Shown here piece by piece: positions 1 through 64,000 of a DNA stretch of 64,000 nt. The translations under genes and the position numbers were made by a program. This stretch comes from Lacipirellulaceae bacterium (lineage in GTDB: Bacteria > Planctomycetota > Planctomycetia > Pirellulales > Lacipirellulaceae). The notes under the pieces are model-generated. The model was given only the letters and a program-made list of their open reading frames with translations. It was not told where the DNA came from and did not search any database. Positions within the stretch are counted from its first letter, which is position 1. Each line of letters starts with the position of its first letter. The stretch spans positions 744,001 to 808,000 of the forward strand of contig JAVJRG010000012.1 of assembly GCA_040218535.1 (NCBI GenBank). The letters are read 5' to 3'.

Positions 1-1841
1 CAGCAGTAATCGAATTCGATGCCCTGCCCGATTCGATTCGGTCCGCCGCCAAGAATCATAATGGTTTTATTCTGCGGCTTCGCGGCACCTTCAACCGGTT
101 CCTTCTCATAACTTTCAAGGCGCGACTCGTAGCGGGTCTGCCTCCCGGCGACTTCATCTTCCGTTTCATACGTCGAATAGAAGTACGGCGTGTAGGCCTC
201 AAACTCCGCAGCACAAGTATCGACTGACTTGTAGACCGCACAGATGTTCTGATCGAGCCGTCGCCCGCGGACCTCTAACTCTTCAACACCAAAGATGTTC
301 GCAAGCTGCCGATCTGAAAAGCCAAAGCGCTTGGCGGTGCGCAAGACTTCACGATCGAGTTCCTTCCAGCCGCCACTATCCGGATTCTCTTTGGCGATCT
401 CGCGTAGGCGGTTCTCTGTCTCAATGATTTCCATCAAGTTGTCGAGGAACCAGCGGTCGATCTTTGTGTGTTCGAATACCTCATCAACCGTCATGCCATC
501 TTTGAATGCGTAGCGAATGAACCAGATGCGTTCCGGGCAGGGCCGGGAAATCTTCGCGAGAATGTCCTCGCGGGTCGGTTGCTCGTCTGTCCCCCAGAGG
601 TCTTTCCCGTCGCAGCCAAAGCCTGCTGCACCGACTTCCAATCCGCGGAGTGCCTTCTGGAACGATTCCTTGAAGGTACTGCCAATGGCCATTGTCTCGC
701 CGACGCTTTTCATCTGCGTCATCAGCGTGTCGTCCGCTTCTGGGAATTTCTCGAAGGCGAATCTTGGGCACTTGGTCACCACATAGTCGATACTTGGCTC
801 GAAACAGGCCTGTGTTTCGCGAGTAATATCGTTCGGTAACTCGTACAGCCGATAGCCTACGGCCAGCTTCGCAGCGATCTTGGCAATGGGAAATCCGGTT
901 GCCTTTGAGGCGAGCGCGCTGGAACGGCTTACCCGAGGATTCATCTCGATGACAACCATCCGCCCGTCGTCGGGGTTGATGGCGAACTGAATGTTCGAAC
1001 CGCCCGTTTCGACGCCAATTTCGCGAATGACGGCGAGGCTTGCGTCGCGCATTCGCTGGTACTCCTTGTCGGTGAGCGTCTGCGCGGGGGCCACAGTGAT
1101 CGAATCGCCCGTGTGCACGCCCATCGGATCAAAGTTTTCGATGGCACAGATAATGACGACGTTGTCATCCGCGTCGCGCATCACTTCCATTTCGTATTCT
1201 TTCCAACCGATGATCGACTCTTCGATCAGCACCTCGGTGGTCGGCGATTGATCGAGCCCGCGGAGAACCTTCTCGTCGAATTCGGCCCGGTTGTAAGCAA
1301 TACCACCGCCAGCGCCGCCCATCGTAAAACTAGGACGGATAATCGCCGGCAGGCTAATCTGTTCGACCCACTCGCGCGCAGCTTCAATCGTTTGGACCGT
1401 CTTACCCCGGCAGACCCCGAGGCCGAGCTTCTCCATCGCCGCCTTGAAGCGTTCGCGATTCTCCGCCTTGTCGATCACGTCCGCATCGGCACCGATCAGC
1501 TCGACGCCGTACTTTTCGAGTACGCCATGCTCAACCAGCGCCATCGCCACGTTGAGCCCCGTCTGCCCACCGAGCGTCGGCAGCAGCGCGTCGGGCTTCT
1601 CCTTGGCGATCACCTTCTCGATCATCTGCCAAGTCAGCGGCTCGATGTAGGTCCGATCGGCGGTCGCCGGATCGGTCATGATCGTCGCCGGATTGGAGTT
1701 GACGAGAACCGTCTCGTACCCTTCCTCGCGCAGCGCTTTACAGGCCTGCGTTCCCGAGTAGTCAAACTCGCAAGCTTGGCCAATCACGATGGGGCCAGAA
1801 CCAATGAGGAGAATTCGCTTTATATCGTCTCGGCGGGGCAT
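1..1841 (-). CDS. carB: Carbamoyl-phosphate synthase large subunit, N-terminal part (runs off the window)
   Basis: This is the cytoplasmic synthetase subunit that makes carbamoyl phosphate from bicarbonate, ammonia supplied by the CarA glutaminase, and two ATP, for pyrimidine and arginine synthesis. It reads leftward and is cut by the window edge: about 613 residues of a family usually near 1,070 are present. The N terminus carries the nucleotide-binding segment [12 protein letters not shown] followed by EFDYSGTQA, and the first ATP-grasp half follows. The second synthetase half begins at the window edge with [15 protein letters not shown], the family's internal duplication. The start is the ATG at 1841-1839. 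The gene is divergent from the XRE regulator at 2021. No carA is in the window. The identification is secure; only the C-terminal half is missing. Confidence 0.95.
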
Positions 1842-2020
1842 AGTAGGTGGGGCGAGGGGTTAGGGGCGAGCGATGTCTCGCCTAGCAGGTTCGGGGATGC
1901 GAAAACGCGAGTAAAATCGCTCCAAGGTATCACGGCCTACGGCTATGCTTCAACCGGCGGAAGTCGAAACGCGAATCGAACCTGCTTCCGCTGGGGACAG
2001 AACGCGCTAGAATAGGGTTC

Positions 2021-3040
2021 ATGCACGCCTTCGGCCAACGTCTCCGACAGCTTCGCATTGATGCCGGGCTGGGGCTCCGTACGTTTGCTCAACTGGTCGA
2101 CCAGCGGGCTTCGGTCGTGTCGGCCGTTGAATCAGGGCGACGGGGGCCGTGGCGGGATGAGGAGATTCTTTTGCAAGTCGCCAATGTGCTTGGCGTCGAG
2201 GAAAGAGTCCTTGAAGAAGCGGACTCCATTTCCGACGAGTTTCGCCCGGACGATGATTGGTCTTTGGACCCAATCTCTCGACTGCACTCTTGGGTGCTCT
2301 CGCCAGCCGCTTCTGCCGCGGGCGGTGAGTTCGATGACGAGGCACAAACAGAACTGACCGAAACGCTCGGCGTCCAACCGCCCACTCTTGGCGAGCAAGA
2401 CGGCTTCCAAGAAACACAGCCCCTGACAGACTTGGCGGTCGAGTGGCAAGCGCGGCGACTGACAGCGCGCCTCTCAACTCCTGTAGATGTTGAAGCCGCT
2501 TTGGAAAGAAACGGAGTACGACTGGAAATCGTCGCTGGGTTAGTGCCACGGTACAGCGTTCAAGCCTGCGTCACTTGCGAGGAGCCTGATCAGGAGGATC
2601 CATCCTCTTCATCAACGATCTGGATTGATCGGACGATTGCCGACAGTCACCCGATCGCTTCGTATCGATTGCTCCTAGCACGCGCCTACGCGCCACTTGC
2701 ACTGAGAAGTGAGAATCTTCAAGATCGAGACGCGAAGGCGTTTGCGCTTGCCATGTTGTTGCCCGCGGCTCCGCTTCAAGCCGCCGCCGAAACGGCCTAC
2801 ACGGACTACGTCGACCGCCACGGCTGGCTTTCTCCCGGAATCATGAAACAATACCTGTGCAACCAACTCGCCGAAGCGTTTGCCGCCCCACCCCACTTGA
2901 TCGCCCAAAGATTAGACGGCTGGCCCTGCCCTATCACACCCCGCCTTGAATTGGCACTCGAGACAAGAGAACGCACCCTACCACCGACTGATTGGGAGCG
3001 TTCCCCAGAACCAGCCGAGCAGATGTTGCTGTTCACGTGA
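2021..3040 (+). CDS. XRE-family regulator with a degenerate ImmA/IrrE-like C-terminal domain
   Basis: The protein has 339 residues. Residues about 4-60 form an XRE helix-turn-helix (FGQRLRQLRIDAGLGLRTFA, then a VSAVESGRRG recognition segment). The C-terminal half follows the layout of the ImmA/IrrE zinc peptidases often fused to such domains: a hydrophobic helix at residues about 212-227 (SYRLLLARAYAPLAL) sits where the HExxH helix is expected, and AFALAMLLP at about 240-248 matches the later conserved helix usually written FAAELLMP. The zinc-binding His and Glu are absent, so peptidase activity is unlikely. Family members control prophage or mobile-element repressors or stress genes; here no phage genes lie nearby. 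The function is inferred: a DNA-binding regulator with a pseudo-peptidase sensor. The fusion assignment rests on pattern reading alone. Confidence 0.7.
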   Translation: MHAFGQRLRQLRIDAGLGLRTFAQLVDQRASVVSAVESGRRGPWRDEEILLQVANVLGVEERVLEEADSISDEFRPDDDWSLDPISRLHSWVLSPAASAAGGEFDDEAQTELTETLGVQPPTLGEQDGFQETQPLTDLAVEWQARRLTARLSTPVDVEAALERNGVRLEIVAGLVPRYSVQACVTCEEPDQEDPSSSSTIWIDRTIADSHPIASYRLLLARAYAPLALRSENLQDRDAKAFALAMLLPAAPLQAAAETAYTDYVDRHGWLSPGIMKQYLCNQLAEAFAAPPHLIAQRLDGWPCPITPRLELALETRERTLPPTDWERSPEPAEQMLLFT

Positions 3041-3059
3041 TGGGTGGCCCCATGAGTAT

Positions 3060-3097
3060 CCCGCGCGAGCCAACTCCAAAGTCGTTGTGCTCGCGGG
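3060..3097. terminator. Imperfect hairpin after the XRE gene
   Basis: Arms CCCGCGCGAGCCAAC and GTTGTGCTCGCGGG pair imperfectly, starting 19 bases after the XRE stop codon. There is no clear U-tract. It may be a terminator or a small palindromic repeat. Confidence 0.4.
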
Positions 3098-3216
3098 CTA
3101 GCCGAGTCGTTCGTTCTTTGAGATTCAAACTTGCACCGGTACGTTTGCCTTGGCCAAAGGTGTAAAATGAAGCTCCTAAGTCACTGCCCCCTGCCGACTG
3201 CACCCTGTCCACTCCT

Positions 3217-4869
3217 ATGACTAAAGCCTCTGATCTTTTCATCCAAGCCCTCGAAAACGAAGGCGTGGAGTATCTCTTCGGCATCCCTGGCGAAGAGAAT
3301 CTCGACATGCTTGAGTCGCTCTCGAAGAGCTCGATCAAACTTGTCCTCACTCGCCACGAGCAAGCCGCTGGCTTCATGGCGGCTACCTACGGACGACTGA
3401 CGGGCAAGGCGGGAGTTTGCCTTTCGACGCTTGGCCCGGGGGCGACCAACTTCGTAACCGCGGCCGCCTACGCGAACCTCGGCGCGATGCCGATGGTAAT
3501 GATCACTGGCCAAAAACCGATCAAGACCAGCAAGCAAGGGCAGTTTCAGATCGTCGACATCGTCGACACGATGCAACCACTCACGAAGTTCGCCAAGCAA
3601 GTCGAAAGCGCGGATATGATCCCGGCTCGCGTCCGCGAAGCGTTTCGGCTAGCACAAGAGGAGCGACCCGGAGCGACGCATCTTGAATTGCCGGAGGACA
3701 TCGCCAAAGAAATGACCGACGCCCCCGTCCTGGAGCCAAGCTTCACCCGTCGACCCGTTGCCGATGATAAAGCAATCCGCAAAGCGGCCGAAGTGATCGC
3801 TGCGGCCAAGCATCCGTTGTTGTTGGTCGGTGCGGGGGCGAATCGTAAGCTCACTTGCCGGATGCTCCGCAAGTTTGTGGAGGACACGAATATTCCTTTC
3901 GTTACTACTCAAATGGGCAAAGGTGTCCTTGGCGAGAACAACCCGCGTTGGCTCGGCAACGCTGCCCTCTCAGACAACGATTACGTCCACCGTGCGATCG
4001 ATGCGGCTGACGCGATTATCAACGTGGGGCATGACGTGGTCGAAAAGCCACCGTTCTTCATGCGTCCGGGCGGACGGACGGTTCTGCATATCAATTTCAC
4101 CTCCGCCCAGGTCGACCCGGTTTACTTCCCCCAGGTGGAAGTCATCGGCGACATTGCGAACAGCGTATGGCAGATTGGCGAAAAACTCAGCGAAATGAAA
4201 GCCGACTGCTGCTGGGATTTCACCTTCTTCGAGAAAGTCCAAGCGGCTCTCCAAGAGCAATTGGCCGAGGGAGCCGACGATCCACGCTTCCCCATTTACC
4301 CGCAACGACTCGTCGCCGACGTTCGCAAGGTGATGACCGACCGCGACGTTATCGCCTTGGACAACGGCGTCTACAAACTGTGGTTTGCAAGGAACTACCC
4401 TGGGTATTTCTCCAACACCGTACTTCTAGATAACGCTCTGGCCACGATGGGTGCCGGACTCCCCTCAGCCATGGCCGCCCGCATGGTTCATCCGGATCGC
4501 AAAGTGATGGCCATCTGCGGCGACGGAGGCTTCATGATGAACTCCGCGGAAATCGAAACGGCTGTGCGGTTAAAGCTCGACTTGGTCGTCGTCATCCTCC
4601 GCGACAACGCCTATGGCATGATCAAGTGGAAGCAAGATCACGAAGGCTTCAGCGACTACGGCCTCGACTTCGACAACCCTGACTTCGTGAAGTACGCCGA
4701 AAGCTACGGAGCTCACGGCCACTTGATCGAGTCCGCCGACGCGTTCATCCCCACTGTCGAGAAAGCCTACGCCGCAGGCGGTGTTCACGTCGTCGATGTG
4801 CCGGTGGATTACTCGGAGAATGTGAAGATCCTGAATGAAGAGATTCCACGACGGAGTGCTGCTCTCTAG
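3217..4869 (+). CDS. Acetolactate synthase large subunit (thiamine diphosphate enzyme)
   Basis: A 550-residue thiamine diphosphate-dependent enzyme that condenses two pyruvate molecules into acetolactate in the cytoplasm. It shows the full three-domain layout: the N-terminal pyrimidine-binding domain with catalytic glutamate E48 in TRHEQAAGFMA, the glycine-rich GPGATN segment, a central domain, and the C-terminal cofactor domain with GDGG at residues 435-438 and DNAYGM near 464. No regulatory small subunit (ilvN/ilvH) is adjacent, and the next gene is an aldehyde dehydrogenase, which suggests a catabolic or overflow role more than branched-chain amino-acid synthesis. The bases just before the ATG (3182-3216) form a C-rich low-complexity run that looks repeat-derived. 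A related decarboxylase of the same superfamily cannot be fully excluded. Confidence 0.88.
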   Translation: MTKASDLFIQALENEGVEYLFGIPGEENLDMLESLSKSSIKLVLTRHEQAAGFMAATYGRLTGKAGVCLSTLGPGATNFVTAAAYANLGAMPMVMITGQKPIKTSKQGQFQIVDIVDTMQPLTKFAKQVESADMIPARVREAFRLAQEERPGATHLELPEDIAKEMTDAPVLEPSFTRRPVADDKAIRKAAEVIAAAKHPLLLVGAGANRKLTCRMLRKFVEDTNIPFVTTQMGKGVLGENNPRWLGNAALSDNDYVHRAIDAADAIINVGHDVVEKPPFFMRPGGRTVLHINFTSAQVDPVYFPQVEVIGDIANSVWQIGEKLSEMKADCCWDFTFFEKVQAALQEQLAEGADDPRFPIYPQRLVADVRKVMTDRDVIALDNGVYKLWFARNYPGYFSNTVLLDNALATMGAGLPSAMAARMVHPDRKVMAICGDGGFMMNSAEIETAVRLKLDLVVVILRDNAYGMIKWKQDHEGFSDYGLDFDNPDFVKYAESYGAHGHLIESADAFIPTVEKAYAAGGVHVVDVPVDYSENVKILNEEIPRRSAAL

Positions 4870-4883
4870 CCGAACGTGTTAAG

Positions 4884-5023
4884 TCTCGCGCAGAGACACG
4901 GAGACGCAGAGGATTCGACTTGAAACAGCATGAAATAACTCAAGCCACTGTCCTGTGAATTGCTTCGATTATTCTAATTAGCTTACGCCCTCAACTCTGC
5001 TGTCTCCGCGTCTCTGCGCGAGA
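4884..5023. repeat. Inverted repeat pair between the synthase and dehydrogenase genes
   Basis: The left arm at 4884-4911 begins TCTCGCGCAGAGAC and its near-perfect reverse complement lies at 4995-5023. The arms are 28-29 nt with a few mismatches and one indel, separated by about 83 nt of AT-richer sequence. The internal texture is a degenerate GAGACGC repetition. It could form a long hairpin in the transcript between the two genes. Confidence 0.85.
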
Positions 5024-5050
5024 CCTACCCGAATCCGAAATGAGAAAGCA

Positions 5051-6481
5051 ATGAACTCTCAATATCCCTACTACCTAGCCAACAAGCCCCAACAACCCAA
5101 CGCGGACCTCGAAGTCACCGACAAGTACACCGGCGAGGTGGCCACCAAGGTTGCCGTCGCCGACCGAGACACGATCGATAAAGCAATCGCCGCCACGGTC
5201 GAAGCCACCCGACCGATGCGAGAGCTGCCGCCGTACAAGCGGCAAGAAATCCTTTATCACTGCGTCGACCAGTTCGAGAAACGCTTCGACGAGTTCGCCG
5301 ATGCGCTTTGCGTCGAAGCGGGTAAACCGATCAAGGACTCCCGAGGCGAAGTCTCCAGGCTGATCGATACGTTCCGTATTGCCGCCGAGGAAGCGGTCCG
5401 CATCGGTGGCGAAGTGTTGAATCTGGAGATCTCCGCCCGGGCGAAAGGGTACCGTGGGATGGACAAGCGGGTGCCGATTGGGCCTTGCTCGTTCATTTCG
5501 CCATTCAACTTCCCACTGAATCTGGCCGCTCACAAAATCGCCCCTGCGATTGCCGCCGGGTGCCCGTTTGTGTTGAAGCCTGCTAGCCGCACGCCGATTG
5601 GTGCGTTGATGATTGGTGAAGTCATGGCAGAAACAGACTTGCCCGAGGGGGCTTTTTCGATCCTCCCCTGCTCGCGTGACGCGGCCGATTTGTTCACCAC
5701 TGACGAGCGGCTGAAACTCCTCAGCTTCACCGGCTCGCCCGAGGTCGGCTGGGAACTGAAAGCCAAGGCGGGCAAGAAGCCGGTCATCCTGGAACTGGGC
5801 GGCAACGCGGCTTGCATCGTCGACGAGGATGCGGACCTCGAAGACGCCGCCGAACGGATGATCGTCGGCGCGTTCTACCAATCGGGCCAAAGCTGCATCG
5901 GCGTCCAGCGGATTCTCATTCATGAAAAGGTCTACGACCAGTTCCGCGACATGCTCGTCGAGCGCACGAAGCAACTCAAAATGGGCAACCCCAAGGACGA
6001 GGACACGTTCATCGGCCCGGTCATCTCCGCAGGCGACGGCGAGCGACTGAAGAACTGGATCGATTCGGCCGTCGAAGCGGGCGGCAAAGTCCTCTGCGGC
6101 GGCGGTCGCGAAGGAGCAATGGTCGAAGCGACGCTCCTAGAGAACGTCCCCGACGACCAGCCGATCTGCACCGAGGAAGCTTTTGGCCCCGTGGCAGTGC
6201 TGGCGAAGTTCTCAGACTTTGACGCGGCACTCGCGGAAGTGAACGACAGTGTGTTCGGTCTCCAGGCGGGCGTGTTCACCCGCGACCTCTATAAGATGCT
6301 CCGCGCGTGGGACGAGCTGGAAGTCGGCGGCGTCGTGATCGGCGACGTCCCCAGTTGGCGCGTCGACAACATGCCCTACGGCGGCGTCAAAGACAGCGGC
6401 CTCGGGCGCGAAGGGATTCGCTACGCGATTGAAGACATGACCGAGCTGCGGTTGTTGGTGATTCGTGAAGGGAAGGGATAG
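5051..6481 (+). CDS. NAD(P)-dependent aldehyde dehydrogenase
   Basis: A 476-residue member of the aldehyde dehydrogenase superfamily that oxidises an aldehyde to the acid in the cytoplasm. Visible landmarks: the substrate and cofactor segment FISPFNFPLNLAAHK, the cofactor loop FTGSPEVGW, the general base glutamate in VILELGGNA and the catalytic cysteine in QSGQSCIGVQR. The C terminus keeps the family layout (EEAFGPVA, then PYGGVKDSGLGREG). The substrate cannot be read from sequence; glyceraldehyde-3-phosphate-, lactaldehyde- or succinate-semialdehyde-type enzymes are all possible. It lies 181 bp after the acetolactate synthase on the same strand, with an inverted repeat between them. Confidence 0.92.
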   Translation: MNSQYPYYLANKPQQPNADLEVTDKYTGEVATKVAVADRDTIDKAIAATVEATRPMRELPPYKRQEILYHCVDQFEKRFDEFADALCVEAGKPIKDSRGEVSRLIDTFRIAAEEAVRIGGEVLNLEISARAKGYRGMDKRVPIGPCSFISPFNFPLNLAAHKIAPAIAAGCPFVLKPASRTPIGALMIGEVMAETDLPEGAFSILPCSRDAADLFTTDERLKLLSFTGSPEVGWELKAKAGKKPVILELGGNAACIVDEDADLEDAAERMIVGAFYQSGQSCIGVQRILIHEKVYDQFRDMLVERTKQLKMGNPKDEDTFIGPVISAGDGERLKNWIDSAVEAGGKVLCGGGREGAMVEATLLENVPDDQPICTEEAFGPVAVLAKFSDFDAALAEVNDSVFGLQAGVFTRDLYKMLRAWDELEVGGVVIGDVPSWRVDNMPYGGVKDSGLGREGIRYAIEDMTELRLLVIREGKG

Positions 6482-6501
6482 GTTTCTGGCGGTTCTTTTT
6501 T

Positions 6502-6532
6502 TGAACCACAGAGGACACGGAGAGCACGGAGG
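6502..6532. repeat. Left arm of inverted repeat bracketing the ATP-grasp gene
   Basis: The segment GAACCACAGAGGACACGGAG and the next ten bases recur in reverse complement at 7456-7487, on the far side of the ATP-grasp gene. The arms are about 30 nt and differ at a few positions. Confidence 0.8.
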
Positions 6533-6592
6533 TTTGTTGGTGAACCTTAATAGGATGATTTCCCTCCTCTGATTATATTCTCTTATCTTCGA

Positions 6593-7411
6593 ATGCGGAT
6601 CACTCAAATGACCGAGATTACTTGGGTTCTCGAATCTGACGTATTCCCCGAGACTCACGCTGGTTTGCGTAGAGCTATATCTGAGCGTGGAATGAAGATC
6701 GTCGATTGGTGCGATAGCTGGTGGTACGACGGTTTTCCAAACTCTATCTCGGGAATCAATACGATCTTTCACGGTTCTCTGGGCAATGCTAGCGCGATCA
6801 ATGAAAAACTCGATTGGTCACCTGGCGCGCTTTGTAATTCCTCAGCGCTAGAGTGCTCTTCTTGGTACGAAGCAGCGAAGAGATGGTTAATCCACGATGA
6901 TTATCGAATTCTTCCAGCAAATGAATTAGTTGCAAACACCAAGGCCGTAGCCGAAGAGCTTGGATCACCTACGCAACTTTTTTTAAGGCCAGACAGCCCG
7001 TTGAAGCCTTTCAGTGGTCGAGTGTTAAATGTTGACGCCATCACCTTGAAAGCTCTGGATCACGGCTTCTATTTTGATGACGAATCGATACCAGTAGTTG
7101 TCGCACCCGTCCGTAATATTGGAAAGGAATGGCGATTCGTTGTTGTAGGCTCAGAAGTCGTTGCAGGCAGTGAGTATGACACCCAAACTCGCTCTGCCAC
7201 TTCAGACAACCCTGACAGCCGAGCTTGGAATCTTGCCAACGTAATCGCTGGCGAGATACCACAACCTTCTTCGGCATACATGCTCGACATCTGCGAATCC
7301 GAAAATGAACTTCGACTTCTTGAGCTGAACCCATTCGGTGGTGCTGATCTTTACGGATGCGACCCCGATTCTATCGTGGAGTCGGTAAGTAAGTTGATAA
7401 GTTTCGAATAG
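6593..7411 (+). CDS. ATP-grasp domain protein (DUF4343-like)
   Basis: A protein of up to 272 residues; the more natural start may be the second Met at 6608 (MTEITWVLESDVF). Visible ATP-grasp features are a lysine- and arginine-bearing central part (LFLRPDSPLKPFSG), the glycine-poor GKEWRFVVVG strand and the C-terminal metal-binding segment ELRLLELNPFGGADLY. The family links carboxylates to amines or thiols using ATP; the substrates here are unknown. The DNA is visibly more AT-rich than its neighbours, and the gene is bracketed by an inverted repeat pair (6502-6532 and 7456-7487), which suggests recent acquisition as a single-gene cassette. The fold is fairly clear; the precise family and role are uncertain. 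Confidence 0.75.
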   Translation: MRITQMTEITWVLESDVFPETHAGLRRAISERGMKIVDWCDSWWYDGFPNSISGINTIFHGSLGNASAINEKLDWSPGALCNSSALECSSWYEAAKRWLIHDDYRILPANELVANTKAVAEELGSPTQLFLRPDSPLKPFSGRVLNVDAITLKALDHGFYFDDESIPVVVAPVRNIGKEWRFVVVGSEVVAGSEYDTQTRSATSDNPDSRAWNLANVIAGEIPQPSSAYMLDICESENELRLLELNPFGGADLYGCDPDSIVESVSKLISFE

Positions 7412-7455
7412 TCTACTCAAGCTATGTGCAATTTGCGCACAGTGTCGTGCGTTTA

Positions 7456-7487
7456 CTCCTCCGTGTTCTCCGTGCCTCCGTGGTTCA
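7456..7487. repeat. Right arm of inverted repeat bracketing the ATP-grasp gene
   Basis: The sequence CCTCCGTGTTCTCCGTGCCT and the following bases are the near-complete reverse complement of 6502-6532. Together the two arms enclose only the ATP-grasp gene. Confidence 0.8.
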
Positions 7488-7593
7488 ATCCAACACCACT
7501 ACGGCAAACGCAACCATTGTTTGCTGCTAGCACCTCGATAGAGGTACATTGCTAGTTAGGAAATATTTCTCTTCACTTTCGAGGGCACAGACG

Positions 7594-8262
7594 ATGGACG
7601 CGATTAAACTTCTTGGTGGGTTACTGGGCAATCGTTCGCAGCGTGGTGGCGGGCTGGGGCAGCAGGTGCTTGAGCATGTGCTCAGCGAAGTCCAGCGGAA
7701 GCAGGAGGAAGAAGCGTATCGGCAGCAGCAACAGACAGCAGCAGCCCAACAGGCCCATGCTCGCCAGCAGCAGTACTCGCAGCGCGGGCGAAATCTGAAT
7801 CACGTGCTGCGTGATGCGCAGCAGCGATATCAACGCCATGTCACTCCCAGACGTGCCGCTCATGTCCCTGCGCGGCCGCACCACCAGCATCACGGCTACG
7901 ACGATAGCGAACTCAATCGCCGCAGTGCGGTACTCATCCGCGCGATGATCAATGCCGCCAAGAGCGACGGCGGGATCGATCAGGCTGAGCAACAAGCGAT
8001 CCTCAGCAAGCTGGGGCAGATCTCCCGCGACGAGGCACAGTTCCTTAATGACGAATTCCGCCGACCGTTGGACGTGCATGACTTCGCTCATAGCGTTCCC
8101 ACAGGCATGGAGGAACAAGTCTATGCCGTGTCGCTGATGGCGATTCGTTTAGACACGCATGCCGAGGCACGCTACCTGAAGGAACTGGCCGAGTGTCTGC
8201 GGCTTGATCCTCGCACGCGCGACGAGATTCACGAGTATTATCACGCACCGTGCTTGCATTAG
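7594..8262 (+). CDS. TerB-like / DUF533 family protein
   Basis: A 222-residue protein starting at the ATG of 7594 (MDAIKLLGGLLGNR), preceded by GAGGG; an upstream in-frame start at 7549 is less likely. The first half is glycine-, glutamine- and histidine-rich and low in complexity (residues about 35-105). The second half (about 110-215) has the acidic, helical TerB/DUF533 layout: RAMINAAKSDGGIDQAEQQ, then repeated helices ending in LAECLRLDPRTRDEI. Relatives include the E. coli inner-membrane-associated YebE and tellurite-resistance TerB proteins; the biochemical role is unknown. No signal peptide is seen. Confidence 0.75.
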   Translation: MDAIKLLGGLLGNRSQRGGGLGQQVLEHVLSEVQRKQEEEAYRQQQQTAAAQQAHARQQQYSQRGRNLNHVLRDAQQRYQRHVTPRRAAHVPARPHHQHHGYDDSELNRRSAVLIRAMINAAKSDGGIDQAEQQAILSKLGQISRDEAQFLNDEFRRPLDVHDFAHSVPTGMEEQVYAVSLMAIRLDTHAEARYLKELAECLRLDPRTRDEIHEYYHAPCLH

Positions 8263-8267
8263 TTCTT

Positions 8268-8410
8268 GAACCACAACGACACGACGAGCACAACGAAACT
8301 TCTTTTGACGGGATGAACAAGATCGACAGGATAGCAGTCGAGAAGAGATCCTGCTCATCCTGTAGACCCTGTCTAAAACATCGTCGTGTTCGTTGTGTCG
8401 TCGTGGTTAA
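8268..8410. repeat. Nested compound palindrome before the GH44 gene
   Basis: The outer arms (left near 8268-8300, right 8381-8410) read AACCACAACGACACGACGAG against CGTCGTGTTCGTTGTGTCGT. Inside lies a second imperfect pair, GATGAACAAGATCGACAGGA near 8313-8332 and ATCCTGCTCATCCTGTAGAC near 8348-8367. The unit fills the gap between two genes and ends 27 bp before the GH44 start codon. Confidence 0.75.
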
Positions 8411-8437
8411 TGTCTGAGTAACGACTAGGAACAGAAA

Positions 8438-10369
8438 ATGGCAATGTTGAATCGATGCTTGTCCGCTGCTGCGCTGATCGTGTTTACGCTGGGAGTTTCC
8501 GTCGAGGCACAACTCATCACGCCTGACGATCCAGGCCCAAGCGATGTGCGGCTGACGATCAACTCCTCTCTCAATCAGAAAGCGATCTCGCCTTACATCT
8601 ACGGCATCAACTCCTACGCGGAGTCTTCCTGGAACAACCCGGTGAAGTTCGATCGCAACGGGGGCAATCGCTGGACCGGCTATAACTGGGAGACGAACGC
8701 CTCGAACGCGGGGAGCGACTTTTTTCACTTCAGCGATAACTTTCTCGTCAACTTCCAAGCGAACACGCCGCCAGGTGAAGCGGTGCGGCCATCGCTTGTA
8801 GATGCTGGAAACAATAACCGTGCTTTGCTGACGACCATTCCTCATGCGGGTTATGTTTCCGCCGACACGAACGGCGAAGTCTTCGTCAGTGAGACCGCCC
8901 CCTCCGCACGTTGGCACGCAGTCGAAGCGAAAAAGTCGACCATCTACCCGGGCTCTTCGCTCTCGCTGACGCCCAACTTGACGGACAATTACGTCTTCAC
9001 CGATGAGTTCGTCAATTGGGTGGAGCAAACCAAACAGCCAGGGCAAGAAGTGTTTTACGCCTTGGATAACGAGCCGGGCCTGTGGGCGGAAACGCACTCG
9101 CGACTGCATCCGTCCAAGGCGACGTTTGCGGAAGTCCGGGCCAACACCCTTGAACACGCCAGTGCAATTAAAGATGTCGCCCCAAATGCAAAAACCTTCG
9201 GCCCCGTCGGCTACGGCTGGCAAGGTTTTTTCAATCTGCAAAACGCACCCGACGCGACAACGGCTCCGGCCGACGAAGGCGTCGGTGAGTTGAACTTCCA
9301 CGAGTGGCTCTTGCAGGAAGTGGCCGCGGAAGAAGCGGTGCAAGGCCGCACGCTACTGGACGTGCTCGACCTGCACTGGTACCCCGAAGCGCGCGGCGGA
9401 GGGGTGCGGATCATCGAAAACAACAGCGCTCCGGCCGTCGCCGCGGCCCGCGTGCAAGCGCCTCGCTCCTTGTGGGACCCAACTTATCAGGAAGATAGCT
9501 GGATCACTAACGATGTCATCGGGCAGCCGATCCAACTCCTTCCGCGCGCCCAGAACGACATCGACCAGTTCAAGCCAGGGACGCTGCTCGCCTTGACCGA
9601 ATATAACTATGGTGGGACGAATCATATTTCCGGCGGCGTGGCCCAGGCCGACGCGCTGGGGATCTTCGGCCAGCAAGGGCTGTTCGCCGCCTCGCTATGG
9701 AACCTGCATGGCGAAGCGAATTCGCAGTTTGCGTCCGCCGCCTTTAACATGTACTTGGACTACGACGGCCAAGGAAGCGAGTTCGGCGATACCTCAATCG
9801 AAGCCGGGACGGATGAAATTGCCGAGTCAGCCGTTTATGCAAGCCTCGACTCCGAGGACCCAAACCGAATAATCGTCGTCGCGATCAATCGGACCGATGC
9901 GCCGTTGGATGCGGCGATCGAAGTGACGCATGACGAGCGCTTCGACGAGGCTGCCATTTACCAGCTCACCGACGCTGGGGCGGCCCCTGTTGCTGCAGGC
10001 GTCGTTACGCTCGATTTGGTGAATGCCCTGCTTTACGAAATGCCCGCGATGAGTGTCTCGACGATTGTGCTTACGCGTTTCGACGATGGCGACTTCAATC
10101 ATAACGGACAGGTCGAAACTGACGACTTAGACGAGTGGGACACCAACTACGGCTTAACGAACGCCCTGCACAACCAGGGCGATGCCAACCGCGACGGCAC
10201 GGTCGACGGCAGCGACCTGTTACGTTGGCAGCAAAGCCTCGGTGAGACGGGAGAATCTGCTATAAAAGTGGTGCCCGAGCCCACAAGTGTTTTCCTCCTA
10301 CTATTACCGATGCCGTTATTGGCTTGGGACCGTAGATTAGGCCATCCCGATGTATCGGGACACGGATGA
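8438..10369 (+). CDS. Secreted GH44-type endoglucanase-like enzyme with dockerin-like and PEP-CTERM tail
   Basis: A 643-residue exported glycoside hydrolase. A signal peptide covers residues 1-24 (ending VSVEA). The body matches GH44, a family of endo-beta-glucanases and xyloglucanases: SPYIYGINSY, the RWTGYNWETNASNAGSDF segment, the probable acid/base E212 in DNEPGLW and the probable nucleophile E388 in LTEYNYGG. A dockerin-like pair of calcium loops follows (DFNHNGQVETDD and DANRDGTVDGSD), then a PEP-CTERM-like tail VVPEPTS plus a hydrophobic stretch and RR. The last nine or so residues are encoded by a palindromic, repeat-like sequence (10343-10376) that contains the stop codon, so the original C terminus was probably changed. 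Likely role: plant or algal glucan breakdown at the cell surface. Confidence 0.85.
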   Translation: MAMLNRCLSAAALIVFTLGVSVEAQLITPDDPGPSDVRLTINSSLNQKAISPYIYGINSYAESSWNNPVKFDRNGGNRWTGYNWETNASNAGSDFFHFSDNFLVNFQANTPPGEAVRPSLVDAGNNNRALLTTIPHAGYVSADTNGEVFVSETAPSARWHAVEAKKSTIYPGSSLSLTPNLTDNYVFTDEFVNWVEQTKQPGQEVFYALDNEPGLWAETHSRLHPSKATFAEVRANTLEHASAIKDVAPNAKTFGPVGYGWQGFFNLQNAPDATTAPADEGVGELNFHEWLLQEVAAEEAVQGRTLLDVLDLHWYPEARGGGVRIIENNSAPAVAAARVQAPRSLWDPTYQEDSWITNDVIGQPIQLLPRAQNDIDQFKPGTLLALTEYNYGGTNHISGGVAQADALGIFGQQGLFAASLWNLHGEANSQFASAAFNMYLDYDGQGSEFGDTSIEAGTDEIAESAVYASLDSEDPNRIIVVAINRTDAPLDAAIEVTHDERFDEAAIYQLTDAGAAPVAAGVVTLDLVNALLYEMPAMSVSTIVLTRFDDGDFNHNGQVETDDLDEWDTNYGLTNALHNQGDANRDGTVDGSDLLRWQQSLGETGESAIKVVPEPTSVFLLLLPMPLLAWDRRLGHPDVSGHG

Positions 10370-10376
10370 CACGGAG
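10341..10376. repeat. Short palindrome plus CACGGATGACACGG repeat unit
   Basis: CCCGATGTATCGGG forms a small hairpin and is followed by a CACGGATGACACGG unit that recurs near 16736-16761. It overlaps the 3' end of the GH44 gene. Confidence 0.6.
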
Positions 10377-10382
10377 TTTATC

Positions 10383-10448
10383 GTAACCCGAAGCGTAAGC
10401 GAGGGAAAAACCCTATTGGGATGCCCCCTCGCTTACGCTTCGGGTTAC
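10383..10448. repeat. Perfect 23-bp inverted repeat
   Basis: The left arm 10383-10405 begins GTAACCCGAAGCGTAAGCGA and the exact reverse complement occupies 10426-10448, with a 20-nt spacer. It lies between the GH44 gene and the beta-propeller gene and may end transcription. An in-frame ATG within its right arm would give a false upstream start for the next gene. Confidence 0.92.
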
Positions 10449-10498
10449 TAAATCGGACCTTCTCAAAAAGCCTCCAAATCGAAAGCCTCAACGAAGCT

Positions 10499-11755
10499 AT
10501 GCACATCCGCCGGACCAGTTTCTATATCGCTTTGTTTTTTTTGTTCAGTCCGCAACTTCTACTGGCGAAGAGCGATCTTTGGCCTCAGTGGCGGGGACCG
10601 CAACGGGATGGGCAGGCGGTGGAAGAGGATGCGGCTTGGCCGGAGAAGCTTGACGAGGGGATGCTCGTTGAAAAGTGGCGGAAACCGTTTGGGCCGAGCT
10701 ACTCCGGCCCCATCGTCACGGCTGACCGCGTGTTCACGACCGAAACGCGCGGTGAGAAGCAGGAGTACGTTTTCGCATTGAATCGCAAGACAGGCGACCA
10801 GCTCTGGGAGCAACACTGGGACGGGGCGATGAAGGTCCCCTTCTTTGCCGCCAGCAACGGTAGTTGGATTCGCGCCACGCCGGCATACGATGCCCAAAGC
10901 GACCGGCTCTACGTCGCCGGCATTCAGGATGTGCTGGTTTGCGTTGATGCAAAAACTGGCGAGAAAGTCTGGAGCGTCGACTTCAAAGAAAAATACGGCA
11001 CGCCTAATCCAGCTTTCGGTTTCGCTTCGTCGCCGCTCGTGGATGGGGATGCCGTCTACGTGCAAGCGGCAGAGTCGTTCATCAAAGTCGACAAGAACAG
11101 CGGCGACATCCTCTGGCGAACGGCTGTCGAAGAAGGCCGCATGAACTCCGCCTTTTCTTCGCCAACAATTGCCACTGTCGCCGGAGTTCGGCAGTTGCTG
11201 GTGCAAATGCGGAACGACCTGAAAGGAATCAGCATCGACGACGGTAAGGAACTTTGGTCGCAGCCGATTCAGGCGTTCCGAGGAATGAACATCCTCACGC
11301 CACTAGTCGTCGGCGAGAGCACGCTCTTCACTAGCGCTCACAGTGGCCGATCGCAGTTGTGGCAGATCAAGCCCTCCGGCGATGGCGCATTCGCTGCAAC
11401 TGAAGTGTGGCAAGCAAAGGCGAAAGCCTACATGTCGTCCCCGGTGATCGTCGGTGATTTCCTCTACATGCACTTACAAAACCAACGGTTCACATGCCTC
11501 GACCTCAAGACCGGCGAGGAGAAGTGGCGTACGAAGCCCTTCGGAAAGTATTGGTCAATGGTCGCCCAAGGAGACAAGATTTTGGCTCTCGACGAGACGG
11601 GTGATCTACGGCTGATCAGAGCGAATCCCGAAAAGTATGACCTGCTTGACGAACGGCACATCACCGACGCTAGCAGTTGGGCGCACGTGGCCGTCGTCGG
11701 TGGCGAGGTGTTTGTGCGAACGCTGGATGAGCTGATTGCTTACCGGTGGGAGTAG
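10499..11755 (+). CDS. Secreted PQQ-like beta-propeller repeat protein
   Basis: A 418-residue exported protein. The ATG at 10499 gives a clean signal peptide (MHIRRTSFYIALFFLF, cut after LLLA); the longer in-frame start at 10421 lies within an inverted repeat and is unlikely. After LWPQWRGPQRDG, a hallmark of planctomycete PQQ-type propellers, the chain shows repeated blades with KTGxxxW motifs (RKTGDQLWE, AKTGEKVWS, NSGDILWR, KTGEEKWR). Such proteins resemble BamB or quinoprotein dehydrogenase propellers, but no catalytic or PQQ-binding residues can be asserted, so it may be a binding scaffold. Its 3' end overlaps the convergent subtilase-like gene by 16 bp. A paralogue lies at 39912-41204. 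Confidence 0.82.
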   Translation: MHIRRTSFYIALFFLFSPQLLLAKSDLWPQWRGPQRDGQAVEEDAAWPEKLDEGMLVEKWRKPFGPSYSGPIVTADRVFTTETRGEKQEYVFALNRKTGDQLWEQHWDGAMKVPFFAASNGSWIRATPAYDAQSDRLYVAGIQDVLVCVDAKTGEKVWSVDFKEKYGTPNPAFGFASSPLVDGDAVYVQAAESFIKVDKNSGDILWRTAVEEGRMNSAFSSPTIATVAGVRQLLVQMRNDLKGISIDDGKELWSQPIQAFRGMNILTPLVVGESTLFTSAHSGRSQLWQIKPSGDGAFAATEVWQAKAKAYMSSPVIVGDFLYMHLQNQRFTCLDLKTGEEKWRTKPFGKYWSMVAQGDKILALDETGDLRLIRANPEKYDLLDERHITDASSWAHVAVVGGEVFVRTLDELIAYRWE

Positions 11756-13326
11756 CTACTCCGATGGCGTCGTCGCTTTGACAAGGCGGCTAAGCTGCAA
11801 GCGGCTAGCAGTAGAGCGCTCGGTTCGGGGATCGTGGTGATTTGCCATGCGAGGGCATAATCCCAATCGACGCTTGAGGTCGAAGTCACTCTTAATTCGT
11901 AGATGCTTCCCGCAACCAGGCCGTCAAAATAGAGGTTCTCCGTGTTGTGGATCAGGCTGTTGGACGACGCAACCACGACTTCGGAAACAGGAACTGTGAC
12001 GTCGACAAGCTCTAAGTTGAAGTCGTTGACCGTTGTTGTCAGCGAGGCACCAACAAGGTCCACCTTGGCATTCCAGGCGAGGGTTGTTTGCAGAAGATCG
12101 CCATCTTTGGCAGCAATAAACCGGTAGGTGCCGGTAGCGTTTGAGCCCCCAGCCCCACCGAAGCTCGGATCGTAATCCCAACCACGATCACCAATCGCCA
12201 CCGAGAGGCCATCTTCGACGCTATCTTGCTCGCCAGCGGCCAGAATGTTGTAACTATTGAAGATGTTCATCTGGCCAGCACCGTAATCGAGATCCAGATT
12301 GTTCGTCGTATCGACGGTGTAATCGGTGAGATCTGTGAAGGCCGGATCTCGGAAGCCTGTCACGTGCCGATCAGTTCCAGCCATCAGCACCGCTTTGATC
12401 ACTTCGGAAGTTTCCGCGTGATTGATCGTCCGCGTCCGGTTGGTGATCGTTCCATTAGACAGCGCCGCGGCTTGTCCCGTCTCTAACAGCAATGCTGAGG
12501 CTGCTGAGACCATCGGCGCCGCCCAGCTTGTTCGCTGTAAGTTGTTATCAAAACGAAAGCCGGGCGTCACCAAATCAGGAGCTTGGCGACCTGCAATATA
12601 GGTCGAATTAAGAGCGGTCGTTCCCTCGACGTGATTGCCATTGGTAAGGCCGACAGAGATTTCATTGTACGCATCTTTGAGCAGCGGCTGATTGGCACCG
12701 CTGTTGGGAACTCCAGCGACCACGATGAGGTCGTCCTGCTCGACAATGAAATCAGTCCGCTGCAAAGCGTTGATCGTATCCGAAGCGTTGGGAAAAGCAC
12801 CGATCCAGCTATGGTTCGAAACCCGTGCCGTCGTCACCACCGGTGCACTTGCGGTCCCACGACGCAGGAAACCGTTGGCAAGCCAGTGATTCGCTTCGAA
12901 GACATCAATCGTGCTGATCCCAGGAGCGATGGAGTTCGTGTTGCCAAAGAAATTGCGTCCAACGGTCGAAGAGTGCGGCGAAGTTCCGCCATCTGCTGAA
13001 GGGGCTCCGGCAATGAGCGTCTCGTTGGTAAGTGTCTTGCCGACGAACTCGCCGCTGGAAGGGAAGTAGTGGCCCGCACTTGGTCCGCTGGCGATTTCAG
13101 CCTCAACCTGTTGAACTTCGATGCTGCTACCCGTGGGAATCGAGCCACCAAGTTGCGACTGCAATTCAGGGAAGCCCATGAGGTCGTTGTAAGTGGCTTC
13201 CGAGAGAGAAGCTGCCGAGAGACTCGCGGCAAGGCTAAGGAAAAGAACGCGGCCCCACGGCAAAAGATTTGCGCGCAGAACGCTTGCGCGGCTGGTAGAG
13301 AAAGCTAGCGATCGTGTCCGGGTCAT
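11740..13326 (-). CDS. Subtilase-like (S8) PEP-CTERM protein
   Basis: A 528-residue exported protein with an N-terminal hydrophobic signal segment (about residues 24-44). It resembles family S8 serine peptidases: the histidine region SPHSSTVGRNFFG (H118), an oxyanion-type Asn in VSNHSWIG (N171), and the serine motif RTSWAAPMVSAASALLLE (S267, the family's GTSxAAP). No convincing catalytic Asp is seen in the N-terminal strand, where the family has DTG or DSG; the local sequence is IEVQQVEAEI. The C terminus is a beta-rich domain followed by the PEP-CTERM tail TIPEPSALLLAACSLAALS with a basic end. It could be a protease with a displaced Asp or an inactive relative. It is convergent with the beta-propeller gene. 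Confidence 0.72.
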   Translation of the reverse strand: MTRTRSLAFSTSRASVLRANLLPWGRVLFLSLAASLSAASLSEATYNDLMGFPELQSQLGGSIPTGSSIEVQQVEAEIASGPSAGHYFPSSGEFVGKTLTNETLIAGAPSADGGTSPHSSTVGRNFFGNTNSIAPGISTIDVFEANHWLANGFLRRGTASAPVVTTARVSNHSWIGAFPNASDTINALQRTDFIVEQDDLIVVAGVPNSGANQPLLKDAYNEISVGLTNGNHVEGTTALNSTYIAGRQAPDLVTPGFRFDNNLQRTSWAAPMVSAASALLLETGQAAALSNGTITNRTRTINHAETSEVIKAVLMAGTDRHVTGFRDPAFTDLTDYTVDTTNNLDLDYGAGQMNIFNSYNILAAGEQDSVEDGLSVAIGDRGWDYDPSFGGAGGSNATGTYRFIAAKDGDLLQTTLAWNAKVDLVGASLTTTVNDFNLELVDVTVPVSEVVVASSNSLIHNTENLYFDGLVAGSIYELRVTSTSSVDWDYALAWQITTIPEPSALLLAACSLAALSKRRRHRSSYSHR

Positions 13327-13763
13327 TAGACTCGTCCGTTGTCAAAAGGTGTGCGTCAAAGGTTGCCAGAACGGCACAGACCATCGGCTGGGCGGCGAAA
13401 GCGGCCCTGTTCCTGCCTTGCTCCAGAATAACCAGCCTAGGAAGATTTCGCCAGCTTTTGCCAGGGCAGCGGAGGGAGCGAATCTCCTTATTTTCGGCCC
13501 TTTTTACGGTTTTCGCTCAAGTCCTAGGTTGTGTAAGAAGTTTCACACGCCTGTAAAAGTTGCAGGGTCAGGACGTCCTTTCGAGCCACAAAACTGCGGA
13601 TAACAGCCTGATTGAGCAATTCCACAGTTTGGCACGCGATTCGCGTTACGATTCTAATGCTGAGTGGTCGGCCCGGAACCCGACTACTCGCCCCGGAGAC
13701 CAGGAAGGTTTCCACGTGTCACTTCTTCACAACTTTGCATCCCCACGGAAAGGGAGATCTCTC
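13327..13763. other. 437-bp gap without a supported gene
   Basis: This lies between the start of the leftward subtilase-like gene and a tiny rightward peptide gene. It should hold the promoters of both. No clear promoter boxes, RNA gene or repeat could be recognised, and open frames here lack coding texture. Confidence 0.5.
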
Positions 13764-13835
13764 ATGGCTAACCCCGCACTAATCTTTGGCTGCTTTGGCG
13801 TTGTGGTTTACTTTTTCTTCGAAGGCATGCGGTAA
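13764..13835 (+). CDS. Tiny single-span membrane peptide (23 aa)
   Basis: A 23-residue frame starting ATGGCTAACCC at 13764 and ending with TAA at 13835. A purine-rich ribosome site (GGAAAGGGAG) lies 8 bases upstream, which is strong for this genome. The peptide MANPALIFGC... is almost wholly hydrophobic with a terminal EGMR, the pattern of a single transmembrane helix. It stands alone between a leftward gene start and the 3' end of the leftward sigma-factor gene, so it would be its own transcription unit. No function can be given. Small size makes chance a real alternative. Confidence 0.5.
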   Translation: MANPALIFGCFGVVVYFFFEGMR

Positions 13836-13909
13836 CGAATTGCGGAATTCGAAGTGTTGATTGCGGAACGGTCTAGCCGTCGAGCTACACCTCGACCGGA
13901 AGTTTTCCG

Positions 13910-15940
13910 CTAGTAACGTAGGCCTTTAGCTGCAGGTTGCTGCCAACTGGAATTGGATCGCTCAGGATATTTCGCGGAAGTTACCTGCACTTGCGGTTCC
14001 TTCAGATAGTCTGACAAGTGTGTTTTGATCAGCTCCTCGGCCTCCAAGAGCGATTTACCGGCAACCTTCACGCGTCCGTACATCGGCCCCAAGGCTACGG
14101 TCCCCATCGGTTCCACCGCGTAGTTTCCACTTATCGGTGCCTCAGGCAGCGTCCCAATCGCTTGAATGTTAATCGTCTCGCCGGGATCAATTTTTCCGTT
14201 GCTTGCTTTTTGAGCGAAGGGATCTGACCCAAACGATGGTTGTGGGACGGCACCGACAGTGACCCTTGAAGACTGGGCTGGGCGTGCGTCCAAGGCATCA
14301 GGAGCAGCTTGATACTGCATTGTATTGTCTCTTGGCACAGGCGTCGCATCGTAAGTGTAATTCTTGAGGTCTCCGGCTTGCCGTCTCACTGCCGGCTGCG
14401 GCGGGTTCTCTTGCAGTCGCTTTTCAAGCTTCTCTACCCGTTCGATTTGCTTGAGCCGACCGGCCAACTCCTCAACTTTCGACTCGCACAGTTTCACCTC
14501 AGCATGAAGCAGCGTAGCTTCGACCAGTAATTCGCGTTGTTGGAAAGCACTACCAGTTGCGTTTTCCTTCATTGCCGCAGCCCGATTCTCTTTGAGGTCT
14601 GCTTGATTGCTAAGTCCTTCAGCCTTTAGCGCCCAGTATTGACGCTCCAACTCCAACTGCTTCTTCCCACCCGCGGGCAACTCGATAGCCGACCCCATCT
14701 TGATAGATGCGGGTGCGGCGTAAGTTGGCTCGAAGGGGGTTGGAGCGGCCACAGTCCAATCAGGCATCGGCATAGGTTTTCGAAAAGAACTGTCGAACGA
14801 CTGCGGTGGTTGTGAAGGTGCTACGATTGCCGATCCGGGCTTCTTCACTTCCAGATCGTCGAAAGCATCTAGTTCGACCGCTGGTGGCGGGCTATCCGCC
14901 GGAATGGGCTTCGCTACCTCGTCGATTTCAACAAACCTTCTTGCCGGGCGACTTGGCTGCAAGGGGGCATCAACTTCTGCCGCCTCGTGGACCGTCGACT
15001 TCGTCTCATTCGCCGCCAGTAAGTCAACCGCAGCGCTTGCGGTTTCGCCGCGTGAAGTTATTGAAACATCCTCCTTAGCGTTCACCTGCGTCAACAACAC
15101 GGCAGCCAAGGCCACGGCAAGCACTCCCGCGGCCGGTTTCATCATCGTCGCAACAGTCATAGCAGCGATCCCTTTATGGGCTAGAGAACCGACAACTTGA
15201 GCGCCGTCGGGAAGTGGTAATTTGGTGCGAAACGCGAGTGCTAGTCCGGCAGTCCCTGCCGGGAGTGCAAGGGGCAGCGTCGCCGCGGAAGCTTCAAACG
15301 CTGTGGCGGTGACAGCCATCGCCGCGGAGAGTGCCACGCCCCGCCGGGCCAGTCGGCTCCGCAACATTCCGCGAGCCCTAGCTAGACGTCCTTTGACTGC
15401 CGCAGTGGTGCAACCGAGCTCCTCAGCAATCGCGGCCCGCGACTTCGCTTCGAAGTAGTGGAGTATCAAGGGGCGCTGATAGCGTGCTGGCAGTGCGTGT
15501 AGCTCTTCCATCAACGCAGAAGTCTGTTCACTCGCGGCAACCGCACTCAGTTGATCTTGGTAATTAGGTTGCTCATCGGCTGCCAACTCACCCAGTTGCT
15601 CCTGTGCTAGCGACTCTTCTCGTCGCCGTCTCCGCCGTTCTTTCAATCGCAACGCGGTTCGAAATGCCACGCGATAGAGCCAAGCCGCGGCTGAGTCGTT
15701 CGCTTTAATCGTGTGCGCCTTGCGAGCCAGAATGAGAAACGTCGCTTGAAAAGCATCCTCGGCATCTTGCCGCTGCCTGAGGATCTGCCAGCAGACAGAC
15801 CAGACGAGCGTGGAGTGCGACTCAACCACCTCTGCAAACGCCGCTTCATCCCGATGCCTGACGAAGCGCATCAGCCGCTCGCCATCGGTCGGCGGAATCG
15901 CCTGCGTCGCGGGCGTGCTTTCGGTAAGTAAGTCGTACAT
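13910..15940 (-). CDS. ECF sigma factor fused to a membrane segment and a polysaccharide-export (Poly_export) domain
   Basis: A 676-residue fusion. Residues about 23-100 form sigma-70 region 2 (SVCWQILRQRQDAEDAFQATFLILARKA is the core helix area) and about 145-200 form region 4 (LPARYQRPLILHYFEAKS, then a helix-turn-helix with TTAAVKGRLARARG). Hydrophobic stretches follow at about 205-235 and 268-288. Next comes a long low-complexity, Pro- and Ala-rich region with a helical part around residues 420-500 that may form a coiled coil. The last hundred residues match a polysaccharide biosynthesis/export domain (DPGETINIQAIG, then VALGPMYGRVKVAGKSLLEAE and YLKEPQVQV). Planctomycete ECF sigma factors with long C-terminal extensions are known. 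The topology implies a membrane-held sigma factor whose extracytoplasmic tail senses an envelope or polymer state; that is inference. Confidence 0.82.
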   Translation of the reverse strand: MYDLLTESTPATQAIPPTDGERLMRFVRHRDEAAFAEVVESHSTLVWSVCWQILRQRQDAEDAFQATFLILARKAHTIKANDSAAAWLYRVAFRTALRLKERRRRRREESLAQEQLGELAADEQPNYQDQLSAVAASEQTSALMEELHALPARYQRPLILHYFEAKSRAAIAEELGCTTAAVKGRLARARGMLRSRLARRGVALSAAMAVTATAFEASAATLPLALPAGTAGLALAFRTKLPLPDGAQVVGSLAHKGIAAMTVATMMKPAAGVLAVALAAVLLTQVNAKEDVSITSRGETASAAVDLLAANETKSTVHEAAEVDAPLQPSRPARRFVEIDEVAKPIPADSPPPAVELDAFDDLEVKKPGSAIVAPSQPPQSFDSSFRKPMPMPDWTVAAPTPFEPTYAAPASIKMGSAIELPAGGKKQLELERQYWALKAEGLSNQADLKENRAAAMKENATGSAFQQRELLVEATLLHAEVKLCESKVEELAGRLKQIERVEKLEKRLQENPPQPAVRRQAGDLKNYTYDATPVPRDNTMQYQAAPDALDARPAQSSRVTVGAVPQPSFGSDPFAQKASNGKIDPGETINIQAIGTLPEAPISGNYAVEPMGTVALGPMYGRVKVAGKSLLEAEELIKTHLSDYLKEPQVQVTSAKYPERSNSSWQQPAAKGLRY

Positions 15941-16105
15941 GGAAAGTTGTTCGCCGACGGCCTTGGTCGTCGTGCACGATGGAACAGATCTGAGGTGCTG
16001 CTAATAAGATAGAGTCGCGATGAGGAGAAGCGGCCCTCGAATTTTGCCAGGAAAAGCGAAAACATCGTGTTTTCACGGCAAATTCGCGGCGACCAAGGTC
16101 GTCGG

Positions 16106-16675
16106 CTAACTTTTCAGCGACACCCGAGGCACGACGCGTTCTGCTTCGCTAGCAAGCTCGAAGTAATCGGCTCGCTCAAAGCCAAACATTCCGGCAATGA
16201 CGTTCGAGGGAAAGCTTTCGCAGAGCTGATTCATCTCGCGGACGTTGCCATTGTAAAACCGTCGAGCCGCGGCAATGCGGTCTTCGGTGTTTGCCAGCTC
16301 GGTTTGGAGAGCCAAAAACTGCGTGTCAGACTTCAACTGCGGATAGCCCTCGACCAAGGCGAACAATTTTTTCATGCCGATGGCCAGTGCCGTTTCGTCC
16401 ACCCCCTGCTGCGTCGGCGTGCCGTGGCTTTGGCTAGCGCGGGTGCGCAGTTCGGCAATTTCGCTCAACACTTCTTTCTCATGGGCAGCATACCCTTTGA
16501 CGCAAGCCAAGAGGTTGGGGATCAACTCGTACCGCCGTCGCATCTCGACATCGATGTCCGACCAGCTTTCGAGCAAGTGCTGCCGTACTCGCGCAAAGCG
16601 GTTGTAGTTAGCGATGACAAACAGTCCCAGAAGAAAGAGGACGCCGAGCGGTATGAAGACGGGAGCGTATTGCAT
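16106..16675 (-). CDS. LemA family protein
   Basis: A 189-residue protein with an N-terminal transmembrane helix (residues about 4-22, VFIPLGVLFLLGLFVIANYN) and the LemA signature: ARVRQHLLESWSDIDVEMRRR, then YELIPNLLACVKGYAAHEKEVL, and a C-terminal segment with NGNVREMNQLCESFPSNVIA. LemA proteins are membrane-anchored helical proteins of unclear biochemistry, often next to other membrane proteins. The start is the ATG at 16675; a TTG lies two codons upstream. It is the last of three same-strand genes (17844 to 16106), probably one operon. Confidence 0.9.
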   Translation of the reverse strand: MQYAPVFIPLGVLFLLGLFVIANYNRFARVRQHLLESWSDIDVEMRRRYELIPNLLACVKGYAAHEKEVLSEIAELRTRASQSHGTPTQQGVDETALAIGMKKLFALVEGYPQLKSDTQFLALQTELANTEDRIAAARRFYNGNVREMNQLCESFPSNVIAGMFGFERADYFELASEAERVVPRVSLKS

Positions 16676-16735
16676 GGTCAAGAATATAGCCGAGGGAACA
16701 TGCCTTGACGAAGATGGCGAGCCTGCGTTCTCGCC

Positions 16736-16761
16736 ACGGATTGCACGGATGACACGGATTT
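16736..16761. repeat. CACGGATTGCACGGATGACACGG repeat unit
   Basis: A degenerate tandem of CACGGAT-like heptamers and octamers in the gap before the LemA gene. It shares CACGGATGACACGG with 10363-10376. Confidence 0.5.
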
Positions 16762-16786
16762 TGAGTTGTACAGTATGGCCGAGTAA

Positions 16787-17521
16787 CTAAACTCGCGCCT
16801 TGCTTTCAAAATCAGCTATCAGGTGCTGCGGCCACAAAGAGAAAAACTCTTGAGACCACTGTAAGTGCGTGAGAAACTCCTCCGGTTTCCAGATGCCTCC
16901 TTCTTGGATGCACAGCCAACCTTGCTGAACATCGATGATTGGCCCGCGACGGTTCAACAGAAACTCCATCATCCGGGGATGAACTAGGTCGTAGGCAAAG
17001 CGCTTGTCTTGGCTCTTCACATGGAACTTGTCGCTGAACTCCGCGGACTCGAAATCGATGTCGTCGAAGCCAAAGAAGCTGCCCACGCGATCAAAGAAAT
17101 GCTCCGGGCGAATCGTCAAACTTGGTACGCCGCTAAGAGGAATCTCAACCACCAGATAACTTCTATGGTGGTGGGTCGTCTTGGACTTGCCCTTGGAATC
17201 GGTTGATCGGGTCGCGTAATGGTAATCACCCATCTGCGCGGACTGCAGGCCCAAGGGCGTCTCGATCTGGCCGACAAGCGTGTTGTATGCGAAGCGATTT
17301 GATCCACGCCTGAACAGATCGAACTGGGCGAAGCGCTCGTCATGCCCATGATCCCGAGCTTGTGTGTATACCCACCCGAGCGAATCGGCCAACTGCGACA
17401 AAGCCGCCCGCCGTTTCTTGGCCGCCTGGTGAGAATAGTATCCCAACACGCCGAAGATCAAGACAAGCAGCACGATGAGTACAATTGCCAAAGTGGGCAC
17501 CCACCTTCCGAACTGGATCAT
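16787..17521 (-). CDS. Membrane-anchored protein of unknown function in the LemA group
   Basis: A 244-residue protein from the ATG at 17521; a TTG at 17542 would add seven residues. One N-terminal transmembrane helix (about residues 7-28, LAIVLIVLLVLIFGVLG) is followed by a basic patch and a soluble domain. That domain has aromatic-rich strands (DLFRRGSNRFAYNTLVG, DKFHVKSQDKRFAYDL) like those of DUF3137-type proteins, which commonly sit beside LemA. I do not recognise a catalytic motif. It lies in a run of three leftward genes, 111 bp upstream of lemA. Confidence 0.7.
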   Translation of the reverse strand: MIQFGRWVPTLAIVLIVLLVLIFGVLGYYSHQAAKKRRAALSQLADSLGWVYTQARDHGHDERFAQFDLFRRGSNRFAYNTLVGQIETPLGLQSAQMGDYHYATRSTDSKGKSKTTHHHRSYLVVEIPLSGVPSLTIRPEHFFDRVGSFFGFDDIDFESAEFSDKFHVKSQDKRFAYDLVHPRMMEFLLNRRGPIIDVQQGWLCIQEGGIWKPEEFLTHLQWSQEFFSLWPQHLIADFESKARV

Positions 17522-17559
17522 GCTGTCGAGATCACTGGGCAAAGGCTAGGCCTCAAATA

Positions 17560-17844
17560 CTACGCCTCGAAAGCCGGTTTGCCGAAGGCAGATTCCTCTT
17601 CTTCCTGCTCCTCATGCTTGTTTGGAAGCGCAGTGCTCTCCACAATGTGTCGGATCTCTCTGCCATCCATACCGCTGTCGACTAACTCGCGTTTGAAAGC
17701 CAGCTCCTGGCGGTGGGACACAAACAGTCGCACTTGCTTGGCAACCTCGCAGAGGGTGATGCAACCGAAGATGATCATCACGATGAACACCACCATGTTG
17801 AAGGGAGGAGGCATGCTCACGATGGCGTCGAAGAGAGATTTCAT
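17560..17844 (-). CDS. Small membrane protein with acidic tail (94 aa)
   Basis: A 94-residue protein with one hydrophobic helix at residues about 16-32 (NMVVFIVMIIFGCITLC), then an amphipathic basic segment (AKQVRLFVSHRQELAFKREL) and a glutamate-rich C terminus (HEEQEEEESAF). The middle motif SGMDGREIRHIVES is a type seen in short planctomycete membrane proteins. It is first in the leftward run with the DUF3137-like protein and LemA, so it is probably part of the same membrane assembly. Function unknown. Confidence 0.7.
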   Translation of the reverse strand: MKSLFDAIVSMPPPFNMVVFIVMIIFGCITLCEVAKQVRLFVSHRQELAFKRELVDSGMDGREIRHIVESTALPNKHEEQEEEESAFGKPAFEA

Positions 17845-17932
17845 AGTTCCTGGCTCGCAATTAGGGACAGAGTCTGATCACTGTTCGTTGGGCAAACCTC
17901 GATCTTGCTATCCTAGTCGAAAACTTCCATAA

Positions 17933-18016
17933 AACCCTAGCCCCAGGCGCGAGCCTGGGGTTGAACTCTTCACACCGCGTGACGTTGAAACCCGCTCGCT
18001 CGCGCGAGGGGCTAGG
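17933..18016. repeat. CTAG-type REP hairpin pair (variant stems)
   Basis: Two inverted units. The first, 17933-17962, reads CTAG, then stem CCCCAGGC, loop GCGA, stem GCCTGGGG, TT. The second, 17988-18016, read on the minus strand, gives CTAG, CCCCTCGC, GCGA, GCGAGCGG with one stem mismatch. The design equals that of the 41-49 kb repeats but the stem sequences differ. They lie between the leftward membrane gene and argH. Confidence 0.85.
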
Positions 18017-18189
18017 ATTGGAGTCACGACGTGAATCCGGGGCCAAATCGTGCTTAAATACTAGGCTCTCCGTGCCCGCGGCACATTGACTTCTCGCCCT
18101 AAGGCGTTTAAGCTAAAGAGCTTGGCGGGATTTTCTTCATTGCACAACCGATTCCGATTTCGTTTCCAAATCCCAGGCAAGCAGGCAAC

Positions 18190-19617
18190 GTGGCGCCCTC
18201 CTCACAGTCTAACGCTGGCTCACAATCTGAAGCCGAGAAGAGTGCGAAACCCTGGGGTGGAGTCTTCGACGGACAAACCGCGCCGTTGGTTGAAAAGTTT
18301 ACGGAAAGCGTTTCTTACGACCAAAGGCTCTACACCCAGGACATCCGCGGCAGCGTCGCTCACGCGCAGATGCTCGCCACGACGGGCGTGCTAACTGAGG
18401 ACGAAGCCGCTCAGATCGTCACCGGCCTCGAAGAGATCGGTCGCGAGATCGCTGCCGGCACGTTCGTCTTTCGGCAAGATCTCGAAGATGTTCACATGAA
18501 CATCGAACGAGCCCTCGTCGAGCAAATCGGCGACGTCGGTCGCAAACTGCACACGGGACGGAGCCGCAACGATCAAGTCTCAACCGATTTTCGTCTCTGG
18601 ATTCGCGAAGCAATCGATCGGGCCGATCGACTGTTAGGCGATCTCCAACGGGCTTTCGTGAGCCGCTGTGATCAAGACGCGGGAGTCATTTTGCCTGGGT
18701 ACACACATCTGCAGCGCGCTCAGCCCGTGTTGGCCAATCACTATTGGCTGGCCTATTGCGAGAAGTTCCAACGTGACCGTGACCGGCTTGCCGACTGCAG
18801 AAAAAGAGTGAATCAACTTTCGCTCGGAACTGCCGCGATGGCGGGGACGACGATCGACATTGATCGCCAGCACGTCGCCGAGGCTTTGGAGTTTGAAGGG
18901 CTCGTTGCCAACAGCCTCGATTCCTCGAGCGATCGCGACTACGCCATCGAGTTCGCCTTCGCGCTGACACTGATTGCCGAACACCTCAGCACCTTGGCCG
19001 AGGAATGGATTCTGTGGTCCACCGTTGAGTTCCGCTTTATTAAGCTGCCCCAGGATTACTGCACGGGCAGCTCGATCATGCCACAGAAGATCAACCCGGA
19101 TGTGATGGAGCTCATCCGCGGCAAGACGGCCCGCGTGGTGGGCAATCTGCAGGCCCTTCTCGTACTCGTGAAGGGCCTGCCGCTCGCTTACAACCGTGAT
19201 CTTCAAGAAGATAAAGAGCGTGTGTTTGATTCGGCCGACACGGTTGAAGCCTGCCTCGAATTGGCCGCCGCCGTGGTTGCAGGTGCCGAGCTGCAAGTGG
19301 AGGCGATCAACGAACGACTCGAACGAGGCTACCTCGACGCGACGACGCTGATGGAACACCTCATCAAGCTCGATGTTCCCCAACGAACCGCTCACGAGAT
19401 CATCGGCAACCTCGTTGCCAAGGCCATGAAGCAAGATGTACCGCTGGCCGATTTGCCGTTAGAGACTTTCCAAGAAGCCCACCCTGCCCTCGATGAGTCC
19501 GTTTACGAAGTCCTCGGTGTGGAACGCGCCGTTGCCGCGTTCCGCAGCGTCGGCTCAACGGCCCCAGACCGCGTCGCTGAGCAAGTCGCCAAGTGGCAGC
19601 AGCGGTTGAAAGCGTAA
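18190..19617 (+). CDS. argH: Argininosuccinate lyase
   Basis: A 475-residue cytoplasmic enzyme that splits argininosuccinate into arginine and fumarate, the last step of arginine synthesis. It shows the fumarase/aspartase superfamily signature [12 protein letters not shown] near residue 295, the substrate-binding segment [16 protein letters not shown] near 121, and the N-terminal PWGGVFDG. The length is typical. The start is a GTG at 18190; about 20 residues precede the conserved PWGG. It is apparently transcribed alone, with repeat clusters on both sides. Confidence 0.96.
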
Positions 19618-19632
19618 TCGTTGGATTCAGTC

Positions 19633-19714
19633 GCGAAGCGACGACACCACCTAGCCAGGGGCGGGAGCCCCTGGGAGAAGTCACTCCCCTGACCAATAGC
19701 CCCGAAGGGGCGAC
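19633..19714. repeat. Three-hairpin composite repeat after argH
   Basis: Hairpin 1, GTCGC-GAA-GCGAC (from 19631), and hairpin 3, GCCCC-GAA-GGGGC (ending near 19710), both run into CGACAC. Between them, 19651-19674, lies a CTAG-type unit: CTAG, stem CCAGGGGC, loop GGGA, stem GCCCCTGG. The composite ends at the ATG of 19717 and probably also stops argH transcription. Confidence 0.8.
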
Positions 19715-19728
19715 ACATGATTCAAACC

Positions 19729-21972
19729 ATGCCCAAGCCTTTCACGTCTCTCGTTGTCGCACTCGGTATAGTCGCGACGCTTGGGGTAACTTCCTTCGCC
19801 CAGGAGGAAACCCCAGCCGTCAATGTCGAGATCGACGTTGCCGACCCACTCGACAACCCGGCAGTCGCGGCTGTGCTGGAGCAAGATCGCACGACGCCTG
19901 CCGAGCAACTTCAAGTGGTGGCGACGCTTGTCGACTTAGGCTATCCGAGTGTTGCCGAGCCAATTCTCCAAGAAATCGTTGTGGCGAATCTCTCGGAAGA
20001 GAAGTTGGTCTCACTGGCGGATCGGTTTGGATCTGCCCGTTTGGTGCGACTTGTCCGTCAATCTCGAGATCCGGGTATCAAGGCTTCTCCGAAGTTTCAA
20101 AAGGCGGCGGCCACACTGGTCCAAAGCATCCTCGACGCGACTGACAGCAGAGCACGCGATCCTGAGCGGATCGCTTCCCTGATCGCGAAGCTGAGTGACG
20201 AGTCCGATGCCGTTCGCCGGCAAACTCGCTCCGACCTGAGCGTCGGAGGAGAGCCAGCGATCGTCGCCTGCTTCAATGCACTGGCCGCCACGGAAGAGGA
20301 AGACCTGCGGGCGCAGCTCCTCGCAACTTTGGCGTTGATGCGACATGCCGTGGAGTCACCTACGCTCGCCGTGCTCGCTCGTGGGAAAGGCCTAGTCCAA
20401 CGCGACGCGGCTGAGCTGGCAGGACATCTACGCATGAAGGATGCCCTGCCCTACCTGTCATTGTTTTCGATCCAGGGAGACGAAGTCCCGGCATCTCAAG
20501 CCGCGCGGGCAGCGCTCGCGAAGTTCGGCCTGCCCATGCCCTCACCGGCAGAGGCCTTCGAGTTGGCTCGCCGCGACTTAGCAGCAAGTCGGCAGGGGCC
20601 GCCTCCGGTGGCGCTCTCGATCGACGAGGAGGGCCCTTGGTGGACCTGGAATGCCAAAACGAAAACCCTTTCAAAACAGCAATTGCCGGCCCGGATGCTG
20701 CGGATCAAATCAGCGTCTCGACTGGCTCGCGTCCTGAATCTCGGCGGCATGCCGCCCGCAGCCGATCTACGCGAGACGATGCTACTGATCGCCGCCGAAG
20801 AAGCGGGGCTGAGCGACACAGACGTTCCTGAGGATTTGAAGCAGTGGTTTGATTCGCTGAGTATCGCTGAACTAAACACAATGCTGGCCCGCGCGGTTAA
20901 GCAAGAGTATCACGCCGCTGCCGTGAAGATCGCAGAAACGCTCGGCGAGCGTGGTGACCTATCAGCAATTTCGAGCTATCACGGGCGTCCAACGGCCCTA
21001 GCCTCTGCCGTCGCCTCTCCCGACCGAGGCGTTAAGTTCGCTGCATTGCAGGCGATCATGAAAATCGCTCCGGGGCAACGTTTCCCAGGGTCGAGCGCGG
21101 TTGCTCCTGCTCTTTGGTACTTCGCCACCGGCGGCGGCGAACCGGTGGCGGTCGTTGGAGGCTCGACGATCGATCACGCGAACGCGTGGGCCGGAGCCCT
21201 CCGCGCAGCCGGTTACGATACTTCCCCGGCGACCAATGGACGTAGCGTTCTGCTCAGCGCATTCGATGTCGCACAAACCTCTAGAATGAACCTCGTTGTT
21301 CTCGATGCCAATCTCGACCGTCCCCGTATGCGTGAGGTGCTCTACCAACTTCGCCGCGATCCAAGAACGGCCCAGGTGCCCATCGCGGTGGTGAGTCCTG
21401 GTGAGCGACTCCGCGAAATGGAACCGCTAGCCGCGACCGTCCCTCAAGTCTTGGTCGAGCCACGACCCTCAGGCACCGCCGCCGTGAAGGGGTTGGTTAG
21501 CCGCCTCACGAAACTCGCCAGTTCGCCGTTTCCTGATGCCAAAGAGCGGGCTGCCCAAGCGAAATACGCGTTGGAAACCATCGCTAAGCTGCTCAAGGAA
21601 GGTCACGCCTACGATGAACTTATTCGCGACTCCGAGGTAGTGAGTAGCACGCTCTACGATCCGGCACTTACCGCTGCCTCGCTTGCCGTGCTGGAGAATC
21701 TGGGCACGCAGGCAAGTCAACTTGCTTTGGTCGATTACGCCAGTAGCGAAACTCAACCGGCCGAAGGTCGCCAAGCCGCTCTTGCAGCCTTTACTGCCAG
21801 CCACAACCGATTCGGCCTGCAGCTGACCCGCACACAGATCATTCGGCAGTACGACCGCTACAACGCAAGTGAGATCTCCAGCGAGGAGACGCAGATGATC
21901 CTCGGGAGCATTCTAGATGTGCTAGAAGGCCGAGCGGCGAAACCGCAAGCGGTTAGCGGCACAAAACCCTGA
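19729..21972 (+). CDS. Exported HEAT-repeat protein with a receiver-like (CheY-like) domain
   Basis: A 747-residue protein. The Met at 19729 gives a normal signal peptide (MPKPFTSLVVALGIVATLGV, cut after SFAQ); the ATG at 19717 lies at the edge of a repeat. Residues about 30-450 are helical with HEAT-like pairs (LIAKLSDESDAVRRQTRSDL, VQRDAAELAGHLRMKDALPY). Residues about 472-600 read as a response-regulator receiver fold: PVAVVGGSTID, phosphoacceptor-like D526 in LVVLDANLD, then VPIAVVSPG. The lysine usually following the fifth strand is replaced (LVEPRPSG), so phosphorylation is doubtful. A receiver-like domain in an exported protein is unusual. The next gene, 49 bp on, is a sigma-54 activator. 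Function unknown. Confidence 0.72.
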   Translation: MPKPFTSLVVALGIVATLGVTSFAQEETPAVNVEIDVADPLDNPAVAAVLEQDRTTPAEQLQVVATLVDLGYPSVAEPILQEIVVANLSEEKLVSLADRFGSARLVRLVRQSRDPGIKASPKFQKAAATLVQSILDATDSRARDPERIASLIAKLSDESDAVRRQTRSDLSVGGEPAIVACFNALAATEEEDLRAQLLATLALMRHAVESPTLAVLARGKGLVQRDAAELAGHLRMKDALPYLSLFSIQGDEVPASQAARAALAKFGLPMPSPAEAFELARRDLAASRQGPPPVALSIDEEGPWWTWNAKTKTLSKQQLPARMLRIKSASRLARVLNLGGMPPAADLRETMLLIAAEEAGLSDTDVPEDLKQWFDSLSIAELNTMLARAVKQEYHAAAVKIAETLGERGDLSAISSYHGRPTALASAVASPDRGVKFAALQAIMKIAPGQRFPGSSAVAPALWYFATGGGEPVAVVGGSTIDHANAWAGALRAAGYDTSPATNGRSVLLSAFDVAQTSRMNLVVLDANLDRPRMREVLYQLRRDPRTAQVPIAVVSPGERLREMEPLAATVPQVLVEPRPSGTAAVKGLVSRLTKLASSPFPDAKERAAQAKYALETIAKLLKEGHAYDELIRDSEVVSSTLYDPALTAASLAVLENLGTQASQLALVDYASSETQPAEGRQAALAAFTASHNRFGLQLTRTQIIRQYDRYNASEISSEETQMILGSILDVLEGRAAKPQAVSGTKP

Positions 21973-22021
21973 TTCACTTCCTTAAACGGTTTCATTCGTC
22001 ATTCCGAATTCGTAATTCCCC

Positions 22022-23083
22022 ATGTCCCTTTCTACCCTACGCATCGACAACTCCAACGACGGCCCCGAGCCGTTGCCGGGGATCATCGGTAGTAGCCCAG
22101 CGATGGCCGAGGTCTACCGTGTGACGCGGCAGGTGGCTCGTTCGAGTGCCTCGGTGCTACTGCTGGGCGAAACGGGGACCGGCAAGGAACTGATCGCACA
22201 GGCGATTCATCAGCAGAGCGAACGCCGCAGCCGGTCGTTCGTCCGCGTGAACTGCGGCGCACTCAGCGAGAGCCTGCTAGAAAGCGAGCTTTTTGGCCAC
22301 GTTCGGGGTGCCTTCACCGGGGCAATCGACAACCGGACTGGACGGTTCGAAGCGGCCCACAATGGGACGATCTTCCTCGACGAGATCAACAGCACGACGC
22401 TCCACCTGCAAGTGAAACTGTTGCGCGTGCTCCAAGAGCAGGAGTTCGAGCGCGTCGGCGATACCAAAACGGTGAAGGTCGACACGCGAATCATTGCCGC
22501 CAGCAACCGCGACCTGTTGGACTTGGCCGCCGAGGGAAAATTCCGCGAAGACCTCTTCTATCGCTTGAACGTCGTCCCGATTTACCTTCCTCCACTACGC
22601 GAACGCACCGAGGACATTCCCGACCTCGTGACCCACTTCTTGAATTTCTATAACGAGAAAAACGACCGCTACGTTGCCCACATCGAAGCGAAAGCCCTGG
22701 AAGCGATGCGTAACTACTTGTGGCCGGGTAACGTCCGTGAGTTGCAGAACTACGTCGAGCGTGCCGTCGTGATGGCTCCCGGCGACGAACTGACCTTCGA
22801 CCTGCTTCCCTCGGCGGTCCGCACTGGCAAACAGCCTCGCTCGGTAGGTCCCCGGGTAATGAACTTCGAGGAGCTGACCGAAGAACTTGTCCAACAGGGC
22901 GTCAGCAGCGCCGACGAGAAGGCCGAAGATCTGCACAGCCGCGTGGTCGATCGGGTGGAGCGGGAAGTGATCTCGCAGGTGATGACCATGTGCGACGGCG
23001 TGCAAATCAAGGCCGCAGCACGGTTAGGGATCAACCGCAATACGCTGCATAAGAAGCTAAAAGAGTACGGGCTGGGCGAGTAG
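22022..23083 (+). CDS. Sigma-54-dependent transcription activator (AAA+ and Fis-type HTH)
   Basis: A 353-residue enhancer-binding protein lacking an N-terminal sensor domain. It has Walker A GETGTGKE (about residues 46-53), the sigma-54 contact loop GAFTGA (about 96-101), Walker B-type NGTIFLDEI, and an arginine-rich sensor region with LPPLRERTEDIPDL. The C terminus holds a Fis-type helix-turn-helix (AAARLGINRNTLHKKLKEYG). It should remodel sigma-54 polymerase using ATP at target promoters. Without its own sensor domain it must be controlled by a partner or by expression level. Its position just after the exported HEAT/receiver-like gene is suggestive only. Confidence 0.9.
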   Translation: MSLSTLRIDNSNDGPEPLPGIIGSSPAMAEVYRVTRQVARSSASVLLLGETGTGKELIAQAIHQQSERRSRSFVRVNCGALSESLLESELFGHVRGAFTGAIDNRTGRFEAAHNGTIFLDEINSTTLHLQVKLLRVLQEQEFERVGDTKTVKVDTRIIAASNRDLLDLAAEGKFREDLFYRLNVVPIYLPPLRERTEDIPDLVTHFLNFYNEKNDRYVAHIEAKALEAMRNYLWPGNVRELQNYVERAVVMAPGDELTFDLLPSAVRTGKQPRSVGPRVMNFEELTEELVQQGVSSADEKAEDLHSRVVDRVEREVISQVMTMCDGVQIKAAARLGINRNTLHKKLKEYGLGE

Positions 23084-23158
23084 AATGGGTTGAGAGCCAC
23101 GATCAAAAGTCACTCGCACTTCTACGTGGAGTGAATTCTTCCAAGTAACCAGGAACCC

Positions 23159-24064
23159 ATGTCCCCAGGCGTTAACACCTTCTGTTTCGCAGCCAGCTAT
23201 ACCGTTGCGTTTGCGCTAGCGCTGATGGGCCTGTGGAGCCGGCCCGTCTGGCGGCGACCGGCGATGTTGCTGGCGGCGGCAGCGGGCGTCGTGGCGCATA
23301 CTTGGTATTTGTGGAAGCGCATTGGTGAGTTGCCCCAAGCGCCACTCTCCAGCCCGCATGATTGGTACACGGGTGTCGCCGGGTTGTTGGCCGTCGCGTA
23401 TTTGGCACTTACGCTGTATTTGCCGCGACGATCTCTGGGCTTGTTCATGCTACCCGTCGTGTTGGGTCTGATCGGTACTGCCTCTCTCTCCGAAAGGACG
23501 AGTGTTGCCTCCTTACAGGTTCCCCGCTTCTGGACGCTGCTCCATGCGGGCCTGTTGATGGGGGGAACGGTCGCCGTGCTGTTCGGGTTCGTCACGGGGC
23601 TTATGTATCTGCTGCAGAGCTCTCGGCTCAAGCGAAAAATGCCCACCAATGAGCGCTTTCGCCTTCCGAGTCTCGAATGGCTGGAACTCGCCAATAGTCG
23701 CGCCTTGGGAACGGCCGCACTGCTGATCGGGTTCGGCTTTCTGACGGGGGTACTCAGCCAGTTGTCGCATTCCGAGGGGCGTAGCGTTCCTTGGACGGAT
23801 CCCGTCGTGCTTAGCTTGGCCGCGATGCTTGTGTGGTTGGTTGTGGCTGAAGGGTTTCGAGTCATCTACCCAGCGGCTCGCCGCGGGCGGAAGGTGGCCT
23901 ATTTGACGTTGGCCGCGTTCGCATTTCTGCTGCTGACCTTGGCTTCGTTTACCTTGCAGGATTCACTGCATGGAGAGGCAGATAGAGAGGCGAGGGGCGA
24001 GGGGCGAGAATCTTCCGCATTCCACCTTCCGCCTTCCGCCCTGACCACAGGAGGTGTCCTATGA
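23159..24064 (+). CDS. HemX/CcsA-like cytochrome c assembly membrane protein
   Basis: A 301-residue integral membrane protein with about eight hydrophobic helices spread along the chain (for example LLMGGTVAVLFGFVTGLMYL and VVLSLAAMLVWLVVAEGF). The layout and the His-bearing helix FWTLLHAGLL match the cytochrome c assembly family (CcsA/HemX). The full CcsA tryptophan motif WGxxWxWD is not seen, which favours HemX. The stop overlaps the hemA start (ATGA), a classical hemX-hemA arrangement, so it probably influences glutamyl-tRNA reductase or haem handling. The last 30 or so residues come from a low-complexity GAGGGGC/CCTTCCGC repeat and look like an extension. A ribosome site AGGA precedes the ATG. 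Confidence 0.8.
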   Translation: MSPGVNTFCFAASYTVAFALALMGLWSRPVWRRPAMLLAAAAGVVAHTWYLWKRIGELPQAPLSSPHDWYTGVAGLLAVAYLALTLYLPRRSLGLFMLPVVLGLIGTASLSERTSVASLQVPRFWTLLHAGLLMGGTVAVLFGFVTGLMYLLQSSRLKRKMPTNERFRLPSLEWLELANSRALGTAALLIGFGFLTGVLSQLSHSEGRSVPWTDPVVLSLAAMLVWLVVAEGFRVIYPAARRGRKVAYLTLAAFAFLLLTLASFTLQDSLHGEADREARGEGRESSAFHLPPSALTTGGVL

Positions 24065-25338
24065 ACCTCCGGATGGTCGGTTGTACCCATCGGGCGGCAA
24101 GCCTGGATGTGCGGCAGCAACTTGCGTTTGGCGAGAGCCAAGCGGAGGACGCGCTCAACCGTTGGCGAGAAGAATTCCCCGAAACGGAACTCGCGCTCCT
24201 GAGCACTTGCAACCGTGTTGAGCTCTATGCGGCGACGGATCAAACCGAGAATCACCTGAACGACGATCGACTTGCCGATGCGTTGCTCGGTTATCATCGC
24301 GTTCCCCGTGAACGAGTCGACACGCAGTTGACTCGGCTCTCAGAAAGCGAAGTGGTTTCGCACATTTATCGCGTTGCTTCGAGCCTCGACAGCATGGTCG
24401 TGGGCGAGCCGCAGATTCTTTCGCAGGTGAAAGACGCATACCAACGGGCCCACCAGACGGGTACCGCTGGGCCGTTGCTGCATGAGCTATTCCAGTCGGC
24501 ACTACGAACCGCTCGTCGTGTGGCGGGCGAGACGGACTTGCATCGGCATCGGGTGAGCATCCCCAGCGTGGCCATCGGCGACTTTGCCAGCCGGGTTTTC
24601 GAGCGATTTGACGATAAGCACGTCCTCGTCCTCGGGGCGGGCGAAATGGCCGAGGAGACGCTCCGTTACCTTCGCGACGAGGGGGCACGCAAGATTTACG
24701 TGGCCAATCGCGACGCCCAGCGAGGTGCCGCACTAGCGGAACGTTTCTCGGGAGTAGCCGTCGACTGGGACGATCGCTGGCTGCAGCTCGGTCAAACAGA
24801 CCTGGTGGTCAGCACCACGGCTGCCCAGCAGCCCATTGTGACGGCTGATGCCTTCGACAAACTGATCGCCCCCTCTCAGCGTCAGCGGTCGCTGTTCATC
24901 CTCGACTTGGCCGTCCCACGCGACTTCGAGGCAGCCGTTGGTGAGCGACTGGGCGTGTACCTTTATTCGCTGGATGATTTGGAGCTGGCCTGCGCACAGA
25001 ATCGCAAAGCCCGAGCAGATCAATTGCCCCTGGCTGAAGAGATCGTCGCCGACGAAGCCCACAAATTTCTGGCCGAAGCTCGCCACCGTGCCGCGGCCCC
25101 AGTGATTACCGACTTTCGCCGCGGGCTTGAGCAGCCCAAACAGGCAGAGCTTGAGCGGCTGTTCGCCAAGCTGCCCGACCTTGATGAAAAGACGCGAGAA
25201 GAAATCACACAGTTTGCCGACCGGCTGGTCAACAAGATGCTGTACCCGCCACTGAAGTCTTTGCGAGACGCTTCAGAAGAAGGCTCGCCCAATAGTCTCA
25301 TCGATGCTCTGAAGCGACTCTTTTGGCTTGATGATTAG
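24061..25338 (+). CDS. hemA: Glutamyl-tRNA reductase
   Basis: A 425-residue enzyme that reduces glutamyl-tRNA(Glu) to glutamate-1-semialdehyde with NADPH, the first step of the C5 haem pathway. It shows GCTHRAASLDVRQQLAF, the catalytic cysteine in LLSTCNRVELYA (about C50), the VVGEPQILSQVKDAY segment, and the nucleotide-binding VLVLGAGEMAEETLRYL near residue 190. The length fits the family. The GGAGG at 24051-24055 is a strong ribosome site. It is translationally coupled to the HemX-like gene by a 4-base overlap. Confidence 0.97.
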   Translation: MNLRMVGCTHRAASLDVRQQLAFGESQAEDALNRWREEFPETELALLSTCNRVELYAATDQTENHLNDDRLADALLGYHRVPRERVDTQLTRLSESEVVSHIYRVASSLDSMVVGEPQILSQVKDAYQRAHQTGTAGPLLHELFQSALRTARRVAGETDLHRHRVSIPSVAIGDFASRVFERFDDKHVLVLGAGEMAEETLRYLRDEGARKIYVANRDAQRGAALAERFSGVAVDWDDRWLQLGQTDLVVSTTAAQQPIVTADAFDKLIAPSQRQRSLFILDLAVPRDFEAAVGERLGVYLYSLDDLELACAQNRKARADQLPLAEEIVADEAHKFLAEARHRAAAPVITDFRRGLEQPKQAELERLFAKLPDLDEKTREEITQFADRLVNKMLYPPLKSLRDASEEGSPNSLIDALKRLFWLDD

Positions 25339-25361
25339 TGGAACCAGATTCAAGACTTCTT

Positions 25362-25421
25362 CAGCCGCAACGCGTTAGCGTCCGGTTCTCAAGGTAACCG
25401 GGGGCTAAGGCCCTGCGGCTG
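25362..25421. repeat. Long imperfect palindrome after hemA
   Basis: The left arm starts CAGCCGCAACGCGTTAGCG and the right arm ends GGGGCTAAGGCCCTGCGGCTG (split for length), pairing over about 26 nt with a short loop. It lies 23 bp after the hemA stop and 18 bp before the 3' end of the convergent acidic-protein gene, so it could terminate both. Confidence 0.85.
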
Positions 25422-25438
25422 ATATCCTGTGACGCCCT

Positions 25439-25948
25439 CTAGTCCATGTCGTCGTCATCGTCGTAGCCGAACTCGTCATAGCCTTCGTCGTCGTCATCCT
25501 CTTCGTCGTCGTAGTCGTAGCCGACGCCTAGCTCATCTTCGTCGTCGAGGTCGTCGTCGAGGTCGGAATCTTCATCGTCGTCGACTTCTTCCCATTCGTC
25601 TTCCAACTCACTAGGCTCGTCGTCGCTGGGTTCGTCGTCCTCTTCTTCCTCATCGTCGTCCTCGTATTCGACGTCATCTTCGTCGTCGTCCTCGTACTCC
25701 TCGTCGTCCTCCTCCTCTTCGACCTCTTCATACTCGTATTCGTATTCGTACTCCGCAGGTTCGTCGTCGTCTTCAGCCTCGTCGTCATCTTCGTATTCGT
25801 ACTCGTACTCTTCTTCTTCAGCAGTGATGACGGTTCGCTGCTTTTCTTCCCACAACTCGTCGAGCCATGATGGCTCGGAAGAAAGGCTCTTCGCTGGAAA
25901 GCTCCCTGTTGTTGAACTCCCCATTGTTGAACTCATGGTCGACGGCAC
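25439..25948 (-). CDS. Extremely acidic low-complexity protein
   Basis: Up to 169 residues from a GTG at 25948 that follows AGGGGGG by eight bases; the ATG at 25984 is an alternative giving 181. After a short N-terminal part (SWLDELWEEKQRTVITAEEE) nearly all residues are Glu, Asp or Tyr, as irregular repeats such as EYEYEYE and EYEDDDE. The DNA is a long run of GTC/TTC-like triplets and may be slippage-prone. Such polyanionic tails occur in histone- or DNA-mimic-like, chaperone and calcium-binding proteins, but none can be assigned. It is convergent with hemA. A signal peptide is not visible. Confidence 0.6.
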   Translation of the reverse strand: MPSTMSSTMGSSTTGSFPAKSLSSEPSWLDELWEEKQRTVITAEEEEYEYEYEDDDEAEDDDEPAEYEYEYEYEEVEEEEDDEEYEDDDEDDVEYEDDDEEEEDDEPSDDEPSELEDEWEEVDDDEDSDLDDDLDDEDELGVGYDYDDEEDDDDEGYDEFGYDDDDDMD

Positions 25949-26057
25949 GATGAATTCCCCCCTCTTCGCTGACGATACAATCATTTATTGCCCTCTCCCG
26001 CAAGCGAAAGAAGGAATTTGGGTAAGCACAAAACTCCGCTGGCAAGCAAGCGTCGCC

Positions 26058-26837
26058 TTAAGCAGCCTTGGGCAAACTTTCGTGTGCTTCAGGAGCGTGG
26101 GCGATCGAACGGCTTGCGTAAAGAGTTTGATCGATTGGCGGCAATTCTTCCAACCGCCGGAGCCCAAAAACTTGCAAAAATTTTCGTGTGGTACCGTACA
26201 AAAACGGCCTGCCAAGTTCCTCAGAACGTCCGACAATACGCAAAAACGACCGCTCCAGCAAGACTCTCAACATTTCGCCGCACTGCACGCCTCGAATTGC
26301 CTCAACCTCGGCTCGTACGACTGGCTGACGGTAAGCGACGACCGCTAGGGTTTCCATCGCGGGACCGGAGAGTTGCGGATCCTCCCCGCCGCCATGCAGG
26401 CGGGCGATCCAGTCCGCTGCCTCGGGGCGAGTCATCATCTGCCAGCCTCCGGCCACCTCCACGATTTCCAGCCCGCTGGACCTTTGCCTCAACTTCGTGT
26501 TGAGCTGACGGACCAGGGAGCGGGCCAAAGTTCCATCGGCAAGACTCGCCAATTTCGCCAGTTTTCTTGTTGAGAGCGGCTCCCGAGCTAAGAAAAGGAC
26601 CCCTTCGAGTCGCTGGAGATCACTGGCGTTTTGCTCACTCGTGGACGTTTTACCTTCGTCCAACTCCTCGGCAATACCTGGTCCTTGCACCCCAAAGAGG
26701 CTGTCGAAACCGCTCCGCATCGGGGGCAAAAGATTTCGCTGGCAATCTGACGAACCCGTGCCAATCGAGTACCTCAGCGCCGTGCTGCCCAGCCGGGCGG
26801 CCAAACTTCTCGACAAGTTGCGGGAGCGGTTCTGCAT
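26058..26837 (-). CDS. scpB: Segregation and condensation protein B
   Basis: Up to 259 residues. ScpB dimers bridge the SMC-ScpA condensin complex for chromosome segregation. The two winged-helix domains are visible: the first from LQRLEGVLFLAREPLSTRKL, the second with TLAVVAYRQPVVRAEVEAIRG and FLYGTTRKFLQVFGLRRLEEL, the family's closing signature. The start is uncertain: the ATG at 26837 fits tight spacing to the upstream gene, while the ATG at 26720 removes 39 poorly conserved residues. No scpA or smc lies in the window. It is probably co-transcribed with the small membrane-protein gene upstream. Confidence 0.9.
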   Translation of the reverse strand: MQNRSRNLSRSLAARLGSTALRYSIGTGSSDCQRNLLPPMRSGFDSLFGVQGPGIAEELDEGKTSTSEQNASDLQRLEGVLFLAREPLSTRKLAKLASLADGTLARSLVRQLNTKLRQRSSGLEIVEVAGGWQMMTRPEAADWIARLHGGGEDPQLSGPAMETLAVVAYRQPVVRAEVEAIRGVQCGEMLRVLLERSFLRIVGRSEELGRPFLYGTTRKFLQVFGLRRLEELPPIDQTLYASRSIAHAPEAHESLPKAA

Positions 26838-26880
26838 GCTTGAAGTCTTGTTTCAAGAAGAATCCGATAGCGGCTCTCAA

Positions 26881-27441
26881 TCAACGGATCTGCCGGTCGG
26901 CGTGCCAGACGGCAACCTCGGCAACCACCTGTGCGATGGATTCATGAGGATCGCTCGCTACGGCCTCAAATTGCTGCGTCAGAGCCGAGGATTGCGACAG
27001 AGGCATTTCGCACTGAAAACGATAAAACTGCTCCGCTTCACCCCAGGTCTGCAAGTCGTACTGGCTGGCACCCAACTCGCGGAGCTGGCGAAGCAAGGGT
27101 TCTAAATGGTCTTGAGCGTTCTTCGTGGCTGGCTGCGACGGGACTGGCTGCGACGGGGCTGCCTTGGCAACCGACTCAAACGGTTCGGGGATTGCCGCTC
27201 GTTCAGTGTCCTCCCACAACGCTGGAGGTACCTGCGTTGGCAGCGCGTTCGGCTCCCCCATCGCTTGCGGTTTCGCCGCGACCTCATCGACAGTGGTCCA
27301 ACCCAACCGCTCCTTCCCCGCCTGCACAATCCCACCAAGTGCATGGCGAGCTTCCTCGGGAAGCTGATCGTAAAAGATCCACCCGGCAGGCAAACCAACC
27401 AGCACGGTCAGCATAATGGCAGCACGTAGAAAGGTCGTCAT
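26881..27441 (-). CDS. Single-span membrane protein upstream of scpB
   Basis: A 186-residue protein starting at ATG 27441 (MTTFLRAAIMLTVLVGLPAG), eight bases after an AGGAG ribosome site. One N-terminal transmembrane or signal helix is followed by a proline- and alanine-rich linker (residues about 70-110) and a C-terminal helical domain (LRQLRELGASQYDLQTWGE, then FQCEMPLSQ and HESIAQVVAEV). The C-terminal motif recurs in planctomycete proteins, as far as I can tell without searching. Function unknown. Same strand as scpB, 43 bp ahead of its longer start. Confidence 0.7.
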   Translation of the reverse strand: MTTFLRAAIMLTVLVGLPAGWIFYDQLPEEARHALGGIVQAGKERLGWTTVDEVAAKPQAMGEPNALPTQVPPALWEDTERAAIPEPFESVAKAAPSQPVPSQPATKNAQDHLEPLLRQLRELGASQYDLQTWGEAEQFYRFQCEMPLSQSSALTQQFEAVASDPHESIAQVVAEVAVWHADRQIR

Positions 27442-27605
27442 CGCACGGGCTCCTGAAGGCAACGGATAGCGGGCGGATCATAGTTGCCACGAAATCACGT
27501 CCCAAGGTCGAATGAGCTGAAGAAGGTTGAAATGCTAGCAACGTCACGCGTCACGAGACTAGCCCGCGGGCTAACGAAAAGGCTCTGCTCTGATAGACTG
27601 CTGGC

Positions 27606-28805
27606 ATGACCGAGAATGAGCCCATCTATCTCGATAACGCAGCAACCACACCGTTGCTGCCCGAAGTCGCCCAGGCGATGCACGAGGCTGGACTCAGCTA
27701 TCCTGGGAACCCGTCAAGCCAGCACCGCCAAGGTCGAGAGGCGAGGCGGCGGTTGGAAGAGGCCCGCGAGGAGATCGGCAACCTGCTAGGCACCCAAACA
27801 ACGGGAATGGAAGCCGATCGGGTGATCTTCACCAGCGGCGGGACCGAAGCGGCAAATCTGGCTATTCTCGGGCTCAACCAGCCTGAGCAACCCACAAGGG
27901 CGACAGAACTCGTTATTTCGTCGCTGGAGCACCCCTGCGTCAGCGCTCCTGCCGAGCAGCTCGAATCCCAGGGAGTGAGCGTCTCCCGATTGCCTGCGAG
28001 AGCCGATGGCACGGCAGAAATCGCTTCACTAAGCGAACTCAACCCTGAGCGACATCGGCTCGTTTCGCTGATCCAAGTCAATAACGAGACCGGCATTATC
28101 CAGCCAGTGCAAGAGGCCGCGAAGCTTTGCCAGCAGGCTGGCGTTCCGCTCCATACGGATGCGACCCAGGCAATCGGAAAGTGCCCTGTCAACTTTAGCG
28201 ACCTTGGCGTGACCGCTCTAAATTGTGCCGCGCATAAGTTTCATGGACCCACTGGCATTGGCGTCTTAGTGGTCAAGCACGGGGTGTCTCTCGACCCTGG
28301 GCTTTTCGGCGGATTCCAACAAGCGGGCCTGCGACCTGGAACGGAGTCGGTTCCGCTGGCGGTGGGTATGGCAACCGCATTGCGATTAGCGAAAGAAAAT
28401 CTGCACGACAACTACGAGCGATTGCGCACTCTGCAAGAACGATTCGAGCAAGCACTGAGGACCGGACAGGTTCCGGGCGAAACTCCTCAACCTGGGATCC
28501 CGGTCAAGACCGTTGGTGATCTCAAACAGCGTGTTCCGCACATTTCCAATCTGATCTTCCCGGACGTCGACCGACAGGCTTTGGTGATGGCTCTCGACCT
28601 GGCTGGCGTGGCGATCTCAACGGGCTCAGCGTGTGCTAGTGGCTCCAGCAAACCGTCTCCGACGTTGCTCGCGATGGGCCTCTCGGAAGAGGAGATTTCC
28701 GGTTCGATTCGGGTCAGTTTCTCAGCGCTGACCACAAGGGACGAAATCGACGGAGCCGCTCGCCGCATCCTCAATGTGGTCAATGGGTTACGGCAAGGAA
28801 TATAA
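27606..28805 (+). CDS. Cysteine desulfurase (NifS/IscS family)
   Basis: A 399-residue pyridoxal-phosphate enzyme that removes sulfur from cysteine for iron-sulfur clusters or thio-modification. It shows the N-terminal YLDNAATTPL, the cofactor lysine K211 in AAHKFHGPTGIG, the segment LRPGTESVPLAVGMA, and the sulfur-carrying cysteine C343 in STGSACASGSSKPSPTL. The length fits class I enzymes. No scaffold or thiouridylase gene is adjacent, so IscS and NifS roles cannot be separated. The ATG at 27606 follows a palindrome near 27560-27575 (TAGCCCGCGGGCTA). Confidence 0.94.
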   Translation: MTENEPIYLDNAATTPLLPEVAQAMHEAGLSYPGNPSSQHRQGREARRRLEEAREEIGNLLGTQTTGMEADRVIFTSGGTEAANLAILGLNQPEQPTRATELVISSLEHPCVSAPAEQLESQGVSVSRLPARADGTAEIASLSELNPERHRLVSLIQVNNETGIIQPVQEAAKLCQQAGVPLHTDATQAIGKCPVNFSDLGVTALNCAAHKFHGPTGIGVLVVKHGVSLDPGLFGGFQQAGLRPGTESVPLAVGMATALRLAKENLHDNYERLRTLQERFEQALRTGQVPGETPQPGIPVKTVGDLKQRVPHISNLIFPDVDRQALVMALDLAGVAISTGSACASGSSKPSPTLLAMGLSEEEISGSIRVSFSALTTRDEIDGAARRILNVVNGLRQGI

Positions 28806-28895
28806 CGGCTGTTTTTGACCTTCGCCGGTCCCCTTCGAGGGTCAAATCGGGTAGGCTGACGGGTTGGAAAAAACTGCTGTAGCAGGGCTCTCCAA

Positions 28896-30086
28896 GTGCC
28901 AGTTCTGGCGACCCTGTTCGCCCACCAAAGCTGGGCGAATTTCGCACTTTTGAACCCTGAAAAAGAAGTCTCAAAGCCCCGAAAGCGGGACGGAACCGAA
29001 GTGCTCAGCGACGTCGAACAATACGAAATCCAAGAGCTTGATCTGGGGGCGAGCGCGCCTGCAGGTGATCGCTTGGAAAGTCGCTTTGTCGTTGACGAGC
29101 AGAACCAACTGCTAGCGGCGTTGTTCGAATCACTGCTGCCTGCTGAGCATTCTTCCCTGCCTCACTGCAATCCGCTCACCCTCGTCGGTCCTTCCGGAAG
29201 CGGCAAGTCGATGCTCGCTCAAGGTCTCGTGAGACTTTGGCAATCGGATTCATCGCAGCAGACTGCTCCTGCCGAAGAGGTCGCCTACTTCACTGCGGCT
29301 GATTTTGGTCGCGAGTTGCAAGCTTTGCAGGAGGATTCCTCGGACCCTTCTGGGCTTCGCACGTGGCGACGAAGCATCCGACAAGTTGATTTGTTGGTCA
29401 TTGAAGACCTCGACCAACTTCGCCAGCGAAGCACCATTCAACAAGAACTTTGCCGCTGTCTCGATGCGGTTGTGGATCGCGGTGGTCGTGTGATCGTAAC
29501 CGCCAGTCGCGAACCGTTGACGCTCACCAATCTGCGCGGCGACGGAGACGCCCTGGTCGATCGTCTCTCTGCAGGGCTCGTCTTGCGACTGCAATCGCCC
29601 GGTCCGGCAGCACGACGTCACCTACTGCGATCGATCGCAGAGAATCGCAGCATTGAACTCGACGAACAGCAACTCACCACACTGGTAAATCGTTCCGGTA
29701 GTAAGCCAGCAGCAAAACTGTTCGGTTTGCTAACGGAATACGACTACGACCTACAAACGACTCGCCATGCTGAGACCGTAGCAAGCGACGTCGAGCAGCT
29801 CTCATTGAAGGAAATCACTACGGTCGTTTGTCGTTATTTGGGCCTCAAGAAGACCGACTTAACGAGCAGTTCACGGCGGAAATCACTGACCCAAGCCCGT
29901 GGCATCACGGTCGTCTTAGCCCGTCAATTGACCTCGCTGAGCTATGCCGAGATTGGGCGGCACTTAGGTGGCCGTGACCACTCGACCATGATCAGCGCTG
30001 CCGAAAAAGTCACACGCGATCGCACAAAAATACCTGCTCTCGAACACGCACTTGGAGAACTCGAGCATCTGCTGACCGCCGTTTAG
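28896..30086 (+). CDS. dnaA: Chromosomal replication initiator DnaA, short form
   Basis: Up to 396 residues from a GTG; an in-frame GTG at 29001 would give 361 residues. The AAA+ domain has Walker A VGPSGSGKS, Walker B LLVIEDLDQL (Glu-Asp where Asp-Asp is usual) and a DRLSAGL segment. Domain IV is classical: LKEITTVVCRYLG, RGITVVLARQLTSLSY and the DnaA signature GRHLGGRDHSTMISAAEKV. The N-terminal oligomerisation and helicase-loading domain (about 90 residues in E. coli) is missing or very reduced. The gene lies before a putative oriC and dnaN, supporting a true initiator over a Hda-like relative. Confidence 0.88.
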   Translation: MPVLATLFAHQSWANFALLNPEKEVSKPRKRDGTEVLSDVEQYEIQELDLGASAPAGDRLESRFVVDEQNQLLAALFESLLPAEHSSLPHCNPLTLVGPSGSGKSMLAQGLVRLWQSDSSQQTAPAEEVAYFTAADFGRELQALQEDSSDPSGLRTWRRSIRQVDLLVIEDLDQLRQRSTIQQELCRCLDAVVDRGGRVIVTASREPLTLTNLRGDGDALVDRLSAGLVLRLQSPGPAARRHLLRSIAENRSIELDEQQLTTLVNRSGSKPAAKLFGLLTEYDYDLQTTRHAETVASDVEQLSLKEITTVVCRYLGLKKTDLTSSSRRKSLTQARGITVVLARQLTSLSYAEIGRHLGGRDHSTMISAAEKVTRDRTKIPALEHALGELEHLLTAV

Positions 30087-30146
30087 CCCGTAGCCGAAGG
30101 CGTGGGATTCTCATGAGAAAGCCTCGCCTTCGGCTCAAGGCTAAAC
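30081..30146. repeat. 66-bp palindrome overlapping the dnaA stop
   Basis: A nearly loop-free imperfect palindrome centred on TTCTCATGAGAA. The arms run from GTTTAGCCCGTAGCCGAAGG to its reverse complement ending GGCTAAAC, 33 nt each with a few mismatches. It contains the dnaA stop codon and may end its transcript, isolating the origin region. Confidence 0.85.
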
Positions 30147-30487
30147 GACTGTGATTCCAACATCGAAATTCGCTCCCTATGTGGAAAACCTGTTGCCACC
30201 CTGTCGTTTCCCCTCAACACTTTCGACCTATTGACAGGCAGCGATGTGGACCCACCAACTTGCGGCTAGCTATCAACACTTGACACACATTCCTGCGACA
30301 TCCTACAGACAACCTTTCCACACCAAGTGAGTCTTCCTAAACCCCTACTGCATAGAAGTTTCCACGGCTTTTTTGCCCGCTAACGACACATTCTAGCAAC
30401 GCATAATTACCACTACTACAAAAGTTTAATAGATAGAAAGAAAAGGTAACCAACCTGGTTGCCTGAGAAGTAACGAAAGGAATACCT
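30147..30487. other. Putative chromosomal origin (oriC) between dnaA and dnaN
   Basis: A 341-bp non-coding gap between dnaA and dnaN. It has a perfect match to the DnaA-box consensus on the minus strand (TTTTCCACA at 30180-30188), a one-mismatch box CTTTCCACA at 30314-30322, and weaker sites (GTTTCCACG near 30358, TATCAACAC near 30271). The end near dnaN is clearly AT-rich (about 30395-30450), suitable as an unwinding element. Position and boxes together make oriC likely, but GC skew was not computed. It also holds the dnaN promoter. Confidence 0.65.
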
Positions 30488-31603
30488 ATGAAGATTTCCT
30501 GCGATCGCGAGCAACTGTTGGCGGCCTTCCAAACCGTCGCTGCAGTCGCACCATCGCGTAGTCCTAAGCCGATTCTCCAGAATGTCAAACTTGAGGTTTC
30601 CGATTCGGGGGCGACTCTTTCGGCAACGGATCTGGAGATCAGCGTCCGACACAACGTTTCCGGAGTGGACGTTCAGACCCCCGGTGCGGCTTTGCTATCG
30701 GTTACACGATTCGGTTCGATCCTGAGGGAAAGTGTTGATCAAACGCTCCAACTGGAAACCGATGGCAGCGGCACCACCATCCGCGGCGAGCGGAGCCAAT
30801 TTCAGTTGCCTGCGGAAAGCCCCGCGGAGTTTCCCAACGTCACGTCCTTCGAGGGGGACGATTACTACGAGGCACCGGCGCGCTTGCTTCGCGAATTGAT
30901 CCGACGGACGGCCTTCGCCACCGACAACGAAAGTAGCCGTTACGCCTTAGGTGGCGTGAAGCTCGAATTCGACGATAGCGTGTTGACCGCGGTCGGTACC
31001 GATGGTCGGCGGCTCGCCAAAATGACGGGACCAGTGACCGGCAGTGGCACACCGATCGATCCGACGCAAAATACGATCGTCCCCACACGAGCGATGACGC
31101 TGATCGAGCGGGCGGTGGCTCCTGACGATTCGGCGGTTAAGCTGGCGGTGCGTGGCAACGAGTTTGTGGTTCAGACCGAGCGAGCAACGATTGCGTCTCG
31201 CCTGTTGGAAGGACGTTTTCCCGACTGGAAGAAGGTTTTTCCCGATTCCAGCGGGGCCCAGAAGATCGATCTGGCCGTCGGACCCACGCATGCGGCCGTT
31301 CGTCAGGCGGCCATTGTGACGAGCGAGGAAAGCCGCGGTATTGACTTTACTTTTGGCAACGGAATGCTCGTGCTGGCGGGCCAAGCTGCTGAGGTGGGGC
31401 AATCACGGGTTGAGTTACCGATTGGCTACGACGGCGACGAGATCGTCATCATGCTCGATCCGAAGTTCCTGATGGAGTTTCTTAAGGTGCTTGATGCCGA
31501 TAAGACCTTCGCGATGGAACTTAAAGGTGCCGACAGTGCCGCGGTTTGTGTAACCGATGATGGATTCGCGTACGTGATTATGCCGTTGGCGCGAGATCGG
31601 TAA
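30488..31603 (+). CDS. dnaN: DNA polymerase III sliding clamp (beta subunit)
   Basis: A 371-residue processivity clamp that encircles DNA and tethers polymerase. It begins MKISCDREQLLAAFQTV as the family does, carries three similar domains (the second around LRELIRRTAFATDNESSRYAL with LGGVKLE-type strands, the third with VELPIGYDGDEIVIMLDPKFL) and ends with a typical YVIMPL C terminus that builds the partner-binding pocket. It directly follows the putative origin and precedes a DciA-like gene by six bases, so it is probably the first gene of a dnaN-dciA-gyrB operon. Confidence 0.97.
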   Translation: MKISCDREQLLAAFQTVAAVAPSRSPKPILQNVKLEVSDSGATLSATDLEISVRHNVSGVDVQTPGAALLSVTRFGSILRESVDQTLQLETDGSGTTIRGERSQFQLPAESPAEFPNVTSFEGDDYYEAPARLLRELIRRTAFATDNESSRYALGGVKLEFDDSVLTAVGTDGRRLAKMTGPVTGSGTPIDPTQNTIVPTRAMTLIERAVAPDDSAVKLAVRGNEFVVQTERATIASRLLEGRFPDWKKVFPDSSGAQKIDLAVGPTHAAVRQAAIVTSEESRGIDFTFGNGMLVLAGQAAEVGQSRVELPIGYDGDEIVIMLDPKFLMEFLKVLDADKTFAMELKGADSAAVCVTDDGFAYVIMPLARDR

Positions 31604-31609
31604 GACAGG

Positions 31610-32017
31610 ATGGGAAATAACGACAAGAAACGCGACTCTGCTGCTCCCGAGGACTGCCACCCAGAAGATTGGCAGGCCCTTCATGAGAAGCGGAAAAAAC
31701 AACGCGGTTGGTGGTACCACCGTCGCGAACCAAAGCAGATCGCTGATGTCGTGGCCCAGCTTGTTCAACGTAAGGGCTACGCCGGGGTGCAAGCGGCTCG
31801 TGAGTGGGACGAAGCATGGCAGCAGGCGGTTGGAGAGAAACTTGCGAAAGTCACGTCGCCCGGTGCGATGAAGCGTGGAGTGCTCGAAGTGATCGTGGCG
31901 AATTCGCTTTTGATGCAAGAACTCGGCTTCGACAAAGAAAGACTACTTCAGGCAATGCAGACCGCGTTGCCGGAATCAGGCATAAAACAACTACGATTTA
32001 AGGTCGGCAAGGTCTAG
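31610..32017 (+). CDS. DciA-like replication protein (DUF721)
   Basis: A 135-residue protein. The DUF721 core is visible: IADVVAQLVQRKGY, the tryptophan and helix WDEAWQQAVGEKLAKVTSPG, then the KH-like strand RGVLEVIVANSLLMQELGFDK. DciA is the widespread bacterial loader or helper of the replicative helicase DnaB in species without phage-derived DnaC/DnaI. The location, six bases after dnaN and 51 before gyrB, is the standard one for this family. The N terminus has a basic, tryptophan-rich extension (KRKKQRGWWYHRRE) that may bind DNA. Confidence 0.88.
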   Translation: MGNNDKKRDSAAPEDCHPEDWQALHEKRKKQRGWWYHRREPKQIADVVAQLVQRKGYAGVQAAREWDEAWQQAVGEKLAKVTSPGAMKRGVLEVIVANSLLMQELGFDKERLLQAMQTALPESGIKQLRFKVGKV

Positions 32018-32032
32018 CCACTCGTGGCTTAG

Positions 32033-34633
<2,601 letters not shown>

Positions 34634-34674
34634 GTTGCTGGCCTACTTCTAACCTGAATCTTGGGAGACTCCCG

Positions 34675-35223
34675 ATGGTCGAACTCACTGCATTGTGGCT
34701 GCCGATTCTTGCTTCGACAGCGGCTCTCTTCTTTTTGGGATTCATCTTCTGGATGGTACTCCCCGTGCATCAAGCCGATTGGAAGCGGCTCCCCGATGAG
34801 GCCGCCTTTGGCGAAGCAGTTCGAGGGATTAACATCCCAGCGGGCAACTACATGATTCCTTACGGCGATATGAAAGAAATGCAGACGCCCGAGTTTGCCG
34901 AGCGGCAGAAGCAAGGTCCGCAGGGAATCCTTCAGATTTGGACCGAATGTCCCATGGGAAAAATGCTGGGCCAACAGGTTCTCTTTCTGCTGGTGACGAT
35001 GTTCTCCGTGGCGTATCTCGCGACCCAAGCGCTCACACCTGGGGCAGAGTTCATGGCCGTCTTTCAATTCGTCGGCGCAGCGACGTTGTTGGTTCTGACC
35101 ATGGGCCACATCCCAGGAAGAATCTGGTACAAGCGACGCGCTCTTGGCCACGTGGTCGATGGCGTTGTGCAAGGCGTAGCCGCGGGGTTAATCTTTGCCG
35201 CGTTGTGGCCAGCAGTCAGTTGA
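34675..35223 (+). CDS. Conserved membrane protein of unknown function
   Basis: A 182-residue protein with an N-terminal helix (residues about 7-29), a polar middle (GDMKEMQTPEFAERQKQGPQ) and two or three further helices: MLGQQVLFLLVTMFSVAYLA, FQFVGAATLLVLTMGHIPG and a final VVQGVAAGLIFAALWP. The repeated glycine-rich helices near the end suggest a small integral membrane domain. I do not recognise a functional motif. It starts 41 bp after gyrB on the same strand and could be in the same transcript. Confidence 0.75.
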   Translation: MVELTALWLPILASTAALFFLGFIFWMVLPVHQADWKRLPDEAAFGEAVRGINIPAGNYMIPYGDMKEMQTPEFAERQKQGPQGILQIWTECPMGKMLGQQVLFLLVTMFSVAYLATQALTPGAEFMAVFQFVGAATLLVLTMGHIPGRIWYKRRALGHVVDGVVQGVAAGLIFAALWPAVS

Positions 35224-35239
35224 CCAGTTTCTGAGCCGC

Positions 35240-35292
35240 CATGCGTAAGCAGTCGGATGATTGGCTCTAGAGTACCCGACTGCCTACGCATG
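35240..35292. terminator. 17-bp inverted repeat, probable terminator
   Basis: Arms CATGCGTAAGCAGTCGG and CCGACTGCCTACGCATG pair with one mismatch around a 19-nt loop, 16 bases after the membrane-protein stop. There is no strong U-tract, so it may instead be a repeat element. Confidence 0.6.
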
Positions 35293-35341
35293 ACTGCTCT
35301 GACAGCAAATCTTGCGTTCCCTCTGAAAGCAGCGACTCCCG

Positions 35342-36340
35342 ATGACTCGGATTGCCATCTTTAGCACGAAGCCTTACGACCGCAAATACTTGGAGGCAGC
35401 CAACTTCGCTCACGGATTCGATCTGAAGTTCTACGAGCCCCGACTCACGACCGAAACCGTGCGACTGGCCGAAGGCTTCGACGCGGTGTGTGCCTTCGTC
35501 AATGATGAACTTGGTGGCGAAGTCATCCGGCAACTCGCTGACCAGGGAGTGAAGACGATCGCGCTCCGCTGTGCGGGATTTAACAATGTCGATTTGGCTG
35601 CCGCGAAGGAGCATGAGGTTCGCATCGTTCGGGTGCCCGCTTACTCCCCTCACGCCGTGGCGGAACATGCCGTGGCGCTGCTACTCTCGCTGAATCGTCA
35701 CCTTCACCGAGCCTACACCCGGGTACGCGACGGGAATTTCACGTTGAATGGGCTCGTCGGCTTTGATCTCGTCGGCAAGACGGTAGGTATTATCGGCACG
35801 GGAAAGATTGGAGAAACGTTTGCCGGGATCATGAAAGGTTTCGGCTGTCATCTGCTCGGCTACGACAAATACGAGAACGACGACTGCAAAAAGTTAGGGC
35901 TAAATTACGTGGAACTCCCCGAGCTGTTCGCCCAGTCAGACATCATCTCGCTCCACTGCCCGTTGACCGAGGAAACGCATCACTTGATTGATGAACAAGC
36001 GATCGCGGTTCTCAAGCAGGACGTGGTCCTCCTGAACACAAGTCGCGGCGGGGTGCTTGACACCAGGGCAGTCGTCGGTGGTTTGAAGTCGGGAAAGATT
36101 GGGGCGCTAGGGATCGACGTCTACGAAGAAGAAGCAGGCCTCTTCTTCGAGGACCGCAGCGAGGAAGTACTCACCGACGACGTGCTGGCCCGGTTGCTGA
36201 CATTTCCCAATGTGCTGATCACCGGGCACCAAGGCTTTCTTACGCACGAAGCGCTAACGGCCATCGCCGAGACCACCCTCGCCAACATTGCTTCTATCCA
36301 AGAAGGCGCGTGTGCGAACGAAGTCCAGATAGGCAGCTGA
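35342..36340 (+). CDS. Fermentative D-lactate dehydrogenase (2-hydroxyacid dehydrogenase family)
   Basis: A 332-residue NAD-dependent oxidoreductase reducing pyruvate to D-lactate in the cytoplasm. The cofactor fold is marked by [20 protein letters not shown]; the catalytic Arg lies in [11 protein letters not shown], the Glu in the IDVYEEEAG segment and the His in [12 protein letters not shown]. The ending, with [19 protein letters not shown], is characteristic of LdhA-type enzymes rather than the phosphoglycerate dehydrogenase branch. With the acetolactate synthase at 3217 it suggests overflow or anaerobic pyruvate use. Confidence 0.92.
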
Positions 36341-36363
36341 TGCTTCCCGGACTAGAGGAACGA

Positions 36364-37827
36364 TTAGCGCGATCGCCTCTCTGCGAGCAGCGCGAAGGAA
36401 GCAATACCTGCCAGTAGTAGGATCGTAGAAGGTTCGGGAATTTGGTGGACGTGAGACGGAATATTGGCCTCCGTCAAGGCGCTCATTTGCTGGCCGAAGC
36501 TGCTGCCAAGGTTTCGCGGCGTCAACCCTGGACCTGTGCCCTGGCCAACGGCGACGCGTCCTCGTAGATCAGGGATTCCAAAGTCGCTCCTGCCGTCTCC
36601 GCCATAGTCGGTGCCCAACAGCGAAAATACAGCAGAATACTGAGCGATAGGAAGATCCTGCCCGTGGGTATCGATCCAACCCCGCGGATTGAAGTTGCCT
36701 GCGAACATGCTAACCGACGCAAGAAACGGCTCTCCACTGCCGATGCGCTGCGGTAGGTTGGGATCCGCTGGTTCTTCTTCCAGCGCTCTCGAAGGGAAGA
36801 CCCCCTCTAGGGCGAGAATGTTACTTAAGGCAAGTGTCGGTTGCAGGTTGCTTTGCTGTTGGCCACCTCCTGTTGAGCCGGTGACCGCGTCGGAACCAAG
36901 AAAGTCATGCATGTGAGCTGGCAGATGTGACTCGGTTAGGGTTTCTTCATGATCGCCTGCTTGGCTTCCGATGGGCCGGTTCGAAAGTCCCGGACCTAGT
37001 CCTTCACCAACGACCGCTCGACCGCGAAGATCCGGTAAGGCGAAGTTCGTCCGACCGTCACCTCCGTAAATCGTCCCCAGGATCGAGAAAAGAGCCTGGT
37101 TCTGACTGATGTCGAGAAGCTCCCCGTCGGCACGTGCCCAACCTTGGGGAATATCGTCGTGGGCGATCCAAGTAACCTCGCCAAGGAAGGGTTCCTGACC
37201 ACTCAAGCCAATTCGAGCGATGCCTGGATCGCCGCTGTCTTCGGAGGTCAAGCTCCGTGAAGGAAAAAGCCCTTGGATGGCAATGATTGGGGTCAATGCC
37301 AAAGAAGGCTGCATATTGGAATGGGTGGAATCGCTTCCAGCAGTGCCGGTGGTCAGTCCGTTGCCGAAGGAGTGCGTATGCTCGGGGACATCCGAAAGCG
37401 TGATCCTCTCAGTTCCCACTTCTTGCCCTAGGTTGTAACTGGGCAGCCCAGGTCCCTGTCCGGCGCCGATGGCTGTGCGACCTCGCAAGTCCGGCAAAGC
37501 GAAAGTGTTAATGGCATCGCCGCCGAAGGTGTTTCCTAACTTGGAAAACAGCGCCGTGTTATTAGCAATAGGAAGTATTTGTCCGTGAGCTAATGCCCAA
37601 TCGCGGGGATTAAAGCTGCCGGCGAACAGCCCCACCTCACCGAGGTCTTCGTCATTGCCGTTGATTCGAACCACATAATTCAACGTGAGCGAGGGTTGCT
37701 CATTCTGAAACGGACTCGGCGAGTTGGAACCCCAAGGAGCTGTCGTTTCGATCGCGTGTGCCGAATCGCAGTGGACGAAAAACCAACTGATTGAAAGCGT
37801 GGCGAAAACTCGAACAGCCAACCGCAT
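36364..37827 (-). CDS. Triple phage-tail-collar domain protein with PEP-CTERM tail
   Basis: A 487-residue exported protein from the ATG at 37827, which follows GGGGAGATAGAGACT and gives a signal peptide (MRLAVRVFATLSISWFFVH, cut after SAHA). Three similar domains of the tail-collar/microcystin-dependent type are seen, each with a version of FALPDLRGRTAIGAGQGPGL preceded by IxPxxxNxALFSxLGxxYGGDG. The same fold caps phage tail fibres. The protein ends in QIPEPSTILLLAGIASFAL plus arginines, a standard PEP-CTERM sorting tail, so it is a cell-surface protein and not a phage gene. It may be an adhesin or trimeric surface appendage; the exact role is unknown. Confidence 0.85.
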   Translation of the reverse strand: MRLAVRVFATLSISWFFVHCDSAHAIETTAPWGSNSPSPFQNEQPSLTLNYVVRINGNDEDLGEVGLFAGSFNPRDWALAHGQILPIANNTALFSKLGNTFGGDAINTFALPDLRGRTAIGAGQGPGLPSYNLGQEVGTERITLSDVPEHTHSFGNGLTTGTAGSDSTHSNMQPSLALTPIIAIQGLFPSRSLTSEDSGDPGIARIGLSGQEPFLGEVTWIAHDDIPQGWARADGELLDISQNQALFSILGTIYGGDGRTNFALPDLRGRAVVGEGLGPGLSNRPIGSQAGDHEETLTESHLPAHMHDFLGSDAVTGSTGGGQQQSNLQPTLALSNILALEGVFPSRALEEEPADPNLPQRIGSGEPFLASVSMFAGNFNPRGWIDTHGQDLPIAQYSAVFSLLGTDYGGDGRSDFGIPDLRGRVAVGQGTGPGLTPRNLGSSFGQQMSALTEANIPSHVHQIPEPSTILLLAGIASFALLAERRSR

Positions 37828-38031
37828 AGTCTCTATCTCCCCAATAGAGTATCGATGAACAGAACGCACTGCGGCAGGCCGCACGCGATGGTCCACATCA
37901 TACCCCCAGCCAGAGGAGAATGAAACAGATTTTCAGAAAGTAATCACGCCTTTCTGACTGGGACGCGAAGTACAGCTTCTCTTTGTAAGTCGATCGCCTC
38001 AATAGCTTTGAGACAGATCGAGCTGCCGAGA

Positions 38032-39750
38032 TTAGTAGCGTCTTCGGCGCGTCGATGCGAGCCCAGCCAGCAGAGTCGCAACCATCAGCAAGCTAGCCGG
38101 TTCAGGAACGCCCTGCAGACCTGGTCCGCCGGTAAAGTTGTTTTGCCAGGTGAGAAAGTCGACGGCATCGACGCGTGTCGAAGCATCAAAGTTGCCATCG
38201 TTCCAGTCTTCACTGGTACCGTACCCATTGGTCCAGCGAGCCAGATCCGCGGAATCAACATCGCCATCGCGGTCGGCATCACCTGGGTCGATCCCCACAA
38301 CCCCCGTGACCCTGCGAATGGTGCCGTCTCGCTTGTTCATGAAATAAAGCGTCCCATCGGGCCCTTCACCAAAGCGGATATCCGTGCGGCTATAGCTGGC
38401 GTTGTTTTCATCCCGTAGGAATTGCCGGTAGCTTTTGAGCGTGCCGTTGTCGTTGATGGGCACATCGACAAATGGCGCGAGGAAGCCATTGTTGAACTGG
38501 CTGACGTTAGTGAAGTCGTCGCGATCCACTAAGTCATCAACATCGACGGCATAAATCGGGTTGGAGTTTGTCGCGAAGTCGGCAAAGAAGTAAACGCCGT
38601 TGAGCTCGGGAATGTCCGTCCCCCGATAAACGAATCCACCCACAACGGCGGAACTTGAGTTGAAACCATTGTTGTCCGGGTCGTGGTCGTACTGTGCGAC
38701 GGGGTAAATAAACGAGTCGTTGGGATGGTTGGCGGGGAGTGTGCCGAACCCTCCTTCAAACTGAAACGTCCCCTCGCGATCACGCCAGCCGTAGTTCCCA
38801 CCGGACACGCCACGGCTGATCTCTTCAATGTTTCCTTGGCCAATGTCGGAGATGTACATCTCGCCGGTCTTACGGTCCCAGTAGAACTTATGAGAGTTCC
38901 TCAGACCGTAGGCCCAAGCTTCTTGGATGCGATTGGACTGGCCTGCAAAGGGATTGTCGTTGGGAATGGTGTAAGGATCCGTAGCGGTCGCGATCGGATC
39001 AACACGGAGAATCTTTCCATGAGCCCACGCTGAAGGAGTGGTGTCAATGTCTTGGGCCAGATCATTAGGGTCGCCCCCGCTTCCTCCGTCACCAACAGCA
39101 ATGTAGAGGTTCCCATAGTCGGCCGTGCCGGGTGTTGCCGTCGGATTGAAGCCTAAGCGCCCAATGTTGTGGTTGCTGAAAGGTTGTCCAATCCGCATCA
39201 GCTCGCGATACGAACTTGTGTCGACGGTGCCGTTGGCGTTGACCATCCATTCCGCGACGACCGAATCGTGATTCACTCCGGGTGGGGAGTTGAAAATCGT
39301 GGGTGAGGGGCTCCCCGCCAACGGTGTGAAGGCATCGCGGCTGTGCGTTGTGTAGAACTTTCGGTACCCGTCCGACTGTGAGTCATTGAAGTCAGGATGG
39401 AAAGCCAACCCGCGCAGTCCGCCCTCGTTATTGAAGTTAAAGTCGCTCCCCAGAAAGTCAGCCACATCCAGCCACAACGTCGGCGTTGGATTCGCGGCGT
39501 TGGGGTCAAAGCGATAGATCTCACCCCGTTGTTCAATAACATAAGCTTGTCCGGGAGCTCCGCCGAAGACCAATTCTTCCAACCGTGGCGAGTTCCCGCC
39601 GTTGTTGGGAATCGTAACGACATCTTCCAACTGAATCGACCAAGGCGATGTCGGCACCGTGGCGTTGATTGGATTTTGAGCAAACGCCGAAGAAGCAAAG
39701 ACTCCGGTGATCAAAGCTGCGACCAGCGCAGTGTTCCACAAACAGCGCAT
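38032..39750 (-). CDS. Secreted PQQ-type sugar dehydrogenase with dockerin-like and PEP-CTERM tail
   Basis: A 572-residue exported protein. A signal peptide precedes FAQNPINATV. The body is a six-bladed propeller like soluble aldose/sorbosone dehydrogenases: RLEELVFGGAPGQAYVIEQR, GGLRGLAFHPDF, NLYIAVGDGGSGGDPND, GKILRVDP and WAYGLRNSHKFYWD. The family oxidises sugars with bound PQQ and calcium. A dockerin-like pair (GIDPGDADRDGDVDSADLAR, then GNFDASTRVDAVDF) and a PEP-CTERM tail (GVPEPASLLMVATLLAGLA) follow. This suggests surface or extracellular sugar oxidation, next to a secreted PQQ-like propeller. Confidence 0.85.
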   Translation of the reverse strand: MRCLWNTALVAALITGVFASSAFAQNPINATVPTSPWSIQLEDVVTIPNNGGNSPRLEELVFGGAPGQAYVIEQRGEIYRFDPNAANPTPTLWLDVADFLGSDFNFNNEGGLRGLAFHPDFNDSQSDGYRKFYTTHSRDAFTPLAGSPSPTIFNSPPGVNHDSVVAEWMVNANGTVDTSSYRELMRIGQPFSNHNIGRLGFNPTATPGTADYGNLYIAVGDGGSGGDPNDLAQDIDTTPSAWAHGKILRVDPIATATDPYTIPNDNPFAGQSNRIQEAWAYGLRNSHKFYWDRKTGEMYISDIGQGNIEEISRGVSGGNYGWRDREGTFQFEGGFGTLPANHPNDSFIYPVAQYDHDPDNNGFNSSSAVVGGFVYRGTDIPELNGVYFFADFATNSNPIYAVDVDDLVDRDDFTNVSQFNNGFLAPFVDVPINDNGTLKSYRQFLRDENNASYSRTDIRFGEGPDGTLYFMNKRDGTIRRVTGVVGIDPGDADRDGDVDSADLARWTNGYGTSEDWNDGNFDASTRVDAVDFLTWQNNFTGGPGLQGVPEPASLLMVATLLAGLASTRRRRY

Positions 39751-39911
39751 GTGAGAGTTCCCCTACTTGTTCCGTGAAAAGTGCGTTGCAAATCGCCTGA
39801 ACGCACTGCCGAGACAATTATGCTCAGTTGCTGGCCTCGAGCAGCGAACGAGCGAATTCCCGTGCAGCCCTATTATCAACCAATGCCCGGCTTCATTGCA
39901 AATGATAGCAG

Positions 39912-41204
39912 TCAGTTTTCACTGCCAAACAAGAACAAATGCTTCTCGCCACGTACCAACAGCCGGTTGCGGACTGCCACAGGGGTGGCGATGGTTTTTT
40001 CTCCGAGCTCGTTCTCGGCGAGGACTTCGAATTCGTTTTCTGTCGAGACGACGAAGATCGTTCCGTCTTCTCGGGTGCAATACAGATTGCCGCCGGCAAG
40101 AATCGGAGACGCGTAATACTTGTTGCGATTCTTGGGCAACTTGAACTCGTCGAGTGTCTTGCCCGTTTGTAGGTCGAGCTTGGTGAGTTGTCGTTTGTCA
40201 CCGAGAACGAACACTTGATCGCCATGAATAATCGGCGTGGGCACGTCGGCTCCAAGATCGTGACGGCGCCAGAGCTCAGCGTCTGCGGTAATGTCGCCGT
40301 GGTTTTCCTTGAGACTCACGGCAGCCAAATGCTCCGCGCGACCGTAGGGAACGACAGCCACTTCGGGCGTGACCGCAGCGGAAGCGATCACCCGCCACAT
40401 GCCTTTTTCTTCCGGGTTGAAGCCGCCACATTCCCAAACAAGATTTCCGGTCGCCGCGTCATGTCCTGTTAGGTGATCGGCTCCCCACGTGACGATCGTC
40501 AGCGCGCCACCTTGCTTGATAACGTGTGGCGTCGTGTACGCCTGATCGGACTCCCGGGGACGCTTGTACTGGCGTCGGGTCTTCCAAGCGACTTCGCCAT
40601 CGCCCAAGTTGAAGGCCACCATGTAAGAATCCCCTTCCTGCATGACCGCGACGACCACTTTGTCGCCGGCAAGAACGGGCGACGTGCCCAAGTCCCACCA
40701 GAGAGTATTCTCGCCGTACATCTCTTGGAGGTTCTTCTCCCAGATCCGGTTGCCGTCGAAATCCCAGCACGAGAGCCGTCCGCTTTTGAAGTACGCGACA
40801 ACAACCTTCCCGTCGGTCACGGGTGAAGGATTCGCGCCGCTGCCGTTGGGGTGCTTGCCGTTTTTGCCAGGACCGAGCGGACGGAGCCAAACGGTGTCGG
40901 CCGTCGGTTGCGATCTCTCGAACTGGTAACAGGCGATCGCGTCGGTTGGTGGTCCTTCCTTCTGCGGGATCGAACAAGTCACAAAGACGAACTCGCCCCA
41001 AACAACTGGCGTCGAACTACCGATGCCGGGGAGTTCCGCTTTCCAAAGCAAATTCTGCTCTGGAGAGAACTCCACAGGAAAATCACCTTCAGCAACGCTG
41101 TTGTCGCTGGGGCCGCGCCACCCCGGCCAGTTGGCGGTTTGCTTGGCAAAGCTGGTGTTACAGAGAAGAAGCAGGCCAGTCACAGCGATGAAGAAGGATT
41201 TCAT
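39912..41204 (-). CDS. Secreted PQQ-like beta-propeller protein
   Basis: A 430-residue exported protein with signal peptide (MKSFFIAVTGLLLLCNTSFA) and the same opening as the protein at 10499 (NWPGWRGPSDNSVAEG). Propeller blades show VVWGEFVFVTC, AVMQEGDSYMVAFNL, GQGELWxxxxLG-type strands and repeated QTGKTLDE and DAATGNLVWE motifs. It could be a quinoprotein-like dehydrogenase or a BamB-like scaffold; no cofactor residues are claimed. It is the upstream gene in a leftward pair with the sugar dehydrogenase. Confidence 0.82.
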   Translation of the reverse strand: MKSFFIAVTGLLLLCNTSFAKQTANWPGWRGPSDNSVAEGDFPVEFSPEQNLLWKAELPGIGSSTPVVWGEFVFVTCSIPQKEGPPTDAIACYQFERSQPTADTVWLRPLGPGKNGKHPNGSGANPSPVTDGKVVVAYFKSGRLSCWDFDGNRIWEKNLQEMYGENTLWWDLGTSPVLAGDKVVVAVMQEGDSYMVAFNLGDGEVAWKTRRQYKRPRESDQAYTTPHVIKQGGALTIVTWGADHLTGHDAATGNLVWECGGFNPEEKGMWRVIASAAVTPEVAVVPYGRAEHLAAVSLKENHGDITADAELWRRHDLGADVPTPIIHGDQVFVLGDKRQLTKLDLQTGKTLDEFKLPKNRNKYYASPILAGGNLYCTREDGTIFVVSTENEFEVLAENELGEKTIATPVAVRNRLLVRGEKHLFLFGSEN

Positions 41205-41310
41205 GGTTTGCTCGGAGTGTGTAGCTAGTCATTCTCAAGTGAGAACTTGATTATAGTAAATTCTCTCAAGGATTGAGGTCTAGAAAATGGGCACTTGCAG
41301 AAGACTCAGA

Positions 41311-41401
41311 ACCCCCAGCTTGCGCTAGGGGCTAGGGTTTGCTCAGCTACTAACTCCTCCAAGCTCCAAGACCCCTAGCCCCTAGCGCAAGCTAGGGGTT
41401 T
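41311..41401. repeat. CTAG-type REP hairpin pair P1
   Basis: Two inverted units: 41311-41340 (minus-strand reading CTAG, CCCCTAGC, GCAA, GCTGGGGG) and 41371-41401 (plus-strand CTAG, CCCCTAGC, GCAA, GCTAGGGG, TTT). Each is a hairpin with a GNRA-type loop; the spacer is 30 nt. P1 lies 16 bp after the stop codon of the transposase gene. Confidence 0.95.
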
Positions 41402-41417
41402 GCAGATTCGTAGAATA

Positions 41418-41921
41418 TCAAGTTGAACCAGGATCGACCCAGCCTCGGTCTTCGTACCACTGCCAACCTTGGTGCTTTGGCAGATAGACCCTCAGCAGGT
41501 AGTTGAAGTGCTCTTCGTCGCTGACCTGCTTGCGACTCGCTTCACGAGAAAACCAGGGTCGACCTGTGATGCCTGCAGCACGCGAAAGATCGAGCGCGAG
41601 TAGGTTCTTGATCCGACCTCGAACTTTTCTGAACGTGAGATGCTCATTACGCCAACTGACCACAGCGTGAAGGTGCGTTCGGTCAGTGGCCACGCCATGC
41701 AGTCGATAGTCTTCCGTTTCTGCAATCGCTTGAAGCCTCTCGATCAATCGTTGCTGAGTTCCGCGAGTGAAGTAGAACACTTCATGCTTCATCACGCTGC
41801 GATACGACTTTGCTAAGGGCTGACTGGTCGGTTGGTAGCCTTGGTTTTTCTGCGTGTACCCTCGCCGATGATCGGGGAGCCAGGTTCCGAAACCATGGTG
41901 AGTAAAAAGGTATACAGGCAT
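41418..41921 (-). CDS. REP-associated tyrosine transposase-like protein (Y1/IS200 family)
   Basis: A 167-residue protein with the HUH single-strand nuclease layout of the Y1 transposase family: an N-terminal strand, the HUH motif HLHAVVSW (residues about 84-91), then a C-terminal helix with a catalytic-tyrosine candidate in HFNYLLRVYLPKH. IS200-type enzymes move insertion sequences, but RAYTs are solitary, domesticated relatives that recognise REP hairpins. Here the gene has REP pairs on both sides (41311-41401, 42045-42135) and no insertion-sequence ends, which fits the RAYT form. The N terminus MPVYLFTHHGFGTWLPD is typical of a planctomycete branch. It probably handles the CTAG hairpins as single strands; that is inference. 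Confidence 0.85.
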   Translation of the reverse strand: MPVYLFTHHGFGTWLPDHRRGYTQKNQGYQPTSQPLAKSYRSVMKHEVFYFTRGTQQRLIERLQAIAETEDYRLHGVATDRTHLHAVVSWRNEHLTFRKVRGRIKNLLALDLSRAAGITGRPWFSREASRKQVSDEEHFNYLLRVYLPKHQGWQWYEDRGWVDPGST

Positions 41922-42044
41922 ACACCTATCGTAGCGAGAGTAGAGACCTATGCCAACCTTATTCTTGGAAAAGAGCTTTAAGCAATCGAAGGTGTTGTTG
42001 AGGCTTCGGACGTTCTTGGGGGCTCGAACGCTTTTGGCACTTCG

Positions 42045-42135
42045 AACCCCTAGCTCGCGCTAGGGGCTAGGGGTTGTTCTTGTGGCGAACGTCACCACTG
42101 CTTCGATCTCTAGCCCCTAGCGCAAGCTAGGGGTT
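42045..42135. repeat. CTAG-type REP hairpin pair P2
   Basis: Unit 42045-42075 (minus-strand reading CTAG, CCCCTAGC, GCGA, GCTAGGGG, TT) and unit 42110-42135 (CTAG, CCCCTAGC, GCAA, GCTAGGGG, TT), inverted, with a 34-nt spacer. It lies 23 bp after the restriction-modification stop codon and 124 bp before the transposase start. Confidence 0.95.
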
Positions 42136-42158
42136 CGCGTCACCAGCAAGTTGCGTTT

Positions 42159-45100
42159 CTACTTCGCGAACTCGTCATACAACGCAAGTATGTGTTGCGC
42201 AGTGCTACGATTATCACGTAGCAGCGTCGTCTCCTCGTGAATGCCTTTGAACGTGCTGAGAATGTACTCCGCGTCGTCGCGGTTGATTCCATAAAGATGA
42301 AAATAGGCCGCGTCGAGCTCGGCCATCAGGTGGGCCCGCTGGGCCTCGTCCCATTTGTTGAGCCGCCCGTTGTACTCTTTTTGGAAACTGCCACTGGTGA
42401 AGTCGCACGCCTCGGCCAACGGCAGCATGTCTTCAGCCGTACAAGTGAGCTTGAGGACCCGCTCGCTGATCCAGGTTTCCAGCGTGGTCTGCTGGTCCCA
42501 GGGGCACGGTTTGGCGTAGGTGTCGGGAGGGAGGACGGGGAGCTGCTCGACAATGAAAAAGTTCATGTGTGTCCCGCCGGTCTTTTGCTTCGCTAAGAAA
42601 TCAACACACATTGCATTCAGGCAAGCCAGCAAGCAGGCTTGCAATCTGACCTCAGCACTCTCAAAGAGGATAATTGGAGCTGTGTTGATGACTCCGACAC
42701 ACGGAATTGCACATGCGAGTAGTGTTCGTTGGTCCGTAGCACGGGTAATATCTCTGAATGCCAATAGAAAAGGCGGAAGTGAATTCTCAAACTGATCCAA
42801 TACGTTACTTTTATCCGTCCAGAATCGTGGAAGAACTAAATGTTCGGGGTTCTGATGCTGTACTAAGGTGGTCTCGTGCGTTTGCCCCTGGTTAATCCAA
42901 TTGCTGGTGTCTTCGAAAACGGTGCCATGGCGGTGATCATAAGGACGGAACATTTTCGCTTCGTAGATTGGCAGCCGGATGTCATCGCCTTTACTCCAAT
43001 GGTTGCCTTTCAAGCTCCACCCTTGGGCCTGCAAGTCAGTTGCTTCGTCGAATAGCTCCGCATCGTTTGTTTGGTGGTACATAGCCTTGAAAGAGATGCC
43101 CCACGAGTTGCCAGTCGGTCCTTTGCGAGTCCTATCGATGAGAACCGGCACGTGCCGATAAATTTGCTTGGCAAGCTCCGCGTCACGGCGTGTTTCAAGT
43201 ATGGGACACGTTTTCGTATTCGGATTGAGCAGTTTTATATCATCACCGGAAAGTGGAATATGTCTGTTACTATCCTCAAGCTCATCCATCCAGTGTATGA
43301 AGAAAGCGAAGTCTGCATGATCGGTCTGACGCGATGAGCCAAAGAAGCTCAAAATGCAGAAGCGAAACGAGGCGTGAACATCGGGAAAGTAAATCTTCTT
43401 GTTTTCAAAATCATAGAGCCGAATCAGCCGGTCGTTCTCCGCGACTTCGGCAAAGAAATCCTTGGTCGTCTTATCGCTGGCAATGCCTGAGGGAACGAGC
43501 AACCCGACGCGACCTCTCGGCGCCACAAGCTGTGAGCCTAACTCCGCGAACACAGCATACGTGTTGATGTCCCCCTTGCCGGTCAGCGGGTACTGATCGC
43601 TCTTGCGACAATACGTGAGCAGCGACGCGGCAGCTTCTTGGGCCTGCTCGTAACGCTCGTAGAGGGCCGGGTCTTCGGATTCGAGCGTAGCGACCAGCTT
43701 TCTCCGCTTAGCGGCATTCGTGGCGGTGGCGATTTCCGGGGCGGGTAGCGAGAAGAACTCGCGCTCTTGCAGCTTGATCCGCTCCCAGGGCGGATTCCCA
43801 ATCACGCAGTCAAACCCCTGTTGCTCGCGGTCGAACACATGAGCAAATCGCTCCCGCCAGTCGAAACCCGCGGGGTGGACTTCCGCGTCGTGAACCAGCG
43901 AGTTGCCGTGAACGATGTTTTCACTGAGCTTCGCCAGCGTCTGCCCCGGCGTCGCACTGCGGATCCAGAGGGCCAGTTGCGTGATCTCGACCGCTTCGGG
44001 CGAGAGGTCGACGCCGTAGAGGTTGTCTTCGAGAATCCACTGCGGCACGAGCGCCTGTTGGACGACGGCCTGCTCCTTGGCCTTCTTGTTACCCAACTGC
44101 GTCAGGTGTTCAAGCACTTCAAAGTAACGGCTTTCCAGCGTGTTATACGCCTGAAACAAAAACGCCCCGGAGCCACAGGCGGGGTCAACGACGCGCAGAT
44201 CGCGCAAGATCGCGAGGCAGCCGTTCCAATAGTCGGGCGTGTCGGGCGTTTTTCCCAGGTCGGCCTTTTTCTTCGACGTGCCTTGCTCGATGGCCAAGTC
44301 GCGGAAGCGTTCCTCGATCAGTTCGTCGACCGTGTACAGCACGATCCGGCTCGTCAGTTCGGCTGGCGTGTAATAAACGCCCAGTTGCTTCCGCTTGGCC
44401 GACTGCGGCATCTGCGCGTAGCGCTCGCTCTTTTCGGCATCGCCGAAGAGGCCCGTGGTTTTCAGCTTTTCCAGCTCGGTGATTGAGCGCTCGAACAGAT
44501 GACCGAGGACGTCGAGATTCACTTCGTCGGCGAAGTCGAACTCGCCGACGAAGCGAAAGAATTCCGTCCAACGGTCGTCGAGTTCCAGCTCGTCCGCGGG
44601 CGATTGCTTGAAGAGCCCGCCATTGTACGCGGGGATTTGACCCCCGTTGGTGTGGATGGTGGTCGGCTGGCCCTCATCGACAAAGCGGAACAGCGTTTTG
44701 AAGTTTTGCCAACGCGGGTTGGTGATTGCGCTGAACGCGGGCAGGTTTTCGTACGCTCGCTTGATGGTTTCCTTGGGCAACAGGCCGCGATCTTCGCAGA
44801 AGGCGATGAACACCACGCGGTCGAGCAGACGCTGGGCGTACTCGATGGAGTCTTCAATCGAGTGCTTCAAATCGTGGTGCAAGTGGGCGACGAAGTCGAG
44901 CCGATGTTTGGAGTAAGCATCGTAGAGTTTGTCGCTCACTTCGCGCTGGCGGTTCTGCGTGCTTTTCAGTAGCTGTAGCGCCTTCGGTTCTTCCTTGGCG
45001 ATGCCCTTCACGAGGCCGTTGTAACGGAAGATGGCATAGAACTGACGAAACACCGCCAGCGAAGCAAGCGACTGCAGGGAGAAGTGTTCGTACGCTCGCT

Positions 45101-45677
45101 TGGTCGAACCGCGTTCGTACAGCCGGAAACTGACCATATTGGTGACGATGCCCCAGCGGCAGCCGCTGGGCATGTTCACCAGATAATCCCAGCACTGATC
45201 AACGGCCGTGCGACCACCCGCGCGGTCGCGGTCGAGATGCACGCGGGGGCCTTTGAGTTCGAGCACCGCTTTGGGTTCGGGCTCAAGTTCTTCTCCAAAG
45301 TTGCCCAGCACGGCGTCGGGAAATTGGCCGGACAGATTGTACTGTTGCTCGAGATTCCACTTCGTGGCGTCAGTGGCCACGCCGGGATAGCCCAGAACTT
45401 TGTCGAAGAGGTCCGCGAAGAATTCGCCTTCGAGTTGGCGCTCGGACTTTTTCTTCAGTCGCCCCTTCTTATCGAGTTCGACCCACTTGAGGACGATCTC
45501 GTGAGCAGCAGCCACCGCGGCTTCATCAAGCCGGTTGTCCTCACCCGCATCGCGGACCAGCCGAGCCAGGAATAGCCGGTCGGTCTTATTCTGTCGCTGG
45601 GCGACCGGGTTTTCTTTGGCGATGAGGTCTTGTTCGGCCATGGCGTCGGAGAGGAAGCGTTCGGGCAGCGCGAGCAC
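42159..45677 (-). CDS. Single-chain restriction-modification enzyme (Type IIG-like, Eco57I-type methylase)
   Basis: A 1,172-residue enzyme joining cleavage, N6-adenine methylation and target recognition. The start is a GTG at 45677; an in-frame ATG at 45641 would remove 12 residues. Residues about 85-145 carry a PD-(D/E)xK nuclease motif (D121 in QFPDAVLGNF, then E140 and K142 in AVLELKG). The methylase has motif I VDPACGSGAFLF at about 495 and the N6-adenine motif IGNPPWERI at about 626. Residues about 740-1025 should hold the target recognition domain, and their DNA is clearly more AT-rich than the rest. No separate specificity or methylase gene is near. REP pairs flank the gene on both sides. 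Confidence 0.9.
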   Translation of the reverse strand: MLALPERFLSDAMAEQDLIAKENPVAQRQNKTDRLFLARLVRDAGEDNRLDEAAVAAAHEIVLKWVELDKKGRLKKKSERQLEGEFFADLFDKVLGYPGVATDATKWNLEQQYNLSGQFPDAVLGNFGEELEPEPKAVLELKGPRVHLDRDRAGGRTAVDQCWDYLVNMPSGCRWGIVTNMVSFRLYERGSTKRAYEHFSLQSLASLAVFRQFYAIFRYNGLVKGIAKEEPKALQLLKSTQNRQREVSDKLYDAYSKHRLDFVAHLHHDLKHSIEDSIEYAQRLLDRVVFIAFCEDRGLLPKETIKRAYENLPAFSAITNPRWQNFKTLFRFVDEGQPTTIHTNGGQIPAYNGGLFKQSPADELELDDRWTEFFRFVGEFDFADEVNLDVLGHLFERSITELEKLKTTGLFGDAEKSERYAQMPQSAKRKQLGVYYTPAELTSRIVLYTVDELIEERFRDLAIEQGTSKKKADLGKTPDTPDYWNGCLAILRDLRVVDPACGSGAFLFQAYNTLESRYFEVLEHLTQLGNKKAKEQAVVQQALVPQWILEDNLYGVDLSPEAVEITQLALWIRSATPGQTLAKLSENIVHGNSLVHDAEVHPAGFDWRERFAHVFDREQQGFDCVIGNPPWERIKLQEREFFSLPAPEIATATNAAKRRKLVATLESEDPALYERYEQAQEAAASLLTYCRKSDQYPLTGKGDINTYAVFAELGSQLVAPRGRVGLLVPSGIASDKTTKDFFAEVAENDRLIRLYDFENKKIYFPDVHASFRFCILSFFGSSRQTDHADFAFFIHWMDELEDSNRHIPLSGDDIKLLNPNTKTCPILETRRDAELAKQIYRHVPVLIDRTRKGPTGNSWGISFKAMYHQTNDAELFDEATDLQAQGWSLKGNHWSKGDDIRLPIYEAKMFRPYDHRHGTVFEDTSNWINQGQTHETTLVQHQNPEHLVLPRFWTDKSNVLDQFENSLPPFLLAFRDITRATDQRTLLACAIPCVGVINTAPIILFESAEVRLQACLLACLNAMCVDFLAKQKTGGTHMNFFIVEQLPVLPPDTYAKPCPWDQQTTLETWISERVLKLTCTAEDMLPLAEACDFTSGSFQKEYNGRLNKWDEAQRAHLMAELDAAYFHLYGINRDDAEYILSTFKGIHEETTLLRDNRSTAQHILALYDEFAK

Positions 45678-45727
45678 GCATGATAGCCGGTGTTGGCCGC
45701 CCCTTTAAGCGGGCGTTTCGAACCCTG

Positions 45728-45836
45728 AACCCCTAGCTTGCGCTAGGGGCTAGTGTGTCCTGAGGAAGAAGCGTCTCCAGATTGGAAACTTCTAGAACTT
45801 TACATCCCCCCTAGCCCCTAGCGCAAGCTAGGGGTT
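45728..45836. repeat. CTAG-type REP hairpin pair P3
   Basis: Unit 45728-45753 and unit 45811-45836 are inverted copies of CTAG, CCCCTAGC, GCAA, GCTAGGGG, TT, separated by 57 nt. It lies 16 bp after the GH95 stop codon and upstream of the restriction-modification start. Confidence 0.95.
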
Positions 45837-45852
45837 CCCCACGCACAATCAT

Positions 45853-48348
45853 TCAAAACTCCACCTTCACCTCAACCGGCTCACCAGCTGTCGCGTCGAC
45901 GGTGAAGGCATTCTCAGGTGTCGTGCTGTGATCGACGTTCGACTCGATTTTCTTCATCCCGCCACGATGACGAATCACAAGGGTTTGGTCTTTGTCGCTG
46001 GTTACGCGGGCGCGGACCCAGCGCTCGTCGAGGTTCCATTCCAGAGATTCAATCGTCGTTTGGCAGCGAGCTTTCACGCCGGTCAATTTTCCCTGGTTCA
46101 TAAACTCCGGTAGCGCGGGGAGAAGCTCAACAACACCGCTTGCGGTTTCGCCGTTGTAATCTGTGTCCGTGAAGACGATCGACTCGATCACTAAGCCTTG
46201 CAGGCAAAGAACCAAGTCGTAATTGAAAATCTTGTGCCCACGGTCATGGCTGCTGCTGAGGCCATCGTAGAAGTAACCGTTTTCGAGGAAGTACTTCAGC
46301 ACCTTACCGAACTCCTCGCCGTTTTTCAGACGCAGCCAACCGATCGCTTTTTGTAAACCGCCGTGGGCTTGGACGATCCCCTGGGGGCGCTTGCGGATTG
46401 CGTTGGCCAGCGCCGGCATAAAGTCGCGCGTGCCCGGATTCTCTGGGTTCACCTCGTAGGCGGGCCACAGTGGGTAGAGGTGGCTGAGGTGACGGTGGCC
46501 TGGGTTCTCGCCGTACGATTCCCAGGCCCATTCTTTGAAAACGCCGTCGTTGTTAACCAGATAGGGCGGCAACTTCGTGAGCATCTGCTGCCAACGCTTG
46601 GTTGACCCCGAGGGGGCGATCTCGAATTCCTTCTCCGCTTCGAGCAGCATCGTCAGTGCGTGTTTGCACGCAGCGATGTCCATCACTGAGTTGATAGCCG
46701 CCGAGGTGCGCGGTTTGATCCCTGCCCAAGCGTTCTCGGGAGAGTTCGAAGGGACGAAAACGTAGTTTCCCTGATCGTCAGTTCGCGTAAGGAAGTCTTC
46801 GTAGAAGTGGGCCTGCTCAACGAGCAGCGGGTGCAGCCGCTCACGCAAGAACTGTTTATCGCCGGTGATTTGGTAGTGTTCCCACAGCGGATAGAGCAGC
46901 CAGGGGCCTAATCCGGTTGCCGTGAAATGGGCGTGGTAAGGGCCGCAGTGGATGGGGATGGCGTACTCACCATCGATGCGCACCGGGCCGAGGATGCCGC
47001 GGCAGCCGTAGTAGTTCTTCGCCGCCTCGCGCCATTGCGGAAGCGTTCGTTCGAGAATGGCGAAATAGCCTTCCATGCACTCGGGCAGGTCGGCGATATT
47101 CCCGCCGAAGACGGCCATGTTCACGTTCGAGTCGCACGTATAATCGCCCGCCCAGGCGGCCGTCCAACTTCCGCTGAACATGCCCGAGAGCCGCGGGGCG
47201 TAGTCCTTTCCTGAAGAACTGAGGAACAGATAACGGCTGGTCGCGAACAAGCGTTCGAGCAATGCCAGATTAACGGATTCGCGATTCTTAGATTCTGCGG
47301 TGAGCAGTTCGGTGTTGGTCTTCCCCTCACCCTGCCCTCTCCCCAAAGAGGCGAGGGTTTTTTCTCCGAGGGTGAGCGTCACGCGATCGTAGATCGGCTT
47401 GTGAATCTTGGTGTGGCGGTCGAGAAGGGATTGGTAGTCAGGCTTAATCTCAGAAAGTTCTATTTGAAGTTTCTTCTTGTCCCATTCATGCAAATCGTTA
47501 CGGTAGCGCTCAAGTTTGGTTAGGAGAAGAATTGAATCAGCATCTACGATGCGAATCGTCTCGCCTTCGATAAAAACTTTTCCACCGTCGACGATAACTT
47601 TAGTGACGCCTTCGTATCCAGCCTGCTTGCTATTCTTCTTAGGGTACTTCGCTCGAAAGTTGATAAGGGCACCATCGGGAACTCTTTCGACGAGGGTCTT
47701 CGTTTCGACATTCTTTGGCGCGCGCGATGGCAACTCAGCTGAGAGCGTACAAGTTAGCTTCACATGCTCAAGCGGATTCAGATCGGTGATGAGAACATTA
47801 TCGGCACGCGAAGCAAAACTTCGCATCCCCCAACTGCCTTGATCGTGCGACCACCAATTGAAAACTTCACCCGTCCCGTAGACTGTTTTCCGATGGTACT
47901 GGGTTGGCTCTTCAGCGCCGGGAATATCGACCACCAATTGATACCCCGCGTGAAACGGTTGCGAGCTGACCATGCCGTAGTACGGTTTATGGACGACTGG
48001 CAAGCCGCGGCGGCGGAGCAGCTCGTCGTGGAATTCTTGGTACGCCGGCCCGATGTTGCCAGCGAGCATCCCGTCGCGGAGCTCGTCGAGTTGGTCCGTC
48101 ATATCCGGTACGGGAAACGCCGCTCCGTTGGGCACTAGGAACTTGTGTGAATTGAACACGATCACCTGCCGCTCCGGCGGGCCGTAGTGCAACGAGCCGA
48201 TGAGTCCGTTGCCGGTGACCATGCCGTCTTCCCACTTGAGGGCGGGCTGCTTGGAGAAGCTGGTTTGTACGCCACTGTCAGATAAACGTTGGGCGTGTGC
48301 AAGTTGGGGGATCAGTGCGAAGCCAAGTAACAACCAGGAGCGAAGCAT
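45853..48348 (-). CDS. Secreted glycoside hydrolase family 95-like enzyme
   Basis: An 831-residue exported enzyme. The Met at 48348 gives a signal peptide (MLRSWLLLGFALIPQLAHA); a longer start at 48408 is in frame. The layout matches GH95 (alpha-L-fucosidases and alpha-L-galactosidases): an N-terminal beta-rich domain with GMVTGNGLIGSLHYGPPER, then the (alpha/alpha)6 barrel with NVNMAVFGGNIADLPECMEGYF, HCGPYHAHFTATGLGPWLL and GHRHLSHLYPLWPAYEV, and a C-terminal beta domain. Catalytic residues were not assigned. It probably removes fucose or galactose from algal or host glycans. It ends 16 bp from REP pair P3 and is upstream of the restriction-modification gene on the same strand. Confidence 0.85.
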   Translation of the reverse strand: MLRSWLLLGFALIPQLAHAQRLSDSGVQTSFSKQPALKWEDGMVTGNGLIGSLHYGPPERQVIVFNSHKFLVPNGAAFPVPDMTDQLDELRDGMLAGNIGPAYQEFHDELLRRRGLPVVHKPYYGMVSSQPFHAGYQLVVDIPGAEEPTQYHRKTVYGTGEVFNWWSHDQGSWGMRSFASRADNVLITDLNPLEHVKLTCTLSAELPSRAPKNVETKTLVERVPDGALINFRAKYPKKNSKQAGYEGVTKVIVDGGKVFIEGETIRIVDADSILLLTKLERYRNDLHEWDKKKLQIELSEIKPDYQSLLDRHTKIHKPIYDRVTLTLGEKTLASLGRGQGEGKTNTELLTAESKNRESVNLALLERLFATSRYLFLSSSGKDYAPRLSGMFSGSWTAAWAGDYTCDSNVNMAVFGGNIADLPECMEGYFAILERTLPQWREAAKNYYGCRGILGPVRIDGEYAIPIHCGPYHAHFTATGLGPWLLYPLWEHYQITGDKQFLRERLHPLLVEQAHFYEDFLTRTDDQGNYVFVPSNSPENAWAGIKPRTSAAINSVMDIAACKHALTMLLEAEKEFEIAPSGSTKRWQQMLTKLPPYLVNNDGVFKEWAWESYGENPGHRHLSHLYPLWPAYEVNPENPGTRDFMPALANAIRKRPQGIVQAHGGLQKAIGWLRLKNGEEFGKVLKYFLENGYFYDGLSSSHDRGHKIFNYDLVLCLQGLVIESIVFTDTDYNGETASGVVELLPALPEFMNQGKLTGVKARCQTTIESLEWNLDERWVRARVTSDKDQTLVIRHRGGMKKIESNVDHSTTPENAFTVDATAGEPVEVKVEF

Positions 48349-48430
48349 TTCAGTGAGATGGTAATAGGCAAAAGAGAATGAGAGTTGTGACGAGGAGTTA
48401 TTGTACAAGAACTCTCGTTAGGACATGATT

Positions 48431-48533
48431 TTCGTCAACGAATTTCACGAATCACACGAATATTTGTAGAAACGCCAGATGTGGCCCAAACGCGGTTTTC
48501 TATTCGTGAAATTCGTGTGATTCGTTGACGAAA
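48431..48533. repeat. Hairpin element B, copy 1
   Basis: A unit of about 100 bp whose ends are TTTCGTCAACGAATTTCACG and the opposite-strand equivalent ATTCGTGTGATTCGTTGACG. The outer 15 bp pair exactly, while the inner heptads TTCACGAAT and CACACGAAT appear in opposite order in the two arms. It is nearly identical to 49255-49356. Confidence 0.9.
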
Positions 48534-48582
48534 AAGAAGACCTAGAGACCACAGTAATCCCTGCCTTACCTTGCGGTGGGGT

Positions 48583-49116
48583 TTACCTGGCCTTTGGCAT
48601 CTTGCGATCTGACAACACGTAACGACGGATGAACAAGGCGAGCGTCAAGACGCTGCCGTAGAACAGAGACTCGACCAGGGCGACACGGATATTATGCCAG
48701 CTCCATAAGTCGCTCAAATCGAGGTGCGAAAACCACGGAATCGTCAACGCAAGACGCGCATCGCTGTAGGGCCAGAACATGGCAAGGCCTTTGCCGTGGT
48801 TATAGAACATGTCGAGCAAAAGATGGCTGCCCCAGGCAATCACTCCTGCGGTGATCATTCTGCCGGGAAAAGAAACGCGACGTCGGAGTGCGAAGTACGC
48901 CATCGCAGCTGCAACGACACAACCGACCGCGGTAGAAAACAGGCTATGGCTGATGTCGTAACGCTGGTGACCCCAGCAAGGAAAAGGCAAATCGGGCGTG
49001 TTGGCCAACAACACGAAAACACAGGCTGAGATCGTTTTCGATTTGGTTGACCACTCAGGCGGAATCACCAGCGCCCCAAGGGCGAGACCTGTAAGCGAGT
49101 GACCGACGGGCGACAT
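48583..49116 (-). CDS. Membrane-bound metal-dependent hydrolase-like protein (DUF457/YdjM type)
   Basis: A 177-residue protein with four or so hydrophobic helices. The conserved polar points of the family are visible: GHSLTG at the N terminus, LLANTPDLPF, DISHSLFSTA and AWGSHLLLDMFYNHGKG. Those Asp and His residues are thought to bind metal. Relatives include E. coli YdjM, an LexA-regulated inner-membrane protein of unclear function. The gene is bracketed by the two B hairpin elements (48431-48533 and 49255-49356) and a single CTAG-type repeat. Confidence 0.85.
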   Translation of the reverse strand: MSPVGHSLTGLALGALVIPPEWSTKSKTISACVFVLLANTPDLPFPCWGHQRYDISHSLFSTAVGCVVAAAMAYFALRRRVSFPGRMITAGVIAWGSHLLLDMFYNHGKGLAMFWPYSDARLALTIPWFSHLDLSDLWSWHNIRVALVESLFYGSVLTLALFIRRYVLSDRKMPKAR

Positions 49117-49192
49117 GGACTTGGTTCTGGATGAGGGAACGAAAAGTTTTTTACGACTCCCTTGTCTAACTTGTTCGCCACTACCTCGACTT

Positions 49193-49220
49193 CCCTAGCC
49201 CCTAGCGCAAGCTAGGGGTT
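49193..49220. repeat. Single CTAG-type REP hairpin
   Basis: One copy of CTAG, CCCCTAGC, GCAA, GCTAGGGG, TT, unpaired, in the gap between two divergent genes. Confidence 0.93.
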
Positions 49221-49254
49221 TGGAAGCGTCGGACGAAAATGACTCGACTATTTC

Positions 49255-49356
49255 TGTCAACGAATTTCACGAATCACACGAATATTAGTTGTAACGCTGG
49301 ATGTGGCTTTAGCGTGGTTTCCTATTCGTGAAATTCGTGTGATTCGTTGACAAAAA
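49255..49356. repeat. Hairpin element B, copy 2
   Basis: A direct second copy of the 48431-48533 element with scattered point differences in its centre. It ends 29 bases before the SGNH hydrolase start and probably overlaps its promoter or leader. Confidence 0.9.
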
Positions 49357-49384
49357 TGCAGCGGGGATTGCTAAAGTAGTGAGC

Positions 49385-50383
49385 ATGAAAACTTACGCTT
49401 CTGCTTTTTCGTTCGTTGCTGCTTACTGCCTCGCGTTTTGTGCAAACACATTTGCCGAGGAAACGTCTGCTCCCTGCAGTGTCGAGTGGACAGGTCGCCG
49501 GGTCGTTTTCTTGGGCGACTCGATCACGAACGACGGTACCTACATTGCGCATTTAGAAACGGCTCTGCGGATTGCTGATCCGGACGCCGAAGTTGATTTC
49601 ATCAATTTGGGCCTTTCAAGCGAAACCGTCAGCGGGCTTTCAGAACCGGCCCACGCTTTCCCGCGGCCCGACTTGCATGAGCGGCTGGACCGTGTTTTGG
49701 AAAAAGCGGAACCGAAGCTGGTCGTCGCCTGCTACGGTATCAACGATGCGATTTACTATCCGTTCTCTAAGCAGCGCTTCACGGCTTACAATGACGGCGT
49801 GAAGCGGCTTATCAAGAAATGCGATGAAGCCAAAGTCAAGCTGGTCCTACTGACGCCGCTGCCCTTCGATCCCTTGCCCGGCAAAAAGGCGGGCACGTTA
49901 TTGCCAGCGGGCGAGAAGGAATACTCCTGGAAGAACATCTACAAGAACTATGACGAAGTCATGCAGAAGTACGCCGCATGGCTAGTGGAGCTTCGCGAGC
50001 CAACAGTCACTGATCAAGCCAAACTGGTAGCCTGCGTGATCGACCTCCATACGCCCGTCAACAATTTTCTCCAAGAGAAACGCCAGGAGTTGCCTGACTA
50101 TTCCTTGAGCAAGGATGGCGTGCACATCAACAGTGACGGGCACCAATTGATGGCTCAGATCATCGCGAGGGCGACCGGCATAGAGCCGCGAGGCGTCAGC
50201 CCGCGGGTTGCCGAGAGGAAGGCTGAAATCTACGAGTTGGTGAAGCAGCGGCAAGACCTACTGCACGACGCTTGGCTCAGTCATGTGGGCCACAAACGGC
50301 CAGGCGTGAAGCCGGGGTTGGATCTGAAAATAGCCAATAACATGGCCGATAACTTGCTGAAAATGATCAAATTAGTGCAGTAG
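49385..50383 (+). CDS. Secreted SGNH/GDSL-type hydrolase
   Basis: A 332-residue exported esterase-like protein. The ATG at 49385 gives MKTYASAFSFVAAYCLAFC, cut after TFAEE; a GTG at 49379 adds two residues. SGNH blocks are visible: VVFLGDSITNDGTY (Ser), the Gly in LGLSSETVSG, the Asn in CYGINDAIYYP and the catalytic dyad DGVHINSDGHQLMAQI. Such enzymes deacetylate carbohydrates or act on esters; the substrate is unknown. The gene starts 29 bases after a B hairpin element, divergent from the membrane hydrolase. Confidence 0.88.
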   Translation: MKTYASAFSFVAAYCLAFCANTFAEETSAPCSVEWTGRRVVFLGDSITNDGTYIAHLETALRIADPDAEVDFINLGLSSETVSGLSEPAHAFPRPDLHERLDRVLEKAEPKLVVACYGINDAIYYPFSKQRFTAYNDGVKRLIKKCDEAKVKLVLLTPLPFDPLPGKKAGTLLPAGEKEYSWKNIYKNYDEVMQKYAAWLVELREPTVTDQAKLVACVIDLHTPVNNFLQEKRQELPDYSLSKDGVHINSDGHQLMAQIIARATGIEPRGVSPRVAERKAEIYELVKQRQDLLHDAWLSHVGHKRPGVKPGLDLKIANNMADNLLKMIKLVQ

Positions 50384-50746
50384 GGCACCTGCGGTTGCAT
50401 GCAATAGCTTTGCCGGCTGACCTTGCGACTGCCTATAATAAGGCAGCACTTCTGGGCCAGAGTGTGCTTCGTGGGGATCTTTTCAGACCAATTTTCACCT
50501 GAATTATCACAAGTTCGGTCATTTTTATCGTCCACTGTACATAAGTCCTTACAGGACAATGTTCTGCACCAGTCTATTTGAAGAGCAGAGTCCTAGTCTC
50601 ATATTGCCCAGATTCTTATTTCAACGACTTATCAGCTTGCAGAGATAGAACTGCCGCTGGCCATCGAGTGCCCCGGAACGCACTGGATTTCCTGCAGCCT
50701 GAGGGTGGTTATTCCATCGCAGGTTTGAAACCTTGGAGATGAAATC
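50384..50746. other. 363-bp gap before the DUF1559 gene
   Basis: It contains a weak 6-bp-stem hairpin CTGCCT-ATAATA-AGGCAG at 50429-50446 and otherwise AT-balanced sequence with no recognised gene. A possible ribosome site GGAGATGAAATC lies just before the start at 50747. Confidence 0.5.
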
Positions 50747-51811
50747 ATGAAGACTCGCTTATCCCTTAGCTCTGAATCACGTCGAAACGGCGGCTTCACC
50801 CTCGTTGAGCTGCTCGTCGTGATCGCAATTATTGGCGTTTTGGTGGGGCTATTGCTGCCAGCGGTTCAGGCGGCTCGCGAAGCGGCTCGGCGGACGCAAT
50901 GTCAGAACCACTTGAAACAGATCGGATTAGCGGCTCTTACTTTTGAGTCCAATAACGGTGAATACCCGACATTGGGCGACTGCGGTTGGTCGAGTTGGTT
51001 CGCTCAGTACGACCCCAAAGATAGAAACTACCCGCACGAAAACTGGGGCTGGGCCTATCAGATACTTCCCCAGCTCGAACAGCAGAGCCTCTATGATCTC
51101 AGATCTACCCAGGGTTTGGCGATGGCAAGTGAGGCGGGCGGGTCACCTGTCCCCACCTACCATTGTCCTTCACGGGGCGAAATCGGAACGACCACGGATT
51201 CCACCGGAACCAGCCGCTTCGAAATGGACTATGCTGCTGCTCGTGTTGCTCACATGGCTGAAGAACCGCCGTACTCGGGCACGGATATGTGGTGGCAGCA
51301 TATGCATACTTCACCGCCCAATGTAGGTGCTCTTGAGGGTTATATATGGAGTGCAATGATCACGAAGAAAGCCCACGCTGAGTATAGTGGTACCACGCTA
51401 AAGACCAATCACAAGTTTATCACAGTAAAAAATGTCCCCGACGGCACAACCAATTCGATCATGTTCGGCGAGAAATCGAAAGGAACTGAAAGATATCAAG
51501 CGGTTGTTACGAACTGGTGGGACATCTTGGGCATCGGAGATGGCTACTACGCGTGTGCGACACACGGTGCGCTCCGCTCTGCCACACCCAGGATTTGGGG
51601 AGATAGTTCGGCATCAACCGTCTGGCAAGATAACGAGCGCCGCGCCACCAACCAGCGTGAAGACAAGTTTGGTAGTGCACACGCAGGCATCTTTCTTGCT
51701 GTGATGGGTGACGGTTCAGTTCAAGCTATTGGTGATGATGTCACAGCGCTGGTCCTTGATCAATTGATCGACATCAATGACGGAGCCGTCGTAAGCCTTG
51801 AAGATCTCTAA
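50747..51811 (+). CDS. DUF1559 pseudopilin-like surface protein
   Basis: A 354-residue protein of the planctomycete DUF1559 family. The N terminus has a type IV/type II pilin-like processing site, GGFTLVELLVVIAIIGVLVG, followed by LLPAVQAAREAARRTQCQNHLKQ; the leader is cut after the Gly and the Phe is methylated in the family. The C-terminal domain has GTTNSIMFGEKSKGTE and a final HAGIFLAVMGDGSVQAIGDD, the family's signature. These are probably surface or secretion-system fibre subunits. It is followed 61 bp downstream by a lipoprotein gene, probably one unit. Confidence 0.92.
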   Translation: MKTRLSLSSESRRNGGFTLVELLVVIAIIGVLVGLLLPAVQAAREAARRTQCQNHLKQIGLAALTFESNNGEYPTLGDCGWSSWFAQYDPKDRNYPHENWGWAYQILPQLEQQSLYDLRSTQGLAMASEAGGSPVPTYHCPSRGEIGTTTDSTGTSRFEMDYAAARVAHMAEEPPYSGTDMWWQHMHTSPPNVGALEGYIWSAMITKKAHAEYSGTTLKTNHKFITVKNVPDGTTNSIMFGEKSKGTERYQAVVTNWWDILGIGDGYYACATHGALRSATPRIWGDSSASTVWQDNERRATNQREDKFGSAHAGIFLAVMGDGSVQAIGDDVTALVLDQLIDINDGAVVSLEDL

Positions 51812-51872
51812 GGGTTTGCCTAACCTCAGATTTGTTGAGCAGGGTCCTCTCCTCTTCGCTAGGTTTCTAAAG

Positions 51873-52385
51873 ATGCAGAAATACCGAGTCGCAGCCATCC
51901 ATAGCTGTTTTGCGTTCCTGATTTCAGCCGTAGTAGTAGCCTTGCCAGGGTGCGGCGATCCGATTGTTGATGGTGTTGCAGCCATGAATAAGACCAAGCT
52001 GCAGCAGCTCTACAATTGCTACAAGCTCTACTCCAACAACCACGGCTATCAAGGGCCGGTCGATAAGGAGACGCTGACGACTTTCTTGCTTCAGGATCAA
52101 TTCAAAACGAACCTAAAACGGATGCAAATTGACCGCGAGAATCTTGATGCCCTATTCCTCAACGATCGCGACGGCAAACCTTTCAAGGTGCGCTGGGCGG
52201 TCAATGGCTTCGGTGACAAGGCCGTGATCTTCGAAGAGGAAGGCGTCAACGGGATGCGGTGGGTAGCCCTGCAAGAAGCCCGTGAGGTAGACGCCAAAGA
52301 GTACGAGGCGCTGTGGACGGGCAAGCAGAAGGTTGAGACCGTGCTGCCTTCGCAAGAGGCCGGGCCGGAAGACGCGGGGCCTTGA
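51873..52385 (+). CDS. Putative lipoprotein downstream of the DUF1559 gene
   Basis: A 170-residue protein starting at ATG 51873 (MQKYRVAAIHSCFAFLI). The hydrophobic N terminus ends in a lipobox-like VVALPGCGDP, so the Cys at about residue 30 would be acylated. The remainder is soluble, with KTKLQQLYNCYKLYSNNHGYQ, IDRENLDALFLNDRDGKPF and FGDKAVIFEEEGVNGMRWV. This pattern of DUF1559-partner lipoproteins is common in planctomycetes as far as I know. The function is unknown; it is probably co-expressed with the pseudopilin-like gene. Confidence 0.8.
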   Translation: MQKYRVAAIHSCFAFLISAVVVALPGCGDPIVDGVAAMNKTKLQQLYNCYKLYSNNHGYQGPVDKETLTTFLLQDQFKTNLKRMQIDRENLDALFLNDRDGKPFKVRWAVNGFGDKAVIFEEEGVNGMRWVALQEAREVDAKEYEALWTGKQKVETVLPSQEAGPEDAGP

Positions 52386-52704
52386 TTCGTTCCGAAGCCC
52401 GGTTTGCTGACTCAGATAGCCTTTGGTAAGTGGCTCTACAAGCGGTTTGCCGCACGGAATGGAGCGTCTTAAGAGATTCCCCTGTCGTGAGTTAGGGGAA
52501 ATCAACCGTTCTCATAGTCTGGCAATGAAGAGAATCCACCGATTCTTGTAGATTTCTAGGCCTAACGGCCTGTCGAATCACATAAGTTCATTGTGCGATT
52601 GAGTACAATATGGAGCAATGGGTTCATGTACGCCGGATAACGCGTACGACTTATCGAATTTCCACAACTTGTCTTTTTACTGTTTTTCGAGGGGAGAAGT
52701 TCTA
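52386..52704. other. 319-bp gap before the first PEP-CTERM paralogue
   Basis: It holds a weak hairpin GATTCCCCT / AGGGGAAATC near 52475-52503 and a purine-rich GAGGGGAGAAGTTCTA just before the start at 52705, a ribosome site. No gene was recognised. Confidence 0.5.
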
Positions 52705-53649
52705 ATGAGGCGTTCTATAGTGACTTTCTTGGTTGCCGTTCTGGCGACCGCCTTCGGCACCGCTGCGTCGGCTGCCGTCATTTATGAGACCGACTTCGTC
52801 ACGAAGTTTGATGGCAGCGGCATGTTCAACGCCGCCAACTTGCAGTTCCAGGATGGGTGGCTGGGTCAAAACTTCACAACCGTCGACCCAAGCGGATCAG
52901 GCACTGCTAACACCCCTTCCACCACTGCTTTCCCGCGGAACCTGAACAATCGCGGTGCGCAAGGCAACAACGCCGGTGGTCCTGGTGGTCCTGGCGAGCT
53001 TGCCGGTCCTGGTTTCAACGTGGGCGACAAGGTTCGCGTCTCAGCGGAATACCAATTTGAGCTTTCTGGTCGCATCAACGTACCGCTTGGGCAGATCGGT
53101 GTCCGCCATAACTTTGTCAATGGTGGATTCAATGCCTCACCGGTCATCGGCATGCAATTGTTTTATAGTGAGTTCCAATCCTCGAGCGGTGGCGCTCTTA
53201 AACTCTTCGGCGACCTGGGCCGCAATGGTTTTTCTGGTGCCGATAACGCTTTCGCGTTGATTGCTTCGGGTTTGGATATCGGTCTTGATCCGGATGGAGT
53301 CGCCGGCCCTGCTGACTTGGTTTCTGATGTACTCGCCGTAAGCATCGAAATGACTTACTTGGGCGCTGACCAATGGCAGACATCCGATTTGACGTTGGCC
53401 AATTCAACGACTGCCACACCCCTGCTGAGTGCAGCCGCTGACAAGCCCGCCATCTTGGGCGAGATTCAGACCGTTCCTTCTGGAAACGATCTATTCGCTG
53501 GCATTCAGTGGATGCGTAACGCGACCCCGAATGTGTCGGTCGACTCGTTCAAGTACGAGTTCTTTGCGATTCCAGAGCCAGCTTCTTTTATCTTGTTCGG
53601 ATTAGGTGCTTGCGGACTCATCGGCGCGCGCCGCCGCGATGGCAAGTAG
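52705..53649 (+). CDS. PEP-CTERM surface protein (paralogue 1)
   Basis: A 314-residue exported protein with signal peptide (MRRSIVTFLVAVLATAFGTA, then SAAVIYETDF). The ATG at 52705 is preceded by GGGGAGAAG. The body is beta-rich with a Gly-, Asn-rich part (NNAGGPGGPG) and the segments GQIGVRHNFVNGGFNAS and LKLFGDLGRNGFSGADNAFAL. It ends FFAIPEPASFILFGLGACGLI plus basic residues, a PEP-CTERM tail. No enzyme motif is seen. It is clearly related in sequence to the next gene. Confidence 0.85.
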   Translation: MRRSIVTFLVAVLATAFGTAASAAVIYETDFVTKFDGSGMFNAANLQFQDGWLGQNFTTVDPSGSGTANTPSTTAFPRNLNNRGAQGNNAGGPGGPGELAGPGFNVGDKVRVSAEYQFELSGRINVPLGQIGVRHNFVNGGFNASPVIGMQLFYSEFQSSSGGALKLFGDLGRNGFSGADNAFALIASGLDIGLDPDGVAGPADLVSDVLAVSIEMTYLGADQWQTSDLTLANSTTATPLLSAAADKPAILGEIQTVPSGNDLFAGIQWMRNATPNVSVDSFKYEFFAIPEPASFILFGLGACGLIGARRRDGK

Positions 53650-53664
53650 CAATAGAAGCAACAC

Positions 53665-53703
53665 CACGCGGCAGTCGGGGTCTGTTCGACTGCCGCGTGT
53701 TTT
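53665..53703 (+). terminator. Rho-independent-like terminator
   Basis: Stem CACGCGGCAGTCG with exact complement CGACTGCCGCGTG around a 9-nt loop, followed by TTTT, 16 bases after the stop of the first paralogue. Confidence 0.85.
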
Positions 53704-53764
53704 GCAGACAAATAAGTTTGGGGCAATTTACCGATTTACTACTGAAACTGCGCGGAGCAGATTG

Positions 53765-54919
53765 ATGAAAACGATGATCTTAAGAACATTGAGCCTCGTA
53801 CTCGGACTGGCAGCAACCGCTAGCCTAGCCACAGCACAAATTACGACAACTATTATCGACACCGATTTTTCAGCAGCCGAAGGCTATGTTGATGGGGAGC
53901 TACGTACTTTCGGGACAGTCAATCCCAATGGGGGAGATCCCGGTGTGTGGCTCGGCCAAACTGGTCCAATGGTCGATACCAGCGGCACAGGTACCGTTTC
54001 TATCAGCGGTGCTTTCCGACGTAACATTTGGAACATGGGTGCCCTCGGTGGCCAAGCAGGCGGTACCGGCGACACTGAAGGTGGCGGCGCGTCACACCCC
54101 ACCCCAGCCGGATTTGGCATTGGTGACACCTTGCGTCTTGAGCAAACGTACTCCTTTGAGTTGCTCAGTGGTGCCGCAAACGTTGGACTGCTCGACACTG
54201 GCGTGCGATCGAACTTTGTCCTTGGCAGCTTCGAGGCAGCACCAAGCTTGGGAATCAAACTCTCTTACAGTGAGTTCGAAGATGGCGCTTTGAAAATCTT
54301 TACCGATCTCACACGTAATGAGAATAGCGGAGCGGATAATCCCTTCGCTTTGTTCATTGAGCCCGTGGATATCGGAGTCGATAATGGTTGGAACCCTGCG
54401 ACTATGATGAAGGATCTGCCGACAGATTTGGTTTCCGACACGATCAAGGTCACATGGGAAGCGGTCTACGATGGTGCCGACACTTGGACTAGCACCGAAT
54501 TGATCGTCGAGAACGTTGACACTGCTACGGTACTCGCGACTGCCAGTGTCGATGATCCTGACGCTTTGGAGACTGTCACCGTGGCCGGTTCCGGTTCAGA
54601 AGCATTTCCCTCCTTCCGTCTCATGCGAAATGGTGGGCTTGATGCGGGCCCTATCGGCACATCGGATTCGTTTAGCGTTGCTTTCACGGATGCTGATGCT
54701 TCGAGCCCCGATGGCGACTTCGATGGGGACCTTGATGTCGATGGTGCAGACTTCCTGGAGTACCAACGTGACACGAATCTGACGATCGCTGATCTCGCTG
54801 ATTGGAACGCCAACTACGGCGGCGGCGCCCCTGCTGTCGGTGCCGTTCCTGAGCCTAGTGCCTTGTGCCTGCTAGGATTGGCCGCAATGGGCCTGACTGG
54901 AATGCGTAAGCGCAGCTAA
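53765..54919 (+). CDS. PEP-CTERM surface protein (paralogue 2) with dockerin-like segment
   Basis: A 384-residue exported protein from the ATG at 53765 (MKTMILRTLSLVLGLAATAS). Its core parallels paralogue 1: TDFSAAEGYVDGEL, VGLLDTGVRSNFVLGSFEAAPSLG and LKIFTDLTRNENSGADNPFAL. It adds a C-terminal calcium-loop segment (DGDFDGDLDVDGADFLEYQR, then IADLADWNANYGG) and ends in PEPSALCLLGLAAMGLTGM plus KRS. Probably a tandem duplication followed by gain of a dockerin-like module. No enzymatic motif is recognised. Confidence 0.85.
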   Translation: MKTMILRTLSLVLGLAATASLATAQITTTIIDTDFSAAEGYVDGELRTFGTVNPNGGDPGVWLGQTGPMVDTSGTGTVSISGAFRRNIWNMGALGGQAGGTGDTEGGGASHPTPAGFGIGDTLRLEQTYSFELLSGAANVGLLDTGVRSNFVLGSFEAAPSLGIKLSYSEFEDGALKIFTDLTRNENSGADNPFALFIEPVDIGVDNGWNPATMMKDLPTDLVSDTIKVTWEAVYDGADTWTSTELIVENVDTATVLATASVDDPDALETVTVAGSGSEAFPSFRLMRNGGLDAGPIGTSDSFSVAFTDADASSPDGDFDGDLDVDGADFLEYQRDTNLTIADLADWNANYGGGAPAVGAVPEPSALCLLGLAAMGLTGMRKRS

Positions 54920-54948
54920 CCCCGTTGGGTTATCGGAGAGTAAAGTTA

Positions 54949-54984
54949 CCCGTCGGTCGCCCGGGGCAGCGACCGACGGGTTTT
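54949..54984 (+). terminator. Rho-independent-like terminator
   Basis: A perfect 12-bp stem CCCGTCGGTCGC / GCGACCGACGGG around an 8-nt loop, followed by TTTTC. Located 30 bases after the stop codon. Confidence 0.9.
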
Positions 54985-55023
54985 CTTGTTTGCTAACACT
55001 GAGTCTGGAACAGAGGCAGAGCT

Positions 55024-57441
55024 ATGAGAAGTTTGGTACGGAGACATTGCTTTTTCGCTGCGCCGGTAACCGCCGTGATGGTCGTGTTTTTAGGTTGGCA
55101 GCAACCGCTGCATGCCCAAACGAACGTGACCGTGATGGGCAATGTTCACCGCGCGATCGGTGGCGTTAGCGAGCTTGATCGGGCGAAGTATTTCAATCAT
55201 AGCGGAACGCTGCAAGCACCGACCAATACGAACCTTGGGAACTTGACGGTTGAAGCTTGGTCGCCCAACGGACTCAATACGACAACAGGTCGTGTGGCAA
55301 CGGAGTTAGACCAATTCATTGCCCAGAACCTACCCGAAGACCCAAGTAAGCCAGGGTACTTTGAGCACTCCGCTCTGATCTCAAAAATTCAGGGCGACTA
55401 TCGGAATTTCGTCCTCAATGGCTCGCGTTGGTCGGGACTGCGTAACTACAACGATGAGCCAATCTTCGTGCAGTCGGGCCGTAACGGTGGTTTCTGGCCA
55501 AACTTCTTGGACAGTGGTGGCTTGATGCCGACCAACTACGAAGCCTATGCCGACTTTTTGAATGTTTATCTTGAGGAAGCTGTCTACGGAACAAGGCCGA
55601 ATCAGGGATTCCTGCCAATCGAGCAGGATCGCTTTTTCTTCGAAGTGATGAACGAGCCCAACTGGTCGACGCCGACCCAGTCGCAATGGAACGGCGTGAT
55701 CGAAATGCACCGTGTGGTAACGGAGTTGGTGAAGGAGCAATTCCCGCAGGCGAAGATCGGAGGCCCGTCTTGCTGCGATGATTTGGGCGCGGGGCAGAAT
55801 TCGTGGGAGCGATCGCGGCAACTGATGGACGACATGGTCAACTGGGAAACGCCCTCAGGCGACTCGGTTGAGCTCGACTTTTGGACCATCCATCCCTACG
55901 AGCGTTACAACGTCGCCAATGATGGCTCCTGGTCACGACAGGTGGACGGTTCGCCGGGACATTCGGCGGCGATCATGGATCTTTACGAGTCCTACAGCCA
56001 CCAGTTGTTTGGTGATCCCAAGGCGTTTGCCTTGACTGAGTATGGCTCGTTCAATCAGGCGAACAGCTCCGGCAGTTACGGAAACTATACCCGGACGGAA
56101 CAGCAATGGGATTTAGTGCGTGACATCAAAGAGAAGATGTTAGTCTACATGGACCGACCCGACCGCATCATTAACGCGACACCCTTCGTTTCTCCGCGAC
56201 ACTGGCAGAACGCCGTTCCGACAAACCCAGCAGGCGACAATGTCTTTTGGGAGCAAGTCGCCGGCGGTGCTTGGCAGGAGACGATCGTGGCAGGCATGTT
56301 CCGTATGTTTGCCGACGTGCGTGGTGAGTACGTTCCGGTAGGCAGCGACAATACGGATTTGCAGGCTATGGCTTTCCGCGACGGCAATGAGATTCATGTG
56401 TTGCTGAATAATCTGGAGAAAGTCAGCAACACGATCAACTTGCAAGCTCTCATCGGTACGGCCAATGTCACCAGTGCGTCGCTCGATCGCGTATTTTGGA
56501 ATGGCACGCAAGGCATTTATGAGAGCGATCTGGACGTGAGCGGCACTTGGCAGAATCTCACCCTCGACGGTGAAGAGGGGGCCGTGTTGAAACTCACGTT
56601 GAGCGGCCCGCAGTTGTACGATCTTTCGACCAATGAAAACACCTACTACGGCGATGTCGTCACGACACCCATCGGTGCCCAGGGCAAGTCGCAGGTGGTG
56701 AACATTGCTGCGGAAACGGACAATGCCGTCAGTGCCCAAGTGCGTGTGGGCTTTAATCGTGATCTTCCTGGCGTGAGTCCAGGAGAAGAATTCTTCGTGT
56801 TCGTCAACAACACACCCATTCGAGTTCCTGCTGGAGAATTGAATTTTGATGATGGCGATGTTGACATGGTCTCGCGTACCGTCGATGTACCTCTTGCAGT
56901 TCTCGTGGATGGCAACAACGAAGTTTACGTTGATTTCGTAGGTGATGGTGGTGAGCTTGTCTCGGCGGTGCTCGTCGTGACAGAATCAATTGGCGATTTC
57001 GACGGTAGCGGAGTGTTCGACGGCGGTGACCTCTCTGCCCTCTTCTCTCAGTTTGGCCCTGCATCGCCGGGCAGCGAGTATGATCTCGATATTGACGGGA
57101 TCGTCGGTGGCGGGGACTTACAGATCTGGCTCTCAGAACTACGCGGCAAGACCGAAGACTTCATCGGCGACTTTAATCTGGACGATGCCGTCGATGGCGA
57201 TGACCTATCTGCCTGGCAAGACGGCTACTCTAACGACGGTGACGACTTCGGCGATGGCGATTTCAATTTCGACGGCGAAGTGGCCGGCATCGACTTCCTC
57301 GGCTGGCAACTCTCAGCGAATGCCTCAAGTAGCGTTGCTGCGTCACGGGTAGTGCCCGAGCCGACGGCATTTTTGCTGGGGCTGTTAGGGATCTGTGGGT
57401 TCGCCAGGCATCGTAGGTCGTGTCGCTTCGATTTGTGGTAA
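55024..57441 (+). CDS. Secreted GH86-type agarase/porphyranase-like enzyme with PEP-CTERM tail
   Basis: An 805-residue exported enzyme. The signal peptide lies in the first 35 residues (ending LHAQTN). The body resembles GH86 beta-agarases and porphyranases: MGNVHRAIGGVSELDRAKYF, then the probable acid/base E211 in FEVMNEPNW and the probable nucleophile E339 in LTEYGSF, with WTIHPYERYNVAND between. Dockerin-like calcium segments follow (DFDGSGVFDGGDLS, DIDGIVGGGDLQ, DFNLDDAVDGDDLS), and the PEP-CTERM tail is VVPEPTAFLLGLLGICGFA. It is probably a surface-anchored enzyme for red-algal galactans. The exact substrate cannot be told from sequence. Confidence 0.82.
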   Translation: MRSLVRRHCFFAAPVTAVMVVFLGWQQPLHAQTNVTVMGNVHRAIGGVSELDRAKYFNHSGTLQAPTNTNLGNLTVEAWSPNGLNTTTGRVATELDQFIAQNLPEDPSKPGYFEHSALISKIQGDYRNFVLNGSRWSGLRNYNDEPIFVQSGRNGGFWPNFLDSGGLMPTNYEAYADFLNVYLEEAVYGTRPNQGFLPIEQDRFFFEVMNEPNWSTPTQSQWNGVIEMHRVVTELVKEQFPQAKIGGPSCCDDLGAGQNSWERSRQLMDDMVNWETPSGDSVELDFWTIHPYERYNVANDGSWSRQVDGSPGHSAAIMDLYESYSHQLFGDPKAFALTEYGSFNQANSSGSYGNYTRTEQQWDLVRDIKEKMLVYMDRPDRIINATPFVSPRHWQNAVPTNPAGDNVFWEQVAGGAWQETIVAGMFRMFADVRGEYVPVGSDNTDLQAMAFRDGNEIHVLLNNLEKVSNTINLQALIGTANVTSASLDRVFWNGTQGIYESDLDVSGTWQNLTLDGEEGAVLKLTLSGPQLYDLSTNENTYYGDVVTTPIGAQGKSQVVNIAAETDNAVSAQVRVGFNRDLPGVSPGEEFFVFVNNTPIRVPAGELNFDDGDVDMVSRTVDVPLAVLVDGNNEVYVDFVGDGGELVSAVLVVTESIGDFDGSGVFDGGDLSALFSQFGPASPGSEYDLDIDGIVGGGDLQIWLSELRGKTEDFIGDFNLDDAVDGDDLSAWQDGYSNDGDDFGDGDFNFDGEVAGIDFLGWQLSANASSSVAASRVVPEPTAFLLGLLGICGFARHRRSCRFDLW

Positions 57442-57526
57442 GATGCACAGTGTGATTGGCTAAGAGCCATCAACGCAATCGACGTGCAACTCTCTCTTCA
57501 CAACCACTCAATGGCGTGCAGGAACT

Positions 57527-58672
57527 GTGACTCGACCGCTACTGTTCTGGTTCCTTTGCGTTTTTCTTCTGGCGTCTGCCGCGGACAGCTTTGCGTCGCA
57601 CTACACCTATGAAGTGATCGACCCGAATTCCAATGTGCGGTATGGGCCATTTGTTGCTAATGATGGCAGCGTCGTTTGGTCGGGTAGCGCTACAGTCGAT
57701 GGAGAACGCCAAAGCGGAATCTTTAGGTGGAACTCAGGTGTTACTGAGCAAGTGATTGCGCAAGGTGATACTTTTCTTGGCTTCAGTGCTTTAGCTTTAA
57801 GCGACAACGGCACGATCGCTTTCACGGCAAGTATCTCGACTGGCGGTAGAGGAGCGTACCGATTCGACGCGCAGGGCCTGACGGAAATCGCTGTCCCTGA
57901 TGTTAATCTTCGAGACGCCTTCGTGCAGGATGTCAACGATCAGGGCGAAGTGCTCTACACGGCACGAACGACAGCAGATCTGGTTCGACCGAACGAATTG
58001 CGAGTCGGGACGGGAGACGCTGATCGCACGTTAGCAACGATTGCGTTGCCGGGTGGTTTTTTTGGCGGGTCGATGAACAATCTGGGTGAGGTTGCTTATT
58101 CGATTCAGACATCCGCAGCATCGGGCGACATCTGGAGTTTTAAGCCCGACGGATCGGCTTCAGTTGTTTCGGTCCCCGAGAACTTTGGGTTCGGAAGGCC
58201 TGCGATCAATGATGCAGGAGAACTTGCCGTCATTACTCGCCTCGGAAGCCAGAGTGTTTGGCTTTATTCAGGAGATACCTGGGGACCGCTAGCCAGCGAC
58301 CCGGAGAAAACCTACTTCGCTGATGCGTTGCCGACACTAAACAATCGGGGCCAGATCGTAGCGCGGTCGCAAGCGGGTATCGAAGTTGCCCCTTCACCGA
58401 GAAGCACTGTCTTCTCCAACAATAACCCGCCAATGGAAATCGACGGCTTCTATTACACAGCGAGTAGTGGTTTCGGCTTTGGGCGAGACATCAATGATCG
58501 CGGTCAGGTGGTAGCAAACCTTAGACGCACAAACCAATTCGGTAGTATCCTTACGGATGAGGCGTTAGTACTTGCCACTTTGGTTCCTGAACCGAGTTCC
58601 TTCCTTCTAGTCCAAATACTCTTGGGAGCTGGTGTACTCCGTCATCGAGTTCGCCAGACGCCTTGTCTGTAA
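57527..58672 (+). CDS. Exported PEP-CTERM protein of unknown function
   Basis: A 381-residue exported protein from a GTG (TRPLLFWFLCVFLLASAA signal region). It consists of beta-rich repeats resembling extracellular HAF/YVTN-like strands (NDNGTIAFTASI-type units: LSDNGTIAFTAS, VNDQGEVLYTAR, MNNLGEVAYSIQ, INDAGELAVITR, LNNRGQIVARSQ, INDRGQVVANLR), at least six copies. The C terminus is LVPEPSSFLLVQILLGAGVL followed by arginine, a PEP-CTERM tail. No catalytic site is seen; it may bind a ligand or scaffold others. Confidence 0.78.
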   Translation: MTRPLLFWFLCVFLLASAADSFASHYTYEVIDPNSNVRYGPFVANDGSVVWSGSATVDGERQSGIFRWNSGVTEQVIAQGDTFLGFSALALSDNGTIAFTASISTGGRGAYRFDAQGLTEIAVPDVNLRDAFVQDVNDQGEVLYTARTTADLVRPNELRVGTGDADRTLATIALPGGFFGGSMNNLGEVAYSIQTSAASGDIWSFKPDGSASVVSVPENFGFGRPAINDAGELAVITRLGSQSVWLYSGDTWGPLASDPEKTYFADALPTLNNRGQIVARSQAGIEVAPSPRSTVFSNNNPPMEIDGFYYTASSGFGFGRDINDRGQVVANLRRTNQFGSILTDEALVLATLVPEPSSFLLVQILLGAGVLRHRVRQTPCL

Positions 58673-59590
58673 GGGGCGCTCTCAATCCAATGCCGAGCAT
58701 TGCAATTGAAACGGCTTCCGATTCGTTTGATTTTTCTCGACTCACTTGTGCGCGCATAAAAACAGCGGGCTGGAGAGACGGAATCTCCAGCCCGCTTTAG
58801 ACGACTGCCCCCGTTACAAGCGCAGGAACAACAGACAGTCGTTGCACTCTCGCATTGATCACAATTTCCGTGGCCAATGCCTATCAAGTGATTACTGGCC
58901 CGGCGACCGGACCTATTGGCAAACTGCTAGGTTCGCCAGCTTGGTTCAAGATTTGATGAAGAGTCGCAAAATTGTATTCTAAATACGAAATCTACGAGAT
59001 GCAATTTCTAGTCTAATTACTTTTCGCAAATTTCGCAGCAATCGGGAGGAAGGTTAAGGGGTCCGGTGTCCCCAGACCTCTCAACTCCCTCACCCTAGCG
59101 GAAACCAGGACAGCTGAGCAGCTTTAAGCTGTCAGTGTCCGGTCGTCCGGAATAGGTATAAGCTTATGTCCTCTTAAGTTGAAAAACACCTTGAAAATGG
59201 CTCCTGTAACAAACTTTCTGGCGGTTTCAGGTTGAGGAGATTGGCTTTTGGGCTGGACGTGAATGAGGTATCCGGTCAGGTGATTGCCTAAGTGTTTCTT
59301 TAGTAACGACTTAGGGATTTCTAGGTTGGCTCAGAACGGACAGCAGCTTGATACCGATGACCGATCGAACGCGTGCGGATGGCTGCATGAATACAGAATC
59401 TCCGATTCTGCGAATCAACCCAATAACCTGCGAAATATGCCGTAAAAGATGACTTCCATGAGCAGATTTGAGCCGTTTCGATCATTAGTCCTTAGTAGGC
59501 TCAAAGTGTTGCCAAAGTCCTTGCGGTTTGCCGTGTAGAGAATTAGGCCGGATCATTAATTGTTGTTGGTACGGAGAATCAACCGCCACG
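58673..59590. other. 918-bp gap without a supported gene
   Basis: The longest gene-free stretch in the window. It contains a bidirectional terminator hairpin at 58764-58796 and a 7-bp-stem hairpin GACAGCT / AGCTGTC at 59109-59133. The rest is AT-richer sequence of unclear role. It should hold the promoter of the ECF sigma factor gene and possibly a long leader or small RNA. Confidence 0.5.
58764..58796. terminator. Perfect 13-bp-stem hairpin terminator
   Basis: AGCGGGCTGGAGA and TCTCCAGCCCGCT pair exactly around a 7-nt loop, with A-rich sequence on one side and TTT on the other, so it can act on both strands. Confidence 0.9.
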
Positions 59591-60130
59591 ATGGGTGCTT
59601 CGGATATGGAATCATCGAGTCACGAGCAGTTTGTTGCTCTGTTCGTCCGTCATGAGGCGGCGATCCACTCGTTTATTCTGACGATGCTCCCTTCGTATAC
59701 CGACAGTGAAGAGTTGCTCCAGGAAACAAGCCTGACGCTGTGGCGGCGATTCGATCAATTTGAGGAGGGGACCAGTTTTCGCAACTGGGCGTTTCAGGTC
59801 GCCAAGTTCACCGTTTTCAACTATGTAAGAAAACTGGGGCGTGATCGGCACCGCTTTAGCGAAAAAATGATGATGATGTTGGCGGAGCACGCCGAACAGA
59901 CGCAAGAAGATTTGGAATCGCGAAGAAGAATACTCGACCACTGCATCTCGAAACTTCCCGAGAAGGATCGTGCGGTGCTTGTTGGGTGCTATTCGGAGAA
60001 GAGTACGATCAAAGAATACGCGCTCCAGAAGGGCCGGACTCCCAACGCTGTTACTAAGCAGCTGAACCGAATACGAAAGTCATTAGTGCAATGCGTTCGC
60101 CTCACACTGCGTACGCAAGGCACTGTTTAG
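59591..60130 (+). CDS. ECF sigma factor (Rhodopirellula/Verrucomicrobium type)
   Basis: A 179-residue ECF sigma factor. Region 2 is at about residues 7-80 (HEQFVALFVRHEAAIHSFIL, DSEELLQETSLTLWRRFDQF, FRNWAFQVAKFTVFNYVR) and region 4 at about 110-170 (LPEKDRAVLVGCYSEKSTIK, then the helix-turn-helix TPNAVTKQLNRIRKSLVQC). It guides RNA polymerase to special promoters. The start ATG at 59591 was chosen over 59528; 59606 is a further option. It precedes the FecR-LamG gene by 52 bp and the GH16 gene. Such pairs are typical of planctomycetes and verrucomicrobia. Confidence 0.9.
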   Translation: MGASDMESSSHEQFVALFVRHEAAIHSFILTMLPSYTDSEELLQETSLTLWRRFDQFEEGTSFRNWAFQVAKFTVFNYVRKLGRDRHRFSEKMMMMLAEHAEQTQEDLESRRRILDHCISKLPEKDRAVLVGCYSEKSTIKEYALQKGRTPNAVTKQLNRIRKSLVQCVRLTLRTQGTV

Positions 60131-60182
60131 AACCAACGTAAGTTATTCACCAAATTGACAATGAGCTATCGGGGCAGATACC

Positions 60183-61988
60183 GTGTCAAATCCATTTGAG
60201 AATGTTGATCCCACAGAGAGTGCAAGACCGCGCTCGAATCCGCCAGCCAATGCACACGCCATTGAGAAGCGTGTACTTCCGTTGATTGAAGCCATTGTGA
60301 ATGGCTCAGCAAGTGATGCGGAGTTGGCGAGCTTGGAAGAGTTGCTTGCGCAGCATCCTGCGGCACTGCGTTACTACACGGAGTATGTCAACGTCCACTC
60401 TGCACTGCGACGGCGTTATTTGGCTGGCGACTTGCCGAAGGTTGAAGACGATTTATTGACCGCCGCTGAAGTCACACTCGCTAGCGAGCTGGCAGGCATA
60501 AGTGGTCAGCGCGACAACAAGACGCGAATGGGATGGCAAATAATTGCAGCGGCGCTAGCGGCTTCATTGGTTGCTGTGAGTCTGTTTCTCACGAACCGCG
60601 ATTCGGCAAGTCAGGCGGATTCTTCCAAGCAAGAGAAAGCCGCAACGTCTCCGTCTCCTACCCAAAAACGCGAAGGTTCAGCCGCTGAGCGAGCCGCGCA
60701 GGCGAGTCGTAATGGCGTGGCGGTCCTCACGAAGCTCGTTGATGCTCAGTGGGAAACGGACGCTGCGGGGCTTCAGGTTGGCAAGCCGCTCTCTTCGGGC
60801 ACTTTGAAGTTGGCTTCAGGCCACGTGCAGATCGAGTTTTATTGCGGTGCGACGGTGATTCTTGAGGGACCCGCGTCGTTTGACCTGCTGACGACCGATC
60901 GAGGCTTCTTTCACTATGGCAAGCTTCGCGCACACGTCCCCGCACGTGCTAAGGGTTTCACAATCGGCACTGACAAAGGTGATGTAATTGATCTGGGCAC
61001 GGAGTTTGGCCTGTCGGTCTCCACCGACGGCCCTTCGGAGCTCCATGTGATTGACGGCGAAGTCGATTTCCAGGCTGCCGTGTCTGAAGAAGCAACCCTC
61101 GTTGAGAAACTTCGGCTGCTTGGTGGCGAGGCGCTGCTATTGGCGGGCGAGGGCGTTCCGCAGAGAATGAATTCCGAGCAGAACCGTTTCGTTGGTCCCG
61201 CTCAGTTGGCTGAACTTGCTGACTCGCGTCAGGGGCGACACTACCAACGCTGGCAGAACTATTGCCAACAGATTCAGGCAGACCCAAGTCTGGTCGCTCA
61301 CTACACGTTTGAAGAAGGTGAAGGGTGGGGACGTACACTTGTGAACCACGCTCCTACCTCTGATAAGAGTACCTATGGGGCGATTGTCGGTTGCGACTGG
61401 ACGCGCGGTCGGTGGCCTATGAAGCAAGCCTTAAGGTTCGCTGACGCAAGTCATCGGGTACGCGTGAATTTGCCCGGTGCGTTTGACTCTTTGACACTGG
61501 CAAGTTGGATCAAGATCGAAACGTTCTACAAGGAACGACCGATCTCACTGCTTCATCCGGAGACCAACCAAGAGCGGTTCGTCCATTGGTCGATTGATCG
61601 CGTACCCACCGGCGGACTGATGCACTTTGCGGAAACCACGAATACCACCGGATCGATCAAGGATCGCAAGCACTACAGTTCGGTCCGCCACGCAATCAGC
61701 CAGAGCGACATTGGCCAATGGGTTTGCCTCTCAACGGTAGTCGATAGCGATCAGGGAACCGTGAGCCACTATTGCGATGGTCGGCTTGTTGGTACCCAGC
61801 CGATCAAAGAAATGCGTCAGTTGGGAATTGGCGTCTGTGATCTTGGCAACTGGCCCTACAGCGAATGGGCCAAGGATACCAAGTTTGAAGTTCAGAACCT
61901 CAACGGACTGATGGGCGAGTTTCTCGTCTTGGGCCGTGCCATGGATGAACGAGAGGTTCGTCAGTATTACGAAGCCGGCAAACCTTGA
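60183..61988 (+). CDS. FecR-LamG type anti-sigma/sensor membrane protein
   Basis: A 601-residue protein from a GTG. Residues 1-110 form a cytoplasmic, anti-sigma-like part (EKRVLPLIEAIVNGSASDAE is the zinc-free ASD-like start). A transmembrane helix lies at about 116-138 (IIAAALAASLVAVSLFLT). The outside carries a FecR-type domain (about 175-300, with IEFYCGATVILEGPASFDLL and LHVIDGEVDFQ) and a C-terminal LamG/concanavalin-like lectin domain (about 365-600, with HYTFEEGEGWG and LASWIKIETFY). It probably holds the upstream sigma factor until a carbohydrate is sensed. The domain reading is clear; the sensing role is inference. Confidence 0.85.
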   Translation: MSNPFENVDPTESARPRSNPPANAHAIEKRVLPLIEAIVNGSASDAELASLEELLAQHPAALRYYTEYVNVHSALRRRYLAGDLPKVEDDLLTAAEVTLASELAGISGQRDNKTRMGWQIIAAALAASLVAVSLFLTNRDSASQADSSKQEKAATSPSPTQKREGSAAERAAQASRNGVAVLTKLVDAQWETDAAGLQVGKPLSSGTLKLASGHVQIEFYCGATVILEGPASFDLLTTDRGFFHYGKLRAHVPARAKGFTIGTDKGDVIDLGTEFGLSVSTDGPSELHVIDGEVDFQAAVSEEATLVEKLRLLGGEALLLAGEGVPQRMNSEQNRFVGPAQLAELADSRQGRHYQRWQNYCQQIQADPSLVAHYTFEEGEGWGRTLVNHAPTSDKSTYGAIVGCDWTRGRWPMKQALRFADASHRVRVNLPGAFDSLTLASWIKIETFYKERPISLLHPETNQERFVHWSIDRVPTGGLMHFAETTNTTGSIKDRKHYSSVRHAISQSDIGQWVCLSTVVDSDQGTVSHYCDGRLVGTQPIKEMRQLGIGVCDLGNWPYSEWAKDTKFEVQNLNGLMGEFLVLGRAMDEREVRQYYEAGKP

Positions 61989-62085
61989 TTTTCAGTATCG
62001 CCTGCCGCTAGCCTCCTGAGTTCCCGCCACCTTGCCGCGCTCGCAGCCCCGTTGCGTGCCGCGGTCCCACCTCAAGAAAAACCAA

Positions 62086-63027
62086 ATGTTTCGTCTCGCG
62101 CAGAGTCTCCGCTGGGTGCTAGTTGTTTGGGCAATCAGTGATCTGTCTGTTTGCTTGGTTAGTGCCAACGACAACGTCGCCCCAGGCCTAAAGACGAAGT
62201 CCCAGGTGGAAAGCTGGACCCATGAGGGTGACATCGTGGCGGTCAAGCGAGCGACTGACGAGTTGCCGCTCTCCCATCAAGCGTCGAAGAACGAGTGGCA
62301 ACTTTGGCCCGAGATGACTGACGAGTTCGAAGGCGAGGTGCTCGACGAAGCGAAGTGGATGCCCCGACATCGCTCATGGCAAGGTCGCCAGCCGGCTTGG
62401 TTTAATCCCAAGAATGTGACGGTCAAGGCGGGGGAATTGCAACTCACCATGCGGAAAGAAGCCGCGCCTGAGAAGTTACGCCGCCGCGGCTATCACACTT
62501 ATAGTTCAGCCGCCGTGCATGCCCGCGAGAAAGTCCTCTACGGCTACTTTGAGGTCTGTGCCCAACCGATGAATTCCGCAGGGTCCAGTTCGTTCTGGTT
62601 TGCTGGCAACGGCAACGGTTGGCGGACGGAGATCGACGTGTTTGAACTAAGCGCGAAAGCAAAAGGCTTTGAGCGACGCTATAACATGAATCTCCATGTG
62701 TTCTACACGCCCGAGTCGCGCAAGCACTGGAATGTCGGCGACCACTGGCAGACGCCTTGGAAATTGGCCGATGACTTCCACGTCTACGGCCTCGATTGGA
62801 ACGAGCATGAGATCGTCTACTACGTCGATGGCGTCGCAGTCCGGAAAGTCGAGAACACCCATTGGCATCAACCGCTCTATATGATCTTCGATTCGGAAAC
62901 GATGCCCGACTGGCTGGGCCTGCCCGCGGATGAAGATCTTCCTTCAACGTATCGCGTGAAGTACGTGCGGAGTTGGAAGCGGGCTGAGGTAAAGTCTGAA
63001 CCGGTGAAAGCGGCGGCGGTGAACTGA
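62086..63027 (+). CDS. Secreted GH16-type glycoside hydrolase
   Basis: A 313-residue exported enzyme from the ATG at 62086 with signal peptide (MFRLAQSLRWVLVVWAISDL, cut near LVSAND). It has the GH16 catalytic pattern E-x-D-x-x-E: E182, D184 and E187 in GWRTEIDVFELSAKA. The fold's other landmarks are DEFEGEVLDEAKWMPR near the start, YGYFEVCAQPMNSAGSSSFW and DFHVYGLDWNEHEIVYYVDG. GH16 includes agarases, porphyranases, carrageenases and laminarinases; the subfamily is not clear, though marine galactan activity is plausible given the neighbours. It follows the FecR-LamG gene by 97 bp and probably belongs to its regulon. There is no PEP-CTERM tail. Confidence 0.87.
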   Translation: MFRLAQSLRWVLVVWAISDLSVCLVSANDNVAPGLKTKSQVESWTHEGDIVAVKRATDELPLSHQASKNEWQLWPEMTDEFEGEVLDEAKWMPRHRSWQGRQPAWFNPKNVTVKAGELQLTMRKEAAPEKLRRRGYHTYSSAAVHAREKVLYGYFEVCAQPMNSAGSSSFWFAGNGNGWRTEIDVFELSAKAKGFERRYNMNLHVFYTPESRKHWNVGDHWQTPWKLADDFHVYGLDWNEHEIVYYVDGVAVRKVENTHWHQPLYMIFDSETMPDWLGLPADEDLPSTYRVKYVRSWKRAEVKSEPVKAAAVN

Positions 63028-63071
63028 ACTAGCCTGCGAGTGCGAATATCTGCACGCGTACCGTCGAGATC

Positions 63072-63139
63072 AAAAAAAAGCCCGTGAACACCTAGTTGAG
63101 CGACAAGAGCAAGTGTCGCTCACCACGCAATTCACGGGC
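63072..63139 (-). terminator. Nested-stem terminator of the last PEP-CTERM gene
   Basis: The outer stem is GCCCGTGAA (63080-63088) with TTCACGGGC (63131-63139); the inner stem is GAGCGACA (63098-63105) with TGTCGCTC (63114-63121). On the minus strand it is followed by eight U residues (A-run at 63072-63079), a textbook rho-independent terminator for the gene at 63170-63793. Confidence 0.92.
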
Positions 63140-63169
63140 GTATGAACCAACTGGCCCTTAGCGAATCAA

Positions 63170-63793
63170 TCAGCAAGCATAGCGCCAACGTTGGGTGGTC
63201 AGGCCTGCAACCAACAGCAAACCTAGCGACAGGGTCGAGGGCTCGGGGACCGTGCTGATCGTATCGAAGATCAGCCAGCGTGGGTCTGAGTTGAAGAACT
63301 CGACCTGGATCGACTCAAAGTCAGGGTTGGGCCTAATTTCGAAATCATCGTAGCGATGAAAGGCGTTGGGAACCCCAGGCACGGGCGTGATTGGACCTGA
63401 ATCGACCAGTGCAATTGATCCGCCAGGAACATTGGGACTCACATTGATCGTTACGGTTTGTGCATCACCGGTCTGCCCGAACCAACTGTACTGAATCCGC
63501 ATCAGCTTTAGTGGCAGATCGTCAATGTAGTTGGGTAACTCGACTTGATAAAAAGGAGCTCCCGTTGGATCTTGTGTGATCGTGGCAGGTAGGGGAAAGA
63601 GTGGGAAAGTTGGATTTGCTCCTTCAGAGAACGAATCGAGGTTCGCTTGACCTTGTAAATCGAACTTGGCCAACACGCTGTTTGGGTCACCTCGGAAAGG
63701 AGCCGGTTCCAAATCATCACCAGCGGCAAAATCGACGCTGATGAATCCAGCAAGACAGAAAGCAAGCACTGGTAACGCAATCAGTTTTTTCAT
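63170..63793 (-). CDS. PEP-CTERM surface protein of unknown function
   Basis: A 207-residue exported protein from the ATG at 63793, preceded on its strand by GGGGA eight bases upstream. The signal peptide is MKKLIALPVLAFCLAGFISV, cut after FAAGD. A beta-rich middle has LPLKLMRIQYSWFGQTGDAQ and NPDFESIQVEFFNSDPRWLI. It ends TVPEPSTLSLGLLLVAGLTT with RWRYAC, a PEP-CTERM tail with a terminal cysteine. No enzyme motif is recognised. It is convergent with the GH16 gene. Confidence 0.82.
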   Translation of the reverse strand: MKKLIALPVLAFCLAGFISVDFAAGDDLEPAPFRGDPNSVLAKFDLQGQANLDSFSEGANPTFPLFPLPATITQDPTGAPFYQVELPNYIDDLPLKLMRIQYSWFGQTGDAQTVTINVSPNVPGGSIALVDSGPITPVPGVPNAFHRYDDFEIRPNPDFESIQVEFFNSDPRWLIFDTISTVPEPSTLSLGLLLVAGLTTQRWRYAC

Positions 63794-64000
63794 GAGAATA
63801 TCCCCAGAAAAGTAAGCAACACACCCTGAAAGCCGGGCGCAAAAGCTTTGCCGTTTCTCTGTCTCAGGTCGCAATGAACTCTCGAATGCAAGGCAGCTTA
63901 TGGTGCCGATTGCAGCGAATCCAACTGACCGATCAACACGATATCCTAGCAGAGGTGTGCCCTTTTGTGCCAATCGATTCACACTGGGGTGCCCAAACTA

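Follow-up and report, generated by a model that had tools for sequence, protein, structure and literature searches.

Our analysis shows that one gene of a Lacipirellulaceae bacterium joins an ECF sigma factor, a transmembrane (TM) helix and a Poly_export (PES) domain in a single open reading frame, and that ahead of the TM helix this gene carries a Shine-Dalgarno (SD)-like sequence and an in-frame ATG of a kind conserved in its relatives. The best explanation, to which we give a probability of roughly 0.6, is a membrane-tethered ECF sigma factor with a PES envelope sensor, whose gene would also yield, from the internal start, a product with the sensor only. The DNA analysed is a stretch of 64,000 nucleotides (the window), in whose coordinates the gene and the parts of its protein are the following:

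13910..15940, minus strand: whole gene, open frame for the 676-aa ECF sigma-TM-PES protein
15623..15826, minus strand: sigma-70 region 2, aa 39-106 (PF04542 Sigma70_r2, Pfam E 3.8e-10)
15368..15517, minus strand: sigma-70 region 4, aa 142-191 (PF08281 Sigma70_r4_2, Pfam E 5.7e-12)
15227..15331, minus strand: two helices between sigma region 4 and the TM helix, aa 204-238 (AlphaFold2 model)
15092..15148, minus strand: transmembrane helix, aa 265-283 (hydropathy; helix in the model)
14210..15091, minus strand: linker, aa 284-577, proline-rich and partly coiled-coil-like as judged by eye
13979..14209, minus strand: Poly_export/PES domain, aa 578-654 (PF02563 and OPX fold match)

Architecture of the sigma-PES protein

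The fusion is real. As an earlier note on this DNA had read it, the frame is unbroken (open-reading-frame check) and Pfam places the sigma and PES domains within it. An assembly artefact is argued against, since another species of the genus (locus L039, Poly_export at 55.1 bits) and a member of a different genus in the family (L040, at 51.9 bits) share this architecture; the earlier note had proposed to look for such a recurrence.

The sigma domains are region 2 and region 4 only, and the protein matches the sigma70-ECF profile TIGR02937 (NCBIfam) at 82.4 bits, above the curated cut-off of 42.9, which places it among the ECF sigma factors. The best Foldseek match of this part is SigW bound to the anti-sigma RsiW. 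In the AlphaFold2 model of residues 1-300 (56 aligned rows, mean pLDDT 88.2) both sigma domains, the helices that follow and the TM helix are modelled. The earlier note had spoken of hydrophobic stretches in the plural; of these, one stands as the sole predicted membrane segment, residues 265-283, with a Kyte-Doolittle value of 1.88 over 19 residues (no other segment exceeds 1.6) and a position inside one continuous long helix (245-288), while the preceding hydrophobic stretch, 204-238, is modelled as two short non-TM helices (204-221 and 225-238) after sigma region 4. A VIA-align structure match spans residues 16-202 and has these two helices outside its reach. The linker gave no Pfam match at E<=1 and is weakly conserved across a four-row alignment.

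The export-domain profile in the C-terminal part, on which the earlier note had let its reading depend, was found: PF02563 matches over profile positions 3-75 of 77 with E 9.5e-13 and 48.6 bits (cutoff 28). Residues 566-659 match the polysaccharide export protein 9n9a (phmmer against PDB, E 8.8e-5). For the C-terminal 131 residues, a model built on two sequences has a mean pLDDT of 68.9 with a confident domain core, and in Foldseek ranks 1-10 of the predicted PES domain are all OPX/Wza chains, with nothing else below E 0.001; the top match is the class-3 OPX WzaB (9n9a, E 7.2e-6). Beyond residue 211, Poly_export is the only Pfam match at E<=1, and an SLBB-type C-terminal domain is not among the matches.

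Planctomycetota often have ECF sigma factors with C-terminal extensions, whose control, according to the reviews consulted, is largely unexplored. Planctomycete ECF57 proteins belong to the same phylum and have, like the window protein, long C-terminal extensions (PMC8999054, PMC8567305), and some Tuwongella immobilis ECFs were recovered in detergent fractions (PMC8567305); ECF57 bears WD40 repeats (PMC8999054), whereas the window protein has PES and the conserved internal SD and ATG. The actinobacterial ECF52, ECF53 and ECF48 (e.g. SCO4117) resemble the window protein in their C-terminal TM fusion with an extracytoplasmic domain; SCO4117 has a proline-rich part and a carbohydrate-binding domain, and proteolysis has been proposed (PMC8999054). 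These groups have a zinc-finger domain, while in the window protein no zinc-finger anti-sigma domain was matched by Pfam at E<=1 between the sigma part and the TM helix; neither a PES module nor an internal start is described for them in the available part of PMC8999054. For TM-fused ECF48/52/53 activation by proteolysis is expected, and it has been demonstrated for IutY of Pseudomonas putida (ECF243), a sigma fused to a membrane anti-sigma and freed by Prc and RseP (PMC8999054). IutY, like the window protein, unites sigma and sensor in a single membrane protein, but it serves iron cell-surface signalling and has no PES. The class-3 OPX WzaB (9n9a) and Wza share the PES fold with the window protein; they are exporters, whereas the window protein has one terminal PES and an N-terminal sigma factor. 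The fusion adds a new PES variant to the membrane-tethered ECF sigma factors already known to have C-terminal extensions. Its partner had been unfamiliar to the earlier note as well, and among the matches listed in the open-licence literature, which takes in few subscription journals, we found neither a sigma-PES fusion nor an internal start in an ECF gene.

Extension modules at the sigma locus

Four genes near the sigma gene serve as landmarks for the comparison with other genomes:

11740-13326, minus strand: S8-peptidase-like protein
16106-16681, minus strand: LemA
16787-17542, minus strand: DUF3137 match, sub-threshold
18190-19617, plus strand: argininosuccinate lyase (argH)

In the regions that were fetched, the same genus (L039) is the only place where the LemA, DUF3137-like and S8-like neighbours are seen again, and argininosuccinate lyase is present in 12 of 29 family sigma regions, some of which stop at contig ends. 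The S8-like gene adjoins the sigma gene in L039 too; the C-terminus of its product in the window (PEPSALLL...KRRRH) resembles a PEP-CTERM sorting tail. The nine neighbouring frames scanned hold no anti-sigma domain, in agreement with the earlier note, which had done without a separate anti-sigma factor.

The family set consists of 30 sigma+TM proteins, the window protein included, scanned with Pfam. Poly_export is above cutoff in four of them (window, L039, L040 and L054) and below it in L059 (27.3 bits, just under), L056 (20.2) and L050 (18.0). PG_binding_1 is above cutoff in nine (L041, L044, L045, L052-L056 and L058), Thioredoxin_7 in one (L047) and FG-GAP in one (L067), and the remaining proteins have no module above cutoff. 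These other modules occupy the same part of the protein as PES, and in most relatives listed a hydrophobic segment follows sigma region 4 at a similar distance. At the argH-linked locus itself we found PES (window, L039), PG_binding_1 (L041, L045, L052, L053 and L055), a thioredoxin-like module (L047) or no module above cutoff (L042, L043, L046, L051 and L057). To judge from this synteny, the sigma gene stays at the argH-linked locus while its extension is replaced, and PES counts among several modules that can be exchanged. The largest extension that drew our attention is at the argH-linked locus of L055 (2874-9692, minus strand), where a 2272-aa sigma+TM protein carries three PG_binding_1 stretches and Big_5.

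These comparisons bear on the exopolysaccharide signal proposed in the earlier note: the PES domain is there, but at this locus peptidoglycan-binding or thioredoxin-like modules take its place in other genomes. Since PES is only one variant among them, it is safer to read the protein as an extracytoplasmic envelope sensor.

In the sigma-domain tree (57 rows: family frames, L183, L112 and part of the further pattern-search loci) the window and L039 are sisters (100/99) inside a 24-row clade (100/95) that includes L183. The latter (L183:3168-6707, minus strand), from outside the family, encodes an ECF sigma with one TM helix and tandem PES in 1179 aa, with five PES copies by a custom profile and six stretches by Pfam. 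A Gemmataceae MAG (L112) has sigma and PES in 439 aa and is the only one of 79 loci with both by custom profiles. PES presence requires seven changes over the 57 rows, which fits gain or loss. The family search also brought up many short ECFs without extension, which, to the extent that their low identity allows a judgement, fall into other sigma groups. Split sigma/sensor pairs were sought at ten loci where a stop falls close to the end of the sigma match, and set aside as not the fused family: all ten hold a short ECF frame (177-239 aa), and of the next same-strand frames, seen at seven, four begin anti-sigma-like as judged by eye.

PES also occurs on other signalling proteins. A search with the PES part gave matches in 169 of 296 genomes of the order, most of the frames listed being exporter-sized. 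Among the long frames fetched, PES follows the peptidase part of M56 (BlaR1-type) proteins in 12 genomes (L069, L070, L071, L072, L184, L185 and L190-L195; called by Pfam for seven proteins and by a custom profile for the other five), and it is joined to Ser/Thr kinase parts in two (L182 and L186, the L186 frame holding only part of the kinase). The L182 protein (2495-4798, plus strand) has the kinase, a TM helix, Secretin_N and two PES domains, and a frame matching the sigma profile lies directly upstream of it. Because PES ends three kinds of signalling protein, a sensing role is favoured over a structural role in export, and PES would acquire a signalling role outside export. The PES-domain tree (83 columns) has little resolution; the sigma-fused copies are intermingled with the M56 copies and do not make up a single clade, which is consistent with module shuffling but short of proof.

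The most serious alternative, which we nevertheless regard as improbable, is that PES functions as a component of a polysaccharide export complex and that the tethered sigma reports the assembly or traffic of this machine. The full PES domain with its OPX fold would suit such a part, and the source genome encodes other PES proteins and Wzz-family proteins. For comparison we used the usual exporter layout: an N-terminal export signal, further C-terminal domains (SLBB) and an export gene cluster. The window protein opens instead with a sigma domain, and the nine neighbouring frames that we scanned include no export gene. The unrelated modules of the orthologues at the same locus, and the presence of PES on M56 and kinase membrane proteins, also speak against it.

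A putative internal start ahead of the membrane helix

Three further features lie within the sigma gene:

15158..15160, minus strand: conserved internal ATG, M261 (Met conserved in relatives)
15170..15175, minus strand: SD-like AAAGGG, 9 nt upstream of the ATG
13910..15160, minus strand: proposed short product of 416 aa, with a TM or signal-peptide-like start, the linker and PES

In the relatives a Met stands ahead of the TM helix, followed by positive residues and then the hydrophobic core, and in their DNA an SD-like GGAG or AAGG often precedes this Met. We pooled the earlier and the replication sets into 183 sigma+TM planctomycete proteins, excluding repeats of one sigma stretch and tails of less than 60 aa and requiring a hydrophobic segment of 17 residues that scores at least 1.6. 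Of the 183, 150 have a Met within a 19-residue interval where the TM core begins, against 49.3 expected from composition, a frequency that may be slightly inflated as the query patterns of one search included the stretch around M261. GGAG lies ahead of the conserved Met in 83 of these 150, when 33.1 would be expected from synonymous codon choice. The excess is placed at -18..-7 from the ATG (83 vs 27.6 expected) and is absent at -24..-19 (1 vs 7.8); a smaller one at +30..+59 (21 vs 12.9) is unexplained.

With synonymous shuffles within each gene, an SD core precedes the conserved Met in 92 of 104 cases (63.0 expected) and other internal Mets in 175 of 873 (183.9 expected, no excess). Duplex energy averages -6.8 in the set and -3.3 at other internal Mets, the window's own site being weaker than the set mean at -5.1; both the energy and the 92/104 analyses gave preference to a Met that has a Gly upstream, a choice that biases them towards SD-like sites. 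Where Gly codons stand immediately ahead of the Met, GGA is used in 81 of 107, compared with 16% elsewhere. In the family proteins the SD core is present in 30 of 30 (20.3 expected), whichever module follows. GGAG is found in each of the three codon phases (49, 11 and 4 cases) and spans differing residues (EGV, QEL, PEV, NWS), and is thus kept at the nucleotide level, beyond what the protein alone would demand.

The pooled and replication tests picked the Met blind to the sequence upstream. The replication set, phylum-wide, comprises 69 later-fetched proteins, of which 40 have a Met in the strict window and 29 do not, several of these carrying one just outside; the phylum-wide query may reach its source protein's Met, which could raise the Met frequency slightly but leaves the synonymous-codon test unaffected. 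Here again GGAG (21/40 vs 8.8) and any SD core (28/40 vs 21.7) exceed expectation at the conserved Met, while other Mets stay close to it (43/375 vs 44.1 and 92/375 vs 88.3). After thinning by sigma identity, GGAG is found in 28 of 58 proteins below 50% (11.9 expected) and 15 of 34 below 45% (6.6 expected); below 40% the excess, 4 of 19 against 2.8, is not significant. On these codon statistics the internal SD and start are conserved beyond protein constraint. Among the matches listed in the phylum-wide search, only two rows have an open frame below 280 aa (194 and 222). So few short frames indicate that the fused product seems to be under selection too, which argues for two products and against a mis-annotated gene pair. 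Together, the sequences suggest that the gene may yield a tethered sigma and a sigma-free sensor, anchored or exported. A signal peptidase site was considered as proof of export and dropped: A.A is not enriched (77/150 vs 79.5 shuffled), and with stricter forms at 75 vs 62.0 and 54 vs 39.3 the sites are not clearly enriched, which leaves export with cleavage unproven.

It could be argued that only the full-length tethered sigma is made and that the SD-like sequence, which lies immediately ahead of the TM helix, slows the ribosome for sigma folding and membrane insertion. We find this unlikely. Pausing requires no ATG, yet the GGAG excess is limited to proteins with the Met (97 vs 49.3 expected overall in the 150; 7 vs 7.6 in the small group of 33 without it), and the distance from SD to ATG has its maxima at 8 and 11 nt. 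It is still less probable that the sigma is permanently tethered and active at the membrane, either with no release or constitutively; the lack of an anti-sigma domain in the flanking genes scanned would agree with this, but long extracytoplasmic modules undergoing exchange suggest a signal input. Least credible is that SD and ATG are leftovers from the joining of a sigma gene to a gene downstream that coded for an exported protein, only the fusion mattering now: the Met, positive charge and hydrophobic core do look like a signal peptide and extensions are exchanged among relatives, but the SD is kept at synonymous positions below 50% identity and in all 30 family proteins with the Met, with any module.

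A proposed tethered sigma factor and sensor-only product

We propose that the sigma part is cytoplasmic and tethered to the membrane, with no separate anti-sigma gene alongside, and that segment 204-238, or the membrane itself, may keep it idle. Past the flexible linker, the extracytoplasmic PES would sense the state of the envelope, most likely polysaccharide or an exporter, and a signal on this side could change or free the sigma by intramembrane proteolysis or by a conformational change. Site-2-type proteases are encoded in the source genome, but also in 14 of 14 control genomes, and are hence uninformative. From the SD-preceded internal ATG, the same gene would also give an anchored or exported sensor without sigma, which might set the sensor:sigma ratio, permit mixed oligomers or act as a decoy. 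The direct coupling by fusion claimed in the earlier note is supported in part: the architecture stands, but the account would be incomplete, as the conserved internal RBS-like site and ATG suggest two products.

PES forms rings in Wza. We hypothesize, with slightly less assurance than for the gene of the window, that many membrane-extended ECF sigmas of Planctomycetota are dual-product genes in which the internal SD and ATG give a sigma-free sensor; PES products could form rings with few sigma subunits, so that one sigma reports on a multimeric sensor, and the modules would be exchanged at a fixed locus and be common to M56 and kinase receptors. That the short product may form mixed oligomers is suggested by analogy with two-polypeptide phage endolysins, in which an in-frame internal start gives a shorter C-terminal partner, in one case within a 1:5 heteromer (PMC9430671). 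These are phage enzymes with both products shown experimentally, whereas here the short product is deduced from sequence. If confirmed experimentally, the internal start would be a larger result than the fusion: a whole class of annotated fusions would encode two proteins, the sensor could be studied separately from the sigma, and stoichiometry would become a testable layer of control.

The region upstream of the sigma gene was also inspected. An exact ECF-type promoter pattern was found upstream of 0 of 19 genes scanned, the window gene among them, and autoregulation is accordingly unsupported. The gap between lemA and the sigma gene is for the most part bracketed by a 17-bp inverted pair, CGACCAAGGYCGTCGGC, at 15953-15969 (minus strand) and 16090-16106 (plus strand), the only two exact copies genome-wide, which is a possible operator or terminator. 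A core resembling it lies directly ahead of the sigma start in L039.
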